64,000 nucleotides of DNA from positions 186,001 through 250,000 of the forward strand of contig NZ_JAUXOV010000038.1 in the NCBI RefSeq assembly GCF_030684215.1, written 5' to 3'. The stretch's first letter is position 1, and each line of letters begins with the position of its first letter. This DNA comes from Pseudotabrizicola sp. Lineage in GTDB: Bacteria; Pseudomonadota; Alphaproteobacteria; Rhodobacterales; Rhodobacteraceae. Both the position numbers and the translations under genes were made by a program. Below are positions 1 through 64,000 of the stretch, in pieces. The notes beneath the pieces are model-generated. The model ran no database searches, had not been told where the DNA came from, and saw only the letters and a list, made by a program, of their open reading frames with translations.

Positions 1-333
1 GAAATCATTGTCGGGCTTGCTCTGCGAAGCTTGGAAAGCCCTCCGCGGCAGCAGTGCGTTGATTTCCCGTTTGTGGGCCAGCAAGGTGCCGAGCGATCCC
101 ACGGGCACGTCGAACAGCGGGATGCCAAGCACAACGGCCGCCTCAAAGGCCGCGCCAATGGAGGTTCCGGGCTCCCCCGCTTCAAGTCGCTGGATCACCC
201 CCCGCGAGACTCCGGTTCGCACGGCAAGCTCAGCCGAAGTCATGCCTCGTTGGACCCGTGCTGCACGAATCATTTCGCCAAGAATGCTGACTGCCTCTCG
301 AGCATGCGTCGAGACCTGCGGAGCTTGCTTCAT
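1..333 (-). CDS. HipB-like XRE-family transcriptional regulator (partial, runs off the left edge)
   Basis: Partial gene: 111 codons are visible from the ATG at 333 and no stop is reached. Residues about 15-70 form a Cro/C1-type helix-turn-helix (LGEMIRAARVQRGMTSAEL, then RTGVSRGVIQRLEAGEP). Proteins of this build, with a GTSIGAAFEAAVVLGIPLF stretch after the helix-turn-helix and an acidic end (PDND), usually precede a HipA-type kinase toxin and act as its antitoxin and repressor. The partner would lie just left of position 1 and cannot be seen, so the toxin-antitoxin role is inferred. A perfect AT-rich palindrome 42 bases upstream is a likely autoregulatory operator. A plain solitary XRE regulator is the alternative. 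Confidence 0.72.
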   Translation of the reverse strand, partial: MKQAPQVSTHAREAVSILGEMIRAARVQRGMTSAELAVRTGVSRGVIQRLEAGEPGTSIGAAFEAAVVLGIPLFDVPVGSLGTLLAHKREINALLPRRAFQASQSKPDNDF

Positions 334-374
334 CTTGGAAGTTGATCCTCAAAAGAGCCTTAAAGGCGATATGA

Positions 375-390
375 GATCTATATATAGATC
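375..390. promoter_or_regulatory. 16-bp perfect palindrome, candidate operator of the HipB-like gene
   Basis: The sequence GATCTATATATAGATC is a perfect palindrome, 42 bases upstream of the HipB-like start codon. It stands in an AT-rich pocket and contains TATATA, which could also serve as a -10 element on either strand. HipB proteins bind palindromes in their own promoter, so the position suits autorepression. Binding by this protein is inferred. Confidence 0.45.
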
Positions 391-579
391 AATTATGGCT
401 TTGTCGAGACTCTGGCCACAACCTGCTGCAGACCACCAAATCGCCAGATCAGAAAGGCTTCGCGCGCGCGGCTTCCCCATAGATCTGGTCGATGGTTGCG
501 ACGCTTATTTCAAGGCACCTATTCCGAATGCAGGAAGGATAGTGTCTGATGAAACCTGCAGCTTTTGGAGATTTCTAAC

Positions 580-762
580 ATGACCCGAAGACCAACCCTT
601 GATGACATACAAGCTAAACAAGCGGCATTCATCGGCCCCCCGCCACCGCCACAGATACCAAAGTTCACGCGTACTTCGGATCGCGAGGCTGTCTACAAGA
701 TGATGCTGGACGATCTGATATCGAAGATCGCAAAGAACAGCCGTCAGGCGCTGAGAAAATAG
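580..762 (+). CDS. Small hypothetical protein, possibly the N-terminal stub of a broken TniB
   Basis: A 60-residue open frame with GGAG about 10 bases before the ATG at 580. The product has a proline run (GPPPPPQIPKF) followed by a helical basic segment ending in RQALRK. The next frame, starting three bases after its stop, resembles the C-terminal half of TniB ATPases. TniB proteins begin with a short N-terminal segment before the Walker A motif, so this may be the N-terminus of the same broken gene. The similarity is too weak to be certain, and an independent small protein is possible. Confidence 0.35.
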   Translation: MTRRPTLDDIQAKQAAFIGPPPPPQIPKFTRTSDREAVYKMMLDDLISKIAKNSRQALRK

Positions 763-764
763 GG

Positions 765-1286
765 AATTGCCTCAATACCCTGAAAACGCTCACCCAGAAC
801 AACGCATGGCCTGTGTGCCTTGTGTTGTCCGGGACCGAACAGCTCGAGCGGGTGCTGAACGACGACTACCAGCTCGGCCGCCGCCTGAACACCATGAACC
901 TCGCGCCTCTGAACTACGCGACGGATCGAAAGAGACTCGAGAAAATTGTCAAAACCTACATCGACGGGGCTGGCCTTCAGGACAATGCCTCAATGACTGA
1001 CAACTTTTTGCCGCGCATGATCGTGGGAACGTGTGCGCGGTTCGGGATCTTCATCGAGGTTCTGATTGAAGCGGTTCGCTGCGCGGTTTTTTCGGAGTCC
1101 CCGTCGGTCGAGCTCGAGCATTTTTGCGCGGGGTACAAACGGCGCGCAAGCTGTACCGCTGAGTTCAACCCGTTCATTTCTGTCGAGTGGCGGAAGATCG
1201 ATGCCAGCAAATTGTTCGAGAAGGAACCACCTCCCTCCACACCTCGGAAACGCACGCCCCGGGTGGTCAACTCCGATGATGAATAG
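765..1286 (+). pseudogene. TniB-like transposition ATPase remnant (C-terminal part only)
   Basis: The translated frame (NTLKTLTQNNAWPVCLVLSG, TEQLERVLNDDYQLGRRL, then ARFGIFIEVLIEAVRCAV and NPFISVEWRKIDASKLF) matches the C-terminal half of TniB/TnsC-type AAA+ ATPases of Tn5053/Tn552-like transposons. These proteins load the transposase on target DNA. The Walker A and B region is missing and the upstream piece is in another frame, so the ATPase is inactive or deleted. There is no convincing start: the first candidate is a GTG at 813 without a good ribosome-binding site. No TniA or TniQ follows; a terminator lies 27 bases downstream. Confidence 0.6.
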
Positions 1287-1312
1287 CCGATCGACGGCGA
1301 AGACGACAAAGT

Positions 1313-1338
1313 GGCCCGGTGCATGCACCGGGCCTTTT
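1313..1338 (+). terminator. Rho-independent terminator after the TniB remnant
   Basis: GGCCCGGTG and CACCGGGCC form a perfect 9-bp stem (1313-1321 with 1326-1334) around CATG, followed by TTTTCATTT. Confidence 0.75.
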
Positions 1339-1576
1339 CATTTCCGGGCGAACACACCAAAATCAATGAGATTTTGCGGGTTGAATCTATGGCAAATGCG
1401 GCGCTCTTGCTGCTCGGAATTTTGCCACACCCAATAAGATCATAAATTATCGCTTAACTTCAATACTTTATGAGATAACGATTTCGTGATCAGAAAGATT
1501 TGCGGCATCCGGCCTGACCGCGACCACGCCCGCCATTGCTTGCCCGAGAAGACGCGCGGCACGCGCGCGACGAGAC
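1339..1576. other. Non-coding spacer between the accessory edge and putA
   Basis: No supported gene. Bases 1370-1480 are AT-rich compared with the flanks. From about 1540 the sequence turns into a GC-rich stretch (cgcgcggcacgcgcgcgacg) that recurs almost identically near 34830-34850 and belongs to the intergenic element family described in the findings. No transposon end repeats were recognised. Confidence 0.5.
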
Positions 1577-1598
1577 AAAAACAGCGCGGCGCAGCCGC
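1577..1598 (-). terminator. Probable putA terminator
   Basis: On the minus strand, GCGGC-TGC-GCCGC (1598-1586) is followed by GCTG and five T (1581-1577), 19 bases beyond the putA stop. The stem is short. The following sequence GTCTCGTCG is shared with the terminator of the M3 peptidase gene near 14.08 kb. Confidence 0.5.
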
Positions 1599-1616
1599 TC
1601 CTTCAGATCAACCGCC

Positions 1617-4600
1617 TCAGCCAGAGACCTCGGCAAGCAGCTGGGCATTCCCGCCCGAGGCCGTGGTATCAATGCAGGCGTGTCGCTCCAGCGTGACATG
1701 GGCCACATCCGGCATCTCGGTAATCAGCGGCAGGATCGGCCCCGACCGCCCCGCAAGCGCGCGGGCATAGTCGCGGGCCGCCGCCTCGTCTCCCCACCAG
1801 ATCGCGCCGGAAAACCCTAGGGCGCTGCCCAGCGTCTCCGGCGTCAGTCCGGGCACTTCAACGGCCAACCCGCCCAAGGCGCGAACGGCCTCGGCCTGCG
1901 CCATCGCCTGCGCCGCCGTCGGGCCAAGGCACAAGATCGGCGCACGCGCCACGCGGGTCAGACGATTTGACTCCCCCGTAGGCCCCGGCAGATCAACCGT
2001 CAGCGGTGCCGGCGTCGCCTGCGGCGCACTCAGGGCCGCGCGCAGCTGCGCATCGCTCGTCACCGCCGAAGCGGTATTCCCCGCGTTTTCGGGCGCTGCC
2101 GCGCGGGTGAAACGATGCAGGTAATGCGGCCCGCCTGCCTTTGGCCCGGTGCCCGACAACCCCTCACCACCAAAGGGCTGGCTGCCCACCACCGCGCCAA
2201 TCTGGTTACGGTTGACATAGATATTGCCCACGCGCAGGGCCGCCACCACCTGCTGCACCCGGTCGTCAATCCTTGTGTGCAGACCAAAGGTCAGCCCGTA
2301 CCCGGTGGCATTCACCGCCCCGATCACCCGGTCCAGATCGACCGCCCTGAACGTTGCGACATGCAGCACCGGGCCAAAAATTTCGCGCGCCATGGCCGCA
2401 ATGCCCGGCACCCGGATCACCGTAGGGCCCACAAACGTGCCCCCCCGAGGTGCCGCCATTTCCTTCATCACCCGCCCCTCGGCGCGGGCCTGCGCCACAT
2501 AGGCCGCAATTCCCGCCTGTGCCTCAGCGTCGATCACCGGTCCCACATCGGTCGCCAGATCCCACGGATCGCCAAGGCTCAGATCGTCCATCGCGCCGAA
2601 CAACATCTCCAGCACCGTATCGGCAATGTCTTCCTGCACATACAGGCACCGCAGCGCCGAACAGCGCTGCCCCGCCGACTGAAAGCTGGATGCCAGAATG
2701 TCGCGCACGGCCTGTTCTGGCAGCGCGGTCGAGTCGACAACCATCGCATTCAAACCACCCGTTTCGGCGATCAACGGCGCGCCGGGGGCCATATGTTCGG
2801 CCATGCTGGCCCTGATCTTCATTGCGGTATCCGTGCCGCCGGTAAAGGCTACCCCCGCCACCCGCGTATCCGCCGTCAGCATCGCCCCGACTGCGCCATC
2901 ACCCGGCAACAGCTGCAAAGCCGATACCGGCACGCCCGCCTTGTGCAGCAAACCCACCGCAAACGCCGCGATCAGCGGTGTCTGTTCCGCAGGTTTGGCC
3001 AGCACCGCGTTTCCAGCCGCCAGCGCCGCCGCGATCTGCCCAGAGAAAATCGCCAACGGAAAGTTCCACGGGCTGATGCAAGCAAAGACACCCCGCGCGG
3101 GGTGGCAAAGCGCCGCCGCCCCATCGGCATAATAGCGCAGGAAATCCACCGCCTCGCGCAGTTCTGACACCGCATCGGCGTGGGTTTTGCCCGCCTCCCG
3201 CGCCAAGAGCGCAAAGATTGGCCCAAACTCCGCCTCATACAGATCGGCCGCCCGGTGCAGCACGTCGGCCCGCACCCTGGCCTCTGCCGCCCATGGCTCG
3301 GCCAGACGCAGCGCGGTATCCACATCCGGCCCCGCCGCATCCGTCACAAACCCCACCCGCGCAGCCGTGGCCGGGTTCAGCACCTCATGCCGCAACCCGC
3401 CCGCAGCCCGGCCTGCCAGCATCGGGGCCGCCTCAAACACCACATCGGCAAACGGCGCGCGCGCTGCCTCCACCGCCGCCAGATCCGGCGCGGCGCTCAG
3501 GTCAAACCCGCGCGCATTGCGGCGGTCGCCAAACAGCTCCGGCCCGGTCAGCAGCGCCTTGTTGGGCAGGGTCAGCCCCACCACCGCCGTCAACGGGCAG
3601 GCGGCGACGCGCAAGGGTGGCACATCCTCATCCACGATCTGGTTGACGAAACTGCTGTTGGCCCCGTTCTCCAGCAATCGCCGCACAAGATAGGCCAGCA
3701 AGTCACGATGCGCCCCCACCGGCGCATAGATCCTGCAGCGCGTGCCGTGGTCACTCAACACAATATCATGCAGCCGCTCGCCCATGCCATGCAGGCGCTG
3801 GAACTCATAGGCCATCGCATCCACGCCCATGTCTTCGGCCATGTGCAGCACCGCCGCGACCGTATGCGCATTATGCGTGGCAAATTGCGGATAAATCCGG
3901 TCGGTCATACCCAGCAGTTTGCGCGCATTGGCGATATAGGACACGTCCGTCGCCTCTTTGCGGGTGAACACCGGGAAAGACTCCAGCCCCAGCACCTGCG
4001 CCCGCTTGACCTCGGCGTCCCAATAGGCGCCCTTGACCAGCCGCACCATCAGCTTGCGGTCCAGCCGTTCCGCAGTGTCGTGCAGCCAGTCAATCACCGC
4101 GCCTGCGCGCCGACCATAAGCCTGCACCACCACGCCAAACCCGTCCCAACCGGCAAGCGAGGTATCGGCCAGCACCGCCTCGATCACCTCCAGCGACAAT
4201 TCCAGCCGATCGGCTTCCTCGGCGTCGATGTTGAATCCGATGCCCGCCGCACGCGCCAGCCCCGCCAGTGCGCGCACCCGCGGCACCAGTTCCGCCATCA
4301 CCCGCGCGCGCTTGGCCACCTCATAGCGCGGATGCAGCGCCGACAGCTTGACCGAAATGCCCGGATTGGCGCGTATGTCGTTGCCCTTGGCGGCACCCGC
4401 TATTGCCGTGATGGCGCGCGTATATGCCAGATGATACCGCCGCGCATCGCCTTCGGTGCGGGCCGCTTCCCCAAGCATGTCATAGCTATAGGTATAGCCC
4501 TTGCCCTCAAGATCACGCGCCCGGTCCATCGCGCGCTCAATCGTCTCGCCCAGCACGAAATTGCGGCCCATTTCTTTCATCGCCTGCGCCACCGCGCGCC

Positions 4601-5072
4601 GGATCACCGGCTCACCCAGCCGTTTGACCGCGCCGCGCAGGTGCCCAACCACCCCCGGCTCGCGGTCGTCCAGCACCTTGCCCGTCAGCATCAAGGCCCA
4701 TGTAGACGCATTCACCAACGAAGACGCCGACCGCCCCAGATGCCGCCCCCAGTCGCTTGGCGCGATCTTGTCCTCGATCAGCGCATCCATGGTTTCCGCA
4801 TCGGGCACCCGCAACAGTGCCTCGGCCAAACACATCAGCGCGATGCCTTCATCGGTGGAAAGGCCGTATTCGGCGAGGAAAACCTCCATCAACCCCGGCT
4901 TGGCGCTTTTGCGGATGCGGCTCACCAGATCGGCCCCCTGAGCCGAAATCGCCACCCGCGCCTCGGCTGGCAATGCGGCCTCGGCGATCAGCGACTGCAC
5001 CAGCGCTGCCTCATCGCGCAGCGCCTCATTCTGTATGATCATCATGGCAAGGGCGGGGGACTCATGCGGCAT
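1617..5072 (-). CDS. putA: Bifunctional proline dehydrogenase / L-glutamate gamma-semialdehyde dehydrogenase
   Basis: A 1151-residue PutA that oxidises proline to glutamate in two steps, with FAD and then NAD. The FAD-dependent barrel covers roughly residues 130-480 and carries RLVKGAYWD and the late motif YAPVGAHRDLL. The aldehyde dehydrogenase domain spans roughly 590-1010, with the general-base Glu in AETGG near 768 and the nucleophile Cys in GQRCSALRC near 802. No N-terminal ribbon-helix-helix DNA-binding domain is present, so this PutA cannot repress itself; the divergent Lrp-type gene next door fits that job. About 140 residues follow the dehydrogenase domain. AGGAGA seven bases before the ATG at 5072 supports the start. 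Confidence 0.97.
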   Translation of the reverse strand: MPHESPALAMMIIQNEALRDEAALVQSLIAEAALPAEARVAISAQGADLVSRIRKSAKPGLMEVFLAEYGLSTDEGIALMCLAEALLRVPDAETMDALIEDKIAPSDWGRHLGRSASSLVNASTWALMLTGKVLDDREPGVVGHLRGAVKRLGEPVIRRAVAQAMKEMGRNFVLGETIERAMDRARDLEGKGYTYSYDMLGEAARTEGDARRYHLAYTRAITAIAGAAKGNDIRANPGISVKLSALHPRYEVAKRARVMAELVPRVRALAGLARAAGIGFNIDAEEADRLELSLEVIEAVLADTSLAGWDGFGVVVQAYGRRAGAVIDWLHDTAERLDRKLMVRLVKGAYWDAEVKRAQVLGLESFPVFTRKEATDVSYIANARKLLGMTDRIYPQFATHNAHTVAAVLHMAEDMGVDAMAYEFQRLHGMGERLHDIVLSDHGTRCRIYAPVGAHRDLLAYLVRRLLENGANSSFVNQIVDEDVPPLRVAACPLTAVVGLTLPNKALLTGPELFGDRRNARGFDLSAAPDLAAVEAARAPFADVVFEAAPMLAGRAAGGLRHEVLNPATAARVGFVTDAAGPDVDTALRLAEPWAAEARVRADVLHRAADLYEAEFGPIFALLAREAGKTHADAVSELREAVDFLRYYADGAAALCHPARGVFACISPWNFPLAIFSGQIAAALAAGNAVLAKPAEQTPLIAAFAVGLLHKAGVPVSALQLLPGDGAVGAMLTADTRVAGVAFTGGTDTAMKIRASMAEHMAPGAPLIAETGGLNAMVVDSTALPEQAVRDILASSFQSAGQRCSALRCLYVQEDIADTVLEMLFGAMDDLSLGDPWDLATDVGPVIDAEAQAGIAAYVAQARAEGRVMKEMAAPRGGTFVGPTVIRVPGIAAMAREIFGPVLHVATFRAVDLDRVIGAVNATGYGLTFGLHTRIDDRVQQVVAALRVGNIYVNRNQIGAVVGSQPFGGEGLSGTGPKAGGPHYLHRFTRAAAPENAGNTASAVTSDAQLRAALSAPQATPAPLTVDLPGPTGESNRLTRVARAPILCLGPTAAQAMAQAEAVRALGGLAVEVPGLTPETLGSALGFSGAIWWGDEAAARDYARALAGRSGPILPLITEMPDVAHVTLERHACIDTTASGGNAQLLAEVSG

Positions 5073-5175
5073 CTGGCATCTCCTGTTTGGATCATCATAC
5101 CGCGCTATTCAAAGGCTGTTCACCCGATTATCATGCCTGCCAAAGCCATTCCGCCCGCAAATCAGGGAATTTTCG
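5073..5175. promoter_or_regulatory. putA-putR divergent control region
   Basis: A 103-base spacer between the divergent starts must hold both promoters and any PutR sites. No clear palindrome stands out; it contains AT-rich patches (atcatcatacc, gggaattttcg) of the loose kind that Lrp proteins bind. Confidence 0.5.
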
Positions 5176-5640
5176 ATGCCAACTGCAGAACCCGATCTGG
5201 ACCGTTTCGACCACGCCATCCTGCGCGTCCTGTCCACCGAGGGCCGGATCAGCGCGGTAGAACTCGCCCGCCGTATCGGGCTATCAAAAAGCCCGACCCA
5301 AGCGCGGATGAAACGACTAGAGGAATTGGGCGTAATCACCGGCTACCGCGCCGGACTGGACCCTATCAAAATGGGGCAAGCTCATGTCGCCTTTGTCGAG
5401 GTCAAGCTGGCCGACACCCGCGAAGCTGCGTTGCAAGCCTTCAACAAGGCAGTGATGACAGTGCCCGAAGTCGAGCAATGCCACATGATCGCCAGCCGGT
5501 TCGATTACCTGCTGAAAGTGCGCACGGCAGATATTCAGGCCTATCGCCGCGTGCTGGCAGAGCGCATCAGCGCCCTGCCCCATGTCACCAGCACCTCAAC
5601 CTATGTGGCGATGGAATCGGTCAAGGAAGGCCCGATCTGA
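5176..5640 (+). CDS. putR: Lrp/AsnC-family regulator of proline use
   Basis: A 154-residue Lrp-type protein. An N-terminal helix-turn-helix (about residues 8-55, FDHAILRVLSTEGRISAVEL then KSPTQARMKRLEELG) is followed by a ligand-sensing RAM domain. It is divergent from putA with a 103-base shared control region. In Alphaproteobacteria a PutR of this type activates putA in response to proline, so this is its probable role. The start at 5176 gives the normal family length; upstream in-frame starts would run through the putA promoter region. Confidence 0.9.
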   Translation: MPTAEPDLDRFDHAILRVLSTEGRISAVELARRIGLSKSPTQARMKRLEELGVITGYRAGLDPIKMGQAHVAFVEVKLADTREAALQAFNKAVMTVPEVEQCHMIASRFDYLLKVRTADIQAYRRVLAERISALPHVTSTSTYVAMESVKEGPI

Positions 5641-5787
5641 CCGGCCATTGCCGCGCACCAACGTCATCACGCAGGCCATACACGAACCAGACGTGGCGCA
5701 GCCTCAAAACACACCGGAAATTTTCTGCGTTTTCAATCGTTTGCCGCCACGACCGGGCCGGGCGCAGCGGCAGACCCATACCTTGGG

Positions 5788-7248
5788 TCAGGTGCGGAAC
5801 AGATCCTGTTCAACACCCGCCGCCTCGAACAGATAGTCGCGGCTCGCCTCCAGCTCGGCCCGCAGTTTGGCGATGTCATGGCCCAGCATCATACCCTGCC
5901 ACTTGCGCACCACGCCCGCGCAGATCACGGTCGACACGTTGGACCGCTCCATCAGCGTGACCACGGCCCCCGGCACATGGTTGAGTGGGGCCACGTTCAG
6001 CGCGGTTGCGTCCAGCAGGATGATATCGGCCTCTTTGCCCGGAGTCAGGGTACCGGTTTTATGATCCAGCTTCAGACCCTTGGCCCCTTCCACCGTGGCA
6101 AAGCGGATCACGTCCAGCGCCGACAGCAGCTTTGGATACTCCTCGCCCCGCAGCGCCTTTTCGTTGGCGATCATCCGTTGCAGCGTGATGGTGGACCGCA
6201 TCTGCGTGAACATATCCGCCGTCATGGTGCATTCCACATCGGTCGAAAGCGACGGCTGCATCCCCATATCCAGCGCCTGTTGCAGCGGCGGGTTGCCATG
6301 GCGCATCTGCATCTCGATCGGCACCGAAAGCGAGATATGCGCCCCCGCATCCGCCGCCGCCTTCCATGCCAGATCGCTCATCCCCGTCATATGGATGAAG
6401 ATGTTATCAGGGCCAAACTTCCCCGCCATCGCCAGCCCGTCAAAGGTCGGCTGCATGCCGAACGTACCCACCACATGCAAGGCAATCGGAATGCTCAACT
6501 CCCGCCCTATGGCCCATGCTTCCTCGTGGAACGGCAGATAGATCTCGCCCCCCATAACCATCGACAAAAGCTGGTTATCACTCGAGAAATGCTCGGTTTT
6601 TACCCGTCGCGCGTCGCCCGGATACTTGGCCAAATCGCCCCAGCCTTCAAAGTATCCCAGCACCGCCCGGCGTCCGGTATCGCGCAACGCACTGATCGCG
6701 GCGTCGGTGTGTTCGGGGCTGTGATGGATCTGGCTGACATCCATCACCGTGGTCACACCCGCATCAATCTGTGCGATGCCGCCGAACAATTCCGAAATAT
6801 AGACATCCTGCGGCCGATACAGCACCGAGAACTTTTGGAGCATCCATTCGTAATAGTTGGCAGTGCTCTCCGGGCGGCCATCGTTGACCAGAATCGCATC
6901 CGACAGCAGACTGCGCAGGGCGGTTTCAAACTGGTGGTGATGGGTGTCGATGAACCCCGGCATCACCACATGGCCGGTGGCATCAATCACGGCCGCGTCG
7001 CCCGCGTCGATCTGCGCCGCGACGGCCACGATCTTTGCCCCTTCCATCAGCACATCTCCCTTGGCAAAGTTGCCCACAGCGGCATCCATCGACAGCACAT
7101 GACCGCCCCTGATCAGCGTGCGCCGACCCGGCTGGCCGATCCCCACTGGCATGGGCGCTACCGACAGGGCACCCACAGCCGGGCGCGTGGCAGACGCGCC
7201 GCCGCTGTCAGCCGGGGCCTTGGTACGGGTATCACAGACTTTGCACAT
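5788..7248 (-). CDS. Amidohydrolase-superfamily hydrolase (deaminase-like), substrate unknown
   Basis: A 486-residue metal-dependent hydrolase of the TRZ/ATZ and nucleobase-deaminase branch. The N-terminal beta sandwich is followed by the metal-binding DTHHH (H103 and H105), later histidines in IALHVVGT and IFIHMTGMS, an active-site Asp in LSTDVECT, and the C-terminal return to the sandwich (TGTLTPGKEADIILL). Relatives hydrolyse C-N bonds in nucleobases or s-triazines. The N-terminus has an unusual CKVC pair and about 40 low-complexity residues. The neighbours (ring-cleavage dioxygenase, IclR regulator) suggest that it prepares a nitrogen-bearing ring compound for cleavage; that is inference. 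A TTCG-N5-CGAA palindrome lies 20 bases before its start. Confidence 0.85.
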   Translation of the reverse strand: MCKVCDTRTKAPADSGGASATRPAVGALSVAPMPVGIGQPGRRTLIRGGHVLSMDAAVGNFAKGDVLMEGAKIVAVAAQIDAGDAAVIDATGHVVMPGFIDTHHHQFETALRSLLSDAILVNDGRPESTANYYEWMLQKFSVLYRPQDVYISELFGGIAQIDAGVTTVMDVSQIHHSPEHTDAAISALRDTGRRAVLGYFEGWGDLAKYPGDARRVKTEHFSSDNQLLSMVMGGEIYLPFHEEAWAIGRELSIPIALHVVGTFGMQPTFDGLAMAGKFGPDNIFIHMTGMSDLAWKAAADAGAHISLSVPIEMQMRHGNPPLQQALDMGMQPSLSTDVECTMTADMFTQMRSTITLQRMIANEKALRGEEYPKLLSALDVIRFATVEGAKGLKLDHKTGTLTPGKEADIILLDATALNVAPLNHVPGAVVTLMERSNVSTVICAGVVRKWQGMMLGHDIAKLRAELEASRDYLFEAAGVEQDLFRT

Positions 7249-7267
7249 CCCTTAATCCTCCCAGATT

Positions 7268-7280
7268 TTCGTATAGCGAA
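7268..7280. promoter_or_regulatory. TTCG-N5-CGAA palindrome upstream of the amidohydrolase gene
   Basis: TTCGTATAGCGAA lies 20-32 bases before the amidohydrolase start, in the 85-base gap after the IclR gene. The same 13-base pattern occurs before the citryl-CoA-lyase-like gene (9093-9105). IclR-family regulators bind short palindromes of this size, so it is a candidate operator for the adjacent IclR protein. A further half site, TTCGCATTG, follows at about 7288. Confidence 0.5.
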
Positions 7281-7333
7281 ATTTTGTTCGCATTGATCAC
7301 AAGACAAAGATCGCCCTCGCAAAAGGGCCGGCC

Positions 7334-8152
7334 CTAGCGCGTGTCAAAAACCGCCGAAAGTGCCGGCACCCGCGCCGCCGCGGCACCAATCCGGCTAGCC
7401 GCCGCGCGCAAATCGGCTAGGCGGTTGGCAACCATCTCATCCGGCGTCACCATCCCAGAATATCCCGATGAATTCAGAGCGGCCACGACATGCCCTTCAG
7501 CACATCGAATGGGCACTGCCAAGGCGGTAATCCCGTAGTCCAACTGATCGACCGTGGTAGCAAATCCCGTCTCGCGCACCTGATCCACCAGCGCCCGCAG
7601 CGCCACTTTGCTGGTCACGGTGCGTGAGGTCAGGGCCACCGGCGTCATAGCCGCCAGCGTCCGCTCCAGTGCCGCGTCATCCAAGCCCGCCATGAGCACC
7701 CGCCCCAGACTGGTGGCATGTGCCGGATAGCGCGCGCCCACCACCGCCGTTGCCCGCCGCGCGCGTTGGGTGGAATGATGCGCAATATAGATCACATCGG
7801 CCCCGTCCAGCATCGCAACAGAGGCGGCATCGCCATGCGCCTCGACAATCTTGCGCAGTTCCGGCAGCAGCAATTCATCAATACGGGCGGCGAAATAGAA
7901 CCCCGACCCAAGACTCATGACCTTTGGCCGCAGATGAAACCGCTTGCCGTTCTGGCCCACGTAGCCAAGCGCGCCCAGCGTGATCAGACTGCGCCGTGCA
8001 GCAGCGGGTGACAGTCCGACGCGACGAGCGATCTCTGAAAGGGTCATGTCGGGATGGGCGGCATCAAAACATTCCAGCACCGCCAGCCCCTTGGCCAGCG
8101 CCTCGACAAACTCTGCCGGCCGTTCCGATTCCATCGTGCCACTCCCGTCCAT
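7334..8152 (-). CDS. IclR-family transcriptional regulator (PcaR/PobR-like)
   Basis: A 272-residue regulator with an N-terminal winged helix-turn-helix (about residues 15-75, KGLAVLECFDAAHPDMTLSE then SPAAARRSLITL) and a C-terminal effector-binding domain ending near SGYSGMVTPDEM. The pattern is that of the PcaR/PcaU/PobR branch, which controls protocatechuate and other aromatic pathways in response to aromatic or ring-cleaved acids. It starts three bases after the stop of the dioxygenase gene, so the two are cotranscribed. It is the likely reader of the two TTCG-N5-CGAA sites in this cluster. Confidence 0.9.
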   Translation of the reverse strand: MDGSGTMESERPAEFVEALAKGLAVLECFDAAHPDMTLSEIARRVGLSPAAARRSLITLGALGYVGQNGKRFHLRPKVMSLGSGFYFAARIDELLLPELRKIVEAHGDAASVAMLDGADVIYIAHHSTQRARRATAVVGARYPAHATSLGRVLMAGLDDAALERTLAAMTPVALTSRTVTSKVALRALVDQVRETGFATTVDQLDYGITALAVPIRCAEGHVVAALNSSGYSGMVTPDEMVANRLADLRAAASRIGAAAARVPALSAVFDTR

Positions 8153-8155
8153 GAC

Positions 8156-9016
8156 TTAACCCTCTGGTGCAAGAACGAAATCAAAGCGGCACTTGGCATC
8201 CGGCTTTTGTTCGGTTGCGGGAAGGGTGTCGGTCTTTTTCACTGGTTCCAGCTTGGCGATCAATGATTTTCGCACCCCGAAGACCGCGTCATTGTCGATG
8301 TATTCGGTGTTTTCAAAGAAAAGCTCGGTCGTAATGGCGCGGTAGCCTTTGGCGCGCACGATGTAGTGCAGATGCGCTGCCCGCCATGCGTGCCGGTTTC
8401 CCGCTCGTAACAGATGCCCCACGGGGCCATCATAGGGCACGGTGTACGGTTTGGGCAGCACTGTGGTATACCAATATTCACCAATATCATTGGTGGTGAT
8501 CAATCCGCGCAGATCATACTTGTTCTGTCCTGAAGCTTGCTCCTGAATAGGATACGTGCCCGACCCATCCGCCTGCCATGTGTCAATCAACGCCCCCGCC
8601 AGCGGGTTTCCCAGCGAATCACGTACCACGCCATGCACCAGAATGGTCGCCCCATCGCGCCCCTTGGCCAGATCGCCCCCCAAGTCCAACGTGGGCGCAT
8701 TGTCCAGATAGAACGGGCCAAGGTTCGATCCTTCGGTCGATCCGCCACGGGTATTGATCATGTCAACCAGCGCAGACAGACCCAGCACATCCGACAGCAA
8801 GATGAACTCATGCCGCTCAGGCGTTGATATCTGCCCGCAATCGTAGAGGAACATCAGAATACCCATCCACTCCTCATGGGTCATGTTCACTTCGCGGGTA
8901 TAGTCGTGCAGATGGTCAATGAAACCCTCGAGCAGAAATTTGAACCGGCTGCCCTCTTTTGTCCGGAACGACTCTTTGACCGCTTCTGCCAGTGTGAACT
9001 GATTGATCTCTTTCAC
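8156..9016 (-). CDS. Intradiol ring-cleavage dioxygenase (hydroxyquinol/catechol 1,2-dioxygenase type)
   Basis: A 286-residue non-haem iron(III) dioxygenase. The N-terminal helical dimerisation domain (about 1-100) carries the family stretch SNLGPFYLDNAP, followed by the beta-sandwich catalytic domain. The expected ferric ligands are visible: Tyr155 (GSGTYPIQ), Tyr191 (LPKPYTVPYDGP), His215 and His217 (AAHLHYIV). Family members cleave catechol or hydroxyquinol between the two hydroxyls to muconate or maleylacetate; the N-terminal style favours the hydroxyquinol group. No maleylacetate reductase is nearby, so the fate of the product is open. The start is a GTG at 9016 with GGGGGAG about eight bases upstream. 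Confidence 0.92.
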   Translation of the reverse strand: MKEINQFTLAEAVKESFRTKEGSRFKFLLEGFIDHLHDYTREVNMTHEEWMGILMFLYDCGQISTPERHEFILLSDVLGLSALVDMINTRGGSTEGSNLGPFYLDNAPTLDLGGDLAKGRDGATILVHGVVRDSLGNPLAGALIDTWQADGSGTYPIQEQASGQNKYDLRGLITTNDIGEYWYTTVLPKPYTVPYDGPVGHLLRAGNRHAWRAAHLHYIVRAKGYRAITTELFFENTEYIDNDAVFGVRKSLIAKLEPVKKTDTLPATEQKPDAKCRFDFVLAPEG

Positions 9017-9092
9017 GGCGTAGCTCTCCCCCGGAAATCTGCTGTTGACGGAAAGTTAGAACGCTCCATAATATTCGGCAAGTGAATTTTTA

Positions 9093-9105
9093 TTCGCAAT
9101 GCGAA
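9093..9105. promoter_or_regulatory. TTCG-N5-CGAA palindrome upstream of the citryl-CoA-lyase-like gene
   Basis: TTCGCAATGCGAA ends 14 bases before the ATG at 9120, next to the ribosome-binding site. It shares TTCG-N5-CGAA with 7268-7280. A repressor bound here would block the rightward operon, and the 103-base divergent gap would let it act on the dioxygenase promoter too. Confidence 0.5.
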
Positions 9106-9119
9106 AAGGGAAGCCCGCA

Positions 9120-9896
9120 ATGAGGATCGGAAAGCAGGACAACGCCCGGACGGCCATTGCCACGTCGGACGAGGATTCGATCACCGTGCGGGGCCATGAT
9201 CTGGTATCAGACCTGATCGGGGAGATCGACTTTACCGACTACTTCTGGCTCTTGGTCTGCGGGATACGCCCGACCGACACCCAGAAAACGATGATGAACG
9301 CCTGTCTGGTGGCGATTGCCGAACATGGGCTGGTGCCTTCGGTTCAGGCCGCACGGATGACGCTGGCCGCCGCGCCCGAGGCATGGCAGGGCGCGATGGC
9401 GGCCGGGCTGTTGGGCATGGGGTCGGTGGTGGCCGGTTCTTCGGAAACGGCGGGGCGCTATCTGGTCGAGGTTGTCGCCGCAGGCGGCGACGAGGCCGCC
9501 GCTGTCGCCTCACTTGAAGCCCTGAAAGCCGCGCGCCAGAAGGTGCCCGGCCTTGGCCATCCGCAGCATAGCTCGGGCGATCCACGCGCAGAAAAACTGC
9601 TTGAAATCGCAGACAAAATCGGTGTGTCCGGCCAGCATGTAACGGCCTTGCGTCTTCTGGGGGCCAAGGCGCCCGGCATCATGAACCGCCCGCTGCCAAT
9701 CAACGTCTCGGGCGCGATCCCGGCGGTGATCCTTGATGCAGGCTGGCCGCTGGAGGCGATGAAGGCCGTACCGCTGCTCGCCCGTGCCGGTGGACTCGCC
9801 GCGCATCTGTACGAAGAATCGCAGCGCCCCATCGGTTTCATCCTGTCGCACAACGCCGATCTGGCGATTACCTACGACGGGTTGACCACGAAATGA
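9120..9896 (+). CDS. Citrate-synthase-superfamily protein, citryl-CoA lyase-like
   Basis: A 258-residue protein of the citrate synthase fold, shorter than a true citrate synthase (about 420). It keeps the citryl-CoA lyase and ATP-citrate-lyase C-terminal signature: GLGHPQHSSGDPRAEKLLEI (the His-containing CoA/citrate segment) and VSGAIPAVILDAGWP. Such enzymes split a 3-hydroxyacyl-CoA of the citryl type into acetyl-CoA and an oxoacid, or run the reverse. It overlaps the following CoA-transferase gene by four bases, so the pair may activate an acid and then cleave it. The start at 9120 has AAAGGGA upstream; an ATG at 9099 lies inside the operator-like palindrome. Confidence 0.8.
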   Translation: MRIGKQDNARTAIATSDEDSITVRGHDLVSDLIGEIDFTDYFWLLVCGIRPTDTQKTMMNACLVAIAEHGLVPSVQAARMTLAAAPEAWQGAMAAGLLGMGSVVAGSSETAGRYLVEVVAAGGDEAAAVASLEALKAARQKVPGLGHPQHSSGDPRAEKLLEIADKIGVSGQHVTALRLLGAKAPGIMNRPLPINVSGAIPAVILDAGWPLEAMKAVPLLARAGGLAAHLYEESQRPIGFILSHNADLAITYDGLTTK

Positions 9897-11041
9897 GGCC
9901 GCTCAGGAACATCCGCGTCATCGAAATGGGCACCTATATCACCGGCCCTGCGGCGGCTATGCAATTGGCCGATCTTGGCGCCGATGTGATCAAGGTCGAA
10001 CGCCCCGGCGAGGGCGACCCGTTCCGCGCCTTCAAAGGCGGGCTTTATTCCCCGCATTTCCAAACCTACAACCGCAACAAACGCTCTATCGCGCTTGATA
10101 CCAAAGCACCCGAAGATCTAGCTGTGTTCAATGATCTGATCGCGAGCGCGGATGTGTTCATCCAGAATTTCCGCCCCGGCGTGGCCGAGAAACTGGGCGC
10201 AGGCGAGGATGATCTGCGCGCCATTAATCCGCGCATCATCTATTGCGCCATTTCCGGCTTTGGTACGTCGGGTCCGGCCCGCGACCGGCCGACCTATGAC
10301 ACAGTGGCGCAAGCGGCCAGCGGATTCCTGCGTCTGATGACACCGCCCACCAACCCGCGGGTGATCGGCCCGGCCATCGCCGATGCGGTCACCGGGCACT
10401 ATGCCGCGACCGGCATCCTCGCCGCTCTGGTAGACCGAGGGCAAACCGGAAAGGGCAGCCGGCTTGATATCTCGATGCTCGAGGCAATGTGCCATTTCAA
10501 TCTGGACAGCTTCACCCATTTTTACTCGGTGAACGAGGTGATGGGCCCGCTGTCCCGCCCCGTGGTCAGCCAGTCCTACACCTTTGAATGTGCCGACGGG
10601 AAATGGGTTGCCATCCACATGTCCAGCCCGCCAAAATTCTGGACCGGATTTTTGGAAGCGACCGCCCAGCCCCACCTGGCGACCGACCCTCGCTTTGCCG
10701 ACCGGTTGGAGCGGATCAAGCATCAGGACGACCTGATCAGCCTTATGACACCAATCTTCAGACAGAAGCCCCGGGATCACTGGTGCGCCGCACTCGAGGC
10801 TGCCGAAGTCCCCTATGCCCCCGCCTATGACAGCGATGAAGCGCTGGAGGATCCGCAGGCCCGCCATCTCTGCATCAAGGTCAGTGCCGACCATGCGCAG
10901 ATGGGCACCTTCACCACCGTCCGCGCGCCCTACAGCTTTGACGGCGCGGCCCACACCACCGTTTTGCCGCCGCCCTTGCTTGACCAGCACGGGCAGGAAA
11001 TACGGAAGGAACTGGCGCGGATCAAGGCAGGCTTCACCTGA
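9893..11041 (+). CDS. CaiB/BaiF class III CoA-transferase
   Basis: A 382-residue class III CoA-transferase. It has the N-terminal IRVIEMGTYITGPAA and ADLGADVIKVERPGEGD motifs, the catalytic Asp region in GKGSRLDISMLEAM, and the tail of the two-domain interlocking dimer. These enzymes move CoA from a donor such as succinyl-CoA to an organic acid. The four-base ATGA overlap with the lyase-like gene implies coupled translation. The acceptor is unknown; an acid derived from ring cleavage is the simplest proposal from context. Confidence 0.92.
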   Translation: MRPLRNIRVIEMGTYITGPAAAMQLADLGADVIKVERPGEGDPFRAFKGGLYSPHFQTYNRNKRSIALDTKAPEDLAVFNDLIASADVFIQNFRPGVAEKLGAGEDDLRAINPRIIYCAISGFGTSGPARDRPTYDTVAQAASGFLRLMTPPTNPRVIGPAIADAVTGHYAATGILAALVDRGQTGKGSRLDISMLEAMCHFNLDSFTHFYSVNEVMGPLSRPVVSQSYTFECADGKWVAIHMSSPPKFWTGFLEATAQPHLATDPRFADRLERIKHQDDLISLMTPIFRQKPRDHWCAALEAAEVPYAPAYDSDEALEDPQARHLCIKVSADHAQMGTFTTVRAPYSFDGAAHTTVLPPPLLDQHGQEIRKELARIKAGFT

Positions 11042-11125
11042 TCAAATCCGGCGTGGCCACCGTTGGTTTCGCTCACCCCGAACGTCCGGCAACCCACGCT
11101 CTTCCAGCGAATTGCTGCTTTCAAA

Positions 11126-11160
11126 ATACTCCCGCCGGAGGCTCCGACGGGAGTATTTCA
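11126..11160. terminator. Bidirectional terminator and palindromic intergenic element
   Basis: AAATACTCCCG (11126-11136) and CGGGAGTATTT (11150-11160) are perfect 11-bp arms around a nested CGGAG-G-CTCCG hairpin. It sits between convergent genes (CoA-transferase and hydroxyacid dehydrogenase), and each outgoing arm ends in TATTT. It is a fully palindromic member of the GAGTATTT family described in the findings. Confidence 0.75.
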
Positions 11161-11180
11161 GAAAGGTAAAACCACGCCTC

Positions 11181-12128
11181 TTACACCGGATTGGGCAGCG
11201 CGCGTCCATCGGCAAAGGCGATGAGGTTATCCACCGCCATCATTCCCATGTTGCTGCGTACATCCAAGGCGGCCGTGCCAAGATGCGGCAGCAGCGTGAC
11301 ATTTTCCAAGGCCAGCAGCTCAGGGTTGATCTGTGGTTCGAACTCATAGACATCCAGCCCCGCACCGGCAAGCTGGCCCGCAACCAGCGCTGCGGCAAGA
11401 GCGGCCTCGTCCACCACATCGCCGCGGCTGATGTTCACAAGGATGGCGTGTGGCAACATCTGCGACAATGTCCCCGCGTTGATCAGATGATGGGTGTCCT
11501 TGCCTCCGGGCACGGCCAGCACCACCACATCGGCAGCCATGGCCTCGGACAGGCTGACCTGACGTGCAGGCACACCGGCTTCGGCCACGGGCGAGCGGTT
11601 GTAGAACACCACCTCCATCCCGAACCCGGCCTGCGCGCGTTTTGCAATTGCCTTGCCAATGCGCCCCATGCCGATGATGCCAATACGCTTGCCCGAGACA
11701 TTCATCCCCAGCATCTGGGTCGGGTGCCAACCTTCCCACAGACCCGCACGCACCATGCGCTCGCCCTCTCCGGCGCGGCGCGCGGTCATCAGAATTAGCG
11801 TCAGGGCAATATCAGCCGTCGCATCAGTGACAGCGCCGGGCGTGTTTGAAACGACCAACCCGGCGGCGCGGGCGGCGGTGACATCGATATGGTTGTAGCC
11901 CACGCCGAAATTCGCCAGCATCCGGGCGCGGGGGGCAGGCACGTCGGCAAAGACATCCGCCTGAAACCGGTCGCCCAGCGTGGGCAGGATCAGGTCGAAA
12001 TCGCGCAAGGCCGCGCGCAGTTCATCGCCCGTCAGCGGCATCGTGTGTTTGCGCAGTGTCACATCAAACCGGGCGCGGGCGGCATCAACCACCGTTTCGG
12101 GCAAGGGGCGCGTGATCAGCAGTTTCAT
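11181..12128 (-). CDS. D-2-hydroxyacid dehydrogenase (glyoxylate/hydroxypyruvate reductase type)
   Basis: A 315-residue NAD(P)-dependent D-2-hydroxyacid dehydrogenase. The cofactor motif GMGRIG is at residues 153-158, and the catalytic triad is Arg235 (NISRGDVVDE), Glu264 (YEFEP) and His282 (LLPHLG). The family reduces glyoxylate or hydroxypyruvate, or oxidises D-glycerate; the exact substrate cannot be read here. It is the last gene of a leftward operon: its ATG shares one base with the stop of csaA (TGATG). Confidence 0.9.
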   Translation of the reverse strand: MKLLITRPLPETVVDAARARFDVTLRKHTMPLTGDELRAALRDFDLILPTLGDRFQADVFADVPAPRARMLANFGVGYNHIDVTAARAAGLVVSNTPGAVTDATADIALTLILMTARRAGEGERMVRAGLWEGWHPTQMLGMNVSGKRIGIIGMGRIGKAIAKRAQAGFGMEVVFYNRSPVAEAGVPARQVSLSEAMAADVVVLAVPGGKDTHHLINAGTLSQMLPHAILVNISRGDVVDEAALAAALVAGQLAGAGLDVYEFEPQINPELLALENVTLLPHLGTAALDVRSNMGMMAVDNLIAFADGRALPNPV

Positions 12129-12460
12129 CAGAACATCCTTCCGCCCACAGGCACAGTTTGATCGGGCGTCAGCAGCACCACCTCACCCTCCGCATCAGGA
12201 ACCCCAAGAACCAGCACTTCAGACATCACCTTGCCGATTTGTCTGGGTGGGAAATTGACTACGGCAACCACCTGACGCCCGATCAGCGTCTCTGGCGTAT
12301 AGTGCCGCGTCAGCTGCCCGCTCGACCGCTTTTCACCAATCTCACCGCCGAAATCCAGCCAAAGTTTGATGGCGGGTTTGCGCGCCTCGGGAAACGGTTC
12401 GGCGCGGGTGATCACGCCCACGCGGATATCGACCTTTTGGAAATCATCATAGCTGATCAT
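12128..12460 (-). CDS. csaA: CsaA-like tRNA-binding-domain protein
   Basis: A 110-residue stand-alone tRNA-binding (EMAP-type OB-fold) protein. DIRVGVITRAEPFPEARKPA and NFPPRQIGKVMSEVLVLG are the usual CsaA signatures, and the length is normal. CsaA was described as a secretion-linked chaperone; the fold binds tRNA-like or unfolded substrates, and its precise role is unsettled. It overlaps proC by four bases upstream and the dehydrogenase by one base downstream, so it is translated as part of the proC operon. Confidence 0.9.
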   Translation of the reverse strand: MISYDDFQKVDIRVGVITRAEPFPEARKPAIKLWLDFGGEIGEKRSSGQLTRHYTPETLIGRQVVAVVNFPPRQIGKVMSEVLVLGVPDAEGEVVLLTPDQTVPVGGRMF

Positions 12461-13278
12461 TTGCCCAGCTCCCGCCCCCGGTCGGCAGCGGCCTTGACAG
12501 CATGGCGCAGCAGGGCCGGAAAACCCGTGTCCGGCGCCATCAGAACCGACAGCGCCGCTGCCGTCGTGCCGCCGGGCGATGTGACGTTGATGCGCAGCTG
12601 TGATGCAGTTTCAGGCGCGAGATGCGCCAACTCCCCCGCGCCGGTCACGGTAGCGCGGGCCAGTTGCATGGCAAGACCGGCGGGCAGGCCCTCTGCCTCG
12701 CCCGCCGCCGCCAGAGCCTCGATGAGGTGAAAAACATAGGCCGGGCCAGAGCCTGAAACCGCAGTCACCGCGTCCATCTGATGCTCGCCGTCCAGCCGGA
12801 CCACCTGCCCCACCGCCGACAGCAGAGCTTCAGCAAGATCCAGATCAGCAGGCAGGGCGGCGGCATTGCCGACAATCGCCGTGATCCCGCGCCCTACGGA
12901 TGCAGGCGTGTTGGGCATCGCGCGCACAATATGAGTGCCGGGACCAAAGGCCGCTTCATAGGTGGCAATCGTCGTGCCGGCCGCCACAGTCACGATGAGC
13001 GTGTCGCCCCCCCCGAACCCGGCAATCTGCGGCAACGCATCGCCCATCATCTGCGGCTTGACCGCGATCAGCACGACCGCCGGGGCATCAGGCATGCCGC
13101 CATTAAGGGTCAGCCCCTTCTGCGCAAGGGCCTTGAGCCAGTCTGAAGGGTTTGGGTCTATCACCCATGCAGCCGCCGGCAACAAGCCGTTGTTCAGCCA
13201 GCCTTCCAGCATGGCCGAACCCATCTTCCCGCACCCCAGCAGCACAAGGCCCCGGCGGTTGATCAGTTCCATATTCAT
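12457..13278 (-). CDS. proC: Pyrroline-5-carboxylate reductase
   Basis: A 273-residue enzyme that reduces pyrroline-5-carboxylate to proline with NAD(P)H, the last step of proline synthesis. The Rossmann motif LLGCGKMGSAML is near residues 13-24. The C-terminal family signature is present (DAVTAVSGSGPAYVFHLIEA, then LRINVTSPGGTTAAAL). It follows the YbjN gene by 27 bases. The window thus holds both the anabolic proC and the catabolic putA, about 8 kb apart but in unrelated operons. Confidence 0.97.
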   Translation of the reverse strand: MNMELINRRGLVLLGCGKMGSAMLEGWLNNGLLPAAAWVIDPNPSDWLKALAQKGLTLNGGMPDAPAVVLIAVKPQMMGDALPQIAGFGGGDTLIVTVAAGTTIATYEAAFGPGTHIVRAMPNTPASVGRGITAIVGNAAALPADLDLAEALLSAVGQVVRLDGEHQMDAVTAVSGSGPAYVFHLIEALAAAGEAEGLPAGLAMQLARATVTGAGELAHLAPETASQLRINVTSPGGTTAAALSVLMAPDTGFPALLRHAVKAAADRGRELGK

Positions 13279-13305
13279 CTCAATCCCCGTCTTGGTGGGG
13301 CAAGG

Positions 13306-13809
13306 TTAGGCGCGGCCATAGGCCTCGGCAATGGCAACCTTCATCGCATCGGCAGGAGTCTTGTCGCCCCATCCCACCAACTGGAACGCCGGATAGAAGC
13401 GTTCCGCCGCCATCACCGCGCTGGAGATCAGCCGGTCAATCTGCTCCGGCCCCGCAACCTGCCCACCGGCCAGCACCAGTCCATAGCGCCAGACCATCAG
13501 CTTTTGTTCGGTCCAATAGGTGAATGCACCGGTCCAGACCATATCGTTGCAGCGGTTCAGCACATCCAGAAGACCTGGCAGCTTGCCCTCGGGCGGCTCC
13601 ATCTCGAACGTGCAGATCAGGCGCAATGTCTCATCCTGTGCCGACCAAGCAAGGGTCAGAGAATAGGTGCGCCACTGCCCTTCGACCGCCATCGCGATCT
13701 GGTCATCGGTTACCCGGTCAAACTCCCACGCATGGTGTTCGGCAAGGGTTTCGACGATGTCGATAGGGTGCATATCGTCGTATGACATGAAATCTTCGGA
13801 AAGTGACAT
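13306..13809 (-). CDS. YbjN domain-containing protein
   Basis: A 167-residue YbjN/DUF1790-type protein: WEFDRVTDDQIAMAVEGQW, then LICTFEMEPPEGKLPGLLDV and LVLAGGQVAGPEQID. YbjN folds resemble secretion chaperones; in Rhodobacterales the gene commonly sits directly upstream of proC, as here, but its function is not established. Start at 13809 with AGAGG upstream; the frame is open further upstream but without family similarity. Confidence 0.85.
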   Translation of the reverse strand: MSLSEDFMSYDDMHPIDIVETLAEHHAWEFDRVTDDQIAMAVEGQWRTYSLTLAWSAQDETLRLICTFEMEPPEGKLPGLLDVLNRCNDMVWTGAFTYWTEQKLMVWRYGLVLAGGQVAGPEQIDRLISSAVMAAERFYPAFQLVGWGDKTPADAMKVAIAEAYGRA

Positions 13810-14093
13810 TGCCCGGCCTCTTGATGATGCCTTTCGCGGGGGCTGACCCACGAAATGCTGGGTGTCTGGCAAGGCTCTGCGATTACCCGACAGCGCCATA
13901 CTAGATATGGTGTTGCAGAAGCGAAACCCTGTAAAGCGTTTTCTTGGCAAATCTTCTGTGGACAAGTTGGGGGACTGTGGCTCACCACGCAAATATGCAT
14001 GGTTTGACAGACAAACTGACAGCACAGCGTAGGTCAGCGCGGCACCTTTTTCCCCGAGGAGGAGGCGCAGCCCGACGACGAGACAAAAAGCGT
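13810..14093. other. Non-coding region between the YbjN gene and the M3 peptidase terminator
   Basis: About 280 bases without a supported gene. It must hold the promoter of the YbjN-proC-csaA operon. A short inverted repeat CCATA-N5-TATGG (around 13898-13912) and the AT-richer stretch 13920-14035 are the only visible structure. TGTGGACAA near 13969 differs from a DnaA box at one base, not enough to call one. Confidence 0.4.
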
Positions 14094-14116
14094 GCGTCCG
14101 CCCCTTAGGCGGACGC
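14083..14116 (-). terminator. Terminator of the M3 peptidase gene
   Basis: Read leftward, GCGTCCGCC (14116-14108) and GGCGGACGC (14102-14094) form a 9-bp stem, followed by ACGC and TTTTTGTCTCGTCG. Confidence 0.8.
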
Positions 14117-14139
14117 TCCGCTTCAACCATGTGGGGCCG

Positions 14140-16167
14140 TTAAGCCGCGTCCAGCAAGCCACGGCCTTTCAGCAGCGCTTCAACGCCCGGCATCTTGCCA
14201 CGGAATTGCATATACAACCGCTCGGCATCATCGGACCCGCCCGCCGAAAGGATATAACGCTCCAGCCGGGCGGCAGTGGCCGGATCAAAAGGATCGCCGA
14301 CTTCCTCAAACGCGGCAAAGGCGTCAGCGTCCATCACTTCCGACCACATGTAGGAATAATAGCCCGACGAATAACCGTCACCGGAAAACACATGCGCGAA
14401 ATGCGGTGTTGCGTGCCGCATGCGGATGGCGCGCGGCATTCCCAGCGCCTCCAGCACCTCGGCTTGCTTTTGCATCGGGTCCGCCGGGGCCGGGCCTTCG
14501 TGAAACGCGAGATCCACCAACGCGCTGGCCACAAATTCTACCGTGGCAAAGCCCTGATCATAGGTGCCCGCGTCCAGCAGTCGCTTCAGCATCGCCGCAG
14601 GCATCGGCTCGCCCGTCTGCCAATGGCGCGCGTGTCGCTCCAAAACCGCTGGCACCTCCAGCCAATGCTCATAAAGCTGGCTTGGCAGCTCGACGAAATC
14701 GCGCGCAACAGAGGTGCCCGAGATAAAGCCATAGGTCACGTCCGACAGCATCTGATGCAATGCATGGCCAAATTCGTGAAACAGCGTGCGGGCGTCATCA
14801 TAGGACAAAAGCGCCGGATCGCCATTGGCGAAGTTGCAGACATTGACGACAATCGGCCGCACCTCACCGCCCAGCTTACGCTGCGAGCGCATCGCCGAAC
14901 ACCACGCGCCCGACCGCTTGGACCCGCGGGCGAAATAGTCGCCGAGGAACACCGCTACATGCGCGCCCTTGCGTGTCACCTCCCATCCCCGCACATCCGG
15001 GTGGTAAAACGGCCCTTCCATTTCCCGGAATTCCAACCCGAACAGCCGGTTGGCACAGTCAAACTGCGCCGCCAGCATCGCATCCAGGGACAAAAAGGGT
15101 TTCAGCACAGCCTCGTCCAGATCATGCTCTGCCCGGCGCCGCTTTTCGCTGTAATAGCGCCAGTCCCATGGCTCCAGAGGCCCGTCGATGCCGTCAGCCC
15201 GCAGCATTGCCTCCAGCACCGCCGCATCCGCTTCGGCCTTGGTGCGGGCTGGCCCCCAGACCCGCATCAAAAGATCACGCACCGCGGCAGGCGTCTTGGC
15301 CATCTCCGGCTCCAGCTTGTAATCCGCAAAGCTGGCGTAGCCCAAAAGCGTTGCCCGCTCGTTCCGCAACGCCAGAGTTTCGGCAGCAATGGCGCGGTTG
15401 TCATGGGCGTTGCCATTGGCCCCGCGCGCGCCCCACGCTTCATAAGCCCGCTGGCGCAGCGCCCGGCGCGGGGAAAACTGCAAAAACGGCACAATCAGGC
15501 TGCGGTTCAGCGTGACGACCGGCCCAGCGGCATCGCGCTCCTGCCCGGCAGCGCGGGCGCTTGCCACCACAAACTCCGGCAATCCCTCCAGATCAGCCTC
15601 GGCCAAGGGCATGAACCAGTCCCGCTCATCCGCCAAAAGGTTCTGGCTGAACTGGGTACCCAGCACGGCAAGGCGCGATTTCACCCCCGTCAACCGCTCC
15701 GCCGAAGCCCCCTCCAGCAGCGCGCCAGAGCGGACGAACATCTGGCGATACAGCGTCAGCACGCGCATCTGTTCGGGCGTCAGCTCAAGGCCATCGCGCC
15801 CCTGCCACAAGGTCTCAATGCGGGCAAACAGCGCCTTGTTGTTCGACACTTCCGATGAAAACGCGCTCATCTTCGGGGCCAAATCGCGCATCAAGGCTTC
15901 GCGCGCCTCATTCGAATCTGCCCCCGACAGGTTGTAGAACACCCCCGCCACCCGGTCCAAAGCGCCCTCAGCCAGTTCCAACGCCTCGATCACATTGGCA
16001 AATGTCGGCGCATCGGTGCTATCAGCGATCGCCGCGATATTCACCCGCGCCTCGGTCAGGGCCGCGTCAAATGCAGGGGCGAAATCCTCATCCCGGATCT
16101 GGTCAAACGGCGGCAAGCCAAAGGGCGTGGTCCAGTCTTGCGCGAAAATAGTGCCTAAAATGGTCAT
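14140..16167 (-). CDS. M3-family metallopeptidase (oligopeptidase / peptidyl-dipeptidase Dcp type)
   Basis: A 675-residue cytoplasmic zinc oligopeptidase. The HEFGH zinc motif is at residues 464-468, and the C-terminal family stretch includes SSGYYSYMWSEVMDADAF, typical of Dcp/PrlC enzymes that degrade short peptides. No signal peptide is visible. The start at 16167 has AGGAG nine bases upstream; an upstream extension of the open frame overlaps the pth 3' end and is not supported. Dcp and oligopeptidase A are hard to separate by eye. Confidence 0.93.
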   Translation of the reverse strand: MTILGTIFAQDWTTPFGLPPFDQIRDEDFAPAFDAALTEARVNIAAIADSTDAPTFANVIEALELAEGALDRVAGVFYNLSGADSNEAREALMRDLAPKMSAFSSEVSNNKALFARIETLWQGRDGLELTPEQMRVLTLYRQMFVRSGALLEGASAERLTGVKSRLAVLGTQFSQNLLADERDWFMPLAEADLEGLPEFVVASARAAGQERDAAGPVVTLNRSLIVPFLQFSPRRALRQRAYEAWGARGANGNAHDNRAIAAETLALRNERATLLGYASFADYKLEPEMAKTPAAVRDLLMRVWGPARTKAEADAAVLEAMLRADGIDGPLEPWDWRYYSEKRRRAEHDLDEAVLKPFLSLDAMLAAQFDCANRLFGLEFREMEGPFYHPDVRGWEVTRKGAHVAVFLGDYFARGSKRSGAWCSAMRSQRKLGGEVRPIVVNVCNFANGDPALLSYDDARTLFHEFGHALHQMLSDVTYGFISGTSVARDFVELPSQLYEHWLEVPAVLERHARHWQTGEPMPAAMLKRLLDAGTYDQGFATVEFVASALVDLAFHEGPAPADPMQKQAEVLEALGMPRAIRMRHATPHFAHVFSGDGYSSGYYSYMWSEVMDADAFAAFEEVGDPFDPATAARLERYILSAGGSDDAERLYMQFRGKMPGVEALLKGRGLLDAA

Positions 16168-16270
16168 TGGGGTCTCCTTTGCCCCAATAGCTAGGCACGC
16201 CAGCGGCAAAGGTCCACACCCGATGAGTTTGCTGCTTTGCAAATACTCCCGCGCGGAGCGCTCTTGCCCG
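16168..16270. repeat. pth-dcp intergenic region with a GAGTATTT element copy
   Basis: Read leftward from pth, this holds GAGCGCTCCGCGCGGGAGTATTT (split here as GAGCGCTC, CGCGCGG, GAGTATTT; AAATACTC on the plus strand at 16241-16248). The GC-rich palindrome GAGCGCTC lies just before the GAGTATTT core. Related copies occur near 34.82 and 48.68 kb. Confidence 0.55.
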
Positions 16271-16984
16271 CTACCCCTGACGAAACCGGTCCAGAAGCTT
16301 TTGCATCGGGCTACGACTGTCCACGTCTTGCACCACAGGCGCGGGCTTTGCCTCTGGCGCTGACTTCGCCTGAGGCGCGGCAGAGACCGCAGATTTGGCC
16401 CTGTCCGAAGACCGGGGCGGCGCCACACGCAGGGCGACCGCGTTCATGAACTTCTGCCCGTCCCCGGCCGCCAGATGGGGCGCACCGTCTGAGATGCCGC
16501 GCAATAGATCATCCAGCCAATCCTGATCGGCTTTGGCAAAGTCGTGCAGCACATAGGCCGCCACCGCATCCTTGTGGCCCGGATGCCCGATGCCCAGCCG
16601 CACGCGGCCATAGCCCTCGCCCACCGTTGCGCTGATAGAGCGCAAACCATTGTGCCCGGCATGGCCGCCGCCCTGCTTGATCCGGCATTTTCCGGGGGCA
16701 AGGTCCAGTTCGTCATGCAGCACTGTGATATCGTCCAGCCCCAGCTTGTAAAACGCCATCGCCCCCTGCACCGACTGACCCGACAGGTTCATGAAGGTGC
16801 CGGGTTTCAGCAGCAGCACCTTTTCCGTGCCCAGCCGCCCCTCGGCGGCCTCACCCTTGAACACAGACTTCCATGGACCAAACCCATGGTCCGCAGCGAT
16901 GCGTTCCACGGCCATGAAGCCGATGTTGTGCCGGTTGCCTGCGTATTTCGCACCCGGATTGCCAAGCCCGACGATCAGTTTCAT
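16271..16984 (-). CDS. pth: Peptidyl-tRNA hydrolase
   Basis: A 237-residue enzyme that releases peptides from stalled peptidyl-tRNA. The signatures LIVGLGNPGAKYAGNRHNIG (catalytic His19), KPGTFMNLSG and HDELDLAPGKCRIK are intact, as is GGGHAGHNGLRSI. The core ends near residue 185 and is followed by about 50 residues rich in Ala, Pro, Ser and Lys, ending in a helix (MQKLLDRFRQG). Such tails occur in alphaproteobacterial homologues and are probably disordered. Confidence 0.96.
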   Translation of the reverse strand: MKLIVGLGNPGAKYAGNRHNIGFMAVERIAADHGFGPWKSVFKGEAAEGRLGTEKVLLLKPGTFMNLSGQSVQGAMAFYKLGLDDITVLHDELDLAPGKCRIKQGGGHAGHNGLRSISATVGEGYGRVRLGIGHPGHKDAVAAYVLHDFAKADQDWLDDLLRGISDGAPHLAAGDGQKFMNAVALRVAPPRSSDRAKSAVSAAPQAKSAPEAKPAPVVQDVDSRSPMQKLLDRFRQG

Positions 16985-17059
16985 TGCGCACTCCTGTTGC
17001 CCCTTCCTTGACGAAGCGGGCCACAGCCGTCAAGCATCGGGCGGGAAAAGGAAGCCACC

Positions 17060-18046
17060 ATGCGCTTTACAGTCGTTTCTTCTGTCCGCAACGAAGGGCC
17101 TTTTCTGGTCGAATGGGTGGCGTGGTACCGGCGTCTGGGCTTTACCGATATTGTTGTGGTCACCAATGATTGCACCGATCACTCTCCCGCATTGTTGGAT
17201 GCGCTGGCACCTATGGGCGTCACGCATCTGCGCCACGATGTTCCCGACCGCACCAATATCTGCGCCCGCAAGCTCGAGGCGGCAAAGGCACTGCCGCAGG
17301 TCAGCGAGGCCGATTGGGTGCTGGTCTGCGACGTGGATGAGTTTCTGGTCATTCACCGGGGCACCGGGCGGATAGATGACCTGATCCCGCCGAACGCCGA
17401 TTTTCTGGGCATGGCGATCAACTGGCGGGTATTCGGAACCTCGGGGCGGGTCGCGTGGCAAGATGGACTGACGCATCGCCAGTTCCTTTCCACCAGTGAA
17501 AGCCAGGACTTCCCGTCAACATGGGTCAAGACCATCCATGCGCATCCGGGCTGGTTCCGGCGGCTGGCCGAACATGGACCAAAACGGTTGCTGCCGCGCC
17601 GGGCGTCCCGCTGGGGGCAACCGGGGATGCGCTGGGTCAATGCCGATGGCGAGGATCTGCCCGAATGGCAGCCGGGTGGCGACTACCTGCGCCGCGTTCC
17701 GATGAACCGGGTCAGCCATGCGACGGCGCAGATGAACCATTACATGATCCGGTCCGAAGAAAGCTTCCGTCTGAAAAAGGGGACGCTGTCTTCGGTTGCG
17801 GGCAAAGATCGCTATACCGACGGCTTTTTTGACCGCTACAACAGGAATGAAGTGCCAGATGACAGCGCCTTGCTGCATGCCCGCGCGTTTGATGACGCTC
17901 ATGCCGCGATGATGGCCCTGCCCGGCGTTACCCGCCTGCACCACCTGTGCTGCGCCGATTACGTTGCGCAACTGGCCGCCAAAGCCGGCCTAAGGGCCGA
18001 GGATGACCCGCGCCACGCACATCATCTGGCTTTGGCCAACGCCTGA
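17060..18046 (+). CDS. Glycosyltransferase family 2-like protein
   Basis: A 328-residue protein with the start of a GT-A fold (VVSSVRNEGPFLVEWVAWYR, then VVTNDCTDHSP) and a DVDEF motif near residue 95 that would bind the metal-nucleotide sugar. No membrane segment is visible. It belongs to the group often named glycosyltransferase family 2 / Glyco_tranf_2_4 in Rhodobacterales. No polysaccharide cluster surrounds it, so the acceptor is unknown. AAAAGG precedes the ATG at 17060. Confidence 0.82.
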   Translation: MRFTVVSSVRNEGPFLVEWVAWYRRLGFTDIVVVTNDCTDHSPALLDALAPMGVTHLRHDVPDRTNICARKLEAAKALPQVSEADWVLVCDVDEFLVIHRGTGRIDDLIPPNADFLGMAINWRVFGTSGRVAWQDGLTHRQFLSTSESQDFPSTWVKTIHAHPGWFRRLAEHGPKRLLPRRASRWGQPGMRWVNADGEDLPEWQPGGDYLRRVPMNRVSHATAQMNHYMIRSEESFRLKKGTLSSVAGKDRYTDGFFDRYNRNEVPDDSALLHARAFDDAHAAMMALPGVTRLHHLCCADYVAQLAAKAGLRAEDDPRHAHHLALANA

Positions 18047-18111
18047 AAAGGGTGCAGTGCACAAAGGCTCGGGCCACTGCGGCGTGGTCAGCTTTGCCAT
18101 CGCGGGCGGGC

Positions 18112-18987
18112 TTACCCTGCCGCGCGTCCCACGCCTCGCGACAGATAGGCCCGCTGGATCATCGCTGCCATTTCCAGCACCACAGGGCTGTGCACCGGGT
18201 CTGCAACATACATGTTCACCTTCATCCGTTTCAGGTCCGGCAAGGTACCACCATGACTGATCCGCTCCACATAGGGCGGCTCTGATCCGGCCAGCACGGT
18301 ATGCACGGCAAGGTCTGCGCTGACGCTGGCCTCAATCGTGCGGGTGCTGTCGCTTTCGACCGCCATCTGCCAGGCGATGCCCGCATCATCCAGCGCCGCC
18401 TGCACGCCCTGGCGGAAAATGCAGTTATGCTCATAGGCCAGCTTCAACGGTCGCCCCTTCCACGCAATACCCCCCGGCGCGCCAACCCAGACCAAGGGTA
18501 ATTCGGCCAGCGTCACGCCGCCCGGTTCCATCGTGTCCTCTGTCGTCAGGATAATGTCGCACTCGCCGCGCCCGAACTGCGCCTTCAGCACGCGTGTAAA
18601 GGACGAAATCAACGACACTTTCATCCGCGGGAAAGTACGCGCGAAATGCTGCAACACCTGCGGGATCACCGGGTAGACGATATCATGCGGCACGCCGAGA
18701 ACCACCTCACCCTCATGTGGATCACGGGTCAGGCGGCCCATCACTTCGTCATTCATCGCCAGCATCCGCCGCGCATAGCCCAACAACTGCTCCCCCGCCG
18801 CCGTCAGGGCCACCTGCCGGCCCGAGCGGTCCAGCACATCCACGCCCAGCATCTCCTCCAGCCGCTTGATCTGCATCGACACCGCCGATTGCGTCAGGTT
18901 CAAAAAGCCCGAGGCCCGCGTGACCCCACCGGCATCAGCCACCGCCACAAAAGACCGCAGCGCGGTCAGGTCCAGATTACGCGCCAT
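18112..18987 (-). CDS. LysR-family transcriptional regulator
   Basis: A 291-residue LysR protein: N-terminal winged helix-turn-helix (LDLTALRSFVAVADAGGVTR, then NLTQSAVSMQIKRLEEML) and a C-terminal periplasmic-binding-like effector domain. The start at 18987 (MARNLDL) is preferred over an upstream in-frame ATG at 19020 because it matches the family N-terminus and has AGGA upstream. An ATATCA-N7-TGATAT box covers the start codon and faces the divergent DUF1127 gene; LysR regulators commonly control their divergent neighbour and themselves. Confidence 0.9.
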   Translation of the reverse strand: MARNLDLTALRSFVAVADAGGVTRASGFLNLTQSAVSMQIKRLEEMLGVDVLDRSGRQVALTAAGEQLLGYARRMLAMNDEVMGRLTRDPHEGEVVLGVPHDIVYPVIPQVLQHFARTFPRMKVSLISSFTRVLKAQFGRGECDIILTTEDTMEPGGVTLAELPLVWVGAPGGIAWKGRPLKLAYEHNCIFRQGVQAALDDAGIAWQMAVESDSTRTIEASVSADLAVHTVLAGSEPPYVERISHGGTLPDLKRMKVNMYVADPVHSPVVLEMAAMIQRAYLSRGVGRAAG

Positions 18988-19004
18988 ATCACAAATCCTG
19001 ATAT
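18986..19004. promoter_or_regulatory. LysR-type box ATATCA-N7-TGATAT
   Basis: A perfect 6-bp inverted repeat separated by seven bases (ATATCA at 18986-18991, TGATAT at 18999-19004). It contains the T-N11-A arrangement of LysR sites and overlaps the LysR start codon. It probably mediates autorepression and control of the divergent DUF1127 gene. Confidence 0.6.
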
Positions 19005-19118
19005 GAGAGTTCAAAAGCATTCACTTTCCTAATGTCATTGATTCGGCTATCTGAGGCAAGTGATTTGAGACCACAGCGCGTCTCATCACGCCTGATGATG
19101 ATCCTGAAAGGAAAGACT

Positions 19119-19361
19119 ATGTTTGCCTCGCTCCACACCGCCACACTTGCCACCCGGCGCGTGCAGTCGGCTGGTAGCGCCCCGCGCCTTTGGACGCTCG
19201 TGCGCTCGGCCCTTGCCGCGCACCGCCAGCGCCAATTTCTCGCCCGGCTTGATGACCGCACCTTGGCTGATATCGGCCTCACCCGCGACCAGGCGGTAAG
19301 CGAAGCCGAACGCCCGATGTGGGACATTCCGGCCAACTGGAACAACCGTATTCTGGCCTAA
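19119..19361 (+). CDS. DUF1127 small basic protein
   Basis: An 80-residue protein whose C-terminal half is the DUF1127 motif (RQRQFLARLDDRTLADIGLTRDQA). DUF1127 proteins in Alphaproteobacteria are small arginine-rich regulators linked to RNA turnover and to carbon or phosphate metabolism. GAAAGGAAAG before the ATG at 19119 is a strong ribosome-binding site and favours it over the longer open frame from 19032. It is divergent from the LysR gene across an ATATCA-N7-TGATAT box. Confidence 0.85.
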   Translation: MFASLHTATLATRRVQSAGSAPRLWTLVRSALAAHRQRQFLARLDDRTLADIGLTRDQAVSEAERPMWDIPANWNNRILA

Positions 19362-19509
19362 GCCAACGATCGCGACCGAATTGGGGCTTTTCCACTTATG
19401 TTTCGGTCGGAAATCCTTGAAATTGGCGGCATCCTTCCCGATATTAACACCATAAAATCCCGTGCGGACAAACCGCGCGGGGCACGGGGTCAATTTCGGA
19501 GGCATTTAC

Positions 19510-20232
19510 ATGGCTGACTATACAACGATCCGTACGGCCGGCGCAGGTGCCCGCGCCGCTCAGATCGACGAGGGCCTGCGCGCCCATATGAACAAAGTTT
19601 ACGGGCTGATGTCCGTCGGCATGGTGCTGACGGGTGGTGTCGCTTGGGCTGTTGGCACCAACGATGCGATGATCAGCGCCATCTTCGGCACGCCCCTGAA
19701 ATGGGTGGTGATGTTTGCGCCGCTGATCATGGTCTTTGCCTTCAGCGCGATGATCAACCGTCTGTCGGCAGCCGCAGCACAGTTGTTCTTCTACACTTTC
19801 GCAGCCCTGATGGGCCTGTCGATCAGCTTCATCTTCGCCGTCTACACCGGTGTGTCGATTGCGCAGACCTTCTTTGCCACCGCCGTCGCCTTCGCCGGCC
19901 TGTCGCTTTACGGCTACACGACCAAAAAAGACCTCTCCGGCATGGGCACGTTCCTGCTGATGGGTCTGATCGGCCTGATCGTGGCGTCGATCGTGAACAT
20001 CTTCCTCGGCTCCTCGGCGCTGCAATTCGCGATCTCGGTCATCGGCATCCTGATCTTTGCGGGCCTCACCGCCTATGACACGCAAAGCATCAAGAACGAG
20101 TATGTGCAGCATGCGGCATCGATGGATGATGAGTGGCTTGGCAAAGCCGCGATCATGGGTGCGCTGCGGCTCTACCTCGACTTCATCAACATGTTCATGT
20201 TCCTGCTGTCCTTCATGGGCAACCGCGAATAA
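19510..20232 (+). CDS. Bax inhibitor-1/YccA family membrane protein
   Basis: A 240-residue integral membrane protein with seven hydrophobic segments and the BI-1 C-terminal motif (TAYDTQSIKNEY, then GALRLYLDFINMFMFLL). Family members are proton- or calcium-leak proteins or modulators of membrane proteases such as FtsH. CGGAGG seven bases before the ATG at 19510 sets the start. Monocistronic by its strong terminator. Confidence 0.93.
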   Translation: MADYTTIRTAGAGARAAQIDEGLRAHMNKVYGLMSVGMVLTGGVAWAVGTNDAMISAIFGTPLKWVVMFAPLIMVFAFSAMINRLSAAAAQLFFYTFAALMGLSISFIFAVYTGVSIAQTFFATAVAFAGLSLYGYTTKKDLSGMGTFLLMGLIGLIVASIVNIFLGSSALQFAISVIGILIFAGLTAYDTQSIKNEYVQHAASMDDEWLGKAAIMGALRLYLDFINMFMFLLSFMGNRE

Positions 20233-20268
20233 CACCCCGGATACCCCGGAACAAAAAGCAACCAGATC

Positions 20269-20297
20269 GGGCCGCCTTCGGGTGGCCCTTTTCTTTT
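20269..20297 (+). terminator. Terminator after the Bax inhibitor-1 gene
   Basis: GGGCCGCC-TTCG-GGTGGCCC (8-bp stem with a stable UUCG loop) is followed by TTTTCTTTT. Confidence 0.9.
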
Positions 20298-20336
20298 GCG
20301 AGCCCTCCCGCCACTCTGGGCGCAAAGGAGGCCCGC

Positions 20337-20813
20337 ATGCCGCATTTCCCCCTCGACCAGACGCTCACCGACCAGTCCAACGGCAAGGGCAGCCCCTGCG
20401 GCCCCTACCGCGCGCATCTGCTTTCCGACACCGGTGGGCTGACCCAGTTCGGTGCCTTCATCGAGATCCTGCCGCCCGGCTCTGCGTCCTCGATCAAACA
20501 CTGGCACGCACATGAGGATGAGATGATCCACATGCTGGCGGGAGAGGCCACGCTGTATGAGGGCGACACAACCATCCTGATGCGCCCCGGCGACACCGCA
20601 ACCTTCAAGGCAGGCAGCCCGCAAGGCCACTGTCTGCAAAACCACAGCGCAGCCGAGGCCCGCTATCTGGTGATCGGCACCCGTGGCCCATCCGACGTGA
20701 TCACCTACCCCGATCAGGACCGGGTACAACACTTCATCCGCAGCCCCGAAACCCGGCGCTGGACAGATGCCAACGGGCGACCCGCAGACTCGCCCTACAA
20801 GACCCCGCACTGA
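20337..20813 (+). CDS. Cupin-domain protein
   Basis: A 158-residue single cupin. Motif 1 is HWHAHEDEMIHMLAGE (metal-ligand histidines and Glu) and motif 2 is GDTATFKAGSPQGHCLQNHS. Similar small cupins act as isomerases, dioxygenases or binding proteins; nothing here fixes the substrate. AAAGGAGG precedes the ATG at 20337. Confidence 0.85.
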   Translation: MPHFPLDQTLTDQSNGKGSPCGPYRAHLLSDTGGLTQFGAFIEILPPGSASSIKHWHAHEDEMIHMLAGEATLYEGDTTILMRPGDTATFKAGSPQGHCLQNHSAAEARYLVIGTRGPSDVITYPDQDRVQHFIRSPETRRWTDANGRPADSPYKTPH

Positions 20814-20866
20814 CCGGAAAAGCGCCGCAACATCCGCGATCAACGGAGAAAACCTCCCCCACGACC

Positions 20867-20897
20867 TCAAAATGCAAAAGGCCGCCCAAAGGCGGCC
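20867..20897 (-). terminator. rpmG terminator
   Basis: Read leftward, GGCCGCC-TTTG-GGCGGCC (20897-20880) is followed by TTTTGCATTTTG. It may also stop rightward transcription from the cupin gene. Confidence 0.8.
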
Positions 20898-20920
20898 CTC
20901 AGTCAAAAAATAGCGCGATC

Positions 20921-21088
20921 TTACTTGATCTTGCCTTCCTTGTATTCGACATGCTCCCGCTTGACGGGGTCATATTTGCGGACCGTCATCTTTTCGGTCA
21001 TGGTCCGGGCATTCTTTTTGGTGACATAGAAATGCCCGGTGCCAGCCGTCGAGTTCAGACGGATCTTGATCGTCGCCGGTTTGGCCAT
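20921..21088 (-). CDS. rpmG: Large ribosomal subunit protein bL33
   Basis: A 55-residue ribosomal protein: [20 protein letters not shown] at the start, then [10 protein letters not shown] and a lysine-rich end (YKEGKIK). It has no cysteines, so it is the zinc-independent form of L33. AGGAGAG seven bases before the ATG. Its own terminator follows, so it is a single-gene unit. Confidence 0.97.
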
Positions 21089-21198
21089 AGTCGTCTCTCC
21101 TGCATCGGGGAAACACCGTTGCCCCGCGAAATCCTTGAAGCCCGCCTTTTACCCGTGCCCCCGTCAGAGTCAACAGCCAAACGTCGCCCCCTGTGATC

Positions 21199-21375
21199 TT
21201 ATTGAGCGCGCTGTGCGCGCAAGCTTTTTATCTCGCCTCTGCGGCGGTGCCGCAACCGGCTCGGGCAGTGCGCGCCGCGCGGGGATATTTAAGAACAGGT
21301 AAGGGTCATTTTCTGTTTTCAAATATCCTGGGGGTGAGGCGAAGCCGAGGGGGCAACGCCCCCTTGCAAGGGTAG
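21199..21375. repeat. Two facing GC-hairpin/GATATTT intergenic elements beside rnpB
   Basis: A rightward copy has hairpin GCGCGCTGTGCGCGC then AAGCTTTTTATCTCG, ending in GGGGATATTTAAGAACAGG near 21300. A leftward copy reads from the rnpB 3' end through GGGGGCGTTGCCCCC to GGATATTTGAAAACAG near 21310. The two GATATTT ends face each other about 25 bases apart. The first hairpin with its T run looks like a real terminator, yet no supported rightward gene precedes it. Confidence 0.6.
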
Positions 21376-21382
21376 GACAAAT

Positions 21383-21824
21383 GCGCGGATGGCCTGTAAG
21401 CCGGATTCTGTCCAAGGCTTTCGCCTCTGGATGACCATTCCTCTGCCACATCTGTTGCCAGATGCAGTCAAGCTGCCAACCCGGGCCTCTGGGCTGAAGC
21501 GTCCCTGTGGAGGTCTCTGCTGTCGTCGCCGGCTTGCGCCTTTGACCGTCGCAGACCTTTCCACACAAGGCCCCTATTTGGCGTTGCTCCGGGTGGGGCT
21601 TGCCGTGCCGGTTCTGTTGCCAGTCCCGCGGTGGGCTTTTACCCCACCGTTTCACCTGTTCCCTGCCAAGCCGAAGGCGAACCTTCTCAAACAACAGGGA
21701 AGTCTGTTCTCTGTGGCGCTTTCCCTGGGGTTGCCCCCGCCGGGGGTTACCCGGCACCCTTGCTTCATGGAGTCCGGACTTTCCTCGAAGGTTTGCACCC
21801 CCGCGGTCATCCAGCCATCCGCGC
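21383..21824 (-). ncRNA. rnpB: RNase P RNA
   Basis: The catalytic RNA of RNase P, which matures tRNA 5' ends. The universal 5' block GAGGAAAGTCCGGAC lies at 21786-21772 and the 3' block AGAATCCGGCTTACAGGCC is present near 21405-21390. The ends pair perfectly as helix P1: GCGCGGATGG (21824-21815) with CCATCCGCGC (21392-21383), which fixes both boundaries at about 442 nt. It starts only 10 bases after the amidase stop codon, so its promoter lies inside that gene. Confidence 0.96.
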
Positions 21825-21830
21825 GAGGAC

Positions 21831-21859
21831 CGCTTACGCCTGTGCGTCTGCCTCGTCAA
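21831..21859 (-). promoter_or_regulatory. Probable rnpB promoter inside the amidase gene
   Basis: TTGACG (21859-21854), a 17-base spacer and TAAGCG (21836-21831) stand about six bases before the 5' end of rnpB. The -10-like hexamer includes the amidase stop codon TAA. The -35 is strong and the -10 weak, as is common in Alphaproteobacteria. Confidence 0.55.
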
Positions 21860-22562
21860 CGCCAAAGCGCAGTGCAAGGTTGTTGGCCATGGCTGTATCC
21901 GCCAGACAAACTGGCCCGGTTGCGCCGGGCCGAAAGCGCAACCGAAAGGCCCGAAGCACCACGTCTTCTCCCAATGCTGGGTAGCCAAAGCGGCAGGCTT
22001 GCGAGACGAAGTCGCGCGCCGGAGCGCCCGGCGTGGCGAGATCAGGCCAGACCGACAGGCCCTGTCGTGCCAGCCGTTGCCAGTCAAAGCGCGTGCCGGG
22101 ATCAGATTTACGGTCGGGCGCCATGTCGGAATGACCGATCACCCGGTGTGGCGGGATAGACCAGCGGGTCATGATGCCCTGCAACACGTGCTCCAACGCC
22201 GCCATCTGCGGTTCGGGGAAGGGCTCATTGCCACGGTTGTCCAGCTCGACCCCGATTGAATGCGAGTTTACATCCGCAACCCCGCCCCATTCCCCCGCAC
22301 CGGCATGCCACGCGCGATGGGCTTCATCGACCAAGGCGTCAATCGTGCCATGGCGCGAGATCAGCCAATGCGCAGACACCTCGGCCAAGGGGTCACACAG
22401 TCGGTCGCGGGCAGCGGCGCAGCTTTCCATCGCGGTGTAGTGGATCACGATCAGGGATGGCACTGCCCCCCCGCGCCGCTCGCCAAAGTTTGGCGATAGC
22501 CGCCGGTCGTCCATCATGGACGACGGCTGCCGCTCGTCCTGATCGGACGAAGGCTTACTCAC
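21834..22562 (-). CDS. N-acetylmuramoyl-L-alanine amidase (AmiD / Amidase_2 type)
   Basis: A 242-residue zinc amidase of the N-acetylmuramoyl-L-alanine amidase family 2. LIVIHYTAMES carries the first zinc His, SAHWLISRHGTIDALVDE follows, and VIGHSDMAPDRKSDPGTRFDW has the last His and the conserved Asp. It cleaves the bond between muramic acid and the stem peptide, in peptidoglycan turnover. No signal peptide is visible, so it may recycle muropeptides in the cytoplasm. It overlaps the upstream lipoprotein gene by four bases, and its 3' end holds the rnpB promoter. Confidence 0.9.
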   Translation of the reverse strand: MSKPSSDQDERQPSSMMDDRRLSPNFGERRGGAVPSLIVIHYTAMESCAAARDRLCDPLAEVSAHWLISRHGTIDALVDEAHRAWHAGAGEWGGVADVNSHSIGVELDNRGNEPFPEPQMAALEHVLQGIMTRWSIPPHRVIGHSDMAPDRKSDPGTRFDWQRLARQGLSVWPDLATPGAPARDFVSQACRFGYPALGEDVVLRAFRLRFRPGATGPVCLADTAMANNLALRFGVDEADAQA

Positions 22563-23287
22563 CGCAGGCGGTAGGGGCTCGGGTCCCAGGCGCAGGCGTA
22601 GCCGTCGCCATCGGGGTCAAGGCCCAGCCGGTCACGCTCTGGCCCGCCACGTTCCAAAAACGCCTGTTGCGCCAGATCCGGCGAAGCATAGCCTGCGCAT
22701 TTCGCCGCCGTATTACCCCCGCCAAAGCCAGAGCGCCGGTAGAGCTGCGTTCCGCGCGGGTGGCTGGTGGCCAGCGCATAATCAACAATATTCGGCCCTG
22801 CGGCCCCCGAGCGAACGGGCAAGGCCCCGGGCTGGATGACCTGATACTGCGCACGGTTGCGCTCTATCCTGGCCCTGTCGCTTTCGATGGTTTCCCGGCC
22901 TGCAACCGCGTCAAAATCGTTTTCGTCTGAAATGCGCGCGCCCCCGGCCCGCGCCATTTCTCCGGACTCCACCCGTATACCTGCAGGCGCATTGCCGCGG
23001 GGACGGTTTGCTGACGTGTCAACCGCCGTTGCACCAATCACGGCACCCGTCGTCGGGCCTGTCGAAGGGACAATACCGCCACGACCATCAGCCCGGTCAA
23101 TCGCCGCGCCGATCTGGTCAGCGGAAAAGCCGGGCGTCACAATGGGTTGTGGGCGCGACGCCGAAGCATCACGTTCTCGCATGTAGGAGTTATAGTCTTG
23201 GAACCCAACCCCAGCCCCACTGTCCGGCACCGCTGGCGCACAGGCCGCGATGGTCAAAGGCAAAAGCAAAAACAGGGAAACGCGCAT
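22559..23287 (-). CDS. Putative lipoprotein with a C-terminal excalibur-like domain
   Basis: A 242-residue secreted protein. The N-terminus is a lipoprotein signal (LPLTIAACAP). The C-terminal 50 residues (KCAGYASPDLAQQAFLERGG, then GLDPDGDGYACAWDP) match the excalibur-type calcium-binding module with its DPDGDG loop and paired cysteines. The middle is low complexity. It is translationally coupled to the amidase, suggesting a cell-wall role. Confidence 0.75.
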   Translation of the reverse strand: MRVSLFLLLPLTIAACAPAVPDSGAGVGFQDYNSYMRERDASASRPQPIVTPGFSADQIGAAIDRADGRGGIVPSTGPTTGAVIGATAVDTSANRPRGNAPAGIRVESGEMARAGGARISDENDFDAVAGRETIESDRARIERNRAQYQVIQPGALPVRSGAAGPNIVDYALATSHPRGTQLYRRSGFGGGNTAAKCAGYASPDLAQQAFLERGGPERDRLGLDPDGDGYACAWDPSPYRLR

Positions 23288-23324
23288 GATCAGACAGACC
23301 CAAAGGTTAATTCAACGGCGGCAA

Positions 23325-24803
23325 TTACCACCATTTGGCAGGCTTGGCCACAAAACCCGCTGCTTGCTCCAGCACATAGGCGTGATTTAGCAACTCTGCC
23401 TCTTCCCAAGGCCGGCCGATCAGCTGCAATCCCAGCGGCAGGCCCTTGGCATCCAGCCCAACGGGCACCGCCACCCCTGGCAGACCGGCAAGGTTCAGCG
23501 TCACCGTGAACACGTCATTCAGATACATCTCGACCGGGTCCGCCCCGCCCTGCTCGCCCAGACCAAAGGCAGACGACGGCGTGGTGGGCGCAAGAATCGC
23601 GTCAATGCCCGCTGCGAACGCCTGCTCGAAATCGCGCTTTATCAGCGCCCTCACCTTGCGCGCCCGGTTGTAATAGGCGTCATAGAACCCTGCCGACAGC
23701 ACATAGGTGCCCGCCATGATGCGGCGCTGCACCTCGGGCCCGAACCCTTCGGCGCGGGTCTTTTCATACATCTCGGTGATTCCATCGCCCGCCGCAAGTT
23801 TCGCGCGGTGCCCATAGCGCACCCCGTCATAGCGGGCGAGGTTCGACGACGCCTCGGCGGGCGCAATCACATAATAGGTCGGCAGCGCATATTTCGTATG
23901 CGGCAGGCTTATATCCACGATCTCTGCTCCGGCCCCGCGCATCATATCCATGCCCCGGTCCCACAGCGCCGCAATCTCGGCCGGCATGCCGTCCAGCCGG
24001 TATTCGCGCGGAATACCGATCTTCTTTCCCCGAATATCCCCGGTCAACGCCGCCTCAAAATTCGGCACCGCCAGATCGGCAGATGTCGAATCCTTCGCGT
24101 CATGTCCGGCCATCGCGCCCAGCATGATCGCTGCATCGCGCACCGATTTGGTCATCGGCCCCGCCTGATCCAAACTCGACGCATAGGCCACCACGCCCCA
24201 ACGCGACACCCGGCCATAGGTCGGCTTGATCCCGGTAATCCCGCAGAACGCCGCTGGCTGGCGGATCGACCCGCCGGTGTCGGTGCCCGTCGCCGCCAGA
24301 CACAGATCTGCTGCCACCGCAGCGGCAGAACCGCCCGAAGAACCGCCGGGCGTCAAGCGCCGCTCATCGACCTTCCACGGGTTCACCGCAGGGCCATAGC
24401 AGGACGACTCGTTCGACGACCCCATCGCGAATTCGTCCATGTTCAGCTTGCCAAGGCAGACCGCCCCCGCCTCCCACAACTTGGTGGTCACCGTCGATTC
24501 ATACTCCGGCCGGAACCCGCGCAGAATGTTCGACCCGGCCTGCGTTGGCACACCCTTAACGGCGAACAGATCCTTTACCCCAACCGGAATCCCGCACATC
24601 GCAGGCGCATCACCCGCTGCCAGCCGCCTATCTGCCGCCCGCGCCTGCTCCAGCGCCATCTCGGGCGTCTTGTGGACAAAGGCGTTCAGCCCGTCGCCCG
24701 CATCCATCGCGGTCAGGCAAGCCATCGTCAGATCAACCGCCGTCACCTCACCCGCGCGCAACGCATCGCGCGCCGCCGCAATCGTCCAGCTATTCGCGCT
24801 CAT
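23325..24803 (-). CDS. gatA: Glutamyl-tRNA(Gln)/aspartyl-tRNA(Asn) amidotransferase subunit A
   Basis: A 492-residue amidase-signature enzyme. The Ser-cisSer-Lys triad is visible: Lys77 (GVKDLF), Ser155 (GGSSGGS) and Ser179 ([11 protein letters not shown]). It releases ammonia from glutamine for the transamidation of Glu-tRNA(Gln) and Asp-tRNA(Asn) with GatB and GatC. gatC lies directly upstream with a four-base overlap; gatB is not in this window. The final residues VAKPAKWW are typical of alphaproteobacterial GatA. Confidence 0.97.
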
Positions 24804-25087
24804 TCCACCACCTTCGGCACCGCAAAAAACCCCTCACGCGCATCAGGCGCGTTTTTCAGCACCGCCGCCTGCTGATTGCCATCGGTCACCACATCCACCC
24901 GCCGCTTCAGCCGCATCGGCGTGACAGAGGTCATCGGCTCGACACCCTCTACATCGACTTCCTTCAACTGCTCCATGAAGCCAAGGATCGACGACAGCTT
25001 GTCGGCCAAAGCGGGCAGATCGCCCTCCTCAACCCGGATGCGGGACAGTTTCGCCACCTTGCGGGCGGTGTCGATGTCGATGGACAT
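24800..25087 (-). CDS. gatC: Glutamyl-tRNA(Gln)/aspartyl-tRNA(Asn) amidotransferase subunit C
   Basis: A 95-residue GatC, the small belt subunit that stabilises GatA on GatB. It has the usual start ([19 protein letters not shown]) and the conserved [12 protein letters not shown] turn, then a [10 protein letters not shown] end. The start at 25087 gives the normal length; upstream open frame is non-coding. Four-base ATGA overlap with gatA. Confidence 0.96.
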
Positions 25088-25227
25088 GGGAGGCCCCTTT
25101 TCGTGCAATATCCCGCATCGTTTAGCCCCACGCCCCACAGGCTGCAAGCCCGGCAAACCATCACTGGCCTTGTCAAAGTGCCCCCGCGCCCTCAATTTCA
25201 CCTTCAACCCCATGAAGGATCCCCCCC

Positions 25228-25926
25228 ATGCAGATCACCTGGCTTGGCCACTCCGGCTTTCGGATACAGATTGAAAACGCCGTCCTGCTGGTCGACCCGT
25301 GGCTTGACGGCAACCCGATGTTTCCCGCAGACCGCCGGGCCGATGCACTCGCAGGCGTCACCCATGTTTTCCTGACCCATGCGCATGGCGACCATGCCTC
25401 GGACGCGCTGGCCATTGCGCGCGAAACCGGGGCCACCCTCGCCGCTATTCATGAGCTTGCCGAATACCTCAAACGTGAGGGCGCTACAGATGTTATCGGC
25501 TTTGGCAAGGGCGGCACGCTTGTTGCAGGCGGCGCCAAGGTGACGATGGTCAACGCCTCGCATTCCTCCAGCATCGACTTTGCCAGCGGCAATGCCATCG
25601 CGGGCGGGTCAGAGGCAGGCTTCATGATCGCGGGCGAGGGTCAGGTGATCTACCTGTCAGGCGACACCGACATCATGGCCGATATGGACTGGATGGCCGA
25701 TTACCACAAACCCAGCATCGGCATCCTGTCCTGTGGTGGGCATTACACGATGGATATGGCCCGCGCCGCCTATGCCGCCCGGCGCTATTTCAACTTCCGC
25801 ACCGTGATTCCCTGCCATTACAAGACCTTCAGGCTGCTCGCACAAGACGCGTCAGAGCTAAAGGCAGGCCTGCCCCCCGGCACAAACATGATTGAACCGG
25901 TGGTGATGGAGCCGATCACCTTTTGA
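25228..25926 (+). CDS. UPF0173-type metal-dependent hydrolase (metallo-beta-lactamase fold)
   Basis: A 232-residue metallo-beta-lactamase-fold protein. HAHGDH at residues 51-56 gives the zinc ligands; further histidines in NASHSSS and IPCHYKTF, and Asp in LSGDTDIM, complete the site. The family (UPF0173) is widespread, without a settled substrate. Divergent from gatC. Confidence 0.92.
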   Translation: MQITWLGHSGFRIQIENAVLLVDPWLDGNPMFPADRRADALAGVTHVFLTHAHGDHASDALAIARETGATLAAIHELAEYLKREGATDVIGFGKGGTLVAGGAKVTMVNASHSSSIDFASGNAIAGGSEAGFMIAGEGQVIYLSGDTDIMADMDWMADYHKPSIGILSCGGHYTMDMARAAYAARRYFNFRTVIPCHYKTFRLLAQDASELKAGLPPGTNMIEPVVMEPITF

Positions 25927-26005
25927 TGGCGCGGCCGCAAACCCCTGTGGCTGCGCGGCACCATTCGGTGGTGGCGTCCCACTGCCACCGCTTCAGCCAG
26001 ACAGG

Positions 26006-26491
26006 TCAGAAACTGCCTGTCTGGCCCTGGCCCCGACGCCCTGCAAAGAACCCGCGCATCAGCGCTTCCGCGTCCTCTGCCCCGATCCCGTCGTAAACCT
26101 CCGGCACGTGATGGCACTGCGCATGTGCAAACACCCGCGCGCCCACCGTCACGCCACCAGACTTCGGGTCCGCCGCACCATAATACAGACGCCCCACCCG
26201 CGCGGCCGAAATTGCCGCCGCGCACATCGGACACGGCTCCAGCGTCACATACAGATCATGCCCCGGCAGCCGCTCCGACCCCGCCAGCCGGCACGCCTCG
26301 CGGATCACCAGCACCTCGGCGTGGGCGGTCGGATCGCTCAGCGCGCGCGTCTGGTTGCCCGCCCGCGCCACAACCACGCCATCGGGCGACACCATCACCG
26401 CCCCCACCGGAACTTCACCGCGCACAGCCGCCGCCCGCGCTTCCTCCAGCGCCAGTTCCATAAACGAGGTAAACCCGCGTTGCTCTTTCAT
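26006..26491 (-). CDS. tadA: tRNA-specific adenosine deaminase
   Basis: A 161-residue deaminase that makes inosine at position 34 of tRNA-Arg(ACG). The zinc site is His57-Ala-Glu59 plus PCPMC (Cys87, Cys90), and the family stretch RLYYGAADPKSGG is present. The leader has GAGAGTATTTGAGCC just before its ATG, a copy of the intergenic GAGTATTT core. Divergent from rluB. Confidence 0.95.
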   Translation of the reverse strand: MKEQRGFTSFMELALEEARAAAVRGEVPVGAVMVSPDGVVVARAGNQTRALSDPTAHAEVLVIREACRLAGSERLPGHDLYVTLEPCPMCAAAISAARVGRLYYGAADPKSGGVTVGARVFAHAQCHHVPEVYDGIGAEDAEALMRGFFAGRRGQGQTGSF

Positions 26492-26605
26492 CTTGGCTCA
26501 AATACTCTCTGGGCTAGCCAATCGGGTTCGCCATTGGTCCGAAAGACCAATTGGCTTGGGGGCAGACAGCCCCGGGACTGGCCACCAAAGCCGAGGATGA
26601 CAGTC

Positions 26606-27868
26606 ATGGCCACAAATGAAAAGCCACCCCGCCCGAAAGCCGCGCCCAAGGCCGCCGCCAAAACCTCCCCCGAAGGCGAGCGCATCGCCAAGGTGCTGTC
26701 GCGTGCCGGGATCTCGTCGCGTCGTGAGGCCGAGCGGCTGATCGAGGCGGGCGAAGTGACCGTCAATGGCAAACTCGTCACCTCGCCGGCCCTAAATGTC
26801 ACCGCCGCCGACAAGATCACCGTCTCCGGCCAACCTGTCGGTGCGCCCGAACCCGCACGGCTGTGGCTGTATTACAAGCCCGAAGGTCTCGTCACCTCCG
26901 CCTCCGACGAAAAGGGCCGCGACACCGTTTTTGATAACCTGCCCGAAGATATGCCTCGCGTGATGTCAATTGGCCGCCTCGACCTCAATTCCGAGGGCCT
27001 GCTGCTTCTCACCAACGACGGCGCGCTGAAACGTCAGCTGGAACTGCCTTCCACCGGCTGGCTGCGCAAATACCGCGTGCGGGTCAAAGGCAACCCGACC
27101 GAGCCCGAGATCGAACCTTTGCGCAAGGGCATCACCATCGACGGCGAGCGCTTTCAACCGATGGAGGTCAAGATCGACCGCCATCAGGGGGCCAACGCCT
27201 GGCTGACCATCGGGTTGCGCGAAGGCAAGAACCGCGAGATCCGCCGCGCCATGTTTGCCATCGGCATGACCGTGAACCGGCTGATCCGCGTCAGCTATGG
27301 CCCGTTCCGCCTGAACGAGATGGAGCCGGGCGATGTCGAGGAAATCAAGGCGCGGGTGATGCGTGACCAGTTGGGCGCACTGATTTCCGGCCAGATCGAA
27401 GACGCCTCCGACGCGCAGACCAAGCCGAAATCCCGTGTCCGCACCACCAGCCGCACCGGATCTGACAGCGACCGCCCCGCCCGCATCTCGCGCAGCGCAG
27501 CAACCAAACCCGGTGAAAAGCCCGCGCGCCCCCCCCGGCCAGAAACGGCAAAATCCCCGCGCGCAGCTGCCGCAAAACCCGGCGCGCGCAGTGACACTGC
27601 AAAACCCGGCCCCCGCACCAGCACCGCCAAATCCGCCCCCCCCGGCACCATCAGCAGCCAACGCGGGCGCAAGGTACTTGGTCAGTTGTCGGATGCCTGG
27701 GCCAGCGCGACCAAGCCCGCCCGCCGCACCACCACCGAAACAGCCGAAGGCGACACCGCCGCCAGACCGCGCAGCCGCACCACCACGGGCGGCAAGCCCA
27801 GCACCCGCAATGCGCGCCCCGCCGCGCCACGCGGCGCAGGCCCGAAACCGCCACCGCGCCGGAAATAG
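26606..27868 (+). CDS. 23S rRNA pseudouridine synthase (RluB-like) with a long basic tail
   Basis: A 420-residue pseudouridine synthase of the RsuA/RluB branch. An S4 RNA-binding domain (about 25-75, KVLSRAGISSRREAERLIEA) precedes the catalytic domain with GRLDLNSEGLLLLTND (catalytic Asp) and LREGKNREIRRAM. After residue 265 comes a tail of about 155 residues rich in Lys, Arg, Pro, Ala and Thr, probably disordered and RNA-binding. The ATG at 26606 has GAGG nine bases upstream. RluB modifies U2605 in E. coli; the exact site here is inferred. Confidence 0.9.
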   Translation: MATNEKPPRPKAAPKAAAKTSPEGERIAKVLSRAGISSRREAERLIEAGEVTVNGKLVTSPALNVTAADKITVSGQPVGAPEPARLWLYYKPEGLVTSASDEKGRDTVFDNLPEDMPRVMSIGRLDLNSEGLLLLTNDGALKRQLELPSTGWLRKYRVRVKGNPTEPEIEPLRKGITIDGERFQPMEVKIDRHQGANAWLTIGLREGKNREIRRAMFAIGMTVNRLIRVSYGPFRLNEMEPGDVEEIKARVMRDQLGALISGQIEDASDAQTKPKSRVRTTSRTGSDSDRPARISRSAATKPGEKPARPPRPETAKSPRAAAAKPGARSDTAKPGPRTSTAKSAPPGTISSQRGRKVLGQLSDAWASATKPARRTTTETAEGDTAARPRSRTTTGGKPSTRNARPAAPRGAGPKPPPRRK

Positions 27869-27994
27869 TCCTGGCGCGGGGGACAGATCATGCCACTTCC
27901 CCCCGCGTCGCCTCTGGCAAGGGGCTGTTCCATCCCGTATACTCGAACGGATAGGGCCGGGTTTTCCCCATGCCGCCGCCAGAATGAGGCTGAA

Positions 27995-28078
27995 ATGTCC
28001 GGAAACGGGATGCAAACCCTGTCTTTCATCCTGCTCATTGGCCTTGTTGCCTATGTGGCCTTTGGTGGGGGGCTGTAA
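27995..28078 (+). CDS. 27-residue single-pass membrane peptide, coupled to xpaC
   Basis: A 27-codon frame (MSGNGMQTLSFILLIGLVAY, then VAFGGGL) with GAGG seven bases before its ATG. It is one hydrophobic helix flanked by Gly-rich ends. Its stop TAA shares a base with the ATG of the XpaC gene (TAATG), so translation is probably coupled. It looks like a genuine small membrane protein of the TelA cluster; conservation would settle it. Confidence 0.6.
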   Translation: MSGNGMQTLSFILLIGLVAYVAFGGGL

Positions 28079-28956
28079 TGGCACAACGTTTCGGTGGAAA
28101 GTTCAGCCCCGGCGCCGCGCCCGATGCCAAGGGCACTTTGCCACCCGCTCATCCGTTTGATGGCAAACAACCGCTGAAAGGCGCGGGGCGTGCCCAGTTT
28201 CTGGGCATTTCGGCGCTGCTTTTTCTGCCTGCCGCCTTTACCGGCACGCCCCGCACGCTGATGTTTGGCCTTGCCGCAACCGCGCTGATGCTGGCGGCCG
28301 CCTTCCTCACGCGCGAAGGAATGAAGGCCCATGCCGCCTTTGACGCGCGCAAAATCGCCCGCCGTCCGGCCTTTCCGCGCAAGATCTTCGGCTCTGTTCT
28401 GGTCGGTGCCGCATTGGTGGCGGGCGGGTTGATGTCCCATGACGGCTTGCTTTACCCGCTGTTGTTCGGGCTTGCCGGGGCGGCGCTGCATTTCAACACC
28501 TTCGGCGCCGATCCCTTGCGCGACAAGGGTGCCGAGGGGCTTGATACCTTCCAGACCGACCGTGTCGCCCGCGCGGTGGATGAGGCGGAAAAACACCTGA
28601 CCGCGATGCGTGATGCGATCCTGCGCGCGAATGACCGCCAGCTGGAAACGCGGGTGGACCGTTTCGCCGCCGCCGCCCGCCAGTTATTCCGCACAGTCGA
28701 AGATGACCCCCGCGACCTGACCGCCGCCCGCAAGTATCTGTCAGTCTATCTGCTGGGCGCGCGCGATTCGACCATCAAGTTTGCCGATCTTTACGCCCGC
28801 GCGCGTGACACGCAGGCACGCTCCGATTATCTGGCCCTGCTGGATGATCTGGAAACCACCTTTGCCGACCGCTCGCGCAGCCTGCTCAACGACAACCGCA
28901 GCGATCTGGATGTCGAAATCTCGGTCTTGCGCGACCGGCTGAAAACCGAAAACTGA
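28078..28956 (+). CDS. XpaC-like (5-bromo-4-chloroindolyl phosphate hydrolysis family) membrane protein
   Basis: A 292-residue protein with four N-terminal hydrophobic segments (about residues 40-140: FLGISALLFLPAA, LMFGLAATALMLAAAFL, FGSVLVGAALVAGG, LLYPLLFGLAGAAL). A long helical cytoplasmic domain follows, with VARAVDEAEKHLTAMRDAI. XpaC proteins are regularly found next to TelA; the name comes from a Bacillus phenotype and no enzyme activity is established. It is followed by telA after 38 bases. Confidence 0.82.
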   Translation: MAQRFGGKFSPGAAPDAKGTLPPAHPFDGKQPLKGAGRAQFLGISALLFLPAAFTGTPRTLMFGLAATALMLAAAFLTREGMKAHAAFDARKIARRPAFPRKIFGSVLVGAALVAGGLMSHDGLLYPLLFGLAGAALHFNTFGADPLRDKGAEGLDTFQTDRVARAVDEAEKHLTAMRDAILRANDRQLETRVDRFAAAARQLFRTVEDDPRDLTAARKYLSVYLLGARDSTIKFADLYARARDTQARSDYLALLDDLETTFADRSRSLLNDNRSDLDVEISVLRDRLKTEN

Positions 28957-28994
28957 CCCATTCCCAATGTGACGCCAAAAGTGAGAGTGATGCC

Positions 28995-30167
28995 ATGACC
29001 GAAACCGTCCGTGAACAAGCCGCCCTTGCCTTGACCCAGATCGAGGAAGTCACGGCCGTCATATTGCCCGAACCCATGGGCGAAATCGTGCCACTGGCCA
29101 CCGCCAGCGGTGAAAAGGCCGATGGAATCCGCACACGAATGGCTGAACTGGATATGGAAAACACCCAGTCGATCATCTCTTTCGGATCAAAGGCGCAGGC
29201 CGAATTGCAGGTGATCAGCCAGGAAATGCTGGCCGACGTCAAAAACAAGGACGCAGGTCCGGCAGGCGACAGCTTGCGCAAGATCGTGACCACGATCCGC
29301 GGCTTTGGTGCGCAGGAACTGGACATGCGCCGCGAACGCAGCTGGTGGGAACGGCTGATCGGAAAATCGGCCCCCTTCGCCAATTTCGTGGCCCGCTATG
29401 AAACCGTGCAGGGCCAGATCGACAAGGTTACCGAAGACCTTCTGCGCCACGAACATACGCTTCTCAAAGACATCCGGTCCTTGGATATGCTGTATGAAAA
29501 GACCCTGAATTTCTACGACGAACTCGCGCTGTATATCGCGGCGGGTGAGGCGAAGCTGGCCGATCTGGATGCCACAACCATCCCCGCCAAAGAGGCCGAA
29601 GTGGCGGCAGCTCCTGAAAATGATCAGGTGAAAAAAGCGCAAGAACTGCGTGACATGCGCGCCGCGCGCGACGATCTGGAGCGCCGGGTGCATGACCTGA
29701 AACTGACCCGTCAGGTCACCATGCAATCGCTGCCCTCGATCCGTCTGGTGCAGGAAAACGACAAGTCTCTGGTTACAAAAATCAACTCGACGCTGGTAAA
29801 CACGGTTCCCCTTTGGGAAACGCAGCTGGCGCAGGCCGTCACCATCCAACGCTCGCGTGAAGCGGCCGAGGCGGTGCGCGGCGCCAATGATCTGACCAAC
29901 GAACTGCTGACCAAAAACGCGGATAATCTGCGCGAAACCAACCGGGTCGTGCGCGAAGAAATGGAACGTGGCGTGTTCGATATCGCATCGGTCAAACAGG
30001 CGAACGAACAGCTGATCGCCACAATCAACGACAGCCTGCAAATCGCGGATGAGGGCAAGGCCCGCCGCGCCAGTGCCGAAGCCGAGCTGCACAAGATGGA
30101 GGCCGAATTGCGCGATACCCTTGCATCGGCCACCGCACGCAGCGTCCCCCAGCAGCCCCAAGGATAA
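28995..30167 (+). CDS. TelA/KlaA-type toxic anion resistance family protein
   Basis: A 390-residue, almost wholly helical cytoplasmic protein of the TelA family (KIVTTIRGFGAQELDMRRER, WWERLIGKSAPFANF, RVHDLKLTRQVTMQSLPSIR). TelA was named for tellurite resistance; homologues occur in cell-envelope stress systems alongside XpaC and TerD-type proteins. Here it lies in a six-gene rightward unit. No other Ter genes are in the window, so tellurite resistance itself is not implied. Confidence 0.9.
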   Translation: MTETVREQAALALTQIEEVTAVILPEPMGEIVPLATASGEKADGIRTRMAELDMENTQSIISFGSKAQAELQVISQEMLADVKNKDAGPAGDSLRKIVTTIRGFGAQELDMRRERSWWERLIGKSAPFANFVARYETVQGQIDKVTEDLLRHEHTLLKDIRSLDMLYEKTLNFYDELALYIAAGEAKLADLDATTIPAKEAEVAAAPENDQVKKAQELRDMRAARDDLERRVHDLKLTRQVTMQSLPSIRLVQENDKSLVTKINSTLVNTVPLWETQLAQAVTIQRSREAAEAVRGANDLTNELLTKNADNLRETNRVVREEMERGVFDIASVKQANEQLIATINDSLQIADEGKARRASAEAELHKMEAELRDTLASATARSVPQQPQG

Positions 30168-30177
30168 CCTCAACCTG

Positions 30178-31137
30178 ATGCGTATGACTGCCATCTTTCG
30201 TCTGGCTGGCTCTGCTTTGTGCGGGTTGGCGCTTGTGGGCTGTGTGGCCAACCCTCAGGCTCCGCACAGCTCACCCAACGCGCCCACGCGCCCAAGCTCT
30301 GCGGCGGTCGTGACCCCGCAAACGCCGCCCTCTGCGGCGAGTATGGCTGTGCGTCAGCATTATGCACGGGTGCAGGCAGATCTGCTGTCGAATGGGCTTT
30401 TGCGCACCGATGGGGGTGGACGCGATACGCCTTTTACTGACCGCATGCTGGCAGAAAACTTCATCCGCATTGCCCTTTATGATGAATATGCGCGCGGGCC
30501 TTCGGGCCCCGTGCAGCGCCAGACCGCCAGTCGCCTGCGCCGTTGGGAAACCCCGGTGCGTGTCGGCCTGCGCTTTGGCCCGTCTGTCAGCGCCAGCAGC
30601 CGCGCCACCGACACGGCCCGAATCCGGTCCTATCTTGGGCGTCTCAGCCGTCTGACCGGCCATCCGATTGCCCTGAACGATTCTGAGCCCAATTTCTTCA
30701 TTCACATCGTGAATGAGGACGAACGCCGCGCGCTTGGCCCCACCGTGGCGCAGGCCCTGCCCGGCCTGTCGGCAAGCGAGGTGGCGGGCATCACTAATAT
30801 GCCGCTGTCAACCTATTGCCTTGTTTACGCGATGTCCGAGGGCACTTCGGGCCGCTACACCCGCGCTTTTGCGGTGATCCGGTCCGAGCACCCCGATCTG
30901 TTGCGCCTGTCATGCATGCACGAGGAAATTGCCCAAGGCCTTGGCCTCGCCAATGACAGCCCGCGCGCGCGCCCCTCGATCTTCAACGACGATGAGGAAT
31001 TCGCCCTGCTTACAGGGCAGGACGAGTTGATGCTCCGCATGCTCTACAATCCCGCCCTTCGCACTGGCATGACCGAATCCGAAGCGCGGCCGATCATCGA
31101 ATCCCTTGCACGTGCCCTCGTTGGCGGCGAAAGTTGA
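30178..31137 (+). CDS. DUF2927 lipoprotein
   Basis: A 319-residue protein with a lipoprotein signal (LCGLALVGCVAN) and a DUF2927 domain (RWETPVRVGLRFGPSVS, then FFIHIVNEDERR, STYCLVYAMSE, CMHEEIAQGLGLANDSP). The HEEIAQGLGL segment resembles a metzincin-like helix, but no full zinc motif is seen. It is placed between telA and the SPFH gene with short gaps, so it should supply a periplasmic part to that membrane unit. Confidence 0.8.
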   Translation: MRMTAIFRLAGSALCGLALVGCVANPQAPHSSPNAPTRPSSAAVVTPQTPPSAASMAVRQHYARVQADLLSNGLLRTDGGGRDTPFTDRMLAENFIRIALYDEYARGPSGPVQRQTASRLRRWETPVRVGLRFGPSVSASSRATDTARIRSYLGRLSRLTGHPIALNDSEPNFFIHIVNEDERRALGPTVAQALPGLSASEVAGITNMPLSTYCLVYAMSEGTSGRYTRAFAVIRSEHPDLLRLSCMHEEIAQGLGLANDSPRARPSIFNDDEEFALLTGQDELMLRMLYNPALRTGMTESEARPIIESLARALVGGES

Positions 31138-31167
31138 CCTGCCCTGACGGGCAAAAGGAGAGTTTCC

Positions 31168-32298
31168 ATGGTTTTTGATTTCCTCAAGGGCGAATTCATC
31201 GACGTCATTTCCTTTCTGGATGACACACGCGACACGATGGTCTGGCGGTTTGAACGCCGGGGGCAGGCGATCAAATACGGCGCCAAGCTGACGGTGCGCG
31301 AAGGTCAGGCGGCGGTGTTCGTGCATGAAGGCCAGCTGGCCGATGTTTTCGGCCCCGGCCTATACATGCTGGAAACCAACAACCTGCCGATCATGACCAC
31401 CCTGCAACATTGGGATCATGGCTTTTCCAGCCCGTTCAAGTCCGAAGTCTATTTCGTCAACACCACCCGGTTCAACGATCACAAATGGGGCACCAAAAAC
31501 CCGATCATGTGTCGCGACCCGGAATTCGGCCCGGTCCGCATCCGTGCTTTTGGCACCTATTCCATGCGTGTCAGCGACCCCGCCCTGTTCCTGCGCGAAA
31601 TCGTCGGCACCGATGGGGAATTTACCGCCGATGAAGTGTCCAACCAGATCCGCAACATCATCGTGCAGGAGTTCAGCCAGACCATCGCCAAATCCGGCAT
31701 TCCGGTGCTGGACATGGCCGCCAACACCCGCGATCTGGGTCGCATTGTCACAACTGCAATCAACCCGACAGTGGCCGAATATGGCCTGACCCTGCCGGAA
31801 TTCTACATCGAAAACATCAGCCTGCCGGAAGAAGTCGAAAAGGTGCTCGACAAGCGCACCTCGATCGGGATTGCAGGCGATCTGAACAAATACATGCAGT
31901 TCAACGCGGCCGAAGGCATCGCCAACCCCGCCTCTGGCGCCGGGGCAATGATGGGTGCCGGCATGGCGGCCGGAATGGGTGCCGGCATGGCGGCCGGAAT
32001 GGGTGCGGCCATGGCGCAACAGGCCGGCCCATGGGGCGCGCCACCCGCCGCCCCCGCCGCAGCGGCGACACCACCGCCGCCACCGCCACCGCCCGCCACA
32101 ACCCTCTGGCATGTGGCCGAAAACGGCGCGACGAATGGCCCGTTTGACGAAGCCACCCTTGCAAGCATGGCCACCTCTGGCCAGATTTCACGCGCCAGCA
32201 TGGTCTGGACGGCAGGGCAGGACGGCTGGAAAATGGCCACAGATACGGCTCTGAAACGCCTGTTCGACTCCGTTCCGCCACCGCCGCCCGGCAAATAA
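31168..32298 (+). CDS. SPFH-domain protein with a C-terminal GYF_2 domain (YdjI-like)
   Basis: A 376-residue protein. Residues 1-235 are an SPFH/virion-core type domain (GQAAVFVHEGQLADVFGPGL, SEVYFVNTTRFNDHKWGTK, VRAFGTYSM-type strands). Residues about 265-310 are Gly/Ala/Met and Pro repeats, including two perfect 24-bp DNA repeats. Residues about 312-370 form a GYF_2 domain (WHVAENGATNGPFDEATL, then SMVWTAGQDGWKMA), a module that binds proline-rich peptides. AAAAGGAG precedes the ATG. Bacillus YdjI, of the same SPFH type, recruits PspA during membrane stress; a similar scaffold role is inferred. Confidence 0.85.
   Translation: MVFDFLKGEFIDVISFLDDTRDTMVWRFERRGQAIKYGAKLTVREGQAAVFVHEGQLADVFGPGLYMLETNNLPIMTTLQHWDHGFSSPFKSEVYFVNTTRFNDHKWGTKNPIMCRDPEFGPVRIRAFGTYSMRVSDPALFLREIVGTDGEFTADEVSNQIRNIIVQEFSQTIAKSGIPVLDMAANTRDLGRIVTTAINPTVAEYGLTLPEFYIENISLPEEVEKVLDKRTSIGIAGDLNKYMQFNAAEGIANPASGAGAMMGAGMAAGMGAGMAAGMGAAMAQQAGPWGAPPAAPAAAATPPPPPPPPATTLWHVAENGATNGPFDEATLASMATSGQISRASMVWTAGQDGWKMATDTALKRLFDSVPPPPPGK
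31954..32001 (+). repeat. Two tandem perfect 24-bp repeats in the SPFH gene
   Basis: Two identical 24-base units starting GGTGCCGGCATGG encode GAGMAAGM twice, followed by a partial third unit. They lie in the linker between the SPFH and GYF domains. Confidence 0.9.
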
Positions 32299-32310
32299 CC
32301 GAGACATGTG

Positions 32311-33408
32311 ATGGCAGAACAGGAACACCGTTGGCCCTGCGCAAGCTGTGGCGCAGACCTGCGATATTCCCCCGGCGATACCGCGCTGAAATGTGACCAT
32401 TGCGGCCATGTCCAGACCCTGCCCGATGTAGCCCCCGCGCGGCACTCGGCGCTGGACGAGTTGGACCTGAACCTTGCCCTGCAAAACGACCTGCCCCCCG
32501 CCGAGATGGAGGAGGTGCGAATTACTCCCTGCCCGTCCTGTGGATCGCAGGTCGAATTCCACGGCGCCGCGCATGCCACCGAATGCCCGTTTTGCGCCAC
32601 GCCCGTGGCCATTGGCACCGGCACCCAGCGCCTCATCAAACCCCAGGCGGTTCTGCCGTTTGTCCTGACCGAAAGGCAGGGGCGCGAGGCCATGGGCAAA
32701 TGGCTGGGCGGCCTGTGGTTCGCCCCCGGCGGTCTGGTGGAATACGCCCGCAAAGGCCGCACGCTATCAGGCCTTTATGTCCCCTACTGGACCTATGACG
32801 CCGCCACCCGCAGCCGCTATTCCGGCGCGCGGGGCGAGCATTACTATGAAACCCGCACCGTCACCGTGCAGGTCAACGGCAAGTCTGAACGCCGTCAGGA
32901 ACAGGTGCGCAAAACCCGCTGGCATAGCGCCTCTGGCTGGGTGTCGCGCCGGTTCGACGATGTTCTGGTGCTGGCCAGCGGCTCTTTGCCCCGCCGCTAC
33001 ACCGATACGCTGGCCCCATGGGATCTGGGCGCTTTGCTGCCCTATTCCCCCGACTTTCTGGCTGGCTTCACCTCGGAAGGCTACACCGTGAGCCTCGCGG
33101 ACGGCCAGACCATCGCGCGCGACGTGATGGCCGCCCAGATTGCGCAGGATGTACGCCGCGACATTGGCGGCGACGAACAACGGATCGACCAGATCAACAC
33201 CGCCTATTCGGCGGAAACGTTCAAGCACATCCTGCTGCCGATCTGGATGGCAGCCTATAAATACAACGGCAAAAGCTACCGCTTTGTCGTGAACGGCCAG
33301 ACCGGAAAAGTGCAGGGCGAACGCCCTTACTCGGCATGGAAAATCGCCTTTGCCGTCATTGTCGCTGCCATCATCATCGGCGGGATCGCGTATCTAAGCC
33401 AGATGTAG
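32311..33408 (+). CDS. Zinc-ribbon membrane-anchored protein (YdjG-like)
   Basis: A 365-residue protein. Two N-terminal zinc ribbons (CASCGADLRYSPGD with CDHCG, then CPSCGSQVEFHG with CPFC) are followed by a beta-rich middle (GLYVPYWTYDAATRSRYSG, with paired aromatic strands). A single C-terminal membrane helix (IAFAVIVAAIIIGGIAYL) ends it. Homologues are sometimes mislabelled as primosomal protein N prime. In Bacillus the zinc-ribbon membrane protein YdjG works with SPFH protein YdjI; the same pair is adjacent here. ATG 32311 is preferred over GTG 32308. Confidence 0.78.
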   Translation: MAEQEHRWPCASCGADLRYSPGDTALKCDHCGHVQTLPDVAPARHSALDELDLNLALQNDLPPAEMEEVRITPCPSCGSQVEFHGAAHATECPFCATPVAIGTGTQRLIKPQAVLPFVLTERQGREAMGKWLGGLWFAPGGLVEYARKGRTLSGLYVPYWTYDAATRSRYSGARGEHYYETRTVTVQVNGKSERRQEQVRKTRWHSASGWVSRRFDDVLVLASGSLPRRYTDTLAPWDLGALLPYSPDFLAGFTSEGYTVSLADGQTIARDVMAAQIAQDVRRDIGGDEQRIDQINTAYSAETFKHILLPIWMAAYKYNGKSYRFVVNGQTGKVQGERPYSAWKIAFAVIVAAIIIGGIAYLSQM

Positions 33409-33479
33409 CACAGGCCCGCCCTTTCCGATCCAGCCGCAATCGTTTAGAATCGCGAAACAATAAAAAGCAGGGGCAGGTC

Positions 33480-34736
33480 ATGCAAACGAACAGACGCGTC
33501 TTCACTTTGGGCTTGGGTGCGTTGTGGTTGTCTGGCTGCGTCAGCGGCGGTGGTGGCGGAGGCATGGCCTCTGTGGTCTCGCGCGCGGCAGAACCCGGCA
33601 TGTCGCCCGTCGCCAACGCAGGCTTTGACACCTGGGTCAACGGCTTCAAATCGCGCGCCGCAGGCCGTGGCCTGTCGCAATCCACGATCGACACCGCCTT
33701 TCGCGGCGCAGGCTACCTTCCCGGCGTGATCGAGCGTGACCGCAACCAGACCGAATTCAAACGCACGCTTGAAGATTACCTCGCCATCGCCGCCAGCCCC
33801 GACCGTATCGCCAAAGGCCGCGCGGCCCTGGCCCGACACCGTGGCACGCTGTCGGCCATCGAATCGCGCTACGGGGTCGAGGCAGAGGTGGTCACCGCCG
33901 TCTGGGGTCTGGAAAGCCAATACGGCGAACGTCGTGGCACCGTGCCCGTGATCTCGGCGCTCGCTACCCTCGCCTATGACGGGCGCAGGGGGGCATTCTT
34001 TGAACAACAACTGACCGCCGCCCTGCGCATCTTGCAAAACGGCGACACCACGCCTGCCAACATGACCGGCAGCTGGGCAGGTGCCATGGGCCATACCCAG
34101 TTCATCCCCACCAGCTATCTGGAATTCGCGGTGGATTTCACCGGCGACGGCCGCCGCGACATCTGGGCGGATGATCCGACCGACGCGCTCGCCTCTGCCG
34201 CCGCATACCTGTCGCGCTCCGGCTGGCGCAAGGGCCAGCCCTGGGGGATCGAAATCCGCCTGCCTGCAGGCTTCAACACCGGCGTCACCGGGCGCGGCAA
34301 AGGGCGCAGCTCTGACGCATGGTCCGGCCTTGGCGTCACCACGGCAGACGGCGGCCGCCTGCCCAACCACGGCACAGGCTCGATCATCCTGCCACAAGGC
34401 GCAAACGGCCCGGCCTTCCTGATCTTCAACAACTTCAACGCCATCGCGCGCTACAACAACGCGGTGAACTATGTGATCGGCGTGGGCCATTTGTCCGACC
34501 GCCTGCGCGGCGCCGGACCAATCCGGAGCAATTTCCCACCGGACGCCACCGGCATGACGATGGCCGACCGGCAAGACCTGCAACGCCGCCTGACCGCCGC
34601 AGGCTTTGACACCGACGGCAGCGATGGCGTGATCGGCGCAAAAACCCGCGCCGCAATCGCGGCGTTCCAACGCGCCCGCGGCCTGCCCGTCACGGGGGAG
34701 CCTTCGCTCTCCCTTCTGCAAACCCTGCGCGGCTGA
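33480..34736 (+). CDS. Lytic murein transglycosylase, MltB-like, with a peptidoglycan-binding domain
   Basis: A 418-residue secreted enzyme that cleaves the glycan backbone of peptidoglycan. The lipoprotein signal ends in LWLSGCVS. The catalytic domain holds the Glu in VVTAVWGLESQYGERRG and GAMGHTQFIPTSYL, typical of the SLT_2/MltB family. Residues about 360-415 are a PG_binding_1 domain (LQRRLTAAGFDTDGSDGVIG, then AFQRARGLPVTGEP). It follows the zinc-ribbon gene by 71 bases and may or may not belong to that unit. Confidence 0.93.
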   Translation: MQTNRRVFTLGLGALWLSGCVSGGGGGGMASVVSRAAEPGMSPVANAGFDTWVNGFKSRAAGRGLSQSTIDTAFRGAGYLPGVIERDRNQTEFKRTLEDYLAIAASPDRIAKGRAALARHRGTLSAIESRYGVEAEVVTAVWGLESQYGERRGTVPVISALATLAYDGRRGAFFEQQLTAALRILQNGDTTPANMTGSWAGAMGHTQFIPTSYLEFAVDFTGDGRRDIWADDPTDALASAAAYLSRSGWRKGQPWGIEIRLPAGFNTGVTGRGKGRSSDAWSGLGVTTADGGRLPNHGTGSIILPQGANGPAFLIFNNFNAIARYNNAVNYVIGVGHLSDRLRGAGPIRSNFPPDATGMTMADRQDLQRRLTAAGFDTDGSDGVIGAKTRAAIAAFQRARGLPVTGEPSLSLLQTLRG

Positions 34737-34968
34737 CCCGGCAGACGGGGGGCTTTCCGCCCCCCGCCCCCCCCGGAGAGTATTTTAAAAGCACCAATCC
34801 CCCCTTACCTTGCGAAAATACTCCCGCGCGGCACGCGCGCGACGAGGCAAAACCCTGCGCCCAAAGCGCGCTCCTTCAGATCATCGCCGGCCCCGGGTGC
34901 TTCCTTAGGCCGTTGACTCGCCGCCCTGCCCGCGCAATAGCGCAAGTCGTCCCCGAACGGAGGCCGTT
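34737..34968. repeat. Intergenic region with a terminator-like hairpin and two facing GAGTATTT elements
   Basis: GGGGGGC-TTTCC-GCCCCCC (34747-34765) leads into GGAGAGTATTTTAAAAG (GAGTATTT at 34778-34785). About 30 bases on, the complementary AAATACTC (34816-34823) begins a leftward copy with CGCGCGGCACGCGCGCGACG and GAAGGAGCGCGC-type sequence. The latter is nearly identical to the stretch beyond putA (about 1540-1605). No gene is seen; purC follows at 34969. Confidence 0.65.
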
Positions 34969-35943
34969 ATGTTCGACCCAGACCGCGTTTTGCCCCATGC
35001 CCGTATCCCGGAATTGCCAAACCCGTATTTCGGCAAGGTGCGGGATTGTTACGATCTGCCCCCCACTGCAGAGTATCCGGACGGCAGGCGCATCCTGATC
35101 TCGTCAGACCGGATCAGCGCCTTTGACCGCATTCTGGCAGCCATTCCCTACAAAGGGCAGGTGTTGACCCAGACCGCGCGCTACTGGTTCGACCACACTG
35201 TGGATATCTGCCCCAATCATGTGCTGGGCTATCCCGATCCGAATGTAGTCATCGGCCGCCGCGTCACCATTCTGCCGGTGGAAATCGTGGTGCGCGGCTA
35301 TCTTGCGGGCACCACCTCTACCTCGGTTTTGACCCAATATCGCGCGGGCCATCGCAGGCTTTACGGCCACACCCTGCCTGATGGGATGCGCGACAATCAG
35401 GTCTTGCCGCAGCCGATCATCACCCCGACCTCCAAAGCCTTTGACGGCGGCCATGACGAGCCTTTGACCCCCGATGAAATCCTCGCCCAGGGCCTGCTTA
35501 CTCCGGCCCAGTGGGATGAGGTTTCAGCCTATGCCTTTGCGCTTTTTGCACGCGGGCAACAGATGGCGGCAGAGCGCGGGTTGATCCTTGCCGACACCAA
35601 GTATGAATTCGGCACCGATGCGCAGGGCCGCATCCTGATCGCCGACGAAATCCACACGCCGGATTCCAGCCGCTACTGGCGCGCCGACGGCTATGCCGCC
35701 GCCTTTGAGACCGGCACCCGGCCGCCCAGCTTTGACAAGGACGTGATCCGCGCTTGGGTCGCTGCCCGCTGTGATCCATATACCGACCCGATCCCCGAGA
35801 TCCCTGCCGACATCATCGCGCAGACCGCACATGTCTATATCGAGGCTTATGAGGCCATCACCGGTCAGACCTTCCACGGAGACCACGCCGGTCCCACGCC
35901 GCTTGACCGTATCCGCGCCAATCTTTCGCCGTGGTTCACCTGA
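34969..35943 (+). CDS. purC: Phosphoribosylaminoimidazole-succinocarboxamide synthase
   Basis: A 324-residue SAICAR synthase of the longer type. It joins aspartate to CAIR with ATP in purine synthesis. Family motifs: GKVRDCYDL (ATP-binding), [36 protein letters not shown] and [12 protein letters not shown]. Isolated from other pur genes. CGGAGG about eight bases before the ATG. Confidence 0.95.
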
Positions 35944-36024
35944 GATCCCAGCTTTGCAAACAGCGTTTTTCAATATAATCTAGCCATATACTTTCGGTAA
36001 CTTGTTGTGTTTAAAGGATCCCTC

Positions 36025-37089
36025 ATGGCGCAGTCTGGTGATCGTGATGCACTGGCATTGATGAGCGGTTTTGAGGGAGATTTCCTGCTCTCTGTCCTGA
36101 ATGCATCGCCCGATTGCGTAAAGCTGGTCGAACCAGACGGCACATTGTCCTTCATGACCGAAAACGGCATGTGCGCGATGGAGATTGATACCTTCGACAT
36201 GGTTGCCGGCCGCCAATGGTTTGACCTCTGGCCTGACCAGATGCGCACCACACTGCAAGACGCAATGACCCGCGCCCGCAACGGAGAGCGTGTCAGCCTT
36301 GAAGCCGAATGTCCCACCGCCAAGGGCACTCTGAAATGGTGGCACATCACAGTCCTGCCGATATCCGGCCCCGACGGCGTTGTTCACAAGCTGCTTGCCG
36401 CATCGCGCGACATCACCGAACGCGTCTTGCGAGAGCGTGAACAGCTTGCCTATGCCAAAGCCCTGGAACAAGAGTTGGCAGAAAAATCCGAACTGCTGAT
36501 GCAGCGCGATTTTCTGATGCGCGAAATCGACCACCGGGTAAAGAACAGCCTGTCACAGGTTGCCTCTATCCTGCGTCTTCAGGCGCGCCGCTCCTCTGAT
36601 ACGGTGCGCGCGGCACTGGATGAGGCCGCCCGCCGCGTCGCCTCCATTGCGCGGGTGCATGAGCAATTGCAATCCAGCACTGATTTCAAATCCATTCCCG
36701 CCGTGCCGTTGTTGCAGCGACTTTGCGACGAATTCACGCTGTCCTATGATCGCCAGATCCCGTTCTGTGCCACTACAGTTGATGATCTTCCGATGCTGTC
36801 CGAACGCGCGTCAGCTTTGTGCATCATTGTAAGTGAACTGGTGGCCAATGGCGTCCGCCATGGTATCGGGCTCGATCAGGTGTCTGTGCATCTACATCAG
36901 ACCGATACCAGAGCAGAAATTCGTGTGATCAATACCGCCAGTGGTCCCCTTGCAAGAAGCGATCATGCCGGATCCGGTCTGGGCACATTGATCTGTGAGA
37001 CCTATGCAGCCACCTTGTCAGGCTCTCTGGACTGGCATTATGATGCGGGGAAAATGACAACCACACTGGATTTTTCTCCGGCGGCGTAA
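36025..37089 (+). CDS. PAS-domain sensor histidine kinase (HisKA_2/HWE type)
   Basis: A 354-residue soluble kinase. An N-terminal PAS domain (about 20-135, LLSVLNASPDCVKLVEPDGT) leads to a HisKA_2 dimerisation helix with the phospho-acceptor His170 (REIDHRVKNSLSQVASILRL) and an HATPase domain (SELVANGVRHGIG, then GSGLGTLI). No membrane segment, so it senses a cytoplasmic cue. Such kinases often drive the general stress response or light/redox signalling in Alphaproteobacteria. No response regulator is adjacent. AAGGA six bases before ATG 36025 outranks GTG 36007. Confidence 0.88.
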   Translation: MAQSGDRDALALMSGFEGDFLLSVLNASPDCVKLVEPDGTLSFMTENGMCAMEIDTFDMVAGRQWFDLWPDQMRTTLQDAMTRARNGERVSLEAECPTAKGTLKWWHITVLPISGPDGVVHKLLAASRDITERVLREREQLAYAKALEQELAEKSELLMQRDFLMREIDHRVKNSLSQVASILRLQARRSSDTVRAALDEAARRVASIARVHEQLQSSTDFKSIPAVPLLQRLCDEFTLSYDRQIPFCATTVDDLPMLSERASALCIIVSELVANGVRHGIGLDQVSVHLHQTDTRAEIRVINTASGPLARSDHAGSGLGTLICETYAATLSGSLDWHYDAGKMTTTLDFSPAA

Positions 37090-37165
37090 CCAATGTTTGC
37101 GCTAACAGCCGTAAAGCGGGTATGAAGCTATACGCATTTGCGAACCGAACCTGCCGGAGGCTCCA

Positions 37166-38089
37166 ATGATTCTCAGCTGTGGCGAAGCCCTGATCGACAT
37201 GCTGCCCCGCACCGCCACCACGGGCGAGGCGTGCTTTGCCCCCTACGCAGGCGGCGCCGTATTCAATACCGCCATTGCACTGGGGCGGCTTGGCGCGCCA
37301 TCGGCGTTTTTCTCCGGCGTCTCGACAGATATGTTGGGCGAAATCCTTGCCGATACGCTGACGGCCTCACAGGTCGACACGCAATTCCTCGCCCGCTCGG
37401 ACCGGTCCACGACAGTTGCCTTTGTCAAACTGGTGGATGGTCAGGCCACTTACGCCTTCTATGATGAAGCGACGGCGGGCCGCATGCTGTCAACCGATCA
37501 ACTGCCCAGCCTGCCCGGCGATGTCTCGACCTTGTTTTTTGGTGGCATCAGCCTTGTGAACGACCCCGCTGCCAGCACCTATGAGGCGCTTCAAACCCGC
37601 GAGGCGGCAACCCGCGTCACCATGATCGACCCCAACATCCGCCCCGGCTTCATCGCCGGGCAGGAAACCCAGTACCGTGCCCGGATCGAACGGATGATCG
37701 CCCGTGCCGATATCGTCAAATTATCAGATGAAGACCTGCACTGGCTGATGGGTGCGGGCGATCTGACAGCGCTTGCCCGCCAGATCATCGCCACCGGGCC
37801 AAAGGTGGTCTTCATCACCGAAGGGGCGGCGGGCGCACGGGCTGTGACGGCCAGTCAGGATCGTTTTTTCGCAGCCACCAAGGTCACCGTGGCCGATACG
37901 GTCGGCGCGGGCGACACCTTCAACGCGGGCGCGCTGGCCGCGCTGCATCAGGCCGGGGTCCTGACCAAAACTGCCCTCACCGACTTGTCTGATGCCACGC
38001 TTGATGCGGCCCTGTCCCTTGGCACCCGCTCTGCCGCCATCACCGTCAGCCGCCCCGGCGCCAACCCGCCTTGGGCGCATGAAGTGTGA
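37166..38089 (+). CDS. PfkB-family carbohydrate kinase, fructokinase-like
   Basis: A 307-residue ribokinase-fold sugar kinase. It opens with [14 protein letters not shown], has the substrate lid [17 protein letters not shown], and the catalytic motif [14 protein letters not shown] with the base Asp near residue 250. It phosphorylates a sugar, most likely fructose, judging by overall style. It overlaps dtd by four bases. Confidence 0.88.
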
Positions 38090-38520
38090 GGGCGGTTCTT
38101 CAGCGCGTCAGCCGCGCCTCGGTCAGCGTTGACGGCACCATCACCGGCGAAATCGGCCCCGGCCTTCTCATCCTGATCTGCGCAATGGCGGACGACACCG
38201 ATGCGCAGGCCGATGCCATGGCCACCAAAATCGCCAAGCTGCGTATCTTCAAGGATGACGAAGGCAAAATGAACCTCTCGGTGAGAGACATCGGCGGCGC
38301 GGCCCTGATCGTCTCGCAATTCACCCTCGCCGCCGATCTGCGCGGCAATCGCCCCGGCTTTTCCACCGCCGCCACGCCGGACGAAGGCAAACGGCTCTAC
38401 GACTATTTCACCACCCGCATCGCCGCTACAGGCATCCCAACCGCCAACGGCATCTTCGGCGCGGATATGGATGTCAGCCTGAACAACGATGGCCCCGTCA
38501 CGATCTGGCTCGAAATCTGA
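38086..38520 (+). CDS. dtd: D-aminoacyl-tRNA deacylase
   Basis: A 144-residue DTD that removes D-amino acids from tRNA. It starts with a GTG ([17 protein letters not shown]) overlapping the fructokinase stop by four bases. Catalytic family motifs: [20 protein letters not shown] and [11 protein letters not shown]. The GTG start and overlap imply reduced, coupled translation. Confidence 0.95.
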
Positions 38521-38544
38521 GCCCTGCTTTCCACACGTCATTAC

Positions 38545-38600
38545 CTGTTTGAAAATATCCCGGGGTCCGGGGCAGAGCCCCGGGGGCGCCGCGCTCACAG
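38545..38600 (-). repeat. GC-hairpin/GATATTT intergenic element downstream of dtd
   Basis: Read leftward, GCGC-rich sequence leads to CCGGGGC-TCT-GCCCCGG, then ACCCCGGGATATTTTCAAACAGG. It lies between convergent dtd and the Nudix gene and probably terminates the latter. Its tail CAAACAGG matches the copies near 21.3 kb. Confidence 0.6.
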
Positions 38601-38648
38601 CGCCTCTTGTCCAAAACCACGTCGCGGTTGATTGGATAAGGGCATGCC

Positions 38649-39098
38649 CTAACGCACGATCAACTCCAGCGGGTCATACAGGCTCTCGCCATCCCCCCAT
38701 GCGGCGGTGGGCAGGCTGTCGGGCTTGAACCTGATCCCGCCCAAATCCTCCCGGCTGAAAAACCGCCGCTCGGTCACCACGCCTTCAGGGTCGCGCCATG
38801 TGTCACTGATCTGGCCTCCGACGATCTCACAGCGGAAATACAGATCCACCTGATGAAAGCCGCGCCTTGGGTCATGAAATTCATTCACCAGGCACGGCGC
38901 GCCAACTTCGACGCTCAACCCGGTTTCTTCCCAGATCTCACGGATCAAATTGTCATGCAGCGATTGGCCCACCATCGCACCGCCGCCCGGCGCGCACCAC
39001 AGGTCAGATACCCCGCCGCGGTAGGCGTTGACCAATAAAAGCCGGTCATCGGCCAGAATAAGCGCGCGGGTGGCAAGGCGTGGCGAGCGGTGTGACAT
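38649..39098 (-). CDS. Nudix hydrolase
   Basis: A 149-residue Nudix protein. The box reads GGAMVGQSLHDNLIREIWEETG: the REIWEE metal-binding helix is intact, but the first Glu of the usual GX5EX7REUXEE pattern is Gln. The substrate (a nucleoside diphosphate linked to some group) cannot be read. The start is uncertain: ATG 39098 gives the family N-terminus, and a GTG at 39134 is possible. Divergent from the lipase gene. Confidence 0.82.
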   Translation of the reverse strand: MSHRSPRLATRALILADDRLLLVNAYRGGVSDLWCAPGGGAMVGQSLHDNLIREIWEETGLSVEVGAPCLVNEFHDPRRGFHQVDLYFRCEIVGGQISDTWRDPEGVVTERRFFSREDLGGIRFKPDSLPTAAWGDGESLYDPLELIVR

Positions 39099-39175
39099 GA
39101 CCGCAGCCTGTGACGTTGCGCACCATTTGTCCACTCCCCCTTGGCATCGCCACGAAAGATCGCCATTTTGCGGAC

Positions 39176-39907
39176 ATGTTGCGCGCGCTCACCCTTGCTG
39201 CCTTGCTGGCCTCACCTGCCCATGCAGATTGTGTGGTGCTTCTGCACGGGCTGGCGCGCAGTGATACGTCGCTGATCCTGATGGCTCAGGCGCTCAACAA
39301 CGCGGGCTTTCGCACCGTCAACCAGGCCTACCCCTCAACCAGTGCCGCGATCCCTGATCTGGCTAGTTTTGTGGGTGAGGGCATCGCCTCCTGCGCGCTG
39401 AAGCCGGACGAGCAGGTGCATTTTGTCACCCACTCCATGGGCGGCATTCTGGTGCGCCATTACCTGACCGACCACCGCCCCGAGGCGCTTGGCCGTGTGG
39501 TGATGCTGGCCCCGCCCAATCAGGGGTCTGAACTGGTGGACGCGCTCTCTGATACCGCGCCGTTTGACTGGGTCAACGGCCCCGCAGGCGCACAGCTTGG
39601 CACCGATCCGGGGTCGATCCCCCTGAACCTGCCAAGGCCCGACTATCCCTTGGGCATCATCGCGGGCAACCAGTCGCTGAACCCGGTCTATTCCAGCCTG
39701 ATCCCCGGCCCGGATGACGGCAAGGTCAGCGTGGCCTCGACAAAGGTGGATGGCATGACGGCCCATCTGACCCTGCCCGCCACGCACACCTTTCTGATGA
39801 TGAACCCGGTTGCGATGCGCGAAACCATCCTGTTTTTGCAAACCGGGGCCTTTGATCCTGCACTCACCTATGCCCGTGCTGTCGAAGACCTGCTGTCGCA
39901 GAACTGA
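39176..39907 (+). CDS. Secreted alpha/beta-hydrolase, lipase-like
   Basis: A 243-residue exported hydrolase. A short signal peptide ([18 protein letters not shown]) is followed by [15 protein letters not shown] (oxyanion region), the nucleophile elbow [15 protein letters not shown] with Ser near residue 92, and the Asp/His region near [10 protein letters not shown] and ATHTFLM. It resembles PGAP1/lipase class 2 esterases. The substrate is unknown. Confidence 0.85.
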
Positions 39908-40033
39908 CGCAGGCAAATCGCGTTCCCCAAGCCGCGTGAATTCTGGCACCTGCGGTACGCTCAAGCTTGACTTCGGCCGCAGGTAAGGGTGTATCGGCGC
40001 GACGACGACTGAACCCTTGAAAGGGGATTACCG

Positions 40034-41815
40034 ATGCACGCCTATCGCAGCCATACCTGCGCCGCCCTCAACACTGCCCATGTGGGCGAAACCATCCGCC
40101 TGTCGGGCTGGGTGCATCGGGTGCGCGATCACGGCGGCGTCTTGTTCATCGACCTGCGCGACCATTACGGCATCACGCAAATTCTGGCCGACAGCGACAG
40201 CCCGGCCTTTGCCGATATCGAAAAGGTCCGCGCCGAATGGGTGGTCCAGGTTGAAGGCCGCGTCAAAGCCCGCAACGCCGCGCTAATCAACCCCAAATTG
40301 CCGACCGGAGAGATCGAGGTATACGCCACCGGCATCACCGTGCTGGGCGAGGCCGCCGAACTGCCGATGCCGGTGTTTGGCGAAACCGAATACCCCGAGG
40401 AAACCCGCCTCACCTACCGCTTCCTCGACCTGCGCCGCGACGGTATGCACCGCAACATGATGCTGCGATCCAACGTGGTGCGGTCCATCCGCAACCGGAT
40501 GTGGGACATGGGGTTCAACGAATTCCAGACGCCCATCATCACCGCATCGTCCCCCGAAGGCGCGCGCGATTTTCTGGTGCCGTCACGCCTGCATCCGGGC
40601 AAGTTCTACGCCCTACCGCAAGCGCCGCAGCAGTTCAAGCAGCTGATCATGGTTGCGGGCTTTGACCGCTATTTCCAGATTGCGCCCTGCTTCCGCGATG
40701 AAGACCCCCGCGCCGACCGCTCGCCGACCGATTTCTACCAACTCGACATCGAAATGAGCTTTGTCGAACAGGAAGACGTCTTCGCCGTGGTCCAGCCGGT
40801 GATTCAGGGCCTGTTCCAGGAATTTGCCCCGGAAAAGCCGGTCGATTCCAACTGGCCCCGTATCGCCTACCGCGACTCGCTCCTGTGGTACGGCTCCGAC
40901 AAACCCGACCTGCGCAACCCGATCAAGATGCAGATTGTGTCTGACCATTTCGCAGGCTCCGGCTTCGCCGTCTTCGCCAAACTGCTGGAGCAAGAGGGCA
41001 CCCAGATCCGCGCCATCCCCGCCCCCAAAGGCGGCAGCCGCAAATTCTGCGACCGCATGAATGCCTTTGCCCAGCAACAGGGCTTGCCGGGCATGGGCTA
41101 TATCTTCTGGCGTGAAGCCGAAGACAAATCTGGCATGGAGGCCGCAGGCCCCCTCGCAAAGAACATCGGCCCCGAACGCACCGAAGCGATCCGCCAGCAA
41201 CTCGGCCTCGGCCTTGGCGACGCGGCCTTCTTCCTTGGTGGCAAGCCCGACGCCTTTGAATCCGTCGCCGGACGCGCCCGCAACGTCATTGGCGAAGAAC
41301 TCGGCCTGACCGAGAAAGACACCTTCCGTTTCGCATGGATCGTCGATTTCCCAATGTATGAGAAAACCGACGACGGCAAAATCGACTTCAGCCACAACCC
41401 CTTCTCCATGCCCCAAGGCGGGATGGACGCGCTGTTGGGCGACCCGCTGGATGTTTACGCCTACCAATATGACCTTGCCTGCAACGGCTATGAACTGCTG
41501 TCGGGCGGCATCCGCAACCACAAGCCGGAAATCATGTTCAAGGCGTTTGAACTGGCGGGCTACCCGAATTCCGAGGTTGAAAAGCGCTTTGGCGGCATGG
41601 TCAAGGCGTTCAAATACGGCGCCCCGCCCCACGGCGGTTGTGCGGCAGGAATCGACCGCATCGTCATGCTGCTGGCCGATACCACCAACATCCGCGAGGT
41701 CATCATGTTCCCGATGAACCAGCGCGCCGAAGACCTGCTGATGAACGCACCAAGCGATCCCACCAATGACCAGCTGCGCGAATTACGCCTGCGCGTGCTG
41801 CCGAAAGACGCCTGA
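40034..41815 (+). CDS. aspS: Aspartyl-tRNA synthetase
   Basis: A 593-residue bacterial-type class II synthetase with an N-terminal anticodon-binding OB fold ([20 protein letters not shown]), the class II core ([40 protein letters not shown]) and the bacterial insertion domain. Motif 3 ([13 protein letters not shown]) is intact. Because GatCA is present nearby, the enzyme may be non-discriminating and also charge tRNA-Asn. AAAGGGGA precedes the ATG. The stop overlaps the next ATG by one base. Confidence 0.97.
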
Positions 41816-42285
41816 TGTATCACGCCACCGTCCCTGTTTTTCGCCACTACCTCGCCCAGATGGCCGGGATCGTGGAGAAAGCGGGGCGGGCGGCGATGAC
41901 TGCGCAAATTGCTGACAGCTTCACCGCGTCACAGCATTTCGCCACCGCGGCGGGCTTTACCCTGCGCATCACCTGTCCACTGGCCGGGCGCGCGGTGCCC
42001 GACCTGCCGACCGCCCTTGCGCCACGCATGGCGGTGGCCCGCGCCACGCTTGGTGCGATGAAACCCGCCGAATTTGACGGCGCGGCAGATCGCGTCATCC
42101 AACATCGCGCAGGTTTTACCGATCTGGAGCAATCTGCGCATGACTTTGTGTTTCTATACGGCATGCCAAATTTTTTCTTCCATATGACAATGGGTTACGC
42201 CGCACTTCGGGCTTCTGGCATCCCATTGGGCAAGGGTGATTTCGATGGTTTCCATGGCTATCCCCCGGATTTCATCTTTGAATAA
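41815..42285 (+). CDS. DUF1993 domain-containing protein
   Basis: A 156-residue helical protein of the DUF1993 type (VFRHYLAQMAGIVEKAGRAA, ITCPLAGRAVPDLP, HDFVFLYGMPNFFFHMTMGY). DUF1993 resembles DinB-like four-helix bundles; function unknown. Its ATG shares a base with the aspS stop, so it is translated from the same message. Confidence 0.82.
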   Translation: MYHATVPVFRHYLAQMAGIVEKAGRAAMTAQIADSFTASQHFATAAGFTLRITCPLAGRAVPDLPTALAPRMAVARATLGAMKPAEFDGAADRVIQHRAGFTDLEQSAHDFVFLYGMPNFFFHMTMGYAALRASGIPLGKGDFDGFHGYPPDFIFE

Positions 42286-42370
42286 TCCCGTCTGACGCCG
42301 CGCTGGTGCATATCCCCGGTGCAAAGGGCCGCGTTTGCCCTTATCCTGCACGCACCTCAAGGACGGCCCG

Positions 42371-43732
42371 ATGACCCAAGACAAGACCACTGCCGCCTTT
42401 CGATTTGGCTATGGCCTGCCCCTGCCCGCTTTGGCTCCGGCGGAACCTGCGTCAATGCTGGCTGCGTTGCGCGGGCCCGATACCATGGCCACCACCTATC
42501 CCGGCCCCCGTCTGGATGACCTGACCGAAACACTGGCCCGCGCGGACAGCATGTTGCGCACCTCACGCCGGGCTGAAACCGCCGAAGCGAACGCCGCCCG
42601 CCAGGATTATCGTCAGGCCATCGCCCAGTTGGAGGGCGTGACCCTGATGGCGGCCAAGACCACCTTTGCCCGCGCGCTGGATGCCACCGACGGCTTTCGC
42701 GAACGCCTTGTGCAGTTCTGGGCCGACCATTTCACCACCGTCGCCCGCTCGCGCCGTGACAGCCCCCTGCCCGCCACGATGGTAGAGGAAGCGATCCGCC
42801 CCTACATCACCGACCGCTTTGCCGATATGCTCAAGGCCGTGATTCAGCACCCCGCGATGCTGGGCTATCTGGACCAGTCGCGCAGCTTTGGCCCCAACTC
42901 GCGCATCGGTCAGCGCCGGACCAAGGGTCTGAACGAAAATCTGGCGCGTGAACTGCTGGAATTGCACACCGTCGGCAGCGGCTACACCCAAGATGATGTG
43001 ACGCAAATGGCGGCCCTGCTCACCGGGCTGACCGTTGGCAAAAAAGGCCCCACCTTCGATGCGCGCCGCGCCGAACCGGGCCCCGAAACCGTGCTGGGCA
43101 CGGTCTATGAGGGCGACACGCTGGCCACGGTGTTAAAGGCGCTGGATGATCTGGCCGAAAACCCGTCCACCGCCGCGCATCTGGCGCGCAAGCTGGCAAT
43201 TCATTTCGTGTCAGACCAACCCAACCCTGATCTGGTGCAGGCCCTTACCGACGCTTGGCGGATTTCGGGTGGCGATCTGCTGGCGGTGACGGAATCGCTG
43301 CTGACCCAACCCGCCGCTTGGGGGAAAATGCAGGAAAAGGCCCGCCAACCCTTTGATTTCATAGCTGCCGCATTGCGTGCACTGGGGTTGGATGGGGCTG
43401 ATGTGATGCGCATGGCCGACGATGTGTTCCGCGAGGTGATCCTGCAACCGATGGCCGCCATGGGCCAGCCGTGGCAATCGCCCCCCGGTCCCGATGGCTG
43501 GTCCGAGATGGCAGAGGCATGGATCACCCCTGAAACCATGGCCGCCCGGATCACATGGGCGATGGACATGCCACAGCGCCTGATCACCCCCCTGCCAGAC
43601 CCCACGGCGCTGATGACCCGCTGCCTTGGCGCGCATCTGGGCGAGCGGTTGGCCTGGGCGGTGCCGAAATCCGAAAACATCCGCGAAGCGGTGGGGCTGG
43701 TGCTGGCCAGCCCCGAATTCAACCGAAGGTAG
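42371..43732 (+). CDS. DUF1800 protein
   Basis: A 453-residue protein with the DUF1800 signature FWADHFTT, RTKGLNENLARELLELHTVG and QDDVTQMAALLTGLTV. DUF1800 proteins nearly always precede a DUF1501 gene, as here (4-base gap). The pair has been linked to envelope or outer-surface processes, but the biochemical role is not established. No classical signal peptide is seen. Confidence 0.88.
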   Translation: MTQDKTTAAFRFGYGLPLPALAPAEPASMLAALRGPDTMATTYPGPRLDDLTETLARADSMLRTSRRAETAEANAARQDYRQAIAQLEGVTLMAAKTTFARALDATDGFRERLVQFWADHFTTVARSRRDSPLPATMVEEAIRPYITDRFADMLKAVIQHPAMLGYLDQSRSFGPNSRIGQRRTKGLNENLARELLELHTVGSGYTQDDVTQMAALLTGLTVGKKGPTFDARRAEPGPETVLGTVYEGDTLATVLKALDDLAENPSTAAHLARKLAIHFVSDQPNPDLVQALTDAWRISGGDLLAVTESLLTQPAAWGKMQEKARQPFDFIAAALRALGLDGADVMRMADDVFREVILQPMAAMGQPWQSPPGPDGWSEMAEAWITPETMAARITWAMDMPQRLITPLPDPTALMTRCLGAHLGERLAWAVPKSENIREAVGLVLASPEFNRR

Positions 43733-43736
43733 CCCA

Positions 43737-44939
43737 ATGGACCGTCGCCTGTTTCTCAAGGGCCTGACCGGCACCGCATGCTCACTCGCCGCTCACCCGA
43801 TGATGACCACCGTCACGCTGGCCGCATCCGATGGCAGCGCGCCGTTGGGCGATCACCGGCTTATCGTGGTTATACTGCGCGGCGCAATGGACGGGCTTGA
43901 TCTGGTCCGCCCCTCGGGTGACCCGCTGTTCGCCGGCTACCGCCCCACACTGTCAGCAAACCAAGGCCCTGATCTGACAGGGTATTTCAGTCTGAACCCC
44001 ACACTTACCGGCCTGATGCCCTTGTGGCAGGCCGGGCATCTGGGCTTTGTGCAGGCCACATCAACCCCTTACCGCGACCAGCGCAGTCATTTCGACGGGC
44101 AAGATATCCTTGAGGCCGGCACCGGGCTTGATGTGCCTAACGCCGCCGTGCGCGATGGCTGGCTCAACCGGATGCTGCAATCAGTCCCCGGCCTGCGCGC
44201 GCAGACCGCTTTTGCCATCGGCACCGATTCTGCCCCTCTGCTGCAAGGCCCTGCCCCCGTCAGCAACTGGCAACCCGATCTGCGGTTGGACCTGTCGGCG
44301 CAAAGCCGTCTGCTGCTCGACCACATCTACCATGATGACGCCCTGTTCCGCGATGCCGCGACCGAGGCCGTGTCGCTGACCGAAAGCATCGACCTTTCCC
44401 GTATGGATGGCATGGCCAGCCCCGGCGCGGGGGGGCGGCTGGCCGATATTGAGCGCCTCACCGATTTTGCCGCCGACCGCCTGCGCGAAGATACCCGTGT
44501 TGCCGCGTTTTCGCTGAACGGATGGGACACACACCGCAACCAGTCCGGCGGCATCACCCTGCCCTTGCGCCGGTTGGAGCGGGTGGTCCTGCGCATGTCC
44601 GAACAGCTTGGCCCCGACATCTGGGGCAAGACCCTGTTGCTGGCGATGACCGAATTTGGCCGTACCGTGGCTGAAAACGGTACCAAGGGCACCGACCACG
44701 GCACGGGCGGCGCCATGCTGATGGCAGGCGGCGCGCTGAAAGGCGGGCGCGTCATGGGCAAATGGCCAGGGCTGGACGAGTCCGCGCTGTATCAACGCCG
44801 CGATCTGATGCCCACGTCGGATGTGCGGGCTTGGGCGGCTTGGGCCATGCGCGGTATGTATGGCTTTGACCGCACCCTGCTGGAAACCAATGTTTTCCCC
44901 GGCCTTTCCATGGGCGATAACCCCGGCCTTCTGGCCTGA
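43737..44939 (+). CDS. DUF1501 protein with a Tat-type signal
   Basis: A 400-residue protein with the twin-arginine start MDRRLFLKGLTGTACSLAAH, so it is exported folded. The body is of the alkaline-phosphatase/sulfatase-like DUF1501 type: LIVVILRGAMDGLDLVRP, LAMTEFGRTVAENGTKGTDH and GGAMLMAGGALKGG carry the likely metal-ligand region. Partner of the preceding DUF1800 gene. AAGG precedes the ATG. Confidence 0.9.
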   Translation: MDRRLFLKGLTGTACSLAAHPMMTTVTLAASDGSAPLGDHRLIVVILRGAMDGLDLVRPSGDPLFAGYRPTLSANQGPDLTGYFSLNPTLTGLMPLWQAGHLGFVQATSTPYRDQRSHFDGQDILEAGTGLDVPNAAVRDGWLNRMLQSVPGLRAQTAFAIGTDSAPLLQGPAPVSNWQPDLRLDLSAQSRLLLDHIYHDDALFRDAATEAVSLTESIDLSRMDGMASPGAGGRLADIERLTDFAADRLREDTRVAAFSLNGWDTHRNQSGGITLPLRRLERVVLRMSEQLGPDIWGKTLLLAMTEFGRTVAENGTKGTDHGTGGAMLMAGGALKGGRVMGKWPGLDESALYQRRDLMPTSDVRAWAAWAMRGMYGFDRTLLETNVFPGLSMGDNPGLLA

Positions 44940-45015
44940 CACACCGATAGATTCCCCATTGCGCCCCGCCCCACAGGCAAGACATAACCGTCCGAGGATC
45001 ATACAGGGCGCGGGA

Positions 45016-45732
45016 ATGCAGATACAGGCACCACAGGGACACTTGCTTGCAAACTGGTCTCCCCCGCCGCTTCCTCCCGCCGGGCTGACGCTGGAAGGCA
45101 AGCGCATCCGGCTGGAACCGCTGGAGGCGGATGACCACGCCGCCGATCTGTTCGCCGCCTTTTCCGGCCATGATGCCTTGTGGGATTACATGCCCTATGG
45201 CCCGTTCTCCTCGGCCTCGGCCTATCACCGCTGGGTAAAGGATCATCAGGGCCGCAACGACCCTGTGTTCTTTGCCCTGCGCGACGCCACCACAGGCCAT
45301 GCCGTCGGCGTCACCTCTTACCTGCGCATCTCACCCGAGGCGGGCAGCATAGAGGTCGGCCACATCTGCCTGTCACCTGCGCTGCAACGCACACCCGCCG
45401 CCACCGAGGCGATGTATCTGATGATGGACTGGGCCTTTGCTGCCGGATATCGGCGTTATGAATGGAAATGCAACGCTTTGAACCTGCCGTCGCGCAGCGC
45501 GGCGCAGCGGCTTGGCTTCAGCTATGAAGGTATTTTCCGTAACCACATGGTCAGCAAGGGACGCAACCGCGATACCGCATGGCTTTCCGTGATCGACAGC
45601 GAATGGCCTGCCCTGCGCGAAGCGTTTGCCGCATGGCTGTCCCCGGTAAATTTTGACGCAACGGGCAAGCAACGCGAACGCCTGTCCGATCTGTCCCGGT
45701 TGGTGCGCGCTGCGTCTGATCCCGGCGTCTAA
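45016..45732 (+). CDS. GNAT-family N-acetyltransferase (RimJ/RimL-like)
   Basis: A 238-residue acetyltransferase. GKRIRLEPLEADDHAADLFA starts the fold; VGHICLSPALQRTPAATEAM gives the acetyl-CoA-binding region, and NLPSRSAAQRLGFSYEGIFR is the typical RimJ/RimL end. Acceptor unknown, possibly a protein N-terminus or amino group. Convergent with the response regulator gene. Confidence 0.87.
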   Translation: MQIQAPQGHLLANWSPPPLPPAGLTLEGKRIRLEPLEADDHAADLFAAFSGHDALWDYMPYGPFSSASAYHRWVKDHQGRNDPVFFALRDATTGHAVGVTSYLRISPEAGSIEVGHICLSPALQRTPAATEAMYLMMDWAFAAGYRRYEWKCNALNLPSRSAAQRLGFSYEGIFRNHMVSKGRNRDTAWLSVIDSEWPALREAFAAWLSPVNFDATGKQRERLSDLSRLVRAASDPGV

Positions 45733-45737
45733 CACTG

Positions 45738-46463
45738 TCAGAAGGCCGCGCTGTCGCCCAGACGGCGCTGCACAAGGCTGCGCAACCGCGCGACACCCTC
45801 ATCCCCCCGCGCAGCCGCCCCGGCCGCTTCAGCCAGATCCGTGTCTCCCGCGCTGCGCGCAATGCCGGCAACAAAGCGCGCCAGATAGCCCCGCGCCGCG
45901 GCATCCGGGGCGGCTGCCAGCAATGCCGCCGCATGGACCAGATCATCGCGCAGGGCCAAAGGGTCAGCTGCAACGTTGAACGGATCGTCGTCATCGCGGA
46001 CGGTGGGGGCAAAGCGTCCCGGCACATGGCGCAAAATCGCCCGTTGAAATGCACCAAGGCTGTGAAGCGGTTTTTCCAAAAACCCTTTGGCCCCCGCCGC
46101 CAGCGCCAGCGCCCGCCCGTCCGGGTCCCCCGACAGGCCCAGAACCACCTGCACCCGCCCCGAGTTGCCCAGATCCCGGATCAGCCGATCACCGCGCCCG
46201 TCGGGCAAGCCCAGATCAACAATCACCACATCCGGGCAATAGGTGCGCAGATGTGCCCACGCTTTTGCAATCGACTCCGCACGCCGCAACCGCGCGCCAG
46301 AACGCTGGCATATCAGCCGCAACGCATCAGAGGCAAAGCGGCTGTCTTCAACCAGCAGAATCGTGATGCCCGCCAAGGGCAGTGCTCCCACCTCCGGGGC
46401 TGCAACCCCACGGGGCAGAAAGGCTGGCCGCGTGGCGGTTTCCAGTCGGTTTGACACAGGCAT
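45738..46463 (-). CDS. Response regulator receiver protein without a known output domain
   Basis: A 241-residue protein. A receiver domain spans about residues 30-150: LLVEDSRFASDA, the phospho-Asp in VVIVDLGLPDGRGD, and the Lys in GAKGFLEKPL. The C-terminal 90 residues are helical and Ala-rich, with no recognised DNA-binding fold. It may act through protein contacts. GGGGGATC precedes the ATG at 46463. Confidence 0.82.
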   Translation of the reverse strand: MPVSNRLETATRPAFLPRGVAAPEVGALPLAGITILLVEDSRFASDALRLICQRSGARLRRAESIAKAWAHLRTYCPDVVIVDLGLPDGRGDRLIRDLGNSGRVQVVLGLSGDPDGRALALAAGAKGFLEKPLHSLGAFQRAILRHVPGRFAPTVRDDDDPFNVAADPLALRDDLVHAAALLAAAPDAAARGYLARFVAGIARSAGDTDLAEAAGAAARGDEGVARLRSLVQRRLGDSAAF

Positions 46464-46632
46464 GGCGATCCCCCAGCATGAAAGCGGCAAGATCAATCTG
46501 ACGTCAGAATCGACTAACAACCCGTTAAACACAGGCAAGGCTCTGCGAAATTCCCCCCTGCGACGGATCGGCCCCTTGCCTCACACCGCGCCCCCGCCCA
46601 TAACCTCGCCAACTCGCCCGAAGGAGACACCC
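46464..46632. promoter_or_regulatory. Divergent region between the response regulator and mce
   Basis: A 169-base spacer with an AT-richer centre (46485-46535) and the 10-bp palindrome CTGACGTCAG at 46498-46507. It must carry both promoters; no known operator is recognised. Confidence 0.4.
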
Positions 46633-47037
46633 ATGATCGGCCGCCTGAACCATGTTGCCATCGCCGTGCCAGACCTTGCCGCCACCACCGCCCAATACGC
46701 AGGCACGCTGGGCGCGTCGGTGCGCCCGGCGCAAGATGAACCCGACCACGGTGTCACGGTGGTCTTTATCGACCTGCCCAACACCAAGATCGAACTGCTG
46801 TATCCCTTGGGCGAAAACTCTCCCATTCAAGGCTTTCTCGACAAGAACCCCGCAGGCGGTATCCACCACATCTGCTATGAGGTCGAAGACATCCTCGCCG
46901 CGCGTGATACGCTCAAAGCCTCTGGCGCGCGCGTGCTGGGAACGGGCGAGCCGAAGATCGGCGCACATGGCAAGCCGGTGCTGTTCCTGCACCCCAAAGA
47001 CTTCAACGGCTGCCTGATCGAGTTGGAACAGATATGA
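46633..47037 (+). CDS. mce: Methylmalonyl-CoA epimerase
   Basis: A 134-residue glyoxalase-fold epimerase that interconverts (R)- and (S)-methylmalonyl-CoA in propionate breakdown. It starts RLNHVAIAVPDL (metal His), carries FIDLPNTKIELLYPLGENSP and GIHHICYEV, and ends FLHPKDFNGCLIELEQ. AAGGAG precedes the ATG. It overlaps the DUF1467 gene by four bases, a pairing seen in Rhodobacterales. Confidence 0.95.
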   Translation: MIGRLNHVAIAVPDLAATTAQYAGTLGASVRPAQDEPDHGVTVVFIDLPNTKIELLYPLGENSPIQGFLDKNPAGGIHHICYEVEDILAARDTLKASGARVLGTGEPKIGAHGKPVLFLHPKDFNGCLIELEQI

Positions 47038-47348
47038 CCATCACCGCTGCTGCCGTCCTGTTCGCCGTTGTATGGTTCATGGTGTTCTTCATCGTGCTGC
47101 CGCTGCGCCTGACCACCCAAGGCGACGCCGGCGTCGTTGTGCCGGGCACACCGCGCGGCGCACCGCTTGATGAAATGGTCGGCCGCAAGGCCAAGGTAAC
47201 CACGCTGTTCGCCATCATCGTCTGGGGCATTCTGGCCGCGATCATCACCTCGGGCGTCATTTCAGTACGGGATTTCGACTGGATGGGCCGGATGCCCCCA
47301 GTATCCTCCACCCCAGTATCCTCCACCCCAGTATCCGCCACCCCATGA
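47034..47348 (+). CDS. DUF1467 small membrane protein with a repeat-extended tail
   Basis: A 104-residue protein with two membrane helices (AAAVLFAVVWFMVFFIVLPL, then TTLFAIIVWGILAAIITSGV) separated by a short conserved loop. DUF1467 often follows mce; role unknown. The C-terminus PVSSTPVSSTPVSATP is encoded by three 15-bp repeats and is probably an added tail. It overlaps mce and the next GNAT gene by four bases each. Confidence 0.85.
   Translation: MTITAAAVLFAVVWFMVFFIVLPLRLTTQGDAGVVVPGTPRGAPLDEMVGRKAKVTTLFAIIVWGILAAIITSGVISVRDFDWMGRMPPVSSTPVSSTPVSATP
47296..47340 (+). repeat. Three tandem 15-bp repeats at the 3' end of the DUF1467 gene
   Basis: Unit CCCCAGTATCCTCCA occurs at 47296-47310 and 47311-47325, and with one change (CTCCA to CGCCA) at 47326-47340. 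A further CCCC leads into the ATG of the next gene. As 15 is a multiple of three, copy-number change would keep the frame. Confidence 0.95.
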
Positions 47349-47827
47349 TCCGCGCGCTGAACTCGGCCAGCGACCGCGCTGCCGTGGCAGACATGCTGAC
47401 CCGCGCGCAAGACTACTACCAGCTGTGGAAGGGCCACGCCCCCGGCCCGGTCGAAGTGGAGGAGGTGTTCACAGCCACCCCACCCGGTTGCGACCCTGCC
47501 GCCTCACACCGCCTTGGCCTTTTTGTCGACGGCACCCTGTCAGGTGTCGCCGAACTCTCCTTCGGCTTCCCTGCCCCCTCAGATGCTTACCTCGGCCTGA
47601 TGATCCTTGCTTCACAGGCGCGCAGCCAAGGCCACGGCGCGGCTTTCCTTGCCCAGATCGAATCCCTCGCCCGTAACGCGCAGGCCCAACGGCTCTACCT
47701 TGCCGTGCTGGGGGCCAACCCGCGCGGCGCGGCGTTCTGGGCGCGCATGGGTTTCGTGCCCACGGGCCTGTCGCGCCATGACGCACAGACCGGGCACACC
47801 ATTCACCGTTTGCTCAAAGCACTCTGA
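47345..47827 (+). CDS. GNAT-family N-acetyltransferase
   Basis: A 160-residue acetyltransferase with the acetyl-CoA motif ASQARSQGHGAAFLAQIESL and the final strand-turn PRGAAFWARMGFVPTG. Acceptor unknown. Its start overlaps the DUF1467 stop by four bases (ATGA). Its 3' end overlaps the convergent DMT transporter gene by 25 bases. Confidence 0.83.
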   Translation: MIRALNSASDRAAVADMLTRAQDYYQLWKGHAPGPVEVEEVFTATPPGCDPAASHRLGLFVDGTLSGVAELSFGFPAPSDAYLGLMILASQARSQGHGAAFLAQIESLARNAQAQRLYLAVLGANPRGAAFWARMGFVPTGLSRHDAQTGHTIHRLLKAL

Positions 47828-48654
47828 CGGCTCGCCAAGGCCACGCCACCCAATATCAGCGCTGACGCCGCCCAGAACCGCCAACCCACGGCCTCCCCCA
47901 TCACCAAAGCCCCGCCCAGCGCCGCCAGCATCGGCACGGTCAGCTGTGCCACACCCGCCCGCGCCGCACCCAATTCAGGCACCACCCGGTACCAAAGCGC
48001 ATAGCCAAGGCCCGAAGTGACCGCCCCCGACAGCACCGCCAGCCACAGGCCCGCCACGCTCATCTGCATCTGCCCCACCAGCAGCGCCACCGCGATCACC
48101 ACCGGGACCGACAGCACAAAGTTCCATGCCGTCGCCCCCAGCGCATCGGTAGCCCCGCGCCCGGCCAGCGAATAAATCCCCCAGCCAAAGCCCGCGCAGG
48201 CCATCGCGACAGCGCCCGCCACCGGCACCTCTGCCCCGCCCGGCGCGACCAGCCCAACCAACCCGGCAAAGGCAAGCCCCGCCCCCAGCCAGCGCCGCCC
48301 CGGCACCACCTCACGAGACAACACAGCCCCCGCAAACATCGTCACCTGAACCGCGCCGAACAGGATCAGCGCGCCCACCCCGGCCCCCAGCGCCAGATAG
48401 GCGACCGAGAACCCGACCAGATAGACCACCAACCCGAACACCCCTGGCAACCGCCCGCGCCACCCTGCCCAGACAGCCCCGCCGCGCAATCCCACCAGCA
48501 GTGCCAGCATCACCGCCCCGGCCACGACACGCACGGCAGCAAAGGCCAACGGGTCCATTGCCCCCGCCCCCACCGCCATCCGGTTCAGCACCGAATTGGC
48601 CGCGAAAGCCAGCATCGCCAGCGCCGTCCATCCCAGCAAACGCACACCGCTCAT
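47803..48654 (-). CDS. EamA/DMT-family transporter
   Basis: A 283-residue membrane protein with ten predicted helices in two EamA repeats (LLGWTALAMLAFAANSVLNR at the start, LAVLSGAVTSGLGYALWYRV in the second half). Probable exporter of small metabolites; substrate unknown. ATG 48654 is preferred over TTG 48672, which falls in the GAGTATTT element upstream. Convergent overlap of 25 bases with the GNAT gene. Confidence 0.88.
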   Translation of the reverse strand: MSGVRLLGWTALAMLAFAANSVLNRMAVGAGAMDPLAFAAVRVVAGAVMLALLVGLRGGAVWAGWRGRLPGVFGLVVYLVGFSVAYLALGAGVGALILFGAVQVTMFAGAVLSREVVPGRRWLGAGLAFAGLVGLVAPGGAEVPVAGAVAMACAGFGWGIYSLAGRGATDALGATAWNFVLSVPVVIAVALLVGQMQMSVAGLWLAVLSGAVTSGLGYALWYRVVPELGAARAGVAQLTVPMLAALGGALVMGEAVGWRFWAASALILGGVALASRQSALSKR

Positions 48655-48699
48655 GGCTTGCTGCTTCCCCAAATACTCCCCGCGCGGAGCGCATCTGCC

Positions 48700-49311
48700 C
48701 TATCCAACCCACACCGCCCCGGACATCCCGCGCAACGCATTGCCCACCCATAGCCGCACCCTTGGCAGATCTTCCGCCATCAGCACCTCCTCGGGACAAC
48801 CCGTCTCTGCCCGCAGCACCCCTGGCAACAGCCCGCTGCGCAAGGGCGGAGTCCGCACCCCCGCGCCGCGATCGAAAAACAGCGTGGTGATCGTGCCGTC
48901 ACAGACCTCTCCCCGCTCATTGAGAAACACCAGCTCGTCCAGACCCGCAGGCAACCCTGCCCGCGCCCGGTCATAAACCGCGCGCCGGGTCGATTTCACC
49001 CCAAGCCACGGATCACCCGAAAACAACCGCTCCGCCGCCAGCCCCAACCGCCACTGTCCAAGCGCAGGCGGCACCGCGCCCACCTCAACCTCGACCACTC
49101 CGGCACAGTCCAGCGTCAGCCGCAGCCGCGCTGCCTGCCCCGCTGGCCCCGCAACAGATAGCGCAGGCACCGCCCAGCCCAGCGCCACAGCCCCCGCCGT
49201 CAGCCGTGCGACATGCAGCGGCCAGCGCGGCACGCAGGCCCCGTCCCAAAGCATCGTCTCAATCAGCTTCAGTCCCGGCGTGTCAGCCCCGTCGCGTAGC
49301 GTGCTTTCCAC
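48700..49311 (-). CDS. pabC: Aminotransferase class IV, aminodeoxychorismate lyase-like
   Basis: A 203-residue class IV PLP enzyme. The start is a GTG at 49311 ([20 protein letters not shown]) with GGAGGA seven bases upstream, inside the end of pabB. The lysine expected for PLP binding is in LGVKSTRRAVYDRA, followed by DELVFLNERGEVCDG and TPPLRSGLLPGVLR. It converts aminodeoxychorismate to 4-aminobenzoate for folate. The 43-base overlap with pabB and the pathway link make the assignment firm. Confidence 0.87.
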   Translation of the reverse strand: MESTLRDGADTPGLKLIETMLWDGACVPRWPLHVARLTAGAVALGWAVPALSVAGPAGQAARLRLTLDCAGVVEVEVGAVPPALGQWRLGLAAERLFSGDPWLGVKSTRRAVYDRARAGLPAGLDELVFLNERGEVCDGTITTLFFDRGAGVRTPPLRSGLLPGVLRAETGCPEEVLMAEDLPRVRLWVGNALRGMSGAVWVG

Positions 49312-50408
49312 AGCGCCTCCTCCCATTCGCCGTCTTCGGTGGAATCGTAGACCACGCCCCCACCCACATTCAGCCGCACCTCGCCATCCGGCCAGACCCG
49401 CAAAGTGCGAATGGCAACAGACCAGCACTGGTCACCATCCGGCCCGGCCCAGCCAACCGCCCCGCAATAGACCCCGCGCGGCTCGTCTTCGACCTCATGG
49501 ATAATCTCCATCGCGCGGATTTTCGGCGCGCCCGTGACAGACCCACACGGAAACAGCGCCGCCATCAGCCCCGGCAGGCCCGCACCGGGCAACAACCGGC
49601 CCTGCACGCGGCTGCTCATCTGATGCACCGTCGCGAAACTTTCCACCGCGAACAGTTCCGGCACCTTGACCGATCCCACCTCTGACATCCGGGCAATATC
49701 GTTGCGTAGCAGGTCCACGATCATCAGGTTTTCGGCCCGCGCCTTGTCGCTGGCGTGCAACTCCCCGGCCAGCCACGCATCTTCCACCGGGTCATCAGAC
49801 CGGGGCGCCGTGCCCTTCATCGGGCGACTTTCAATCACTCCGCCCCCCACGCGAAAGAACAACTCGGGGCTGCGTGACACCACCACCGGCCCCACGCCCA
49901 GATCGACAAAGGCTCCGAACCCTACCGGTTGCCCGACCCGCAGCGCGCCATAAAGCCCCAGCGCGGTGCCGCCCAGCAGCTTTGATGCCATCGGAAAGGT
50001 CAGGTTGATCTGGTAGCAATCCCCTGCGGCGATATAGTCCTGCACCCGCTCGAACGCCGCCGCATAGGCCTCGCGCGCAACGCAGGGCACCAAAGGCTCC
50101 AGCGCCACGCCGCGGCCCTCCTCGGCCGCGCGGGCAAACATCGCACTTGGCTCCTCGGGCGCGTCAAACGCCGCAAGACACACCAGCGGCCCGCGCCGGC
50201 CCGTGGGCATCAGCGCCGCCAGTTTCGGCTCCAGCGCATAGCCCGCCTCATAGGCGATATAGCCCGCAATCCACGCGCCCTGCACACGCGCCGCTTCGGC
50301 GGCGGCAATACATGCCGCGACCTCATCGGCCTCATGCGCCACGAACACCCGCTGCGGGCGCAGAAACGCAACGCCTTGCCCTCCCGGCCCATGTTCAATG
50401 ACAATCAT
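49269..50408 (-). CDS. pabB: Aminodeoxychorismate synthase component I
   Basis: A 379-residue chorismate-binding enzyme. The family core is visible: [71 protein letters not shown]. The usual PIKGT is PMKGT here. It aminates chorismate with ammonia from a PabA glutaminase that is not in the window. Leads into pabC by a 43-base overlap. Confidence 0.93.
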
Positions 50409-50472
50409 CGCCCGAAATCCGCCAGTTACACCGCATCTGCATCTAGCACGCAGCCCCCCACCGGAACAGGCC

Positions 50473-50506
50473 GCAAGCGACCCCTTCGCAAAGGGTTGCG
50501 CCTTGC
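50473..50506 (+). promoter_or_regulatory. Hairpin in the pabB-carB divergent region
   Basis: GCAAG-CG-ACCC (50473-50481 region) can pair imperfectly with GGGT-TGCG-CTTGC ending at 50506, about 100 bases before carB. It has no T run, so it is not a simple terminator. It matches no leader class known to me. Confidence 0.3.
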
Positions 50507-50606
50507 CGCACAACCCCCTAAACCCCCGTCAATTTGCGCAGACCGCACGAATCCGCGACCCGGTGTTACCGGGGCCCGCGATCAGCCATGGACAGGGGCC
50601 ACCGAT

Positions 50607-53600
50607 ATGCCGAAAAGAACCGACATCAAATCCATCATGATCATCGGTGCGGGCCCCATTGTCATCGGTCAAGCGTGTGAATTCGACTACTCAGGCGCAC
50701 AGGCCTGCAAAGCGCTGCGCGAAGAAGGCTACCGCGTCATTCTGGTAAACTCCAACCCGGCCACAATCATGACCGATCCGGGGCTGGCCGATGCGACCTA
50801 TATCGAACCGATCACGCCCGAAGTCGTCGCCAAGATCATCGAAAAAGAACGTCCCGACGCGCTTCTGCCCACCATGGGCGGCCAGACCGGGCTGAACACA
50901 GCGCTGGCGCTTGCAGATCTGGGAATATTGGAAAAGTTCAACGTTGAACTGATCGGCGCCAAGCGCGAAGCCATTGAAATGGCAGAAGACCGCAAGCTGT
51001 TCCGCGAAGCGATGGACCGGATCGGGCTGGAAAACCCCAAGGCCACCATCATCGCCGCCCCCAAACTGCCCAACGGCAAATACGACATCAACGCCGCGAT
51101 CCGCGAAGCCATCGACACCCTCGACTACGTCGGCCTGCCCGCCATCATCCGCCCCGCCTTCACCTTGGGCGGCACCGGCGGCGGCGTCGCCTACAACCGC
51201 GATGATTACGAGGCGATCTGCCGTTCGGGGCTGGAAGCCTCGCCCATGGCCCAGATCCTCGTCGACGAATCCCTCCTCGGCTGGAAAGAGTTCGAGATGG
51301 AGGTGGTGCGCGATACCGCCGACAACGCCATCATCGTCTGCGCCATCGAAAACATCGACCCGATGGGCGTCCACACCGGCGATTCCATCACCGTGGCCCC
51401 CGCACTGACGCTGACTGATAAGGAATACCAGATCATGCGCAACGGCTCGATCGCCGTGCTGCGCGAAATCGGGGTCGAAACCGGTGGCTCCAACGTGCAA
51501 TGGGCGATCAACCCCGCCGATGGCCGCATGGTCGTCATCGAAATGAACCCCCGCGTCTCGCGCTCCTCGGCGCTGGCCTCCAAGGCCACCGGCTTCCCTA
51601 TTGCGAAAATCGCCGCCAAACTGGCGGTCGGCTACACGCTGGACGAGCTGGACAACGACATCACCAAAGTCACCCCGGCGTCGTTTGAACCCTCCATCGA
51701 CTATGTCGTGACGAAAATCCCGCGCTTTGCCTTCGAGAAATTCCCCGGTTCGGAAAACAACCTCACGACCGCAATGAAATCGGTGGGCGAGGTTATGGCG
51801 ATTGGCCGCACCATCCACGAATCGATGCAAAAGGCGCTGGCCAGCCTGGAAACCGGCCTCACCGGCTTTGACGAAATCGCCATTCCGGGTGGTCCCGACC
51901 GAGCCGCCATCTCCAAGGCGCTGTCGCTGCAAACCCCCGACCGCCTGCGCGTCATCGCGCAAGCCATGCGCGACGGCTTTACCAACGACCAGATCAACGC
52001 CATCACCTCGTTCGACCCATGGTTCCTCGCGCGCATCCGCGAAATCATCGACGCCGAGGCGCAAATCCGCCACGACGGCCTGCCGCTCGACGCCACCGGC
52101 TTGCGCAAACTGAAAATGATGGGCTTCACCGACGCCCGTCTGGCCACCCTCACCGGCCGGGATGAGGCGCAAATCAGACGCGCCCGCGTGCGCCTCGGCG
52201 TCACCGCCGTCTTCAAACGCATCGACACCTGCGCCGCCGAATTTGAGGCGCAAACCCCCTACATGTATTCCACCTACGAATCCCCGGTCATGGGTGACGT
52301 GGAATGCGAGGCCCGGCCATCAGCCGCCAAAAAGGTCGTCATCCTCGGCGGCGGTCCCAACCGCATCGGCCAAGGGATAGAGTTCGACTACTGCTGCTGC
52401 CACGCCTGCTACGCGCTCACCGATGCGGGCTATGAGACGATCATGGTCAACTGCAACCCCGAGACCGTCTCCACTGATTACGACACCTCCGACCGCCTGT
52501 ATTTCGAGCCGCTCACGCTGGAACACGTCCTCGAAATCCTCCGCGTGGAACAAGACAACGGCACCCTGCACGGTGTCATCGTGCAATTCGGCGGCCAGAC
52601 CCCGCTGAAACTGGCACAGGCGCTTGCGAACGAAGGCATCCCGATCCTCGGCACCACCCCCGACGCCATCGACCTTGCCGAAGACCGCGAGCGGTTCCAG
52701 CAACTCCTGAACACTCTCAACCTGAAACAACCCATCAACGGCACGGCGCGTTCGCGTGACGAGGCCTTCGCTGTGGCTAAACAGGTCGGCTATCCGCTGG
52801 TGATCCGCCCCTCCTTCGTGCTGGGTGGCCGCGCGATGGAAATCATTCGCGACGATGCCCAGCTGGAGCGGTATATCCGTGAAGCCGTGCAAGTGTCCGG
52901 CAACAACCCGGTCCTACTCGACAGCTACCTGTCCGGCGCGATTGAGGTTGATGTGGATGCCCTCTCTGACGGGCACAACGTCCATGTTGCGGGAATCATG
53001 GAACATATCGAAGAGGCCGGCGTGCATTCGGGCGACTCCGCCTGCTGCCTGCCCCCCCACTCGCTCTCCGCCGACACCATTGCGGAACTCAAGACCCAGA
53101 CCGTCGCCATGGCCCGCGCGCTGAACGTGGTGGGCCTGATGAACGTGCAATTCGCGATCAAGGACGGCACCATCTATGTGCTGGAGGTGAACCCCCGCGC
53201 CTCGCGCACCGTGCCCTTCGTCGCCAAAGCCACCGACTCTGCCATCGCCGCCATCGCCGCCCGCCTGATGGCCGGCGAGCCAATGTCGAACTTCCCGCTG
53301 CGCGCGCCTTACGCCTCAGGCGTCGGCCCCGATACTGACCTGCCGCTGGCCAACCCCTTCACCCTCGCCGACCCGATCACCCCGTGGTTCAGCGTGAAAG
53401 AGGCGGTGCTGCCCTTCGCCCGCTTCCCCGGTGTCGACCCGATGCTCGGGCCTGAAATGCGCTCCACCGGCGAGGTCATGGGCTGGGACCGCACCTTTGC
53501 ACTGGCCTTCCTCAAGGCGCAAATGGGCGCAGGCACCATCCTGCCAGAACAGGGCCGCGTCTTCCTCTCCGTGAAGGACATGGACAAAACGGAAAGCCTG

Positions 53601-53936
53601 GCCAGCGCCGCCCGCGACCTCGTGACCATGGGGTTCGAGATCGTCGCCACCAAAGGCACCGCCATATGGCTGGCATCGGTCGGCGTGACCACCACCCCCG
53701 TCGCCAAAGTCTATGAAGGCCGCCCCAACATCGTGGACCGCCTGAAAAACAACGACATAGCCCTCGTCCTGAACACCACCGAAGGCACCCAAGCCATCAA
53801 CGACAGCCGCGATATTCGGCGCGTGGCCCTGATGGACAAGATCCCGTATTTTACGACCGCAGCGGCGAGCATCGCAGCGGTCGCGGCGATGAAGGCACGC
53901 GGTGAGGGGTATGGGGTGCGGACGTTGCAGGGGTGA
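50607..53936 (+). CDS. carB: Carbamoyl-phosphate synthase large chain
   Basis: A 1109-residue synthetase that makes carbamoyl phosphate for arginine and pyrimidines. Both ATP-grasp halves are complete: the first begins [20 protein letters not shown], the second [20 protein letters not shown], each with its own ATP-binding loop ([24 protein letters not shown]). An MGS-like allosteric domain forms the C-terminus ([20 protein letters not shown]). carA is not in the window. AGGGG precedes the ATG. Confidence 0.97.
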
Positions 53937-54029
53937 GGCTAGATTCTCGTGTAAGCTGGCTAATGTTTTGATTTCGCAAACGAGGATCGTTAATGTGCAA
54001 AACGTAGAACAAATTTTGGAATAAACTAG

Positions 54030-54875
54030 ATGCTCAAATCTTGCCGCAGAGGATTTTCTTCAGTTGGGTCGCTTTTTTCTAAGAACCTTCCATTTCTAAT
54101 TTTCATATGCGCCGCCGCTCTTTGGGTGATTTGGGCGCTGTTTTCACAATTTATCTTTGGAAAAATATTCGATGATGAGCGCTTTGAAGTAATTGGACAG
54201 TGGGGAGACTCTTTTGGTGCACTGAACGCGCTTATTTCAATTTTTGGTTTTACAATGGTTGTTCAGACTTTGACAGAACAACGAAAAGCGTCTGCTAGAC
54301 AAGCAGAAGATACACACATCCAACGTTTTGATGAGAATTTTTTTGAGTTGCTGCGCTTGATGCGAATTGTGCGAGAGGAAGTTACGTTTTCTTACTCACC
54401 CGGCTACCTCAAAGCTAGAAACTTAAATCGAAACCCAAAGTTAACTGCTGCTCCAAGGACGGGCAGAAAAGCGTTTGTTGCATCTGTTTTGGAATTCAAC
54501 CACTGGGCAAAACTGTCTAATTCGCCAAAGCAAACAAGCCAGACGCTATCGATAATTTACTTATCCCGCATACACAACAGAAGTGAAAGCACGCTAGCTC
54601 CATACTTCCGGCTAGTTTACACTATTTTGGGAAAGTTGCGTGATGATACAATTCTGTCTGACGCACAGAAGGCTGAATATGGAAACATTCTGCGCAGTCA
54701 ACTCACAAGTACTGAAATAAAGCTCATCGCAATAAATGGCCTTGCTCCAATTTCAAAAGATATGCGTGACTTGATTGTCCAATTTCGATTACTTAAGTAT
54801 CTGCCTCTTGGTAAGACCCGAAAGCTACTTTGTGAGATGTACCCGCCAGAGGCGTTTCTGGCTAGAGAAAGCTGA
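54030..54875 (+). CDS. Putative phage abortive infection protein (putAbiC-like)
   Basis: A 281-residue protein with two N-terminal membrane helices (about 20-43, LPFLIFICAAALWVIWALF; and 61-80, SFGALNALISIFGFTMVVQT), then a helical cytoplasmic domain with RFDENFFELLRLMRIVREEV, APYFRLVYTILGKL and YGNILRSQLTSTEIKLIAIN. This layout is that of the putAbiC family. The gene is strikingly AT-rich against its GC-rich neighbours and uses codons such as AAA, TTT and AGA freely, so it was probably acquired. Anti-phage activity is inferred from family naming only. Confidence 0.7.
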   Translation: MLKSCRRGFSSVGSLFSKNLPFLIFICAAALWVIWALFSQFIFGKIFDDERFEVIGQWGDSFGALNALISIFGFTMVVQTLTEQRKASARQAEDTHIQRFDENFFELLRLMRIVREEVTFSYSPGYLKARNLNRNPKLTAAPRTGRKAFVASVLEFNHWAKLSNSPKQTSQTLSIIYLSRIHNRSESTLAPYFRLVYTILGKLRDDTILSDAQKAEYGNILRSQLTSTEIKLIAINGLAPISKDMRDLIVQFRLLKYLPLGKTRKLLCEMYPPEAFLARES

Positions 54876-55278
54876 ATTTGCTAAGAGTCTATCTGAATAA
54901 CCATATTTGTTCAGATTTCTTTTCATCGTTCTGAGTTACTCAAAGTTCAGGCCGTAAGGAATTTTAAGTGGTGTTTGTGTAATCTTTGTTAAACTAATTC
55001 AGTCTCCACACAAGGCCGCGCCCGACCTCGGGATGACGCGGCCACGCCAGTTCTAGGCACCTTATTCATCCCCCCACCTCCCCCGAAGTTCTAGGCGCAC
55101 CCGTTGCAACGCGCCCTCCCGGGGGGAGGTCCACTCTCGGCGATTGTAAAGACAATCGCCTGTCGAGCGGTGGGGCGCGGCCCGGCGGCGTTAAAGCGCC
55201 TTGATTCCGGGCCAAGAGAAGAAGACGTAGGGCGGATCATCCCCGCGCCTGCGAGTGAAACAACTTACCACAAGCCCC
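54876..55278. other. AT-rich to GC-rich boundary after the putAbiC-like gene
   Basis: No supported gene in about 400 bases. Bases 54876-55005 remain AT-rich and look like the end of the insert. Then GC content rises sharply. The 10-bp direct repeat AGTTCTAGGC occurs at 55049-55058 and 55087-55096. GCGATTGT-AAAG-ACAATCGC forms an 8-bp stem at 55140-55159. No integrase or tRNA is near. Confidence 0.5.
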
Positions 55279-55692
55279 CTACTCCCCCCGCCCCGCCCGC
55301 CGCAGATCCGCCTCCAACGCCGCCCGGTCGCGCCGCGCCCGCTCCTCCAAGCCCGCCACCTCCTCCTCCGTGCGGTAGGGCGCAGAATAATCCACCGCCT
55401 CCGGCCCCTTGATCACCCCCGCCAGACGGGCATGCATAAAGGTAGACAGCACCTCGGCCATGCGTGTCGTGTGCCCGGCCCCCATGCTGCGGAAAAACCG
55501 CAGCACGTCGGCCTGCACCCACAGCGTCAGCTTGACCTTGCGGCCAGCGCCCACACCTTGCGCGATGGCGTGCCACTCCTCGGGCACGGCCTCCGCGCCG
55601 CGTGCGGACCCGTGCAGCGCGCGTTCCAGACTGCGCAGCCCCTCGGCCATCCGGTGATAGCTGGCGTTACGATTATCGTCCCCTTTTGTCAT
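55279..55692 (-). CDS. BrnA-like antitoxin family protein (orphan)
   Basis: A 137-residue protein with a central ribbon-helix-helix of the BrnA/DUF4415 type: KVKLTLWVQADVLRFFRSMG, then TRMAEVLSTFMHARL. BrnA proteins normally pair with the RNase toxin BrnT and repress their own operon. No BrnT-like frame is found on either side here, so it is an orphan regulator or a relic. The C-terminus (TEEEVAGLEERARRDRAALE) is an added coiled helix. Confidence 0.72.
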   Translation of the reverse strand: MTKGDDNRNASYHRMAEGLRSLERALHGSARGAEAVPEEWHAIAQGVGAGRKVKLTLWVQADVLRFFRSMGAGHTTRMAEVLSTFMHARLAGVIKGPEAVDYSAPYRTEEEVAGLEERARRDRAALEADLRRAGRGE

Positions 55693-55756
55693 GGCGCACC
55701 TCCGCCGCCAGACTGCATCACAACCGCCGCAAAACGGGTAAACAGCCCGCGCGCTG

Positions 55757-55777
55757 ACGTCATGACGCAGGCCATAC
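55757..55777 (+). repeat. Copy of a 21-nt interspersed sequence (second copy at 5661-5681)
   Basis: ACGTCATGACGCAGGCCATAC here matches the stretch at 5661-5681 with one mismatch (G versus C at the eighth base), given here in two parts: ACGTCATG and ACGCAGGCCATAC. It lies in the divergent region between the BrnA-like gene and rhlE, just upstream of a CCTATAAAAAC stretch that may be a promoter. Confidence 0.7.
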
Positions 55778-55927
55778 GCAAGCCATACCCGAACCCTATA
55801 AAAACCAGACCCTTGACTTCTGCCACAAAAACCCTCATTTCCCCCCTATCCGAAGCCCGTGCCGCGTGAGCACCGAAAGGCCCGGATACAGGTTCCCACC
55901 ATCACGCAGGGGCGCCGACGGCGCGCA

Positions 55928-55970
55928 CGGTCTCCCAAATTGTTGGGGGGCGAGGACCGCCTGCTTTTTG
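55928..55970 (+). promoter_or_regulatory. Terminator-like hairpin in the rhlE leader
   Basis: CGGTC-TCCC (55928-55936) can pair with GGGG and GACCG (55955-55959), followed by CCTGC and TTTTTGTTT. It sits only about 20 bases before the rhlE start codon, where a terminator would end transcription before the gene unless it is opened. Confidence 0.4.
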
Positions 55971-55988
55971 TTTGATGGAACGACCCAA

Positions 55989-57329
55989 ATGACCACTTTT
56001 GCCGATCTTGGCCTCAGCGACAAGCTGCTGAAAGCCCTTGAGAAAACCAACCTTCAGACGCCGACGCCCATTCAGGCGCAGGCGATCCCCTATATCATGC
56101 AGGGCCGCGACCTGATGGGTCTGGCCCAGACCGGCACCGGTAAAACGGCAGCCTTCGGTCTGCCGCTCTTGCACCGCTTGCTCGATATCGGCCACCCGCC
56201 TGGCCCAAAGAACGTGCGCGCCCTGATCCTTGCGCCGACGCGGGAATTAACCTTGCAAATCAAGGACAACCTTGAAGTCTTCACCAAAGGCACGCCCGTA
56301 AAAGTGACGATGGTTGTGGGCGGAGCATCGCTGTTTCGGCAGGCGCAAGCCCTGTCCAAAGGCACCGATGTTCTGGTCGCCACCCCCGGTCGTCTGATCG
56401 ACCTGCTGGAGCGCGGCGATGTAAAGCTCGACCAGTGCGGCTATCTGGTGCTGGACGAGGCCGACCACATGCTCGACATGGGCTTCATCCATTCCTTGCG
56501 TAAAATCGCCAAGCACATTCCGCTGAAACGCCAGACCCTTCTGTTCAGCGCGACGATGCCAAAGGATATCTCAGAGATTGCAGACACTTACCTGCGCGAC
56601 CCGATCCGTGTTCAGGTCACCACCGCAGGCAAAACCGCCGACAAGGTGACGCAAGGCGTGCACTTCCTGCCCAACGGCGACAAGGCCCGCGTGCTGGAGG
56701 ATTACCTCAAGAAGCACCCGACCGAACAGGCGCTGGTCTTTGGTCGCACCAAGCACGGCTCGGAAAAGCTGATGAAACTGCTGGCGGGCTGGGGATTCAA
56801 GGCCGGGTCCATCCACGGCAACAAATCGCAGTCGCAACGCGACCGCACCCTGACCGAATTCCGCAATGGCGAGTTGGATGTGCTGGTGGCAACCGATGTC
56901 GCCGCGCGCGGTATCGACATTCCGACCGTGCGCCATGTCTATAACTTTGACATGCCCAACGTTCCGGAAAACTATGTCCACCGCATCGGCCGCACCGCGC
57001 GCGCCGGGGCCGAGGGAACGTCGGTCAGCTTCTGCGCACCCGCTGAAATGGGCGAATTGCAAGCGATTGAAAAGCTGCTGAAAAAGCCTCTGCCGATCCT
57101 TGGCGGTGCGCCTTGGGCGGCTGATATCGTGGCGGCGGCACCCAAGCCCGGTCAGAACCGCGGCCAACGCCCTGCCCGTCCGCAAGGTGGCCGCCCACAA
57201 GGCGCAAAACCTGCTGGATCAAAGCCGCAGCAGGCACGTCCGGCCGCCAAGCCAAAGCCCATGGGTGGCGGCAACGCACCGCGCCGGGCTGAAGGTGGCA
57301 AGCCAGCGGGACAGCGCCGGACTAGCTGA
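55989..57329 (+). CDS. rhlE: DEAD-box RNA helicase (RhlE-like)
   Basis: A 446-residue RNA helicase. Motifs in order: Q motif (FADLGLSDKLLKAL), Walker A (AQTGTGKT, near 42-49), PTRELTLQI, TPGRLIDLL, DEAD in VLDEADHMLDMG, SAT, and HRIGRTARAG. A glycine-rich basic tail after residue 375 (RGQRPARPQGGRPQG) is typical of RhlE-group helicases and binds RNA. They act in RNA decay, ribosome assembly and cold growth. A hairpin with a T run lies in its leader. Confidence 0.9.
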   Translation: MTTFADLGLSDKLLKALEKTNLQTPTPIQAQAIPYIMQGRDLMGLAQTGTGKTAAFGLPLLHRLLDIGHPPGPKNVRALILAPTRELTLQIKDNLEVFTKGTPVKVTMVVGGASLFRQAQALSKGTDVLVATPGRLIDLLERGDVKLDQCGYLVLDEADHMLDMGFIHSLRKIAKHIPLKRQTLLFSATMPKDISEIADTYLRDPIRVQVTTAGKTADKVTQGVHFLPNGDKARVLEDYLKKHPTEQALVFGRTKHGSEKLMKLLAGWGFKAGSIHGNKSQSQRDRTLTEFRNGELDVLVATDVAARGIDIPTVRHVYNFDMPNVPENYVHRIGRTARAGAEGTSVSFCAPAEMGELQAIEKLLKKPLPILGGAPWAADIVAAAPKPGQNRGQRPARPQGGRPQGAKPAGSKPQQARPAAKPKPMGGGNAPRRAEGGKPAGQRRTS

Positions 57330-57774
57330 CCTCATCTTCAAGGTTCAGCTTCATTTCCAGCAGAACCTGCTGAATAGCCAACGTCTCGCGCAGCATCCGC
57401 TTTGCCTCGTTGACCGTGATAACGCCGTCGCTGATGGCGGCGTTATACTCGCTCATCAACATGGCAAAGCGCTGCGCGAGCACCACCACATCCTGATTAA
57501 CGCCCTTTGAGGTCGCATTGCGCTTTTCTCCATCGTAGGAAAGCGTGATCCCGCGCAGATCAGCTAAGGCTGAGGTCACATGCGGGAACCGCGACCCGGC
57601 CTCAAGCTGGGCCACTACGTCGATCGGCATGAAACGATCATCATGTTCGTTGGAATCCGAGTAGTAGCGCCCAAGGGTCGCTTTTGACTTACCCGTCAAC
57701 TTGCAAGCAGCCTCAATCCCAACATCCTTGACCAAGGCTTCGCTGTGCTTTTTTAGATAGGTTTCAACCGACAT
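57322..57774 (-). CDS. Hypothetical protein with a helix-turn-helix-like N-terminus (phage-regulator-like)
   Basis: A 150-residue protein. The N-terminal part (AACKLTGKSKATLGRYYSDS) looks like a helix-turn-helix; the middle has FMPIDVVAQLEAGSRFPHV, and the C-terminal 45 residues form a helix (VNEAKRMLRETLAIQQVLLE). Similar proteins occur in Rhodobacterales, often as phage-type regulators, but I do not recognise a named family. AAGGAG ten bases before ATG 57774 fixes the start. Its 3' end overlaps rhlE by eight bases, convergently. Confidence 0.65.
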   Translation of the reverse strand: MSVETYLKKHSEALVKDVGIEAACKLTGKSKATLGRYYSDSNEHDDRFMPIDVVAQLEAGSRFPHVTSALADLRGITLSYDGEKRNATSKGVNQDVVVLAQRFAMLMSEYNAAISDGVITVNEAKRMLRETLAIQQVLLEMKLNLEDEVS

Positions 57775-57894
57775 GTCACATACTCCTTCATCTCCCAGCA
57801 CGGGGAAATCACCCATGCTTTTCCCATTAATGATAAAGTAAGAGATTGTCATAGATAAAGATGTTCTGGGTGTTTTCCGGAATAGTAGTGAGTT

Positions 57895-58055
57895 GCCGAT
57901 GTCCCCAGCATCGGTTTGGGTGGGGGTCCGTCGTGCTTTTGTCCCGCAGGGGGTGGCTGCAAGGCCATGCGGCGGGCCCGTCATTGGTGTCAGTTCCGGG
58001 CAACCGGTGGTTATGTAACATGATGGCCTGCCGCGCCCCTACCTGTTGTTTTATC
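57895..58055 (+). ncRNA. Candidate structured RNA upstream of tdk (unknown class)
   Basis: Non-coding stretch with several mutually compatible helices on the plus strand. A 5' hairpin is CCGATG-N7-CATCGG (57896-57914). A closing helix pairs GGTGGGGG (57919-57926) with CCCCTACC (58036-58043). An 11-bp helix pairs 57968-57978 with 58025-58035. A GNRA-capped stem CCGG-GCAA-CCGG lies at 57996-58007. The closing helix is followed by TGTTGTTTTAT. It may be a free small RNA or a leader of tdk (start 58127). No SRP, tmRNA or RNase P signature is present. Confidence 0.4.
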
Positions 58056-58126
58056 TATCCGCCCGTCGCTGAAACAGCGCGGGTCACGCTTGCGGGGCGC
58101 TGACGGAATCGGATAGGGCCTCTGCC

Positions 58127-58705
58127 ATGGCAAAACTGTACTTCAACTACTCCACCATGAACGCAGGCAAATCGACCCTGCTGCTGCAGGCCGCACATAA
58201 CTATCGCGAGCGTGGGATGGAAACCTATCTGATCACCGCGCAATTCGACAATCGCGCAGGTGAAGGGCGTATTGCCAGCCGGATCGGCATAGGCGACCCC
58301 GCCGATACCTTTGCCGCAGGCGAGGATATGCTTGCCAAACTGCGCGCCCGCCTTGCGCTTGGCCCGGTATCCTGTGTCTTCATTGACGAGGCGCAGTTCC
58401 TGACCAAAGAGCAAGTGTGGCAACTGGCCTGCGCGGTGGATGATCTGGGCATTCCCGTCATGTGCTACGGGTTGCGGGTCGATTTTCAAGGCCAGTTATT
58501 TCCGGGGTCGGCAGCACTTCTGGCCTGGGCGGATGAAATGCGCGAAGTACGCACGATCTGCCATTGCGGCAAGAAGGCCACGATGGTGGTGCGCAAAGGC
58601 CCTGACGGGCAGGCGCTGCGAGACGGGGATCAGGTGGTGATCGGCGGGAATGAAACCTATGTCAGCCTGTGCCGTAGACATTGGCGCGAGGCGGTCGGCG
58701 ATTGA
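58127..58705 (+). CDS. tdk: Thymidine kinase
   Basis: A 192-residue type II thymidine kinase. The P-loop is YSTMNAGKST, the catalytic Glu is in FIDEAQFLTKEQV, the lasso region includes GNETYVSLCRRHW, and zinc cysteines occur in TICHCGKKA and at the end. It salvages thymidine with ATP and complements the deoB-add-upp salvage operon 4 kb away. Confidence 0.95.
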   Translation: MAKLYFNYSTMNAGKSTLLLQAAHNYRERGMETYLITAQFDNRAGEGRIASRIGIGDPADTFAAGEDMLAKLRARLALGPVSCVFIDEAQFLTKEQVWQLACAVDDLGIPVMCYGLRVDFQGQLFPGSAALLAWADEMREVRTICHCGKKATMVVRKGPDGQALRDGDQVVIGGNETYVSLCRRHWREAVGD

Positions 58706-58760
58706 GTGCCCACCCATCAGGCCTCTCAACCCCATTTGCTGGCGCCAACCAGAAAGACCG

Positions 58761-59699
58761 TCAGGCCTGAGGCGCGACCGGTTCGCCCGCCTTGGCGCGC
58801 AGGGCGATCATGCTGCCCGCCGCAGCGATCAGCACCATCCCAACCATGGCCATCGGCATAAGCATCTCGCCCCACAGAACCCACGACCAAAAGGCCGAGG
58901 CTGGCAGGATAACATACTCCATCACCGACGCACGCCCCGCATCTGTGATCTGATACGCGCGGATCATCATACCCACCCCCAGCAGCGACCCGGCTGCCTG
59001 CACAAAGGTCCACCACAGGAATGGCATGGTTGGCGCCACATAGCCACGCATCAAAAAGCCGTCTGGTCCCGATGGGGAAACCAGCGGCAATATGGTTAAC
59101 GCCACCATACCGATGGCACCGAACAGGCCGAGCATGCCAAAGAAACCGGCAACCAGCGTTTCCGCGCTTTCCTTTGGGCACCACTCACGGGTGGCAACAT
59201 TTCCCAGCGCGTAAAGTGCCCCGGCCAGAACCGGCAGAATGGCAGCCGCCGACGCGCCAGACATCGCCTCGGGTCCCAGCACCAGAATAACACCGACAAA
59301 GCCAACGGCCACTGCCAGTATCCGCACCGGGCCAATCGCATGGCCATAGGCAAAGCGCGAAATCAGCAACACAAAGATCGGCGCGGTAAACAGCCCCGCT
59401 GCAACAATAGCCACCGGCAAAAACGCCAATGCGCCAAAATAGATCACCATCGCCAGCCCATGAATCAGACTGCGGGCCACGACGGCAAGCGCATTTACCG
59501 GGCGCAGACGCATGCCCAAAAGTGGCACTGCAAGCCCCAGCAAAGCCATCGCCATCAGCGTGCGGGTAAAATGGAACTGCCAAAGCCCATGCTCTTGCGC
59601 AATCACCCGCACATAATTGTCGGTAAAGCCGATCAGCATGGCATACCCGCAAATCAGCCCTGTGGCGGCGAGTGTTCTGTCCTGTGTCACGGGGGGCAT
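58761..59699 (-). CDS. EamA/DMT-family transporter
   Basis: A 312-residue protein with about ten membrane helices in two EamA units (LAATGLICGYAMLIGFTDNY; AAAILPVLAGALYALGNVAT). Substrate unknown. AAGGA eight bases before ATG 59699 favours this start over ATG 59723. Convergent with tdk and divergent from the next gene. Confidence 0.87.
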   Translation of the reverse strand: MPPVTQDRTLAATGLICGYAMLIGFTDNYVRVIAQEHGLWQFHFTRTLMAMALLGLAVPLLGMRLRPVNALAVVARSLIHGLAMVIYFGALAFLPVAIVAAGLFTAPIFVLLISRFAYGHAIGPVRILAVAVGFVGVILVLGPEAMSGASAAAILPVLAGALYALGNVATREWCPKESAETLVAGFFGMLGLFGAIGMVALTILPLVSPSGPDGFLMRGYVAPTMPFLWWTFVQAAGSLLGVGMMIRAYQITDAGRASVMEYVILPASAFWSWVLWGEMLMPMAMVGMVLIAAAGSMIALRAKAGEPVAPQA

Positions 59700-59855
59700 G
59701 GCGGGATCCTTCTTCTTTCCCATCTTGAAGTCTGTCCACTGCCATCCAGCGCGCCCAAAAACGACATTTGCCACACATTATAGGCAAGGCTGGAGGCATC
59801 CTGATCTGATGGCGGGTGATTGTGGCCAGAACAGCCTTCGTCTAGTGTTATCACC

Positions 59856-60902
59856 ATGACAGGCAAAGCACCGCGCGCCATGACGGCCTTGAAAAAATAC
59901 ACCCGGCTGGAAAGCAACGGGCTGTGGCGTGACAGCCCGCTGGCCCAACGGCGTGAGGTCATTGTGGCCTTTCGCGAGGCGACACTGGTTTTGTCTGATC
60001 CCAAAAGCGGATCGGCTGTCAGCCATTGGTCTTTGCCCGCCATAGAGCGGCTTAACCCCGGAGAAAACCCCGCCCTGTTTGCCCCCGGCGCCGAGGCCAT
60101 CGAGACGCTGGAACTGGATGATCGCGACATGATTTCTGCACTGGAAACCGTGCGCAGTTCACTTGCTGGACAAAGGCCAAAGCCAGGGCGCTTGCGGGGT
60201 TTCTTGCTAGGGTCCGGCACCTTTCTGGTGCTTGGGCTTGGGATTTTCTGGCTGCCCGATACGTTGATGAAACACACGGCCTCTGTTCTTCCTGCGGCGA
60301 CACGGGCCGCGATCGGTCAGGCTGCAATGGCAGATGTCCAGCGCCTGACCGGATCACCTTGCACAAGCCCCTTGGGCAGTTTTGCTCTGACCGATCTGGC
60401 AGACAAACTGTTCGGGCCACATCGGGCGCAAATCCTGATCCTGCGAGAAGGGGTGACACGATCTGCGCATCTGCCCGGCGGCACCATTCTGATCGGGCGC
60501 AAAATTGTGGAAGATGAGGGCGGCCCCGATCTGCTTGCCGGACTCGCCCTGACCGAGCGTTTGCAGGCCGAGTTGCGTGATCCGATCCTGCCAGTGTTGA
60601 AACACGCCGGACTGACTGCAACCTTCCGGCTGCTTACGTCTGGTGCGTTGCCGGATTCGGCTTTGACCGGATATGGCGAGGTGCTGTTGCAAGACAAGGG
60701 TGTGGCGGTGCCCGAAGATGTGGCGCTTGCGCGGTTCAAATCGGCAGGTGTATCAAGCACACCCTATGCCTACGCCATCGACCCAAGCGGCGAGTCCACC
60801 ATTGGTCTGATAGAGGCCGACCCATTGGCAGGTCTGGTGCCAGAGCCCCTGATGGCAGACGGGGAATGGGTCAGCCTGCAAGACATCTGTTCGACAAATT
60901 AA
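59856..60902 (+). CDS. Hypothetical single-pass membrane protein with a degenerate M48-like segment
   Basis: A 348-residue protein. One membrane helix near residues 120-140 (LLGSGTFLVLGLGIFWLPD) separates a cytoplasmic N-terminus from the rest. The segment SAHLPGGTILIGRKIVEDEG resembles the NAFALPGG-IVVTRGLL region of M48 zinc peptidases, but where HExxH is expected there is LALTERLQ. It therefore looks like a non-catalytic relative, or the likeness is chance. The start codon is not backed by a clear ribosome-binding site; ATG 59880 is possible. Confidence 0.6.
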   Translation: MTGKAPRAMTALKKYTRLESNGLWRDSPLAQRREVIVAFREATLVLSDPKSGSAVSHWSLPAIERLNPGENPALFAPGAEAIETLELDDRDMISALETVRSSLAGQRPKPGRLRGFLLGSGTFLVLGLGIFWLPDTLMKHTASVLPAATRAAIGQAAMADVQRLTGSPCTSPLGSFALTDLADKLFGPHRAQILILREGVTRSAHLPGGTILIGRKIVEDEGGPDLLAGLALTERLQAELRDPILPVLKHAGLTATFRLLTSGALPDSALTGYGEVLLQDKGVAVPEDVALARFKSAGVSSTPYAYAIDPSGESTIGLIEADPLAGLVPEPLMADGEWVSLQDICSTN

Positions 60903-60952
60903 TAGGGCCCCCGATCACTGGATCAGGAGCCTTTTGGAGTTTGCGGAAAGGC

Positions 60953-62191
60953 TCAGCGGATGAAAGCGTCGTTGAACCCTGCACGTCGCGCGGCAGATAG
61001 CGCAGCCTGCGCCTCGGCCCGCGAGCCGAACGGTCCGGCCATGACAATCTGCAAGGCCTTGCCGTTTTTCGATGTCTTGGAGCGAGCGACTGGCAGACCC
61101 AGGCCCGACAAACGCGATGACGCACCATCGGCATTGGACGGCAGGCCAAAGGTGCCAACCTGCACATAGCTGCGCCCGTTTTCCGGCTGCTGTTTTACTT
61201 TGGGCGCGGATGGTTCAGACTTTGACGAGGCATAGACCCTGCGGATCACAACCTTTTTGCCTCTTGGTTGGGCCCCATCTACAACCAATTGTGCGGGGAC
61301 ATCGCGCGTCCAGACCTCATCTTGCTGCTCCCACCCTTGGCGGGTGCCTATGGCGCGATTTGGGTTCAGACGATCATCGGTAAAGGCTTTCTTATAGCCC
61401 TTTGGCACTGCGTGCTGATCCTGCGTCGAGATAGCAACGCGCTGCTGTTGCCGGGTTCCGATTTGCGAGGCCGGGTCTGCGCCTTCCAGATAACCGGACG
61501 GGGAGACGGCGGCCGCGCCATCAAGCAGCCGGGGCGCGCGGGCATTGGCGATATCGCCATCGCCACGGGTGCAAAGCACAATGCTGCCGCCACTGTGCAA
61601 CCGAAACCGCTCGGCGACCGGGGCATTGGTGTAGCACCCAATCTTGCCGGAACCGCCGGTCGTTGCGACCCGATCAGCCTGCTGTTGGTTCGAGGGCTGT
61701 GCAACTGGTTGTTGAGCCACCCTTGGGGGTGGGGCAACAGCAACAGGGGCTGGCACATATGCAGACGGCGCAACCGTTTTGGGCGCCTGCACGCTGCGAA
61801 TGCGGGGTGGGGTGGTTATGCTGGCGACCGTATCCATCGGGCGCCGGGACATCGGGGTAGGTTCTGGCGCCGGGGTTGGCGCGGCGCGCACCACCGGTGC
61901 AGGGGCCGCTTTTGGTGCGGGATCCGTGACCACAACCTGATTATTCCCGAAGGTCGGCGGGTATCCACACAGCGGCGCGCGGTTGCGGCTAACGCGCGGC
62001 ACCCAGTTGGTGCGCCCCGAGACGCCGGCACGCAAGAAAACGCAGCCGCGACTGTCCACATATTGCTGCCCCTGAAAGGAGGCAGGTGGCTGCTCTCGCG
62101 GGCCACCAAAATCACCGGAGGACTGAGCATTGGCAACACTCAACCCAGCCACGACCGCCAAAATGGCAACCGGAACAAACTTCAACACCAT
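60953..62191 (-). CDS. Secreted SPOR-domain protein
   Basis: A 412-residue exported protein with a signal peptide (VPVAILAVVAGLSVANAQ), a Cys-bearing segment (DSRGCVFLRAGVSGRTNWVP), a Pro/Ala-rich middle and a C-terminal SPOR domain (about 335-412, RSYVQVGTFGLPSNADGASS; QIVMAGPFGSRAEAQAAL). SPOR domains bind denuded septal peptidoglycan, so a division-site role is likely. Confidence 0.87.
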   Translation of the reverse strand: MVLKFVPVAILAVVAGLSVANAQSSGDFGGPREQPPASFQGQQYVDSRGCVFLRAGVSGRTNWVPRVSRNRAPLCGYPPTFGNNQVVVTDPAPKAAPAPVVRAAPTPAPEPTPMSRRPMDTVASITTPPRIRSVQAPKTVAPSAYVPAPVAVAPPPRVAQQPVAQPSNQQQADRVATTGGSGKIGCYTNAPVAERFRLHSGGSIVLCTRGDGDIANARAPRLLDGAAAVSPSGYLEGADPASQIGTRQQQRVAISTQDQHAVPKGYKKAFTDDRLNPNRAIGTRQGWEQQDEVWTRDVPAQLVVDGAQPRGKKVVIRRVYASSKSEPSAPKVKQQPENGRSYVQVGTFGLPSNADGASSRLSGLGLPVARSKTSKNGKALQIVMAGPFGSRAEAQAALSAARRAGFNDAFIR

Positions 62192-62258
62192 GACTACCCC
62201 CAAGTAGCGTATGGGGGATACTGGAATAATATTGTTTCCGAGTAAAGGGCTTAACCCG

Positions 62259-62891
62259 CTATTTTGTGCCGAACATCCGGTCGCCCGCATCCCCTAGCCC
62301 CGGAACGATATAACCGTGATCATTCAAGTGGCTATCGACCGAAGCTGTCACGATCGGAACATCGGGATGCGCCTCTTGCATCCGCTTGATACCTTCGGGC
62401 GCGGCCAGAAGGCACAGGAACCGCAGGTTCTTGGCACCATTGTCTTTCAAAAGCTGCACTGCCGCGACTGACGAATTGCCCGTAGCCAGCATCGGATCGA
62501 CCACGATGCACACACGGTCCTCCAATTGCGTCGGCACCTTGAAGTAATACTGCACCGGCTGAAGCGTTTCTGGGTCACGATACAAGCCGACAAACCCCAC
62601 CCGCGCCGCCGGGATCAGTTCCAGAATGCCATCCAGCAACCCATTGCCCGCCCGCAAAATCGAGATCAGCGCCAGTTTTTTGCCCTCAATCACCGGCGCG
62701 TCCATCGGCTCCAGCGGGGTGTCGATGCGTTTTGTGGTCATCGGCAGTTCGCGCGTGACCTCATATGCCAAAAGCAGACTTATTTCGCGCAATAGCTGGC
62801 GAAAAGACGCGGTGGACGTGTCTTTTTCACGCATCAGGGTCAGCTTGTGCTGGACCAGAGGGTGCGTAACGACGGTCAGATGGTCCAGCAT
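62259..62891 (-). CDS. upp: Uracil phosphoribosyltransferase
   Basis: A 210-residue enzyme that makes UMP from uracil and PRPP. The PRPP loop is [12 protein letters not shown], and the uracil-binding end includes [21 protein letters not shown] 62891 has GGAG about eight bases upstream, two bases after the adenosine deaminase stop. Third gene of the salvage operon deoB-add-upp. Confidence 0.96.
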
Positions 62892-62893
62892 GA

Positions 62894-63865
62894 TCAAGGC
62901 TCCAGAATTTTGGCGATGCGCGTCTTGGTATCGGCATCACAGAAAGCGGCGTCAAGCGCCGTTCGGTTGAGGGTCGCGAATACACCATCGTCCCAGTCAA
63001 ACGCCCGGTGCAGGCCCTCAAACTCTTGCGCCATGGTGGTGTGGAAAAACGGCGGGTCATCGGTGCTGACAGTAACCTTCACTCCCCGCTCATAAAGCTG
63101 GGCGATGGGGTGGCTGCGCAGATCGGGGTAAACCCCAAGTGCCACGTTGGAACCGGGGCACACCTCCAGCACGATGCCGCGTTCGGCCAGTTCGTCCACC
63201 AACGCCAGATCCTCAATGGCGCGCACGCCATGCCCGATCCGTTCAACGCCCAGATCATTGACCGCTTCGCGTACCGAATCCGGCCCGCCCCACTCTCCGG
63301 CGTGCGCGGTTAAGCGCAATCCCGCCTCACGTGCGCAGTCAAACGACCACAGGAAATCTGATGGAACCAGAACCTTTTCATCGCCCGCAATGCCGAACCC
63401 AACGATCCAGTCGCCCGCCGTGTCCGCCGCACATCGCGCGGTTTCGCGGGCCTTTTCCGGGCCGAAGTGGCGAATGCAAGTGATGATCCCACGCAGGGTG
63501 ATGCCCATTGTGCGCTCGGCCTGATCGGCGGCCTCGCGGATCGCATGCAGGTATTCGCGCCATGCGCCAATATCGCGCCCGCCACAGAAATCGGGGCTGA
63601 GGAAGGTTTCGGAATACACCACACCGCTTGCCGCACTTTCCTCCAGCACGGCAAGAGTCAGGCGGGCATAATCTTCGGGTGATTTAAGCGCGCTGGTGGC
63701 GGCTTCATAGACCTTCAGGAAATCCCAGAAATCCTTGTATTGATAATTGCCGCGCTCGTCGAAAATGCCCGAAATATCCAGCCGCTTTTCTTTGGCCAGA
63801 CCACGGATGAATGCCGGGGGGGCTGCGCCTTCAAGGTGCAGGTGAAGCTCAATTTTCGGGGTCAC
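62894..63865 (-). CDS. add: Adenosine deaminase
   Basis: A 323-residue zinc deaminase converting adenosine to inosine. Metal and active-site motifs: ELHLHLEGA at the start, [19 protein letters not shown] and [11 protein letters not shown]. The start is a GTG at 63865 that overlaps the deoB stop by four bases (GTGA). The upstream in-frame extension belongs to deoB sequence in another frame. Confidence 0.95.
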
Positions 63866-64000
63866 AGGAAGGATACTCCGGGGGGGTGAGATGGAACGCC
63901 AAGATGGGCCGCAATGCTTGCGCCGACATCTGCAAAGCTGCACAGGCCGATGGGCCTTGCGCCAAGACCATAGCCAATCACCGGCACCCGTTCGCGTGTG
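63862..64000 (-). CDS. deoB: Phosphopentomutase (partial, C-terminus only)
   Basis: The last 45 codons are visible: TRERVPVIGYGLGARPIGLC, then SFADVGASIAAHLGVPS. This is the C-terminal HTRE-VPV and SFADIG-type metal-site end of DeoB, which interconverts ribose-1- and ribose-5-phosphate in nucleoside breakdown. The 5' part lies right of the window. It overlaps add by four bases, so the three genes form one operon. Confidence 0.88.
   Translation of the reverse strand, partial: TRERVPVIGYGLGARPIGLCSFADVGASIAAHLGVPSHPPGVSFL

What the first reader, a model, noticed from the sequence alone, without database searches (positions are those of the whole stretch)
5788..11041. Unusual catabolic cluster joining intradiol ring cleavage with CoA-transfer and citryl-CoA-lyase-type cleavage
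An amidohydrolase, an IclR regulator and a hydroxyquinol/catechol-type dioxygenase face a divergent citryl-CoA-lyase-like gene and a class III CoA-transferase. Standard intradiol pathways continue with maleylacetate reductase or with muconate cycloisomerase and 3-oxoadipate genes, none of which are here. The set suggests: C-N hydrolysis of a ring substrate, ring opening to a polycarboxylic acid, CoA activation, then retro-Claisen/aldol cleavage to acetyl-CoA plus an oxoacid. I know no described pathway with this combination.
Basis: partly seen in the sequence, partly recalled or inferred. Interest (0 to 1): 0.72.

Follow-up and report, generated by a model that had tools for sequence, protein, structure and literature searches.

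The report
Conserved ring-cleavage and CoA-lyase operon
Five neighbouring bacterial genes look like one jointly controlled pathway that opens an oxygen-rich aromatic ring, attaches coenzyme A and then splits the chain, and related bacteria repeatedly carry a quite different ring-opening enzyme in the same set, a clue to what the ring is.

Summary
The five genes are real and form a conserved unit. Of 80 named lyase relatives, 31 have exactly the window's layout. In 198 genomes of the window's family (own included) the dioxygenase at >=70% identity is in 12; all 12 also carry the lyase, 11 side by side. A palindrome, TTCGC-N3-GCGAA, lies in the divergent promoter (9093-9105) and upstream of the lyase in most relatives: probably one regulon.

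(1) 23 of the 80 loci have a LigAB-type extradiol dioxygenase instead of the intradiol one (43 loci); none has both, and the tree needs nine changes. Both cleavage types should give the same product from a vicinal triol (pyrogallol/gallate type). LigM/DesA-like O-demethylases beside four relatives fit. (2) The 'citryl-CoA lyase' has the right fold but lacks citrate synthase's catalytic Asp (all 135 rows) and one catalytic His (all but two rows).

Best reading: vicinal-triol ring cleavage, CoA transfer, then C-C cleavage by an altered citrate-synthase-fold enzyme. Substrate, intermediates and amidohydrolase role are unproven. Ten paper searches, seen as capped listings, showed no description.

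The parts
5788..7248 (-). amidohydrolase-superfamily enzyme (NF006056/PRK08204 subfamily); no Tat signal seen here, unlike 20 of 50 relatives
7268..7280 (.). candidate second operator TTCGTATAGCGAA (one mismatch), just upstream of the amidohydrolase gene; exact sites lie at this position in six relatives (L065, L066, L070, L081, L083, L084)
   Evidence: one-mismatch matches are at chance level in the window (5 found, 4.3 expected), so this rests on position and relatives
7334..8152 (-). IclR-family regulator, nearest NCBIfam model PcaR/PcaU/PobR (below its cut-off)
8156..9016 (-). type I intradiol dioxygenase, hydroxyquinol-1,2-dioxygenase-like; Y155, Y191, H215, H217 invariant in 44 of 44 rows; Asn98 where the five best solved relatives have Val
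9045..9072 (+). conserved promoter-like -35 TTGACG (9045-9050) and -10 CATAAT (9067-9072) for the lyase gene
   Evidence: alignment of 10 relatives
9093..9105 (.). palindrome TTCGCAATGCGAA in the divergent promoter, candidate IclR operator; one of only two exact matches in the genome
9120..9896 (+). stand-alone citryl-CoA-lyase-like protein (citrate synthase fold) lacking the catalytic Asp and one catalytic His; ORF listed from 9099, conserved start at 9120
9893..11041 (+). class III (CaiB/BaiF) CoA-transferase; overlaps the lyase gene by 4 bases; Asp of the iaDavTGhY block invariant in 83 rows

Best explanation
The five genes form one inducible catabolic unit, probably under the IclR regulator. 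The dioxygenase opens the ring of a vicinal triol (pyrogallol/gallate type, in relatives probably derived from a methoxylated aromatic by LigM/DesA-like or perhaps MetE-like demethylases) to a hydroxymuconate-type dicarboxylic acid. The CoA-transferase puts CoA on one carboxyl. The citrate-synthase-fold 'lyase' then breaks a C-C bond, giving acetyl-CoA and an oxaloacetate-like keto acid. Because it lacks the residues that enolise acetyl-CoA in citrate synthase but keeps those that hold oxaloacetate, it probably works by a changed mechanism, with the clade's extra histidine (GHPxH, His157) as a candidate acid/base. The amidohydrolase acts at the edge of the pathway: release of the substrate (it is exported in many relatives) or opening of a pyrone-type by-product. 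Shown here: gene identities, co-occurrence, layout, conserved palindrome, enzyme exchange, residue losses. Inferred: regulator binding, substrate class, order of steps, products, amidohydrolase role.
Against: No substrate, intermediate or activity is known to me for any member. The equal-product argument is chemistry, not a test; the intradiol and extradiol versions might serve different rings. Gallate is a poor substrate for one related intradiol enzyme (0.02, against 0.59 for pyrogallol and 2.78 for hydroxyquinol; PMC9204233). No hydratase is obvious in the window, though a 3-hydroxyacyl-CoA-type substrate would need one. The window's genome gave no MetE-like hit (no positive control) and only weak TRAP paralogues. 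Loss of the catalytic Asp could mean that no C-C cleavage occurs at all. 14 of 80 loci carry neither dioxygenase (some cut by contig ends), 5 of 22 extradiol loci lack the palindrome, and in G402 dioxygenase and lyase are on different contigs.
Confidence: 0.5

Rival explanations
1. Hydroxyquinol-type variant. The ring carries a 1,2,4-pattern (hydroxyquinol, or 1,2,3,5-tetrahydroxybenzene, which is also a vicinal triol). Cleavage gives a beta-keto acid (maleylacetate or 2,4-dioxoadipate); its CoA ester is split hydrolytically (retro-Claisen) to acetyl-CoA plus maleate or oxaloacetate, bypassing maleylacetate reductase.
For: Three of the dioxygenase's five best solved relatives are named (chloro)hydroxyquinol dioxygenases. 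A beta-keto ester would need no hydratase. In a Burkholderiales plasmid cluster (L152) a FAD hydroxylase, an intradiol dioxygenase, lyase and CoA-transferase stand with LeuCD-like genes, and LeuCD-like genes are also near the lyase in L132 and L151; LeuCD homologues can hydrate maleate (recalled). Oxaloacetate-side residues of the lyase are kept.
Against: Hydroxyquinol itself does not explain exchange with a LigAB-type extradiol enzyme; only the tetrahydroxy form does. Asn98, invariant in 44 rows, differs from the Val of the five best solved relatives. No LeuCD gene is among the window's neighbours.
Confidence: 0.2
2. The substrate is not a plain phenol but a cyclic enone or N-bearing ring (for example a mycosporine-like compound or hydroxypyridine) whose C-N bond is cut first by the amidohydrolase.
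For: The amidohydrolase is near the lyase in 31 of 43 intradiol and 19 of 23 extradiol loci, its relatives include deaminases, many copies carry a Tat signal and TRAP genes are close by in many loci.
Against: No direct evidence of nitrogen. In L097, L108 and L110 an O-demethylase stands in the amidohydrolase's place. One paper search on mycosporines listed nothing relevant among the 10 shown of 198.
Confidence: 0.12
3. Two unrelated halves that share a divergent promoter: an ordinary hydroxyquinol-type dioxygenase on one side, a separate CoA-ester pathway on the other.
For: More distant lyase relatives occur without ring-cleavage genes nearby, beside acyl-CoA dehydrogenases or a PaaK-like ligase; G402 has the halves on different contigs.
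Against: 12 of 12 family genomes with the dioxygenase also have the lyase; shared palindrome; the replacement enzymes keep the company of the same lyase and transferase; Sinorhizobium B11 and Aminobacter MSH1 have lyase, CoA-transferase and LigAB-type genes in one direction.
Confidence: 0.07
4. The lyase-like protein is a degenerate or ordinary citrate-synthase relative with no role in the pathway.
For: Two of three catalytic residues are missing; the genome has a full citrate synthase elsewhere.
Against: It is kept at about 60-85% identity in 80 named loci and 78 of these have the CoA-transferase nearby, all but L103 and L113; the oxaloacetate-side residues and a clade-specific His are nearly invariant.
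Confidence: 0.06

Closest known systems
Gallate / syringate catabolism (DesA-LigM O-demethylases, GalA/DesB dioxygenase, 4-oxalomesaconate route)
   Same: LigM/DesA-like demethylases and a LigAB-type dioxygenase nearest to gallate dioxygenase occur in clusters of relatives
   Different: The known route ends with a hydratase and an aldolase to pyruvate plus oxaloacetate (PMC10512348 passage) and uses no CoA (recalled); here a CoA-transferase and lyase-like protein follow, and the window has an intradiol enzyme
Hydroxyquinol pathway (hydroxyquinol 1,2-dioxygenase plus maleylacetate reductase)
   Same: Dioxygenase family and iron ligands
   Different: No maleylacetate reductase beside it; Asn98 replaces a Val; CoA-transferase and lyase instead
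Beta-ketoadipate pathway (cat/pca)
   Same: PcaR/PcaU-like IclR regulator (below cut-off), intradiol cleavage, CoA transfer, acetyl-CoA as likely end product
   Different: Class III CoA-transferase (the pathway's own is of another class, recalled); no thiolase, cycloisomerase or lactonase among the five; the genome has pcaCHG elsewhere
Citryl-CoA lyase / ATP-citrate lyase core / citrate synthase
   Different: Catalytic Asp is Ser, Asn, Thr, Gln or Val in all 135 rows and the first catalytic His is Val, Ile or Phe in all but two
Itaconate/citramalate-type degradation (class III CoA-transferase plus a C-C lyase; recalled)
   Same: CoA transfer followed by retro-aldol-type cleavage to acetyl-CoA and a keto acid
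   Different: The lyase there is of the CitE family (recalled), and there is no ring cleavage

Membership tests
Type I intradiol dioxygenase (hydroxyquinol group) | Two Tyr and two His iron ligands | tested here: met
   Y155, Y191, H215, H217 invariant in 44 of 44; ligand roles recalled
Type I intradiol dioxygenase (hydroxyquinol group) | Val before the F/L-G-P-F block, as in the best solved relatives | tested here: not met
   Val in 5 of 5 solved relatives shown, Asn in 44 of 44 here
Type I intradiol dioxygenase (hydroxyquinol group) | Activity on hydroxyquinol | not testable with these tools
   needs an assay
Citryl-CoA lyase / citrate synthase | Fold and family score | tested here: met
Citryl-CoA lyase / citrate synthase | Catalytic Asp (E. 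coli D362) | tested here: not met
   Ser in the window; no Asp in any of 135 rows, about 114 distinct places because some loci were fetched twice; NVD in the three solved relatives shown
Citryl-CoA lyase / citrate synthase | Catalytic His (E. coli H264) | tested here: not met
   Val in the window; His only in L022 and L030 of 135 rows. The ATP-citrate lyase rows also lack this His, so it is the weaker of the two tests
Citryl-CoA lyase / citrate synthase | Catalytic His (E. coli H305) and oxaloacetate-binding R314, R387 | tested here: met
   conserved in alignment with GltA; H305 equivalent in all rows but L023, R387 equivalent in all but L030
Class III CoA-transferase | Pfam CoA_transf_3 and the catalytic Asp (formyl-CoA transferase D169, recalled) | tested here: met
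   PF02515 356.8 bits; Asp invariant in 83 aligned rows
PcaR/PcaU/PobR regulators (TIGR02431) | score over the curated cut-off | tested here: not met
   235.5 against 284.75
Hydroxyquinol pathway | maleylacetate reductase beside the dioxygenase | tested here: not met
   none among the seven neighbours scanned; genome-wide inconclusive, because the query was not itself a maleylacetate reductase
Gallate (gal/des) pathway | gallate dioxygenase plus hydratase, tautomerase and aldolase genes in the cluster | tested here: not met
   not among the seven neighbours scanned; LigB-type gene not found in the genome at E 1e-70; other gal genes not searched genome-wide
PRK08204 amidohydrolase (NF006056) | score over the curated cut-off | tested here: met
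   403.9 against 391; the model is named 'hypothetical protein'

The most novel reading that the evidence does not exclude
An undescribed aerobic aromatic pathway in which a vicinal-triol ring is opened interchangeably by an intradiol or an extradiol dioxygenase, and the product is finished by a citrate-synthase-fold enzyme that has lost its acetyl-CoA-enolising residues and become a new kind of C-C cleaving (for example hydrolytic retro-Claisen) CoA enzyme, so that a whole clade now named 'citryl-CoA lyase' is misnamed.
Probability: 0.35. Interest if true: 0.78.

Novelty: new variant of a known kind. Interest (0 to 1): 0.62.

Why it matters
Repeated exchange of two unrelated dioxygenase families within one otherwise constant operon is a natural experiment that strongly narrows the chemistry of an unknown substrate and makes the pathway directly testable. 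If right, it adds a CoA-dependent ending to aerobic breakdown of vicinal triols (lignin S-unit or tannin type) in scattered soil and marine Alphaproteobacteria. It also shows that the stand-alone 'citryl-CoA lyase' relatives examined here lack the catalytic Asp of the enzyme they are named after.

Tried and rejected
Two unrelated halves: set low on co-occurrence, synteny and the shared palindrome. Ordinary cat/pca function: benABC over their cut-offs with another dioxygenase of this family, and pcaC, pcaH, pcaG over theirs, lie on other contigs. Ordinary citrate synthase: the full one is elsewhere. Maleylacetate reductase genome-wide: inconclusive, since the query itself (L035 Fe-ADH) matched other alcohol dehydrogenases. 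MetE-like gene in the own genome: nothing found, without a positive control. TRAP: only weak paralogues of the neighbour DctP. The second exact palindrome in the genome lies between a TRAP operon and a sensor/response-regulator pair (named by eye from the reading frames; no NCBIfam hit for the binding protein), left as a lead. The neighbour TRAP binding protein's solved relatives were too distant to suggest a ligand. The exact palindrome is rarer in the genome than its reversed control (2 places against 10 per strand).

Literature: ten searches. I saw listings only, several of them cut (for example 20 of 41, 10 of 198); none of the papers listed was about this gene set by title or abstract start, and the last search returned no paper. 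I saw passages only of PMC2864759, PMC12366328, PMC6628648, PMC9204233 and PMC10512348, and no paper in full. PMC2864759 says that CH34 lacks citryl-CoA lyase in the reverse-TCA sense, although a relative of the lyase lies on its megaplasmid. The library lacks most subscription journals, so absence there is weak.

Recalled, from no call: roles of E. coli citrate synthase residues, formyl-CoA transferase D169, equivalence of human ATP-citrate lyase Asp1026 to D362 (PDB titles show D1026A entries holding substrates), LeuCD acting on maleate, PnpC being a hydroxyquinol dioxygenase, iron-ligand roles, steps of the known pathways other than those in the passages.
Full report
WHAT IS THERE. The window holds five ORFs as described: amidohydrolase 5788-7248(-), IclR regulator 7334-8152(-), intradiol dioxygenase 8156-9016(-), citryl-CoA-lyase-like protein 9099-9896(+) with its conserved start at 9120, and class III CoA-transferase 9893-11041(+). 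Left of it lie PutA and an AsnC/Lrp-like frame (by eye). Right of it are a 2-hydroxyacid dehydrogenase, a CsaA-like protein and ProC on the opposite strand. PutA, the Lrp-like frame, the dehydrogenase and CsaA were searched for in the relatives and recur rarely (putA at 65% identity in L050; weak matches in a few others); ProC was not searched for. The window lies at G000:C32:186001-250000 of a 4.44 Mb genome. One genome of its family, G402, shares a contig length (518,791 bases) with L113, Pseudoroseicyclus tamaricis, and the nearest lyase/transferase relatives are Rhodobacter-type, so the window is probably from a Rhodobacteraceae member (inference).

THE UNIT IS CONSERVED. 31 of 80 have the exact five-gene layout, 41 of 80 have IclR-dioxygenase facing lyase-transferase, and 16 of 80 have LigA-like, LigB-like, amidohydrolase and IclR facing lyase-transferase. 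These are biased to close relatives. The less biased test is the family sample of 198 genomes in 197 genera, the window's own included: lyase at >=70% identity in 13 (five further genomes have matches at 47-52%), dioxygenase at >=70% in 12 (18 further genomes at 45-48%), all 12 within the 13. By position 11 of the 12 are side by side; in G402 they are on different contigs, and there the dioxygenase lies next to a MetE-like gene. Fisher's test gives 2.4e-18, uncorrected for kinship. In the class sample of 385 genomes, 56 have some lyase relative at 1e-10, but only G000 and G040 have the dioxygenase above 47% identity, both beside the lyase.

ENZYME EXCHANGE. Of the 80 loci, 43 have the intradiol dioxygenase, 23 a LigB-type extradiol dioxygenase and/or its small partner, none has both and 14 have neither, counted within 6.5 kb of the lyase at >=55% identity (>=60% for the small partner). 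Some of the 14 are cut by contig ends. The small partner is LigA-like (profile comparison probability 83%, E 8.7e-6, against one LigA sequence). The LigB-type protein is nearest among solved structures to gallate dioxygenase (E 6.5e-20), then protocatechuate 4,5-dioxygenase. In the family sample only G540 has the LigB-type gene at E 1e-70, and it is the one lyase genome without the intradiol gene. On a tree of joined lyase and CoA-transferase (79 rows: 44 intradiol, 24 extradiol, 11 neither), intradiol against extradiol needs 9 changes; the extradiol group against all other rows needs 9, at least 8 of them forced by supported branches (quick method; L129 has a very long branch). The other genes recur with both types, at differing rates: CoA-transferase 43 of 43 and 23 of 23, IclR 41 and 21, amidohydrolase 31 and 19, DctP 30 and 21, FMN reductase 28 and 11, YciI-like protein 21 and 20, MetE-like protein 18 and 5.

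WHY THIS POINTS TO A VICINAL TRIOL. Intradiol and extradiol enzymes normally cut different bonds. With three adjacent hydroxyls, the bond next to one diol lies inside the other, so both give the same dicarboxylic acid (chemistry, inferred). Published passages fit: an intradiol enzyme gives 2-hydroxymuconate from pyrogallol (PMC9204233), and extradiol GalA gives 4-oxalomesaconate from gallate (PMC10512348). Independent support is the demethylases: L097, L108 and L110 carry a DesA/LigM-like gene where the amidohydrolase usually is (L097: 514 and 463 bits, both under the equivalog cut-offs 800 and 580; the other two by 83-95% identity to it), and in G540 a protein over the LigM cut-off (606 against 580) lies downstream of the cluster. 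That model is named vanillate/3-O-methylgallate O-demethylase. The MetE-like protein may be a second demethylase; that is a guess.

REGULATION. The gap of about 100 bases between the divergent genes holds a conserved TTGACG/CATAAT promoter and the palindrome TTCGCAATGCGAA. A site with at most one mismatch lies within about 160 bases upstream of the lyase in 39 of 42 intradiol, 17 of 22 extradiol and 12 of 16 other loci, against 0.012 expected per stretch from the same loci; the 16 are the 14 with neither enzyme plus L098 and L112, which were not in the tree. Exact copies also lie before the amidohydrolase in six relatives and before the O-demethylase in three. In the whole genome the exact motif occurs at two places, this one and C80:9424 beside a TRAP operon. 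In the window alone, one-mismatch sites are at chance level (5 found, 4.3 expected), so the site at 7268-7280 rests on its position and on relatives. That the IclR protein binds the motif is inference.

OUTSIDE THE CLOSE RELATIVES. Plasmid records show the same theme with other parts. Aminobacter MSH1 pUSP2: FMN reductase, IclR, TRAP, hydrolase, MetE-like, lyase, CoA-transferase and the LigAB-type pair in one region. Sinorhizobium B11: IclR, oxidoreductase, lyase, CoA-transferase, LigAB-type pair, amidohydrolase. Burkholderia glumae: intradiol dioxygenase, lyase, FAD hydroxylase, CoA-transferase, LeuC, LeuD. Cupriavidus necator N-1: lyase, AMP-binding ligase, intradiol dioxygenase, IclR, CoA-transferase, LeuCD. 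More distant lyase relatives sit beside acyl-CoA dehydrogenases or a PaaK-like ligase, so the lyase family as a whole is not tied to aromatic rings.

AMIDOHYDROLASE. It belongs to a subfamily whose model is named only 'hypothetical protein'. By my reading of the N-termini, 20 of 50 reading frames have a twin-arginine signal; the script's motif flagged 26, of which six are a GRR further inside the protein. The window's copy (read) and its nearest relatives (L049-L052, L054, L055, L057) show none. It may free the substrate outside the cell in some hosts, or open a pyrone in others; [quoted passage not shown] Neither is shown.

VERDICT. Observation confirmed; interpretation partly supported. Best reading: a vicinal-triol ring-cleavage pathway with a CoA-dependent ending and an altered citrate-synthase-fold enzyme. 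It is a new variant of a known kind, with the lyase chemistry as the part that could prove more novel.

Noticed in passing
G000:C80:9424-9436 (L245:9424): The only other exact TTCGC-N3-GCGAA in the genome lies between what looks like a TRAP transporter operon and a sensor-kinase/response-regulator pair; it may be the pathway's importer or chance.
   Followed up: partly
L033:7724-8272, L128:4293-4835, also L032, L034 and L127: In lyase loci without the window-type or LigB-type dioxygenase (L032 has a canonical LigAB cluster nearby), a conserved single-domain VOC protein of about 180 aa stands with lyase and CoA-transferase, mostly also with an FMN reductase, a TonB receptor and MetE-like genes; it could be a third, unrelated ring-cleavage enzyme.
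   Followed up: partly
L124:3494-4546, L129:12980-14005, L241:10035-11051: A short MetE-like protein (PF01717) recurs with the cluster and stays with the dioxygenase in G402 even where the lyase is on another contig; it is a candidate for an unknown demethylase.
   Followed up: partly
L152:8116-14810, L132, L151: Burkholderiales clusters join an intradiol dioxygenase and the lyase with a CoA-transferase and LeuCD-like genes, plus an AMP-binding ligase in L132 and L151.
   Followed up: partly
L054:3854-6541 and L055: A FAD-dependent aromatic hydroxylase and a second intradiol dioxygenase (about 40% identity) lie directly beside the five-gene set.
   Followed up: partly
L036, L037, L040, L042-L044, L047, L048, L204-L208: Other lyase relatives (41-57% identity) are paired with or near a PaaK-like CoA ligase of about 440 aa; those examined also lack the catalytic Asp.
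   Followed up: partly
L155, L160, L162: Lyase relatives on Sulfitobacter, Rhodococcus and Ochrobactrum plasmids sit among acyl-CoA dehydrogenase and MaoC or enoyl-CoA hydratase genes, so the name 'citryl-CoA lyase' covers several pathways.
   Followed up: no
window 54001-56000: G+C falls to 0.53 against about 0.6 around it.
   Followed up: no
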